From the NCBI GenBank assembly GCA_002480735.1, contig DLCS01000101.1, positions 1 to 18,262 of the forward strand: a stretch of 18,262 nt of DNA, in the 5' to 3' direction. Source of the stretch: Bacillaceae bacterium UBA7792 (GTDB lineage Bacteria > Bacillota > Bacilli > Bacillales > Cytobacillaceae). The notes under the pieces were generated by a model, which saw only the letters and a program-made list of their open reading frames with translations, did no database searches and had not been told where the DNA came from. The position numbers and the translations under genes were made by a program. Positions within the stretch are counted from its first letter, which is position 1. The number at the start of each line of letters is the position of its first letter. Below are positions 1-18,262 of the stretch, piece after piece.

Positions 1-323
1 TTGATGAGCCGACAACAGGTCTGCATGTGGATGATATTTCAAGATTGCTAGTGGTGCTCCAGCGTCTTGTTGAAAATGGCGATACCGTCCTCGTTATTGA
101 GCATAATTTAGATGTGATTAAGACGGCCGATTATTTGGTCGATTTAGGACCAGAGGGAGGCGACAAAGGAGGAACGATTATCGGAACCGGAACTCCTGAA
201 AAGATCGCCGAAATCCCAGAATCGCACACAGGCCGATATTTAAAGCCCATTCTTGAACGAGATCGCCAAAGAATGAAGGAACTCATTCAAGAAAAAGAAG
301 CAACAGTTAAGGCACTTTTCTAA
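1..323 (+). CDS. uvrA: UvrABC system protein A, C-terminal end (partial)
   Basis: This is the last ~107 codons of the excinuclease ABC ATPase subunit, which finds bulky DNA lesions and loads UvrB in nucleotide excision repair. The gene enters the window already open; the first full codon in frame is at base 3. The visible part begins with the second ABC Walker B/D-loop motif [12 protein letters not shown], followed by the H-loop region [11 protein letters not shown] and the typical UvrA tail ([29 protein letters not shown]). The reading frame is intact to the TAA stop. Family assignment is secure from these motifs. The N-terminal ATPase domain and zinc fingers lie outside the window. A hairpin element and an intrinsic terminator follow the stop. 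Confidence 0.97.
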
Positions 324-425
324 GACATGTGCTGTTGAAAATGAAAGTCAGAATTTGAATTATTTGAAATTTAGTGATTGAAACGGAGAAAAGTGCTGGT
401 CATTTTATGCGTGAAACTAAGCCCA

Positions 426-477
426 GTGTGAAACGGAATGACCGGCATTAGGGTCATTCCAAAACCACATCCCGTAC
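426..477 (+). repeat. Stem-loop element, copy A (GGCATTAG loop)
   Basis: Positions 435-443 and 452-460 form a perfect 9-bp stem (GGAATGACC/GGTCATTCC) with loop GGCATTAG at 444-451. An outer 5-bp pairing, GTGTG 426-430 with CGTAC 473-477 (two G-U wobbles), encloses it. A second element at 3454-3505 has the same loop and a similar 3' strand (ending CCGTAC) on a different stem. The architecture is directly visible; the function is unknown. It sits between uvrA and its terminator, so it would lie in the uvrA mRNA 3' UTR. Confidence 0.55.
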
Positions 478-497
478 CAACCAAACTTAATTAAAAG

Positions 498-525
498 GAA
501 ACCCGCCAAAACGGCGGGTTTCTTC
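498..525 (+). terminator. Intrinsic terminator after uvrA
   Basis: GAAACCCGCC (498-507) pairs perfectly with GGCGGGTTTC (513-522) around an AAAAC loop, followed by TTCTG. It is a GC-rich 10-bp stem with a modest T tract and separates uvrA from the next operon. Confidence 0.85.
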
Positions 526-561
526 TGCATTTATGGGGAAAAGAGGAGCGCTATAGAGCTA

Positions 562-609
562 ATATTTGCGAAAAAATAATATATTTGCGGCAATTTGAAT
601 ATATTTGCG
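562..609 (+). repeat. Three direct repeats ATATTTGCG (iteron-like)
   Basis: ATATTTGCG occurs at 562-570, 581-589 and 601-609, with starts 19 and 20 bp apart, close to two helical turns. The array ends 14 bp before the SigW -35 element of the downstream operon, a position suited to an activator or repressor binding one face of the helix. The repeats are seen directly; regulation is inferred. Chance recurrence in AT-rich DNA is possible, but the GCG ends make it less likely. Confidence 0.45.
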
Positions 610-622
610 AAACATCAAAATT

Positions 623-648
623 TGAAACCTTCGTCTCTGAAAAACGTA
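623..648 (+). promoter_or_regulatory. SigW-type ECF promoter of the yvlAB-yvlD-like operon
   Basis: TGAAAC at 623-628, exactly 16 nt, then CGTA at 645-648: a full match to the B. subtilis SigW consensus as I know it (TGAAAC-N16-CGTA). Predicted transcription start is near 655, about 18 nt before the ATG at 673. The B. subtilis yvlABCD operon belongs to the SigW regulon, so sequence and gene context agree. Confidence 0.85.
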
Positions 649-672
649 AAAATAGAAAAGGAGTTGAGGAAA

Positions 673-996
673 ATGGATACAAATAAAGTTCTATCGGCAT
701 TGAGCTATTTCAGCATCTTTTTTGCGGGGATTATTTTTCCACTCATCGTATGGCTAGTGGCCAGTGACAAGGTGGTCAAGGGGCATGCAAAGAAGGCCTT
801 TTTTTCACATATCATTACTTTGATCCCTGTGCCGATTATTATTTTTTCCGTTATATTTGATATCGTTGGGGGATATTCGGACGTACCTGTCATGTTCTTT
901 ATTAGTATCATTGTGACGGTCATCCTAAGTTTAATCGTGCTTATTTGGAATATTGTCAAAGGAATTCAAGTATTGACTAAAGAAAGTATATATTAG
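673..996 (+). CDS. DUF4870-type small membrane protein (YvlA-like position)
   Basis: A 107-residue integral membrane protein with three predicted hydrophobic segments and the DUF4870 pattern: an N-terminal LSALSYFSIFFAGIIFPLIVW helix, a short charged turn (VKGHAKKAFFSH), then two more helices. Its molecular function is not known. The ATG at 673 was chosen over upstream in-frame codons because AAGGAG (658-663) and GAGG (666-669) precede it, and because starts further upstream would fall before the SigW promoter. It is the first gene of an envelope-stress operon and lies 24 bp before the DUF4097 gene. YvlA occupies this position in B. subtilis; I infer equivalence from position and do not assign the symbol. 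Confidence 0.8.
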   Translation: MDTNKVLSALSYFSIFFAGIIFPLIVWLVASDKVVKGHAKKAFFSHIITLIPVPIIIFSVIFDIVGGYSDVPVMFFISIIVTVILSLIVLIWNIVKGIQVLTKESIY

Positions 997-1020
997 GATT
1001 TTATAGAGGAGGATGTAGCC

Positions 1021-2127
1021 ATGCAAGAAGAAAGAAAACGAATTTTGAATTTGGTCAAAGAGGGTAAGCTAACAGTGAATGAAGCACTCGTTCTGTTAGA
1101 AGGGTTGGATGATTCGGAAGAAAGCATGAAGAAAAAGAAAGAGGCGTTATTCGGAGAGCTTTCCACGACCGTTCATTTTGAAGAGGCGAAAAAGGAAGAC
1201 TCTTATTCGCAGCAGAAATTCCAATCCACAAAGGAAAAACTTTTTGAATTTGTTGACACAGCACTGAAGAAAATTAAGGATTTTGATTTGGATTTAAACT
1301 TCGGAGCATCCATTGATATTTCTCATATTTTTCAGCAGAGTGACGTGTATTTAAAAGAGATGGATGTCGATCTGGCCAATGGCTCAGTAAAAATCGTTCC
1401 TTGGGATCAGCAGGATGTGCGCGTCGAGTGTGAGGCAAAGGTCTATCGAGTCGATACCCAGGATGAGGCGCGAAATCACTTTTTGAAAAATGTTACCTTT
1501 GCTATTGAGGGGCAGAAGCTGCGTTTTCATTCCCAGCAAAAGTGGATGAAAATCCATGCGATCCTTTATATTCCGCAAGCCCAGTATGATAGCATTAAGG
1601 TGCGGATGTTTAATGGGCCAATTGAAAGTGAAAACTTACATGTAGAAAAGTATAATGTGAAGACAGCCAATGGAAAGATTAATATTTTTGGCATTACGAG
1701 TAAATATTTGGATGCCGAAACGGCCAATGGGCAAATTGAAGTGCGTGACGGAAAAGTGGAAGACTTTGAGGCGGAAACAATTAACGGGGCCATCAAGCTT
1801 GATGGGAGCTTCGAAAGGCTCGAGCTTCAGTCATTCAATGGAAATATTATCTGCTCTTTAACTGATCCTCGATGCGATCGGATTGAGGCAAAAGGGACGA
1901 CAGGTGCAATCAAGCTCTATTTGCCAAGGGAAATGGCTATCTCAGGTGAGGCCAAGTCCAATGTTGGAAGCTTTGATATCGATTATTCGGGCATTCAAGT
2001 AGTGGATGAAAAAAATGAAGTTATTCAAAAGCTTGTCCGTTTCCAACCGACGATTCCAAGTGAGAGAACTGCAAGAATTTATCTGGACTCAAAAACGGGA
2101 TCAATTGCGATAAAAAGAAATCAATAG
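1021..2127 (+). CDS. yvlB: YvlB-like protein: SHOCT-like N-terminus plus DUF4097 beta-repeat domain
   Basis: A 368-residue protein, probably cytoplasmic since no signal peptide or membrane helix is visible. Residues 1-30 (EERKRILNLVKEGKLTVNEALVLL) look like the short helical SHOCT-like/DUF2089-type module found at the N-terminus of YvlB proteins. A charged linker follows. From about residue 115 comes the DUF4097 region, with recurring turns such as ANGSV, FNGPI, ANGKI, ANGQI, INGAI, FNGNI and TTGAI, typical of a right-handed beta-helix. B. subtilis YvlB is a SigW-regulated protein of unknown biochemical role linked to envelope stress. The start has GAGGAGG about 10 nt upstream. Identification is confident at family level; function is unknown. 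Confidence 0.88.
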   Translation: MQEERKRILNLVKEGKLTVNEALVLLEGLDDSEESMKKKKEALFGELSTTVHFEEAKKEDSYSQQKFQSTKEKLFEFVDTALKKIKDFDLDLNFGASIDISHIFQQSDVYLKEMDVDLANGSVKIVPWDQQDVRVECEAKVYRVDTQDEARNHFLKNVTFAIEGQKLRFHSQQKWMKIHAILYIPQAQYDSIKVRMFNGPIESENLHVEKYNVKTANGKINIFGITSKYLDAETANGQIEVRDGKVEDFEAETINGAIKLDGSFERLELQSFNGNIICSLTDPRCDRIEAKGTTGAIKLYLPREMAISGEAKSNVGSFDIDYSGIQVVDEKNEVIQKLVRFQPTIPSERTARIYLDSKTGSIAIKRNQ

Positions 2128-2227
2128 AATTAGATTCATCATTATAATAAAATTGTAGCTAAAAGCGATAAATCAGGATTACGAAATGGATGAAGCAGAA
2201 ATAATGCCTTATTAAAGGATGTTGGAC

Positions 2228-2587
2228 ATGAGATGGATTATTGGAATACTAATTAATGCGGTATTGTTTATTGCGTTGGCTGGATATTTTGAGGACTCCT
2301 TTTATATAGAGGGGATAGGGGCAGCGATTGGGGCGAGCTTTGTACTGGCTATCTTGAATGTATTAGTGAAGCCAATTTTAATCATTTTGACGCTTCCTAT
2401 TACGGTGTTTACCCTAGGCCTGTTCTTATTCGTTATCAACGGAGTGACCCTTCTGCTTACCGATGCGATTATTGGGGAGTCCTTTGAAATCAGTGGATTA
2501 GGGATGGCGATCTTGATTTCAGCGATTATGTCAGTCGTCAATCTGGTTATCCAAAATGTTGTTTTTGATTCGAAAAAAGAAAAATAG
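2228..2587 (+). CDS. yvlD: YvlD-like four-helix membrane protein (phage holin 4 superfamily)
   Basis: A 119-residue membrane protein with four hydrophobic segments and the pattern of the phage-holin-4/YvlD family: MRWIIGILINAVLFIALAGY at the start, then NVLVKPIL, LPITVFTLGLFLFVINGV, and a C-terminal helix ending near NLVIQNVVF. The name comes from sequence similarity; there is no evidence of holin function in the chromosomal family. The ATG at 2228 is preferred over an in-frame ATG at 2219 because AAAGGAT (2213-2219) is then 8 nt away. It lies 100 bp after yvlB with no internal terminator, so it probably shares the SigW transcript. A terminator follows immediately. The PspC-domain gene yvlC, found between yvlB and yvlD in B. 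subtilis, is absent. Confidence 0.88.
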   Translation: MRWIIGILINAVLFIALAGYFEDSFYIEGIGAAIGASFVLAILNVLVKPILIILTLPITVFTLGLFLFVINGVTLLLTDAIIGESFEISGLGMAILISAIMSVVNLVIQNVVFDSKKEK

Positions 2588-2615
2588 AGGATCTGGCGAA
2601 CAGATCCTCTTTCTT
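2586..2615 (+). terminator. Bidirectional intrinsic terminator between yvlD and the amidase gene
   Basis: AGAGGATCTG (2586-2595) pairs with CAGATCCTCT (2601-2610) around GCGAA, with TTCTT on the plus side. On the minus strand the same stem is followed by TATTTTTC, so it can also end the convergent amidase transcript. It overlaps the stop codons of both genes. Confidence 0.85.
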
Positions 2616-3300
2616 ATCCCTCTTGGACGGATGCTTCATACCCGATTCCCCTTAATCTTGTCATCAATTCCTCCGCCTGCTTTTTTTCATAAAATGGTCC
2701 AATCCGGACATGAAAAAGGCTCTCCTGCTTCTGTAGTTGGTCAGGTGCTTTCAACTTGAGTTGAAAATGCTCACGAATCCCTTTTACAATCGCTTCTGCA
2801 CAGGTTTTGCGATAGAGATCAGAGCGAAGCAGCTGAAGCTCTGATTGGTTTGTCATGAACCCACACTCCACCAAAATAGCAGTCATTTTCGTTACTCTCA
2901 AGACGTGAAAATTAGCTGACTTCACGCCACGATCACGGAGTCCTGTTGCGATGATTAAGTTTTTTTGTATGCGTTCTGCCAGCTTGGTTGCTTCCGGTGG
3001 CTTTGTTTTAAATACATAGGTTTCAATCCCTTGAGCCTCATTCCACCCTGAACCATATGCATTGGCGTGAATAGACACAAAGCAGTCGACAGCCAGCTGG
3101 TTCGCCTTATCCGTCCTCTCCTGCAATGAGACATCCCTTTTGTCCGAATGAGAAAAATAGACGGTTACCCCTTCATACTCCTCCAGCATAGCCTTCATAT
3201 AGTTAGCGACTACTCGATTAAACTCGTATTCACGCATCCCGTCCGGACTTCTCTTCCCTACAGTATTGTAGCTATGTCCGGCATCAAGCATGATTTTCAT
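2614..3300 (-). CDS. CwlC-like N-acetylmuramoyl-L-alanine amidase with C-terminal SPOR domain
   Basis: A 228-residue zinc amidase (Amidase_3 fold) that would cleave the bond between MurNAc and L-alanine of peptidoglycan. Zinc ligands fit H9 (DAGHS), E24 (REYEF) and H78 (SIHANA); the catalytic glutamate is E145 (ILVECGF). The stretch RDRGVKSANFHVLR closely resembles CwlC. A single SPOR-like segment (residues ~194-228, FHVRIGPFYEKKQAEEL) ends the protein; CwlC has two. There is no signal peptide, which in this family fits either mother-cell lysis late in sporulation or a phage endolysin origin. No holin or other phage gene is adjacent. Start ATG at 3300 has AAGGAAAGGAG upstream. It sits alone on the minus strand between yvlD and hprK. 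Confidence 0.88.
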   Translation of the reverse strand: MKIMLDAGHSYNTVGKRSPDGMREYEFNRVVANYMKAMLEEYEGVTVYFSHSDKRDVSLQERTDKANQLAVDCFVSIHANAYGSGWNEAQGIETYVFKTKPPEATKLAERIQKNLIIATGLRDRGVKSANFHVLRVTKMTAILVECGFMTNQSELQLLRSDLYRKTCAEAIVKGIREHFQLKLKAPDQLQKQESLFHVRIGPFYEKKQAEELMTRLRGIGYEASVQEG

Positions 3301-3375
3301 GGTGACACACTCCTTTCCTTAAGTTTTTTTTAATGACCACCACCCATGAAAAAAAGTCTGATACGATCTCATCCT

Positions 3376-3520
3376 TATAATATGTAAATCGTCCCAAAAC
3401 GGATAGGTATACTTTTTTGAAGGCTCTTTTCTTGTTCCGTGATGCCATACCTGGTACGACAGGCAATGGTTGGCATTAGAACCATTGCCTAATAACAATC
3501 CGTACTAAAAGAGCCTTTTT
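3376..3520 (+). ncRNA. Candidate small RNA or leader ending in stem-loop element copy B
   Basis: An 11-bp outer stem, AAGGCTCTTTT (3420-3430) with AAAAGAGCCTT (3507-3517), runs into TTTTT and so has terminator polarity on the plus strand. Inside lie GTACG/CGTAC (3454-3458/3501-3505) and a perfect 11-bp hairpin (3461-3471/3480-3490) with loop GGCATTAG, the same loop as at 444-451. A perfect TATAAT lies at 3376-3381, giving a possible start near 3388 and a ~130-nt RNA, but no good -35 is visible. It could also simply be a terminator-like repeat between amidase and hprK. The structure is seen directly; gene status is inferred. Confidence 0.45.
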
Positions 3521-3532
3521 GAACATACAAAT

Positions 3533-3560
3533 TTGGTTCTTAATAAAAAAATGCTAAAAT
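3533..3560 (+). promoter_or_regulatory. Predicted SigA promoter of the hprK operon
   Basis: TTGGTT (3533-3538), 16-nt spacer, TAAAAT (3555-3560). Start would be near 3567, giving a ~143-nt leader before the TTG start of hprK. The leader can form small hairpins, TCTCC/GGAGA just after the start and GCAAG-A-CTTGC at 3663-3673. I recognise no riboswitch in it. Confidence 0.6.
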
Positions 3561-3709
3561 AGAGTGAAACTCTCCTAAGTGGAGATTGTACGACAAAAAA
3601 TTCTTATTTGCTTCTACTAGAGCAAGACATCCCGGACGGAACCCTCTGCACGATCCTAAGGGCAAGACTTGCTACAACTAAAACCATACCATCAAGGGAG
3701 GAGTTCATT

Positions 3710-4645
3710 TTGGCGAAGGTACGAACGAAGGATGTTATGGAAAAGTTCAAGCTGGACTTAATTAGTGGTGAAGAAGGCATCAATCGCCCAATCACAATGA
3801 CTGATATTTCCAGACCAGGGCTTGAACTGGCTGGGTTTTTCGACTATTATCCTGCAGAACGAGTCCAATTACTCGGAAAAACTGAATTAACTTTCATTCA
3901 AAAATTGGATGTAGACACGAAGGCGGAGAGGCTTGAGCGTTTGTGTACCGATATTACTCCTGCAATCATCGTGACGAGGGATATGGAGGTTCCCCCAGAG
4001 CTTATTGAGGCATCGGAGCGAGAAGCCGTTCCAGTCTTGCGATCCAAATTCAAAACGACCCGTTTTTCGAGCCGTTTGACAAACTTTTTGGAGGCGAAGC
4101 TTGCGCCAACGACAGCGGTTCATGGCGTCTTAATTGATATTTATGGAGTTGGTGTGCTCATCACAGGAAAAAGTGGAGTCGGAAAAAGTGAAACCGCACT
4201 CGAGCTTGTAAAAAGAGGCCATCGTCTCGTAGCCGATGACTGCGTAGAGATTCGCCAGGAGGATGATGACACCCTTGTGGGGAATTCTCCTGAGTTAATT
4301 GAGCATCTTCTTGAAATTCGCGGACTAGGAATCATCAACGTGATGACCCTATTTGGAGCAGGAGCAGTTCGAAGCTTCAAGAAGATTTCGCTCGTCATTC
4401 ACTTAGAGCTATGGGATCAGTCGAAGCAATACGATCGCTTGGGCCTTGATGAAGAAACGATGAGAATTATTGATACATCCGTGACAAAGCTTACCGTTCC
4501 TGTTCGTCCAGGACGAAATCTTGCGGTCATTATTGAAGTAGCGGCTATGAATTTCCGCCTGAAGAGAATGGGCGTTAATGCCGCAGAGCAATTCGCAAGC
4601 CGGTTGTCTGATGTGATTGAAGATGGGGACCACGAGGATCGCTGA
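3710..4645 (+). CDS. hprK: HPr kinase/phosphorylase
   Basis: A bifunctional enzyme that phosphorylates HPr (and Crh) on Ser46, and in the reverse direction uses phosphate to dephosphorylate it and release pyrophosphate. It is the sensor of carbon catabolite repression in Firmicutes. The protein is 311 residues, the usual length. Walker A GKSGVGKS lies at residues 153-160, the conserved VHG histidine at ~139, and the HPrK signature [18 protein letters not shown] follows. The start is TTG at 3710 with a strong AAGGGAGGAG 6 nt upstream; it yields [10 protein letters not shown], matching B. subtilis HprK. An in-frame extension to 3608 is open but lacks a ribosome site. First gene of the hprK-lgt-yvoD-ppaX-yvoF cluster. 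Confidence 0.97.
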
Positions 4646-4701
4646 AGCATTTCCCCCTTTTTACAAAAACAGCCATAATCTAAGAAAAAGGAGATGGATT
4701 C

Positions 4702-5520
4702 ATGGAAAAAAATATACAGCCTCTTGATCCAATTGCGTTCTCGCTAGGTCCGATTTCGGTACACTGGTACGGAGTCATCATCGGTGTAGGGCTTGCGTTA
4801 GCACTAGTGATTGCGATGAGGGAAGGGGAAAAGAGAGGCCTAAACAAGGATGTTTTTGCTGATTTAATGCTTTGGGCCATCCCGATCTCGATTTTAAGTG
4901 CACGCCTTTATTATGTCATTTTTGAATGGGGCTATTATTCGCAAAATCCGGGTGATATCATCAAAATTTGGAACGGGGGGATTGCCATTCACGGTGCCTT
5001 AATCGGTGCAGTGGTGACCGCCTATGTTTTCTCGAAAAAAAGAGGAATTTCGTTTTGGCAGCTTGCGGATATCGCAGCTCCAAGTATTATCCTTGGACAG
5101 GCAATAGGTAGATGGGGAAACTTCATGAATCAGGAGGCACATGGTGGCGAGGTAAGCCGTGCGTTTTTAGAAAACTTGCACCTGCCAAATTTCATTATTG
5201 ATCAAATGTATATAAACGGCACCTACTATCATCCTACCTTTTTATATGAATCGATTTGGAACCTGCTAGGTTTTATCCTATTAATCTCATTGCGACGAGT
5301 CAATCTTCGCCGTGGAGAAATGTTCCTATCTTATGTGATTTGGTATTCCGTGGGGCGCTTCTTTATTGAAGGCATGCGAACGGACAGCCTGATGCTAACA
5401 TCGAATTTGCGAATCGCACAAACCATTTCGATTGTGCTTATCGTCGGGGCTGTTGCCATTTTGATCTACAGAAGAATGAAGGGTCTTTCCAAGCAAAGAT
5501 ATTTAGATAGAAGCGTGTAA
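4702..5520 (+). CDS. lgt: Phosphatidylglycerol:prolipoprotein diacylglyceryl transferase
   Basis: Transfers diacylglycerol from phosphatidylglycerol to the lipobox cysteine of prolipoproteins at the membrane, the first step of lipoprotein maturation. The 272-residue protein has about seven hydrophobic segments. Diagnostic features are HGAL at ~97-100 and the Lgt signature [18 protein letters not shown] at ~132-149 with its essential arginine. The ATG is preceded by AAAAAGGAGA. It follows hprK by 56 bp with no terminator and precedes yvoD by 22 bp. PrsA, encoded later in the window, is a typical substrate. Confidence 0.97.
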
Positions 5521-5542
5521 GTTTAACATAGGGGAGAAGAAC

Positions 5543-6484
5543 ATGTGGGGTCAAACATTGAAACAAGGATTAAAGGCTGGGCTGAAAACGACCTGGACAT
5601 TGGGAAAAATTATTTTTCCCGTTACATTAATCGTTGCGTTTCTCCAGCATACACCGATTTTGCCATGGGTCATTAAGTTGGTCACCCCACTGATGAGTCT
5701 GTTTGGTTTATCTGGGGATGCAGCCATTCCGCTTGTGATTGGGAACTTCCTTAATCTGTATGCCGCCATTGGAGCGATTTTGACACTGGATTTAACGGTT
5801 AAAGAGGTTTTTATTATTGCGGTAATGCTGTCCTTTTCACATAATATGCTCGTTGAATCAAGTGTGGCGACAAGGGTTGGTGTGAAGCTTTGGATCGCCG
5901 TTGTGGTAAGGGTAGGCTTGGCGTTAATCTCAGGAGTCGTTATTAATCTTGTGTGGCAAGGTGGTGGACAGCAAGCCAAATATGGGATGATTCAAGGTTC
6001 ACAGGAGGAAGTGACAGGCCTGCTAGATATTAGCGTGAATGCCCTGCAAACAGCTGCCATGGGTATCCTTCAGCTTGCCATGATTGTCATTCCGCTAATG
6101 GTGGTTATCCAATTCTTGAAGGATTTGAAATGGCTCGACATCTTTTCAAAGTGGATGGCTCCGGTTACAAGGGCTCTAGGGATGATGAAAAATACCTCCA
6201 CTACCTTAGCTGCTGGGCTCTTGTTCGGCCTTGCTTATGGGGCCGGTGTGATGATTCAAGCGGTCAAAGAGGACGGGGTGAGCAAAAAGGATGCCACGCT
6301 GGCGTTTATTTTTCTCGCTGGCTGTCACGCGGTGGTTGAGGATACATTGATCTTTGTGCCACTTGGGATCCCGGTGCTGCCACTGCTCTTTATCCGGCTT
6401 GTGCTGGCGATTGTTGTGACAATCATTGTTGCGACCTCTTGGAATCGCGTGGAAATTGCAAAAAGAAAGGAAACCACAATATGA
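5543..6484 (+). CDS. yvoD: YvoD-like nucleoside-recognition (Gate) domain membrane protein
   Basis: A 313-residue polytopic membrane protein of the nucleoside-recognition/Gate family, related to the spore maturation proteins SpmA/SpmB. Two similar halves are visible, each with a long hydrophobic block, and the family-like segments [15 protein letters not shown] and [11 protein letters not shown] in the first half match [19 protein letters not shown] and [14 protein letters not shown] in the second. Substrate and function are unknown. GGGGAGAAG lies just upstream of the ATG. The stop overlaps the ppaX start in ATGA, indicating translational coupling. Confidence 0.88.
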
Positions 6485-7131
6485 CGAAGATAACCACAAT
6501 CCTATTTGATTTAGATGGAACATTAATTAATACGAACGATTTAATCATTCAGTCTTTCTTGCATACGTTAGGGAAATTTTATCCCGATCAGTATAAAGAA
6601 GAGGATGTTCTACCATTTATGGGACCGACCTTAATGGAAACGTTTGAAAGCATTGACAAGGAAAAATCAGAGGACATGATTCGAGAATACCGTACGTTTA
6701 ATATTGCTCATCATGACGAATTGGTGAAGGAATTTGATGGGGTGTATGAGACGATTGCCGCTTTGAAGGAGAATGGCTTTAAGCTTGGAATCGTCACGAC
6801 GAAAATGTTAAATGTGGTAAAAATGGGACTTGAGGTAACGAGGCTTACTCCCTTTTTTGAAGTGATTGTTGCTTTAGATCATGTGACAAAGGCAAAGCCT
6901 GATCCCGAACCTATTAGGAAGGCACTTGAACAGCTTCAATCTACACCGGAAGAGGCGATCATGGTTGGTGACAACTACCATGATATTTTAGGTGGAAAGA
7001 ATGCTGGTACGAAAACTGCAGGTGTGGCTTGGTCTGCTAAGGGAAGAGCATATCTAGAAGAGTATCATCCTGATTATATCCTCGATCATATGAGTGATTT
7101 ACTTGAAATCGTAGGAGCCAGGCAGCGATGA
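6481..7131 (+). CDS. ppaX: Pyrophosphatase PpaX
   Basis: A HAD-superfamily phosphatase that hydrolyses the pyrophosphate made when HprK/P dephosphorylates P-Ser-HPr, helping to drive that reaction. At 216 residues it matches B. subtilis PpaX in length. Motif I FDLDGTL has the nucleophile D10 and acid/base D12; motif II is VTTK; the C-terminal motifs are KPDPEP and [15 protein letters not shown]. The start at 6481 was chosen over an in-frame upstream codon because it overlaps the yvoD stop in ATGA. It overlaps yvoF in the same way. Linkage to hprK supports this specific member over other HAD phosphatases. Confidence 0.95.
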
Positions 7132-7664
7132 GGCGGACAACCCGCTACCCTGTTGAAGGGGCCAATTCCTTATGGCATGTGTATAAGACGGTACCCTTTT
7201 GGAAGGTTGTCAGGAATTTTATCATCATTCAATTAGCTCGGTACACCCCGTTTCTTGGTATGAAGAATTGGCTCTACCGAACTTTTTTGCGGATGAAGGT
7301 TGGGGAGCAAACGTCCTTCGCATTAATGGTGATGCTCGATGTGATGTTTCCTGAAAAAATTAGTGTCGGTCGCAATACGGTGATTGGCTATAATACGACC
7401 ATTCTCGCCCATGAGTATTTGATTAAGGAGTATCGCCTTGGTGAGGTACAAATCGGCAGTGAAGTGATGATCGGAGCGAACTCTACGATCCTGCCAGGCG
7501 TGACGATTGGAGACGGTGCTTTTGTTTCAGCAGGAACTCTTGTCCATAAGGACGTTCCTGCGGGCGCATTTGTCGGCGGTAATCCGATGCGTGTCATTTA
7601 CACGAAGGAACAGCTGGCAGAAAGATGGGCAGATGACCCGATTTATGGAAAAAATAATATGTAA
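7128..7664 (+). CDS. yvoF: YvoF-like left-handed beta-helix acyltransferase
   Basis: A 178-residue protein of the maltose O-acetyltransferase/NodL-like hexapeptide family. The C-terminal half shows hexapeptide repeats ([40 protein letters not shown]) and ends the domain with the typical [15 protein letters not shown]. The acyl acceptor is unknown. The start overlaps the ppaX stop (ATGA), so it is translationally coupled and is the last gene of the operon; a strong terminator follows directly. In B. subtilis the hisZ-hisG genes come next; here they do not. Confidence 0.9.
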
Positions 7665-7714
7665 GACTGTAGACTGGCTCTCTTAAAATGGGGCTAGTCT
7701 ACAGTCTTTTTTTT
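7663..7714 (+). terminator. Intrinsic terminator of the hprK operon
   Basis: AAGACTGTAGACT (7663-7675) pairs perfectly with AGTCTACAGTCTT (7696-7708); inner GGCTC/GGGCT extends the stem, and a run of eight Ts follows. The stem overlaps the yvoF stop codon. Confidence 0.92.
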
Positions 7715-7792
7715 GTACGGCCGGAGGTTATGAGCGAAAATCGGGGATTGATAATCCAATTTTCAATCCAAATTCTGCAATCATATTATTAG

Positions 7793-7855
7793 TTGACGAA
7801 ACAAGAACGGGAGAGTAAACTACATATAACTTCAATTTGCTAATGTATTAGCGAA
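7793..7855 (+). promoter_or_regulatory. Promoter-like sequence and inverted repeat without an adjacent gene
   Basis: TTGACG (7793-7798), 17-nt spacer, TAAACT (7816-7821) resembles a SigA promoter pointing toward the palindromic repeat at 7901. Just downstream, TTTGCTAAT (7836-7844) and ATTAGCGAA (7847-7855) form an inverted repeat with one G-T mismatch. No ORF with a ribosome site follows on the plus strand before the ecsB terminator. It may be an orphan promoter, a small RNA start, or chance. Confidence 0.3.
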
Positions 7856-7900
7856 CTAAAGCATCATAAAAGTTCTGAATATACAAAATCAATATTTTTT

Positions 7901-8003
7901 GATAAAGGCTTTGTTAATGTACAGTGTTGATTTTAGCCTTATACGTGTACGTGAACGGGTTTTATTCGGTACGAATAACTTAGAGAACGTACACGTATAA
8001 GGC
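7901..8003 (+). repeat. Palindromic repeat, copy 1 (68-bp core plus 35-bp left flank)
   Basis: Core 7936-8003: 17-bp perfect arms GCCTTATACGTGTACGT (7936-7952) and ACGTACACGTATAAGGC (7987-8003) around a 34-nt centre containing TTATTCG-GTA-CGAATAA. The 35 bp to the left (7901-7935) match the flank of copy 3 without gaps, sharing GTACAGTGTT and GGCT. It lies in the junction between yvoF and the 3' end of ecsB. Confidence 0.85.
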
Positions 8004-8048
8004 GATACATAAATTAACAAATATATCAGAGCAGCAATAAATATTAAC

Positions 8049-8074
8049 AAAAAACCCCTTTCACATGAAAGGAG
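8049..8074 (-). terminator. Intrinsic terminator of ecsAB
   Basis: On the minus strand, CTCCTTTC pairs with GAAAGGGG around ATGT and is followed by TTTTTTG. It begins right after the ecsB stop codon. Confidence 0.85.
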
Positions 8075-9286
8075 TCACGCCTTCAGCCTATTTTTATGAT
8101 AAATATAGACAAATAAATAACTAAACACAAATCCTGCGAGAATGGAGATAAAGCCAACAGACCATTCTTCTTTGAGAAAGATTGGAATAGCAAGCAATAT
8201 AGACTGGAGCATTAAAATGATTGTAAGGAATTTCTTAAAAGAATTCCCTCGGAACGATTCCTCGATTGGATATAGCTGTAGCCATATTTTATTCTGATGG
8301 TGATTCCATAGTGGCATAAGCTGAAAGCCGGTAAGAAATAAGAACAATAGTACAAAGAGAATCTGCCCCTTTCCATACACCACGAAGAAAAGAACCAGCA
8401 TCCCAATCACCGTTAATCTAATGAAAAGGCCAAGATAGTCTCCACCTCGAATGAATGTATGGACATACAGATGGGTATAGACCCCCTTATGCTCAAATTT
8501 AAGGAATCCGGATACCCAATCAAGCCATTTTCTTCTCCTTACCCTATCCTTTAGCTTCGGAACATCCGTAAATAAATTCGCTAAACGGTAAAAGGCCATC
8601 ATTCTCTTTGCTTCCTGATCAATGAGGAACTCCCATTTCAGACCCTTTTGCTTTGTTTGCGAAAAATAAAGCAGATAGAGCATTCCACAAATGAAGAGAA
8701 CAGGAAGAATGAACCAAAGCTGGGCATGCGAAAACAAGAGAAAAAGAAAAACTGCATTGATAAAATAGCGAATAACCGAATCAATCATATGTACATTCGT
8801 ACTCACGTAAAACTGTACGCGCCAGCGGATGAGAAGATTTAACGCCTTAGCTACACACATCATCAACAGAAATGGCAAAAAGCTTCCGTAACCATTGTTA
8901 TGAACCTGTGCATACATCGGCATCAGGATGGCAAGGCCCCCAATCAATAGGTACAATTGGATAAAAAAGCTTGCCACCATCGATCGTTGAAAATATGGCT
9001 TTAATTTCTCTTCAAGCGGAATAAGAAAAATCCGATCCGCCTCCATTAAAAAGGTAAAGATGGGACTGAATGTGAGCAAAAAAGCCAACAGGACAGCCAT
9101 AATAACCGCCACTGGAAAATCCTGTTCCAGACCTCGTACCCAGCCTTGATAATAATAGGATGCAGTACCAATTAAGAAAACCATGCCAATAACAACATGA
9201 CCGTTAAAGATATAACGTCCATATCTGCTTAATTCCTTTAATGTTCGACCTACTCTTTCTTTCCAGAGCCTCTTTTCATCAAACAT
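8075..9286 (-). CDS. ecsB: ABC transporter permease EcsB
   Basis: A 403-residue polytopic membrane protein, partner of the EcsA ATPase. In B. subtilis Ecs affects protein secretion, exoenzyme production, competence and regulated intramembrane proteolysis by RasP; the substrate is not settled. The sequence has an amphipathic N-terminus (LWKERVGRTLKELSRYGRY) and about nine hydrophobic segments in two blocks separated by a basic cytoplasmic loop (KLKDRVRRRKWLDW). The ATG lies inside the 3' end of ecsA (8-nt overlap), indicating tight coupling. A terminator follows at once, so ecsC, the third gene of the B. subtilis operon, is not present here. Confidence 0.92.
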   Translation of the reverse strand: MFDEKRLWKERVGRTLKELSRYGRYIFNGHVVIGMVFLIGTASYYYQGWVRGLEQDFPVAVIMAVLLAFLLTFSPIFTFLMEADRIFLIPLEEKLKPYFQRSMVASFFIQLYLLIGGLAILMPMYAQVHNNGYGSFLPFLLMMCVAKALNLLIRWRVQFYVSTNVHMIDSVIRYFINAVFLFLLFSHAQLWFILPVLFICGMLYLLYFSQTKQKGLKWEFLIDQEAKRMMAFYRLANLFTDVPKLKDRVRRRKWLDWVSGFLKFEHKGVYTHLYVHTFIRGGDYLGLFIRLTVIGMLVLFFVVYGKGQILFVLLFLFLTGFQLMPLWNHHQNKIWLQLYPIEESFRGNSFKKFLTIILMLQSILLAIPIFLKEEWSVGFISILAGFVFSYLFVYIYHKNRLKA

Positions 9287-10019
9287 AGTCTTCTTCCTTT
9301 GTCAACTGAATATATAAATCATCTAACGTCGCATTCGGCATCGAAAATTGCTCCTGCAAATCCTTTAAAGTCCCTTTTGCCCGCACACTACCCTCATGCA
9401 AAATCACAAAACGATCACAATAGCGCTCCGCTGTTGCCAAAATATGTGTCGACATGAGAATTCCTGCCCCATCTTCCTTCATTTTTTTCATCAGATCAAG
9501 CAAGGACTGGATACCGAGAGGATCGAGACCAACAAAAGGCTCATCCACAATATAAAGGCTTGGCTGAACAAGAAATGCACACATGATCATGACCTTTTGT
9601 TTCATCCCCTTCGAAAAATGGGCTGGGAACCATTTCAACCGCTTTTGCATCCGAAATTCCTTCAAGAGAACCTGCTTTCGCTCCTCAAAAATTTTCTTGT
9701 CAAGCCCATAGGCCATTGCCGTCATTGATAAATGCTCGTCCAGCGTTAGCTCATCGTATAAAATGGGGGTTTCCGGAACGAACGTAAACTGTTTTCGATA
9801 GGCCTCCTTGTCCTCCTGAAACGTCCTTCCATTAATGCTGATCTCACCTTTATGCGGCTCCATTAAACCAATAACATGCTTGATGGTTGTGCTTTTCCCT
9901 GCTCCATTTAAGCCAATGAGACCGACTATTTCGTTTTCATTCACCTCAAAGGACACATTTTTCAGGACAGGATTTCTCGTGTAACCACCCGTGATCTCTT
10001 TGATTTCCAGCAAACTCAT
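9279..10019 (-). CDS. ecsA: ABC transporter ATP-binding protein EcsA
   Basis: A 246-residue ATPase subunit. Walker A GLNGAGKST is at ~36-44, Q-loop around PETPILYDELTL, a degenerate signature SKGMKQKV in place of LSGGQ, Walker B LYIVDEP followed by the D-loop VGLD, and the H-loop STHIL. The SKGM signature is common in this exporter class. The minus-strand leader has GGGAG about 10 nt before the ATG. It heads a two-gene operon with ecsB. A candidate RNA gene and hit are transcribed away from it on the other strand, and palindromic repeat copy 2 lies about 110 bp upstream. Confidence 0.94.
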   Translation of the reverse strand: MSLLEIKEITGGYTRNPVLKNVSFEVNENEIVGLIGLNGAGKSTTIKHVIGLMEPHKGEISINGRTFQEDKEAYRKQFTFVPETPILYDELTLDEHLSMTAMAYGLDKKIFEERKQVLLKEFRMQKRLKWFPAHFSKGMKQKVMIMCAFLVQPSLYIVDEPFVGLDPLGIQSLLDLMKKMKEDGAGILMSTHILATAERYCDRFVILHEGSVRAKGTLKDLQEQFSMPNATLDDLYIQLTKEEDYV

Positions 10020-10129
10020 TCAACAACAACTCCCAAATGTAGTTAGTCTCATTTTAACAAATTGCACTTCTAAAAAATAGAAATACGATACGGTTGTGAA
10101 ATATTTAGCATATAGCGCTTTGTTTATTA

Positions 10130-10197
10130 GCCTTATATGTGTGCGTGAACGGGTTTTATTCGGTACGAAAACTCTCGTGAACGTACACATATAAGGC
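10130..10197 (+). repeat. Palindromic repeat, copy 2 (68-bp core)
   Basis: Arms 10130-10146 and 10181-10197 pair over 17 positions, with one G-T wobble (10143/10184). The 34-nt centre differs from that of copy 3 at one base. The core is flanked by GTTTATTA at 10122-10129 and 10199-10206, which could be a target-site duplication or part of the element. The 35-bp flank shared by copies 1 and 3 is not clearly present. Located upstream of ecsA. Confidence 0.85.
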
Positions 10198-10278
10198 GGT
10201 TTATTAATCAAAAATAAATATTAAAGAGAAAAGAGAGAAAAAATTAAAAATCGCACATATTTTTTTGTAGTCTGGACA

Positions 10279-10287
10279 TGATAATAT
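10279..10287 (+). promoter_or_regulatory. Extended -10 promoter of the candidate RNA gene
   Basis: TGATAATAT is a TG-n-TAATAT extended -10 element. No good -35 is visible at 16-18 bp upstream, only T-rich DNA. Predicted start is near 10293, right at the 5' strand of the closing stem of the RNA. Confidence 0.45.
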
Positions 10288-10289
10288 TC

Positions 10290-10651
10290 GAAGGGGAAAA
10301 ACAAGTTAAAAATGGGGTGTCTGTCGCAGGCAATAACCATTGAAAATAAGCTTCAAACGTTCCAATAAGGGGATGGTTGTATTGGACTATTTAGTTCACT
10401 AACCTAGATCTGTAAACCATTTTATAAAAAAAATGGGGTGTTCGCTAAAGGCTATCTACCCGCTTTATAAGTTGTGAAACCTATAAGGAATAAGGGGATG
10501 GTACGCTTGGACAATGGATCGATTTCTCATTAGATAACATTCATGCAAATGAGGTGTTTATCAAAGGGAAGATACCCGAATGAACAAGAAGCATTTCCCC
10601 TTCAAAGGGACAGGCGGGATTCAAGAGGAATCCTGCCTGTTCCACTTTTTT
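10290..10651 (+). ncRNA. Candidate structured non-coding RNA with three related modules
   Basis: A gene-free stretch of ~360 nt with three visible layers of order. First, GAAGGGGAAA (10290-10299) is exactly complementary to TTTCCCCTTC (10594-10603), a 10-bp pairing that would close the whole domain. Second, three diverged modules of ~120-nt period begin with AATGGGGTGT (10311), AAATGGGGTGTT (10431) and AAATGAGGTGTT (10547). Modules 1 and 2 also share AATAAGGGGATGGT (10364, 10489) followed by TTGGAC (10382, 10507); modules 2 and 3 share AAAGG...TACCCG. Third, an intrinsic terminator follows (10608-10651). Local hairpins are possible, such as GTCTG-TCG-CAGGC in module 1. No ORF over 60 codons or ribosome-site-led ORF is present. 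I do not recognise the family. It diverges from ecsA and precedes hit, which has its own promoter. Confidence 0.6.
10608..10651 (+). terminator. Intrinsic terminator of the candidate RNA
   Basis: GGACAGGCGGGATTC (10608-10622) pairs with GAATCCTGCCTGTTCC (10628-10643), with one G-T wobble and a one-base bulge, loop AAGAG, followed by six Ts (10646-10651). It is a long, GC-rich stem on the plus strand only. Confidence 0.9.
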
Positions 10652-10693
10652 GGACTAATAAGTCAATCGCTATGACTGCGCAGCTTCATCCTG

Positions 10694-10722
10694 TTCTCTT
10701 TGCCTCTCGCTTGTGGTAAAAT
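10694..10722 (+). promoter_or_regulatory. Predicted promoter of hit
   Basis: TTCTCT (10694-10699), 17-nt spacer, TAAAAT (10717-10722) preceded by TG at 10714-10715 as an extended -10. Start near 10729 gives a ~23-nt leader carrying the ribosome site GAGAGGAG. Confidence 0.55.
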
Positions 10723-10751
10723 ATTCTAAAATACTCGAGAGGAGTCTGAAA

Positions 10752-11171
10752 ATGAGCGATTGTATTTTCTGTAAGATTGTTAATGGAGAAATTCCATCAG
10801 CCAAAGTTTTTGAAAATGAGCATGTTGTTGCATTCCTTGATATTAGCCAGGTAACGAAAGGACATACCCTTGTTATTCCTAAGGTACATAAGGAAAATGT
10901 TTATGAGCTAACACCTGAGGTTGCCCAGCAAATCTTTGAGGTAGTGCCGAAGATCGCCAATGCTTTAAAAACAACCTATAACCCAATTGGAATGAACCTT
11001 GTCAACAACAATGGAGAAAAAGCCGGACAATCGGTGTTCCACTTCCATTTGCATCTTCTTCCCCGATATGGTGAGGGTGACGGCTTTGGTGCTGTCTGGA
11101 AAACTCATCAGAGCGATTATACTCCAGAAGACTATCAAAACATGGCAAAGGAAATCAAGCAAAATTTATAA
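10752..11171 (+). CDS. hit: HIT family hydrolase
   Basis: A 139-residue HIT (histidine triad) protein, a nucleotide hydrolase/transferase acting on purine nucleoside phosphoramidates or dinucleotides; the physiological substrate is not established. The N-terminal CIFCKIVNGEIPSAKVFE is typical of the HINT branch, and the triad HFHLHLLPRY (H-x-H-x-H) follows GQSVF near residue 98. The ATG at 10752 was chosen because GAGAGGAG (10737-10744) is 7 nt upstream and MSDCIFC is the usual start; the upstream in-frame GTG lies inside the promoter. As in B. subtilis it is divergent from ecsA. A terminator and repeat copy 3 follow. Confidence 0.95.
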   Translation: MSDCIFCKIVNGEIPSAKVFENEHVVAFLDISQVTKGHTLVIPKVHKENVYELTPEVAQQIFEVVPKIANALKTTYNPIGMNLVNNNGEKAGQSVFHFHLHLLPRYGEGDGFGAVWKTHQSDYTPEDYQNMAKEIKQNL

Positions 11172-11175
11172 AACT

Positions 11176-11207
11176 AAAGCCTTTCAGCATGAGCTGGGAG
11201 GCTTTTA
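11176..11207 (+). terminator. Intrinsic terminator after hit
   Basis: AAAGCCT (11176-11182) pairs with AGGCTTT (11199-11205), with an inner CAGC-ATGA-GCTG, followed by TATATAT. It is a moderate terminator. Confidence 0.65.
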
Positions 11208-11217
11208 TATATATTCC

Positions 11218-11320
11218 GCCTTATAGGTGCACGTTCACGAGAGTTTTCGTACCGAATAAAATCCGTTCACGTACACCTATAAGGCTAAGATAAACACTGT
11301 ACTTTTACATAGCCTATCTC
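11218..11320 (-). repeat. Palindromic repeat, copy 3 (inverted orientation, with 35-bp flank)
   Basis: Core 11218-11285, in opposite orientation to copies 1 and 2. Arms 11218-11234 and 11269-11285 are complementary, with a U-G wobble on the minus strand (an A-C mismatch on the plus strand). The adjoining 35 bp (11286-11320) match the flank of copy 1 in reverse complement (GTACAGTGTT, GGCT). Located between hit and serC. Confidence 0.85.
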
Positions 11321-11353
11321 TAAACAAATTTTCGAAATGTTCAACTTTTATCA

Positions 11354-11382
11354 TTTACACTCCATACCGATTTATGTAGAAT
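11354..11382 (+). promoter_or_regulatory. Predicted SigA promoter of serC
   Basis: TTTACA (11354-11359), 17-nt spacer, TAGAAT (11377-11382). Start near 11389, leaving a ~48-nt leader. No T-box or other riboregulator is apparent. Confidence 0.65.
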
Positions 11383-11436
11383 GAATCACATAGTATCTTT
11401 AATTCTTTAAAGCAGAAAAATATGGAGGTTGTTAAA

Positions 11437-12507
11437 ATGAGTAGAGCATTCAATTTTAATGCTGGACCAGCCGCTCTTCCTGAAGCCGTATTGCTGGAAG
11501 CACAGAAGCATTTGCTAAATTTCAACGGAACTGGCATGTCTGTTATGGAGTTGAGCCATCGCAGCAAGGATTATGAAGAAGTACATAACAGTGCCCAAAG
11601 CCAATTGCGAAAACTTCTCCAAATTCCTGACAACTACGAAATTCTCTTCGTGCAAGGCGGTGCAAGTCTACAATTTTCCATGGTGCCGATGAATTTGTTA
11701 TCACAAGATAAGACTGGCTATTATGTACTTACAGGCTCTTGGTCTGAAAAGGCGCTTAAGGAAGCTCAAAAGATTGGGAACACGAAAATTCTTGCATCAA
11801 CCAAAGAGGAAAATTATCGTTCTATTCCTCAACTTGATTTGGATTTGTTACAGGAAGATGCTGCATACCTTCATATTACATCTAACAATACGATTTACGG
11901 TACCCAATGGCAGTCCTTCCCTGATCTTAAAGTTCCGCTTATCGCCGATATGTCCAGTGATATTCTTAGTAAACCACTGAATATCAGCAAGTTTGGGCTG
12001 ATTTATGCCGGTGCCCAAAAGAATCTCGGACCATCAGGGGTGACGGTTGTCATCGTTAGAAAAGATTTGATTAGTGAGCCTCTAGATCATCTACCAACGA
12101 TGCTGAATTACCAAACCTTTAGTAAAAATAATTCTCTTTATAACACACCTCCTACCTTTGCGATCTATTTATTAAAATTAGTGCTCGATTGGGTGGAAAA
12201 TGAAGGCGGTCTAGCAGCCCTAGAGAGAAAGAATATTGAAAAGGCAAAATATCTTTACGATGCAATCGATGAGAGCGATGGTTTCTTTAAGGGACATGCG
12301 AGCAAGGAAAGCCGTTCGAACATGAACGTAACCTTTACTCTGCCTACTGAGGATGACACAAAAAATTTCTTAGATGCAGCAAAGAAACAAGGTTTTATTG
12401 GCCTGAACGGACACCGCTCCGTCGGTGGCTGCCGTGCGTCCATCTATAACGCCGCTCCACTTGAACATGTGCGGCAATTGGCGGAATTTATGAAAACTTA
12501 CCGTTAA
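11437..12507 (+). CDS. serC: Phosphoserine aminotransferase
   Basis: A PLP-dependent class V aminotransferase that converts 3-phosphohydroxypyruvate and glutamate to 3-phosphoserine and 2-oxoglutarate in serine synthesis. The protein is 356 residues. It starts FNFNAGPAALPEAV, has the family segments SGMSVMELSHRS-like (GTGMSVMELSHRSKDY), LFVQGGASLQFSMVPMNL, HITSNNTIYGTQW, ADMSSDIL and the PLP lysine in YAGAQKNLGPSG, and ends with GLNGHRSVGGCRASIYNA. The ATG at 11437 is preceded by GGAGG at 8 nt; an upstream in-frame ATG overlaps that ribosome site. It lies between hit and trpP, apparently as its own transcription unit. Confidence 0.96.
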   Translation: MSRAFNFNAGPAALPEAVLLEAQKHLLNFNGTGMSVMELSHRSKDYEEVHNSAQSQLRKLLQIPDNYEILFVQGGASLQFSMVPMNLLSQDKTGYYVLTGSWSEKALKEAQKIGNTKILASTKEENYRSIPQLDLDLLQEDAAYLHITSNNTIYGTQWQSFPDLKVPLIADMSSDILSKPLNISKFGLIYAGAQKNLGPSGVTVVIVRKDLISEPLDHLPTMLNYQTFSKNNSLYNTPPTFAIYLLKLVLDWVENEGGLAALERKNIEKAKYLYDAIDESDGFFKGHASKESRSNMNVTFTLPTEDDTKNFLDAAKKQGFIGLNGHRSVGGCRASIYNAAPLEHVRQLAEFMKTYR

Positions 12508-12525
12508 TTATCAGAATTCTTCAAC

Positions 12526-12553
12526 TTTACTAGTTGACTTTTTATGATATAAT
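12526..12553 (+). promoter_or_regulatory. Predicted SigA promoter of trpP
   Basis: TTTACT (12526-12531), 16-nt spacer, perfect TATAAT (12548-12553). Start near 12560 gives a ~78-nt leader that holds the triplet array described next. Confidence 0.75.
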
Positions 12554-12580
12554 AGTAGCAAGCTAATCGCTGCAGGCAAT

Positions 12581-12642
12581 GAGTGCACTGTAGGAGAAGC
12601 GAAAGAAAAAGTTAGAATAGCTGAGGAGAGATGAGAAATGAG
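12581..12642 (+). promoter_or_regulatory. TRAP-binding triplet array over the trpP ribosome site
   Basis: Nine GAG/TAG triplets: 12581, 12591, 12594, 12613, 12618, 12623, 12626, 12633 and 12640, plus an AAG at 12597. The last five cover the Shine-Dalgarno GAGGAGAG (12623-12630) and the ATG at 12638. In B. subtilis, tryptophan-bound TRAP represses trpP (yhaG) translation by binding such triplets over its ribosome site. Spacings here are mostly 0-4 nt in the 3' half and wider in the 5' half, so the 5' triplets are less certain. Confidence 0.75.
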
Positions 12643-13165
12643 AACAAAAAATTTGGTTGCGTTAGCCCTGCTCGTTGGTATGGGTGCTGTCTTACATGCG
12701 GTTATGCCTGGAATCGTGTTTGGAATGAAGCCAGACATGATGCTGGCGATGATGTTCTTAGGGATTGTTTTGTTCCCAGATGGGAAGAGCATTTTGCTCT
12801 TAAGCTTGGTAACAGGTATTATCTCAGGGTTAACAACGACTTTTCCAATGGGTCTTATCCCAAACATTATCGATAAGCCGATAACAGCCTTTATCTTTTT
12901 TGCTTTATTCCTAGCATTAAAGAAATACCGTACCAATATTGTTAGTATTGCGGTGTTAACAGCACTGGGAACCATTGTATCTGGCTTTGTATTCCTAGGG
13001 TCTGCCGCTATCATTGTCGGTCTGCCAGGACCATTCGCAGCTCTTTTCGCAGGTGTTGTATTACCAGCAGCTGTCGCTAATACGGTTGCAATGGTTGTCC
13101 TTTATCCAGTGGCCCTTACCATTGTCAAGAGAACAAAGCTTACAAACCAAACAGTCAGCAGTTAA
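12638..13165 (+). CDS. trpP: Tryptophan transporter TrpP
   Basis: A 175-residue integral membrane protein of the TrpP family, the likely tryptophan importer. Five or so hydrophobic segments are visible, with the family-typical N-terminus MRTKNLVALALLVGMGAVLH, the loop PGIVFGMKPDMMLAMMFL and a C-terminal half LPGPFAALFAGVVLPAAVANT. GAGGAGAG lies 7 nt before the ATG; a nearby ATG at 12631 is in another frame. The leader's TRAP-like site independently supports the assignment. A large antisense ORF over this gene is a shadow. Confidence 0.92.
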   Translation: MRTKNLVALALLVGMGAVLHAVMPGIVFGMKPDMMLAMMFLGIVLFPDGKSILLLSLVTGIISGLTTTFPMGLIPNIIDKPITAFIFFALFLALKKYRTNIVSIAVLTALGTIVSGFVFLGSAAIIVGLPGPFAALFAGVVLPAAVANTVAMVVLYPVALTIVKRTKLTNQTVSS

Positions 13166-13170
13166 TAAGG

Positions 13171-13194
13171 AGAACCCGATTGGGTTCTTTTTTT
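13171..13194 (+). terminator. Intrinsic terminator of trpP
   Basis: AGAACCC (13171-13177) pairs with GGGTTCT (13182-13188) around GATT, followed by a T run to 13194. Confidence 0.88.
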
Positions 13195-13218
13195 GCTGTT
13201 TACTTGAAAAATATGCCT

Positions 13219-13410
13219 TCATTTAAATGCGGATAACAGCATCCCCAATAAAAAACTAATACTCCCCATAGCCGCAAGTAAAACCGCCCGCCTTTTTAAT
13301 ACTCTCTTTGGAGGATAAAATCCGGGTTTTTTTACTGACATAGCATTGAATAAGGCTCCAATAAATAATCCGATCCCTACAACAAATATCCAAAAAATAG
13401 TACTAGCCAA
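13219..13410 (-). CDS. Small two-helix membrane protein, unknown
   Basis: A 63-residue protein I do not recognise. Two hydrophobic helices (STIFWIFVVGIGLFIGALF and the C-terminal VLLAAMGSISFLLGMLL) flank a basic, proline-containing loop with KKPGFYPPKRVLKRR. The TTG at 13410 is preferred because AGGAG is 9 nt upstream; a GTG two codons earlier (13416) would leave only 3 nt. It is convergent with trpP, on the minus strand, and close to hpr. In B. subtilis yhaH lies near trpP, but this protein does not look like YhaH. The strong ribosome site and coding pattern support it as real. Confidence 0.65.
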   Translation of the reverse strand: MASTIFWIFVVGIGLFIGALFNAMSVKKPGFYPPKRVLKRRAVLLAAMGSISFLLGMLLSAFK

Positions 13411-13416
13411 TCCCAC

Positions 13417-13796
13417 TCACTCCTCCTGAAGACACTGCAAAAAAAGTCTTACTTCATCTATATGCGAAAAAGTCCCTCCTATGAAAAGATAGAAAAGCTT
13501 TAACCCATTAGAGCAAAAGAATATTATTTTTCCATTAATAATAAATCTTTCAATTTCTTGTAAAACTTTTTTGGAAAAATTGAAGGATTTTTAAATAAAA
13601 CACAGAAAAGTAATATATTATAAAAATTCTTCTTCTAAACTCGAAATATTTTTGAGGATTTTTTTCAACTCATGTACCTTTGTTATACAAACTTTATAAA
13701 TAAATTTCTAAAAATTTAGTATTTTTTATCTTTATTTCTTTTTGTTTTATTGGCATAATGAATAGTAAGAAAAATAAAATCGGGGGAATTTAGGGG
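13417..13796. other. AT-rich intergenic region upstream of hpr
   Basis: About 380 bp with no ORF led by a ribosome site. It is markedly AT-rich with repeated A and T tracts from about 13520 to 13770. A CATAAT at 13755-13760 could be the hpr -10, with a weak TTTATT 17 nt upstream. No strong hairpin or terminator is visible. In B. subtilis hpr is subject to several regulators (for example SalA), so a long AT-rich control region is plausible; no specific site can be named. Confidence 0.5.
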
Positions 13797-14369
13797 ATGA
13801 CAGAGAAACATTATTCAATGAAAGAAGCTATGATTTTTAGTCAAAGAATTGCACAATTAAGCAAAGCCTTATGGAAGTCGATTGAAAAGGATTGGCAGCA
13901 ATGGATTAAGCCAGCTGACCTGAATATTAATGAACACCATATCCTTTGGATTGCTTACCATTTGAATGGAGCATCTATTTCAGATGTGGCTAAATTCGGT
14001 GTTATGCATGTATCTACCGCATTTAATTTCTCGAAAAAACTCGAGGAAAGAGGACTTTTGAATTTTTCTAAGAAGGAAAACGATAAACGAAACACATACA
14101 TTCAGCTTACTGAAAAAGGGGAAGAAATTTTACTAAATCTAATGGAAACCTATGACCCAGAAAAGAATGCTGTATTCTCTGGGGCAATGCCATTAAAAAG
14201 CCTATATGGGAAATTTCCAGAAATCGTCGAAATGATGGCGATTGTCCGTAATATCTATGGCGATGATTTCATGGAAATTTTTGAAAAGTCCTTTGAAAAT
14301 ATTGAAAATGAATTCAACGACGAGGATGGGAAGCTCAAAAAGAAGCCTTCTACCAAGGAATGTGTCTAG
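13797..14369 (+). CDS. hpr: HTH-type transcriptional regulator Hpr (ScoC)
   Basis: A 190-residue MarR-family transition-state regulator, which in B. subtilis represses extracellular proteases (aprE, nprE), some sporulation and peptide-transport genes. The winged-helix core is clear: the N-terminal helix [21 protein letters not shown], the recognition region [31 protein letters not shown], and the wing [17 protein letters not shown]. The C-terminal extension through [21 protein letters not shown] is specific to Hpr rather than generic MarR proteins. GGGGG lies 10 nt before the ATG. It is convergent with yhaI, the stops being one base apart. Confidence 0.94.
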
Positions 14370-14370
14370 C

Positions 14371-14706
14371 TTAAATGAATTTTCGAAACTCTAACATGAG
14401 AGGCCGATATAGCTGTTGGCGGAGACAGGCATGAACGACTTCTTCTGCGATGAGGTTTGGGTGTAGAGCTGCTTTGAATTTTTGGAAAAGTGGCTCAAAA
14501 TTGACAAATCCCTCCGCTTTTTGCTCTTCTAAAGCAACAGTTAGCTCGTCACAGCTCTGGTAGAATTGTTTCAAATCCTGTTCCGTTAATGATTTTTCAA
14601 TGATCATCCGATAAAAATGATCCTCGCTACCCACGATCATTTTTAATAGAAGCGATTGATGAAATTCAAGACGATTGATCTTTTCTAATAAGACATCTAA
14701 ATTCAT
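14371..14706 (-). CDS. yhaI: YhaI-like DUF1878 protein
   Basis: A 111-residue, probably cytoplasmic helical protein of the DUF1878 family (YhaI). Characteristic segments are INRLEFHQSLLLKMI, FYRMIIEKSLTEQDLKQFY and the C-terminal HPNLIAEEVVHACLRQQLYRPLMLEF. No function is known. AAAGAGGAT precedes the ATG. The gene is convergent with hpr, as in B. subtilis. No hairpin terminator is visible in the one-base gap, so the two transcripts may overlap at their 3' ends. Confidence 0.9.
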   Translation of the reverse strand: MNLDVLLEKINRLEFHQSLLLKMIVGSEDHFYRMIIEKSLTEQDLKQFYQSCDELTVALEEQKAEGFVNFEPLFQKFKAALHPNLIAEEVVHACLRQQLYRPLMLEFRKFI

Positions 14707-14861
14707 AGTGGATCCTCTTTCAAAATGTAGTTAAAATTAGTATAATAAAGCGTCTATCTTTCGCTTATTATTTGCAAAAATCTAGCTAAAAATGTAATAC
14801 GATTTCCTATTGATTTTTTCATCCTTTCATCGTAAAGTATCTTAAGTGAGTAAATGAATGA

Positions 14862-14877
14862 CTTTTACGTGTAAAAG
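14862..14877 (+). promoter_or_regulatory. Short inverted repeat upstream of yhaJ
   Basis: CTTTTAC (14862-14868) and GTAAAAG (14871-14877) form a 7-bp inverted repeat with a GT centre, about 35 bp before the yhaJ start. It could be an operator or an mRNA hairpin. A second small hairpin (TCAGG/CCTGA) lies just before the ribosome site. Confidence 0.3.
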
Positions 14878-14910
14878 AAGCTCAGGTAGCTCCTGATGGA
14901 GGATGATATC

Positions 14911-15468
14911 TTGAATTGCTGGAAAACGGTTAATTACTCAAAGCAATATGGTTCCCAAAGAATGTTTATTCTTTCACTAATTACGATGTTGCTCACCTTT
15001 ATTATACTCTATATTCCACTTTCTTATTTTTTTGCTCCTAATGAGCTTTATGATAATCAATTTGTCTTATTCATTTTCGGAATCATTTTGATGTACCCTC
15101 TTCATAAGCTGTTACATTACTTGCCTGTAGCTCATCTTGGTTCAAAGATAAGGAAAAGAATTGAATGGAAATACGGAGTTTACCCATTTATCGAAGTAAA
15201 AGTACATGAGCCGATCTCGAAGCCATTGTTTCTGTTCGCTTTGTTTTTGCCTTTTATATCCATTACAATCCTTTTAGCTGTTAGCTGTTTCTTATTTCCG
15301 CATTATGTACACTATTTTGCTATTTTAATGGCTTATCAAATTGGACTTTCTGTGCCTGATATTGCCTACGGTTTGAATATCCTTAAAGCACCTAAGGCAG
15401 CATTTATAGAGGAAAATGATGATGGCTTTGAAATATTGATCCACCATCATCAAGTACGAAACATGTAG
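14911..15468 (+). CDS. yhaJ: YhaJ-like DUF3267 membrane protein
   Basis: A 185-residue membrane protein with four hydrophobic segments, resembling the DUF3267 family (putative zincin-like membrane peptidases). The site where such proteins carry HExxH here reads HKLLHYLP (near residue 65), keeping both histidines but replacing the glutamate with lysine, so peptidase activity is doubtful. The C-terminal third has the family-like IGLSVPDIAYGLNILKAPKAAFIEE. The TTG at 14911 is preferred over an ATG at 14896 because GGAGG (14898-14902) then sits 8 nt upstream, whereas it would lie inside the longer version. It may be co-transcribed with the small gene downstream. Confidence 0.8.
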   Translation: MNCWKTVNYSKQYGSQRMFILSLITMLLTFIILYIPLSYFFAPNELYDNQFVLFIFGIILMYPLHKLLHYLPVAHLGSKIRKRIEWKYGVYPFIEVKVHEPISKPLFLFALFLPFISITILLAVSCFLFPHYVHYFAILMAYQIGLSVPDIAYGLNILKAPKAAFIEENDDGFEILIHHHQVRNM

Positions 15469-15560
15469 GAATGAGATTTTCTTCTCAACTACACTTTCCT
15501 TTTCAGAGAAAATTTGATATGGTTGTGAAAAGAAAAATTGTCCCAACAAGGAGGGATTTG

Positions 15561-15743
15561 GTGATCATCTCCATATTTATAATTTTTGCTATTTTTATAT
15601 TATTTAATATTAATAAACTCACAAATTCCCTTTGTTTACAAAAAGAAATCCCTGAAGAACGGCAACCAAAGGTTTTTAGAACGATTAATGTATTGGTGAC
15701 CATTCTTCTCATTTCATCATATATTGAAATATTGTTTTCTTAA
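15561..15743 (+). CDS. Small membrane protein, unknown
   Basis: A 60-residue protein with an N-terminal hydrophobic helix (IISIFIIFAIFILFNI), a short charged stretch with one cysteine (LCLQKEIPEERQPKVFR), and a second hydrophobic helix (VLVTILLISSYIEILF). I do not recognise it with confidence; its place after yhaJ suggests the YhaK-like slot, but that is only positional. The GTG at 15561 was chosen because a perfect AAGGAGGG (15548-15555) lies 5 nt upstream. The frame is open back to an ATG at 15471, but that version lacks a good ribosome site. A strong terminator follows the stop. Confidence 0.65.
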   Translation: MIISIFIIFAIFILFNINKLTNSLCLQKEIPEERQPKVFRTINVLVTILLISSYIEILFS

Positions 15744-15744
15744 C

Positions 15745-15776
15745 AAAAGAACATGGGCTGCTCCCATGTTCTTTTT
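15745..15776. terminator. Bidirectional intrinsic terminator
   Basis: AAAAGAACATGGG (15745-15757) pairs with CCCATGTTCTTTT (15763-15775) around CTGCT, with A and T tracts on both sides, so it works for the yhaJ-side transcript and for the convergent yjcZ-like gene. Confidence 0.9.
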
Positions 15777-15807
15777 CAATGATTCATTTGATAATCTCTA
15801 CACCTAA

Positions 15808-15897
15808 TTAATACCACCATGCTGCTCCTACAATGATTAAAAGGATAAACAAGACAACAATCAACGCAAATCCTCCACCATATCCTCCATGACTCAT
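15808..15897 (-). CDS. YjcZ-family sporulation microprotein
   Basis: A 29-residue protein with a glycine/tyrosine-rich start, SHGGYGGGFALIVVLFI, a single hydrophobic helix, and the C-terminus IIVGAAWWY. This is the pattern of the YjcZ/SscA-type tiny spore-associated proteins of Bacillaceae, often missed by gene finders. The ribosome site AAGGGGGTG lies about 5 nt before the ATG. It is a monocistronic gene between the small membrane protein and prsA, transcribed toward a strong bidirectional terminator. Family assignment rests on composition and length; function in the spore is not established. Confidence 0.8.
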   Translation of the reverse strand: MSHGGYGGGFALIVVLFILLIIVGAAWWY

Positions 15898-16108
15898 CGT
15901 AACACCCCCTTCCATTGCATTTACTTCTTTCTATAAGAAAATTATCTCTACCATGTAGGCAGGTATCTTTTTGAGTTCGGATTGCTGGATGAGACTAAAT
16001 TTAGCTCCACATCAACTGCCTATACTTTATCCTATGTAGTAGTCCCTTTTATGGAATAGTGACAGTGCCTATTTTTTTGAAAATCAACAGTCAAAATGGG
16101 TTTTTCTT

Positions 16109-16136
16109 TTGCTCTCTTTCCAAGTTATGTTATAGT
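16109..16136 (+). promoter_or_regulatory. Predicted SigA promoter of prsA
   Basis: TTGCTC (16109-16114), 16-nt spacer, TATAGT (16131-16136). Start near 16143 leaves a ~46-nt leader with TAGGAG 8 nt before the ATG. Confidence 0.6.
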
Positions 16137-16188
16137 ATTGTTTGTAGAAATTACACGAAAGAAATTAAAAAATTTAGGAGTTGTTTTA

Positions 16189-17070
16189 ATGAAAAAATGG
16201 ATACTTGCCCTATCTTTAGTACTAGGGGTTATTGGATTATCAGCATGCAATAATGCTGGCTCATCAGACACGGTTGTCGAAACAAAGGCCGGCAATATTA
16301 CAAAGGACGAGCTTTATGATGCAATGAAGAAAGCAAATGGGAAACAGGTTCTTCAGCAGCTTGTGTATGAGAAAGTGCTATCAGATAAATATAAAGTGTC
16401 AGATAAGGAATTAGACGCAAGACTACAAGAGGTTAAGGATCAGCTTGGGGATAATTTCGAAATGGCGTTAGCGCAATATCAAATGACTGAGAAAGAGCTT
16501 AAGGAAAGCTTGAAATTGGACTTGCTTGTTGAAAAAGCAGCAACAAAAGATGTCAAGGTAACCGATAAGGAAATCAAAGAGTATTACGATAATATTAAAC
16601 CTGAAATTAAAGCCCGTCATATTTTAGTTGCGGATGAGGCGAAGGCGAAGGAAATTAAGGCGAAGCTTGATAAGGGCGAGGACTTCGCAAAGCTTGCTAA
16701 AGAAAATTCAACAGACCCAGGTTCTGCTGAGCAAGGCGGAGATCTTGGTTGGTTCGGTGCAGGTGCAATGGTCCCTGAATTCGAAGAAGCTGCCTATGCC
16801 CTTGATGTGAATCAAATTAGTGAGCCTGTCAAAACTGACAATGGTTGGCATATTATTCAAGTAACTGACAAAAAGAAAAAAGAAAGCCTGGACAAAATGA
16901 AGGCTGAAATTGAGCAGAAAGTCAAAGTATCAAAGGTCGATAATACTGCCATGCAAGAGGCTCTCCAAAAAGAATTAAAAAATGCCAACGTTAAGGTTAA
17001 GGATAAGGACTTAAAGGATATCATCCAAGACAATACGAATGCAGACAACAAAGAAAAAGAGAGCAAGTAA
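16189..17070 (+). CDS. prsA: Foldase lipoprotein PrsA
   Basis: A 293-residue extracytoplasmic peptidyl-prolyl isomerase and chaperone, anchored by lipid outside the membrane, that helps secreted proteins fold. The signal peptide [20 protein letters not shown] ends in the lipobox LSAC with C20 as the lipidation site. A charged helical N-domain (~30-135) is followed by a parvulin PpiC domain (~139-229) with ARHILV, the [25 protein letters not shown] block and GWHIIQV. The lysine-rich C-terminus is typical. The ATG at 16189 is set by the ribosome site and signal peptide; upstream in-frame codons overlap the promoter. It has its own promoter and terminator. Confidence 0.97.
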
Positions 17071-17074
17071 TCAA

Positions 17075-17104
17075 AAGGGGTTCCTAATTTGGAACCCCTT
17101 TTTT
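17075..17104 (+). terminator. Intrinsic terminator of prsA
   Basis: AAGGGGTTCC (17075-17084) pairs perfectly with GGAACCCCTT (17091-17100) around TAATTT, followed by TTTT. The convergent yhaL transcript may use the same stem. Confidence 0.92.
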
Positions 17105-17110
17105 GTACCC

Positions 17111-17296
17111 TTAGCCAAACGAACGCTTTTCCATTCTCTCTTCCCTTTCCTTTTCAAGGCGTTGGATGTACACTTCGCCTTCTCTCTCTATTAATTCATG
17201 CTCCTGCTTTCTCTCATCTCTCCCTGTTTTGACAGCCATGAAAGCGCTAATGATAATCCCACCAACTAATAATAAGACCCAAATTGGAATATCCAT
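17111..17296 (-). CDS. yhaL: YhaL-like sporulation protein
   Basis: A 61-residue protein with one N-terminal membrane helix (IPIWVLLLVGGIIISAFMAV) and a highly charged helical tail (REGEVYIQRLEKEREERMEKR), the YhaL pattern. In B. subtilis YhaL is a sporulation protein of unknown mechanism. The ATG at 17296 is chosen because GGAGGGAG (17302-17309 on the minus strand) is 5 nt upstream; the longer version starting with TTG at 17311 would include the ribosome site. A SigE-like promoter lies ~43 bp upstream. It stands between prsA (convergent) and yhaM. Confidence 0.85.
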   Translation of the reverse strand: MDIPIWVLLLVGGIIISAFMAVKTGRDERKQEHELIEREGEVYIQRLEKEREERMEKRSFG

Positions 17297-17338
17297 ACAT
17301 TCTCCCTCCAAAAGATTTGTACAAGCTCTTTTTATAAA

Positions 17339-17366
17339 AATGTATGCTTGGGCAATAGGATTATGA
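17339..17366 (-). promoter_or_regulatory. SigE-like promoter of yhaL
   Basis: On the minus strand, -35 TCATAAT (17366-17360), 13-nt spacer, -10 CATACATT (17346-17339). The -10 fits the SigE consensus CATACANT exactly and the -35 fits KMATATT at six of seven positions. Start near 17332 gives a ~35-nt leader. It agrees with yhaL being a mother-cell sporulation gene. Confidence 0.65.
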
Positions 17367-17386
17367 TTATCTCTTTACATTGGCAT

Positions 17387-17414
17387 AAAAAATGCCCTTA
17401 AAAAAGGCATTTTT
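17387..17414 (-). terminator. Intrinsic terminator of yhaM
   Basis: AAAAATGCC (17388-17396) pairs with GGCATTTTT (17406-17414). On the minus strand the stem ends in a T tract, immediately after the yhaM stop. Confidence 0.8.
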
Positions 17415-17415
17415 A

Positions 17416-18262
17416 TTACTTATGAAAGAGAGGCTTATAAAAGGAACGGTTATCCAAAGCAAAAATTCTTTCAGTGAACTCCCCAGGCTTGACGCGTTCC
17501 AGCGCTCGATCAAGCATATTCATCTTGGCATCGATATTATCAATATAGTGGAGAATCTCGGCCTCTTTAATAAGCGGTGGCTTCGGACTTCCCCATTCAG
17601 CCTTGCCATGATGACTTAAGACCAAATGCTGCAAAACAAGGACTTCCTCCCCTGAAATTCCCAGCTCATCAGCTGCTTTCGATATTTCAGAAACCATAAT
17701 ATTGATATGTCCTAAAAGATTTCCTTCCACCGTATAGGTAGTAGACACAGGTCCAGAAAGCTCCTTGACCTTTCCCAAATCATGAAGCAGCACACCAGCG
17801 TAGAGTAAATCCTTATCTAAGCTTGGATAGAGGCCAGCAATGGCTTTAGCTAAATCCAGCATGCTTACGACATGGTAGGCAAGGCCTGAAACAAATTCAT
17901 GATGATTCTTTGTCGCTGCCGGATATTCAAAAAATGCGTCGTAATATTTCTTCAGCAAATGCCTCGTGATTCTTTGAATATTAGGATTCTTCATTTCAAA
18001 TATATACTGGGTGATTTTACTCTGCATTTCTTCTTTATCTACGGGAGCGACAACAAGGAAATCGGATAGATTTACCGAGTCTTGCGGGGACGAGGGACGA
18101 ATTTGTCTGAGTCTTAACTGATTTCTCCCACGATAGCTCTGAATATCTCCCTGTACCTTCACAATGGTCTCTGCACAGTAATTTTTTTCATCATCCTCAG
18201 ATGCATCCCATAGCTTTGCTTCAATTTCACCGGTCTGGTCCTGTAGAATAAGTGTTAAGAAT
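17416..18262 (-). CDS. yhaM: 3'-5' exoribonuclease YhaM (partial, N-terminus outside window)
   Basis: YhaM is a Mn2+-dependent 3'-5' exonuclease acting in RNA turnover, also reported on single-stranded DNA. The visible ~281 residues read from the window edge: the OB-fold part [18 protein letters not shown] continues through [18 protein letters not shown], then the HD domain with [24 protein letters not shown] (the HD pair) and the downstream [14 protein letters not shown]. The C-terminus is intact at FYKPLFHK with a terminator behind it. An in-frame GTG at 18162 is internal, not the start, because coding continues upstream to the edge. Assignment is secure. Confidence 0.95.

Follow-up and report, generated by a model that had tools for sequence, protein, structure and literature searches.

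The gap between ecsA and hit in Bacillaceae bacterium UBA7792 contains a free-standing, structured RNA gene of about 360 nucleotides, which is almost certainly the orthologue of the forespore small RNA described as Bvs196, S357 or ncr1670. This assignment draws on synteny, shared motifs, promoter type and overall architecture. The RNA is already published under these names; what is new here is the family-wide architecture and an invariant motif repeated along the RNA. A first-pass annotation made from the DNA alone had read the region as an RNA gene, and that reading is supported: the comparison of relatives gives the RNA a promoter of its own, a stem that closes it and a terminator, and an RNA of about 300 nt from the orthologous gap of B. 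velezensis is seen on a published Northern blot (PMC9147052).

An orthologue of Bvs196 between ecsA and hit

In the window (the whole 18,262-nt stretch of DNA that was analysed), the list of open reading frames places ecsA at 9279-10019, on the opposite strand and ahead of the RNA gene, and hit, identified by a Hit match as well, on the same strand as the RNA and 3′ of it, starting at 10752. The two genes lie on both sides of the RNA in 59 of the 60 loci checked (44 genomes, including its own). Feature coordinates are collected in Table 1, where the ends of the RNA gene are inferred from a start about 6 nt past the -10 region and an end within the T run. Every position given by the first-pass annotation agrees with the letters of the window.

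Table 1. Features of the RNA locus in the window
Feature	Position	Strand	Evidence
Sigma-G/sigma-F-type promoter (predicted)	10255..10283	+	Letters and best-scoring sites in 65 hit-ecsA gaps
RNA gene, almost certain orthologue of Bvs196 / S357 / ncr1670	10289..10651	+	Synteny, fold z = -3.61
Closing stem, 5′ strand, GAAGGGGAAA	10290..10299	+	Letters, inverted pair; kept in relatives
Motif copy 1, AAATGGGGTGTCTGTCGCAGGC	10310..10331	+	Letters, repeat count; family consensus
Second conserved island, copy 1, AATAAGGGGATGGT	10364..10377	+	Repeat count
Motif copy 2, AAATGGGGTGTTCGCTAAAGGC	10431..10452	+	Letters, repeat count, module-2 alignment
Hairpin between module 2 islands, CTTTATAAGTTG...CCTATAAGG	10463..10488	+	Predicted fold, alignment
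Second conserved island, copy 2	10489..10502	+	Repeat count, module-2 alignment
Motif copy 3, AAATGAGGTGTTTATCAAAGGG	10547..10568	+	Letters, repeat count, genome search
Closing stem, 3′ strand, TTTCCCCTTC	10594..10603	+	Letters, inverted pair; kept in relatives
Intrinsic terminator: stem of 16 pairs followed by Ts	10607..10651	+	Terminator-like hairpin 10607-10643
Likely separate hit promoter element, extended -10, TGGTAAAAT	10714..10722	+	Letters

The published RNA occupies the same place. Bvs196 of B. velezensis, 294 nt long and located between hinT and ecsA, is reported as an independently transcribed forespore sRNA, made by sigma-F/sigma-G and homologous to B. subtilis S357 (PMC9147052). 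The 256-nt ncr1670 likewise comes from the hinT-ecsA gap and was enriched 2.77-fold with Hfq (PMC3574147), and 'ncr1670; S357' is elsewhere named as a single sRNA (PMC4410918). The B. subtilis homologue is called S357 in the introduction of the Bvs196 paper and S547 in its discussion (PMC9147052), S547 being CsfG (PMC8216469).

Our comparison with Bvs196 and S357 was made through the B. subtilis-group orthologues L061-L064. L061 and L064, which are closely related to B. velezensis and B. subtilis, have the same motif copies and gene order as the window RNA, and each of the three has three motif copies and a terminator. Shared with the published RNA are the gap between hit (hinT) and ecsA, a similar length, a terminator, a structured body and a promoter of apparent sigma-F/G type, known here from its letters and their match to the sigma-G consensus. 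The window RNA differs in coming from another genus, in having GGGG instead of the usual GAGG in its first two motif copies, and in its additional AAGGGGATGGT islands. In the text sections and passages covered of the Bvs196, S357 and ncr1670 papers, the repeated motif and the closing stem go unmentioned.

The first-pass annotation recognised no known RNA class, and Rfam searches of the whole window and 17 related loci bear this out, with no Rfam 15 family at its gathering cut-off; a relaxed scan of 10100-10740 gave six matches, each far under its gathering score. Annotation based on Rfam will thus miss this RNA.

A short motif is the conserved repeat unit

The region had been described as three tandem modules of about 120 nt. 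The repeats stand: AAATGRGGTG occurs three times, at 121- and 116-nt intervals (10310, 10431 and 10547), against 0.07 occurrences expected in the whole window, a count that none of 200 shuffles reached. Modules 1 and 2 do share AATAAGGGGATGGT and TTGGAC, within 27-nt copies that are 81% alike, and AATAAGGGGATGGT is found twice in the window (10364, 10489) against 0.00 expected. The 120-nt unit did not hold up, as what is kept in relatives is a motif of about 22 nt with variable spacing and copy number.

The comparison set consists of 80 named hit-ecsA regions, chosen as the best among 567 found; 67 of them carry the motif. The remaining 13 of these best 80 lack it; searched with simple patterns, they gave one promoter-like string at -628 (L122), one GAGGTG at -28 (L135) and otherwise none. 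With the window included, motif and terminator occur together in 65 of 81 gaps, the 16 left out being the 13 without the motif and three without a terminator above the cut-off; the sets used for the end helix and for the column-based test also leave out L080, L115 and L127, which have weak promoter scores.

The family motif reads AAAUGAGGUGUUURUCRMAGAC (22 nt, 184 distinct copies). Since this consensus fixes AATGRGGTG by its own search pattern, copies were recounted with the pattern anchored on either half: AUGAGG is nearly invariant when the 5′ half is left free (125 copies), and UGUUU and AGA stay strong when the 3′ half is left free (144 copies). Three copies are present in 44 of 65 RNAs, two in 12, one in a single RNA and four to seven in eight, numbers that are regex counts and thus miss diverged copies such as copy 1 of L063. 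Three RNAs (L075, L076 and L107) have seven copies each and exceed 600 nt by our end calls, and the RNA seems to grow by added modules. The AUG of the motif was considered as the start of tiny open reading frames and rejected, as the resulting lengths (11/18/29 amino acids at the quartiles of 181 copies) indicate that the motif is not coding.

Module 2 has further conserved sequence on the far side of a hairpin. Among 20 aligned module-2 sequences, preselected from 25 for having the hairpin, the second island, AGGGGAUGGU, stands invariant beyond the hairpin; the AGGGGATGGT of island copy 2 is the same in 20/20.

Promoter, terminator and closing stem

An extended -10 had been proposed at the 5′ end of the gene, a claim that was not upheld: no sigma-70-type promoter was called on the + strand between 10000 and 10900, and relatives point instead to a sigma-G/F-type promoter, which in the window comprises a -35-like ACATA (10255-10259), a 17-nt spacer and a -10 CATGATA (10277-10283) preceded by GGA. 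The family pattern is G[CT]ATA, 16-19 nt, GGACATCATAAT. At the best-scoring sites in 65 gaps, CATNNTA, which we take to be the sigma-G consensus, is present in 53, GG stands ahead of the -10 in 50, and the -35 matches at four or five of five positions in 62; the scoring that selected these sites itself favours consensus features, with the shuffled control as the sole guard, and 40 of the 65 outscore the top one of 65 shuffled controls. The sites called in L080, L082 and L107 look wrong. A promoter of sigma-G/F type agrees with the forespore expression that we take from the published orthologue (PMC9147052).

The strong intrinsic terminator of the first reading is present as a terminator-like hairpin in the window, and one above the cut-off is found in 65 of 68 motif-bearing gaps. 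Beyond it, TGGTAAAAT recurs upstream of hit in all five aligned same-genus relatives and is likely the promoter element of hit itself. On the other side of the gene, the interval that separates the ecsA start from the promoter of the RNA has an inverted repeat GCCTTATATGTGTGCG ... CGTACACATATAAGGC with one mismatch (10130-10197), a stretch where unrelated miRNA families match weakly.

The two strands of the closing stem are complementary as had been noted, and belong to one 13-nt inverted pair (92% complementary, 294 nt apart). None of 100 dinucleotide shuffles folds as well as the segment 10289-10604 (z = -3.61), whose minimum-energy structure includes the stem. Searching between the RNA 5′ end and the stretch ahead of the terminator, we found that the longest helix built of Watson-Crick pairs only has a median of 8 bp in 62 gaps, as against 5 for 1,240 internal stretches of the same RNAs. 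This helix lies in the expected place (start at most 9 nt from the end of the -10 region, partner end at a distance of -1 to 8 nt to the terminator hairpin) in 54 of the 62 gaps, those of the window and L061 among them, and elsewhere in eight. In L064 the longest such helix is further in, and a duplex model includes the end pairing.

The sequence of the stem is changeable. GAAGGG is part of it in 34 of the 54 gaps and absent from 20, where strands such as AGAGGAAAGCA, AGAAGAAATG, GAGGAAGC, GAAGAAGGAAA and ATGTAGGG are found; this is the stricter count, as some of the 42 distinct strand strings differ from one another in length alone. Partners swapped between species still pair (median 6 bp), and the matched partner is best in just 10 of 65 gaps, because purines dominate one strand along its whole length. 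A column-based test did not set the stem apart from row shuffles (0.667 paired, 38 of 500 shuffles as high, 3′ side misregistered). RNAalifold on six same-genus whole RNAs returned a structure with the closing stem; on 25 module-2 sequences it returned none, and mutual information on the motif and its flanks revealed no clear helix. As far as these alignments and helices reach, the closing stem is kept in relatives, partly through changed sequences.

Distribution among Bacilli

DNA matches to the window RNA were found in 35 of 61 genomes and the motif with at most three mismatches in 52 of 61, its own genome included in both, at essentially one locus per genome. That locus is confirmed between hit and ecsA in 43 of the 52 motif genomes and lies elsewhere in one (G041), the other eight being outside the synteny check; in a further genome (G027) synteny confirms the RNA locus where the motif pattern has no match. 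Elsewhere in the genomes the motif appears only at scattered single places with two or three mismatches, and a backward control is likewise scattered. In one assembly with 9% contamination (G011) the motif lies on both C56 and C131, two separate contigs, perhaps as a result of a mixed assembly.

Across 299 genomes sampled from the whole class, all copies with zero or one mismatch fall within the window's own order, in the GTDB sense; outside it there are scattered matches with two or three mismatches, and the backward control is scattered too. A motif match, in some cases perhaps by chance, is present in 20 of the 27 same-order genomes of this sample, which was examined by a pattern search that could miss diverged copies. 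Since sigG is above cut-off in 186 of the 299 genomes and clear copies of the motif are confined to one order, the RNA is not universal to spore formers and is, as judged by its motif, a feature of one order of Bacilli.

Possible mechanisms

The overall best explanation, to which we give slightly better than an even chance, is a Bvs196-type forespore RNA that presents repeated docking sites to a conserved partner. Such an RNA would be made late in the forespore from its sigma-G (weakly sigma-F) promoter, and its closing stem would zip the ends together, hold the multi-branched body and probably protect the ends. The body would present the motif in mostly two to four, and up to seven, copies, with module 2 presenting AGGGGAUGGU as well; each motif copy would be a putative docking site for a conserved partner, protein or RNA, and one RNA could bind several partner molecules and titrate or gather them during spore maturation. 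That multi-copy binding sites titrate or gather the partner in the forespore is a plausible mechanism whose chances we place a little short of even. A near-invariant motif in one to seven copies, with diverging sequence between them, is what one would expect if a binding site were repeated, and several such copies suggest that the RNA holds several copies of one partner. Copy number and conservation do not prove multivalency, and the motif could be structural, since its positions 7-11 and 18-21 are mostly predicted to be paired.

This pairing also fits an ordinary trans-acting sRNA, in which the motifs just form a scaffold and less conserved stretches pair with a few sporulation mRNAs (spo0A, sspN-tlp). 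Work in B. velezensis favours such a role: Bvs196 binds both mRNAs in vitro, with mutants included in the binding experiments, a deletion strain has altered target mRNA levels and spore resistance, and spore heat and UV resistance are affected (PMC9147052). The reported spo0A pairing, however, uses nt 74-131 (PMC9147052), a segment that by hand count sits between the first and second motif copies of L061 and L064; the published targets therefore leave the motif kept across genera unexplained. Nor does a scaffold role explain the near-invariance of AAAUGAGGUG, because stems can covary. We regard this account as possible though rather unlikely. For docking to a conserved partner, candidates were sought by duplex energies against shuffled motifs, and the 16S rRNA 3′ end was the best partner tried for the core motif. 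A ribosome decoy, whose motif copies would pair with that end and occupy 30S subunits in the maturing spore, has in its favour that AAAUGAGGUG is one base short of the perfect Shine-Dalgarno string AAAGGAGGUG, that the 13-nt core reaches -9.5 kcal/mol (0.6% of 500 shuffles as good) and that the tolerated A-to-G changes would presumably still pair with U. Yet the motif holds no perfect Shine-Dalgarno string: the mismatching U is kept, as T in 122 of 125 copies and never as G, which counts against a decoy because a perfect match should make it more effective. The idea also accounts for neither the AAAU part nor the 3′ half, and with the GGGG variants of the window and the full 22-nt motif the share of shuffles that pair equally well rises to 3.8-4.8%. 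In our view the decoy is improbable.

About as improbable is a RosA-like sponge of C-rich sRNAs such as RoxS and CsfG. Window motif copies 1 and 2 carry GGGG, and 13-nt cores of this type reach -11.6 kcal/mol with three RoxS sequences from relatives, a marginal result (4.8-8.4% of shuffles as good), and about -10 kcal/mol with CsfG (10-12%); RoxS is present in the window's own genome, and all 61 genomes searched match RF00516, which is CsfG read on the reverse strand. The common motif, however, has GAGG (96% of 184 copies have A where a G would complete GGGG) and pairs with these sRNAs no better than shuffles (41% as good for CsfG, 33-87% for the three RoxS sequences tried), so both were rejected as its partners. 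RosA itself, first suggested by the G-rich repeats, was discarded: the modules of orthologues L061-L064 have no GGGG, the papers tie the gap to S357/ncr1670, and RosA is the CcpA-controlled S345 (PMC8216469). FsrA was rejected with matches in 0 of 61 genomes under strict filters, and the YlbG loci searched for CsfG did not show it there, CsfG being found through RF00516. The RoxS of the window's own genome (L035) has ACATACCCCTTTG, which could pair, one G-U pair included, with the GGGGTGT of window copies 1 and 2. Four of five same-genus relatives have GGGG in copy 1 and/or 2, and RoxS may thus take part in a local side-interaction. Least probable of all, to the point of being very doubtful, is a cis-acting leader of hit, an attenuator or tandem aptamer: the RNA does precede hit in the same orientation and does end with a terminator, but hit has its own promoter-like element past that terminator in the window and in five of five same-genus relatives, the terminator-to-hit spacing differs by hundreds of nucleotides from gap to gap, and the orthologous RNA of about 300 nt is reported as independently transcribed (PMC9147052).

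Repeated docking sites are the preferred reading, for which the invariant repeated motif offers a direct handle, as bait, mutant or competitor, for finding the real partner.

Comparison with known regulatory RNAs

RosA resembles the window RNA in being a Bacillus sRNA with several G-rich stretches and a sponge logic, but it is a different segment (S345, not S357), about 225 nt long and controlled by CcpA, and binds through runs of four G (PMC8216469), which the modules of the L061-L064 orthologues lack. CsfG is, like the window RNA, a conserved forespore sRNA, but is C-rich where the window RNA is G-rich, and by eye the two share no motif.

The CsrB/CsrC and RsmY/RsmZ sponges are structured RNAs that carry many copies of a short motif, vary in copy number and end in a terminator. 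The window family has in common with them a repeated motif, variable copies (1-7; three in 44 of 65) and the terminator; it differs in that its motif is not the GGA site of CsrA and that, going by the orthologue, it is made in the forespore. Its short repeated motif, diverging body and changeable closing stem look like those of a titrating or scaffolding RNA, and the most likely mechanism would be such a sponge or scaffold, by analogy CsrB-like in logic. To our knowledge, few forespore RNAs have a known mechanism. We tentatively suggest, well short of an even chance, that many genera of one order may use a multivalent forespore RNA as a developmental counterpart of the CsrB sponge, possibly one that parks translation components before dormancy.
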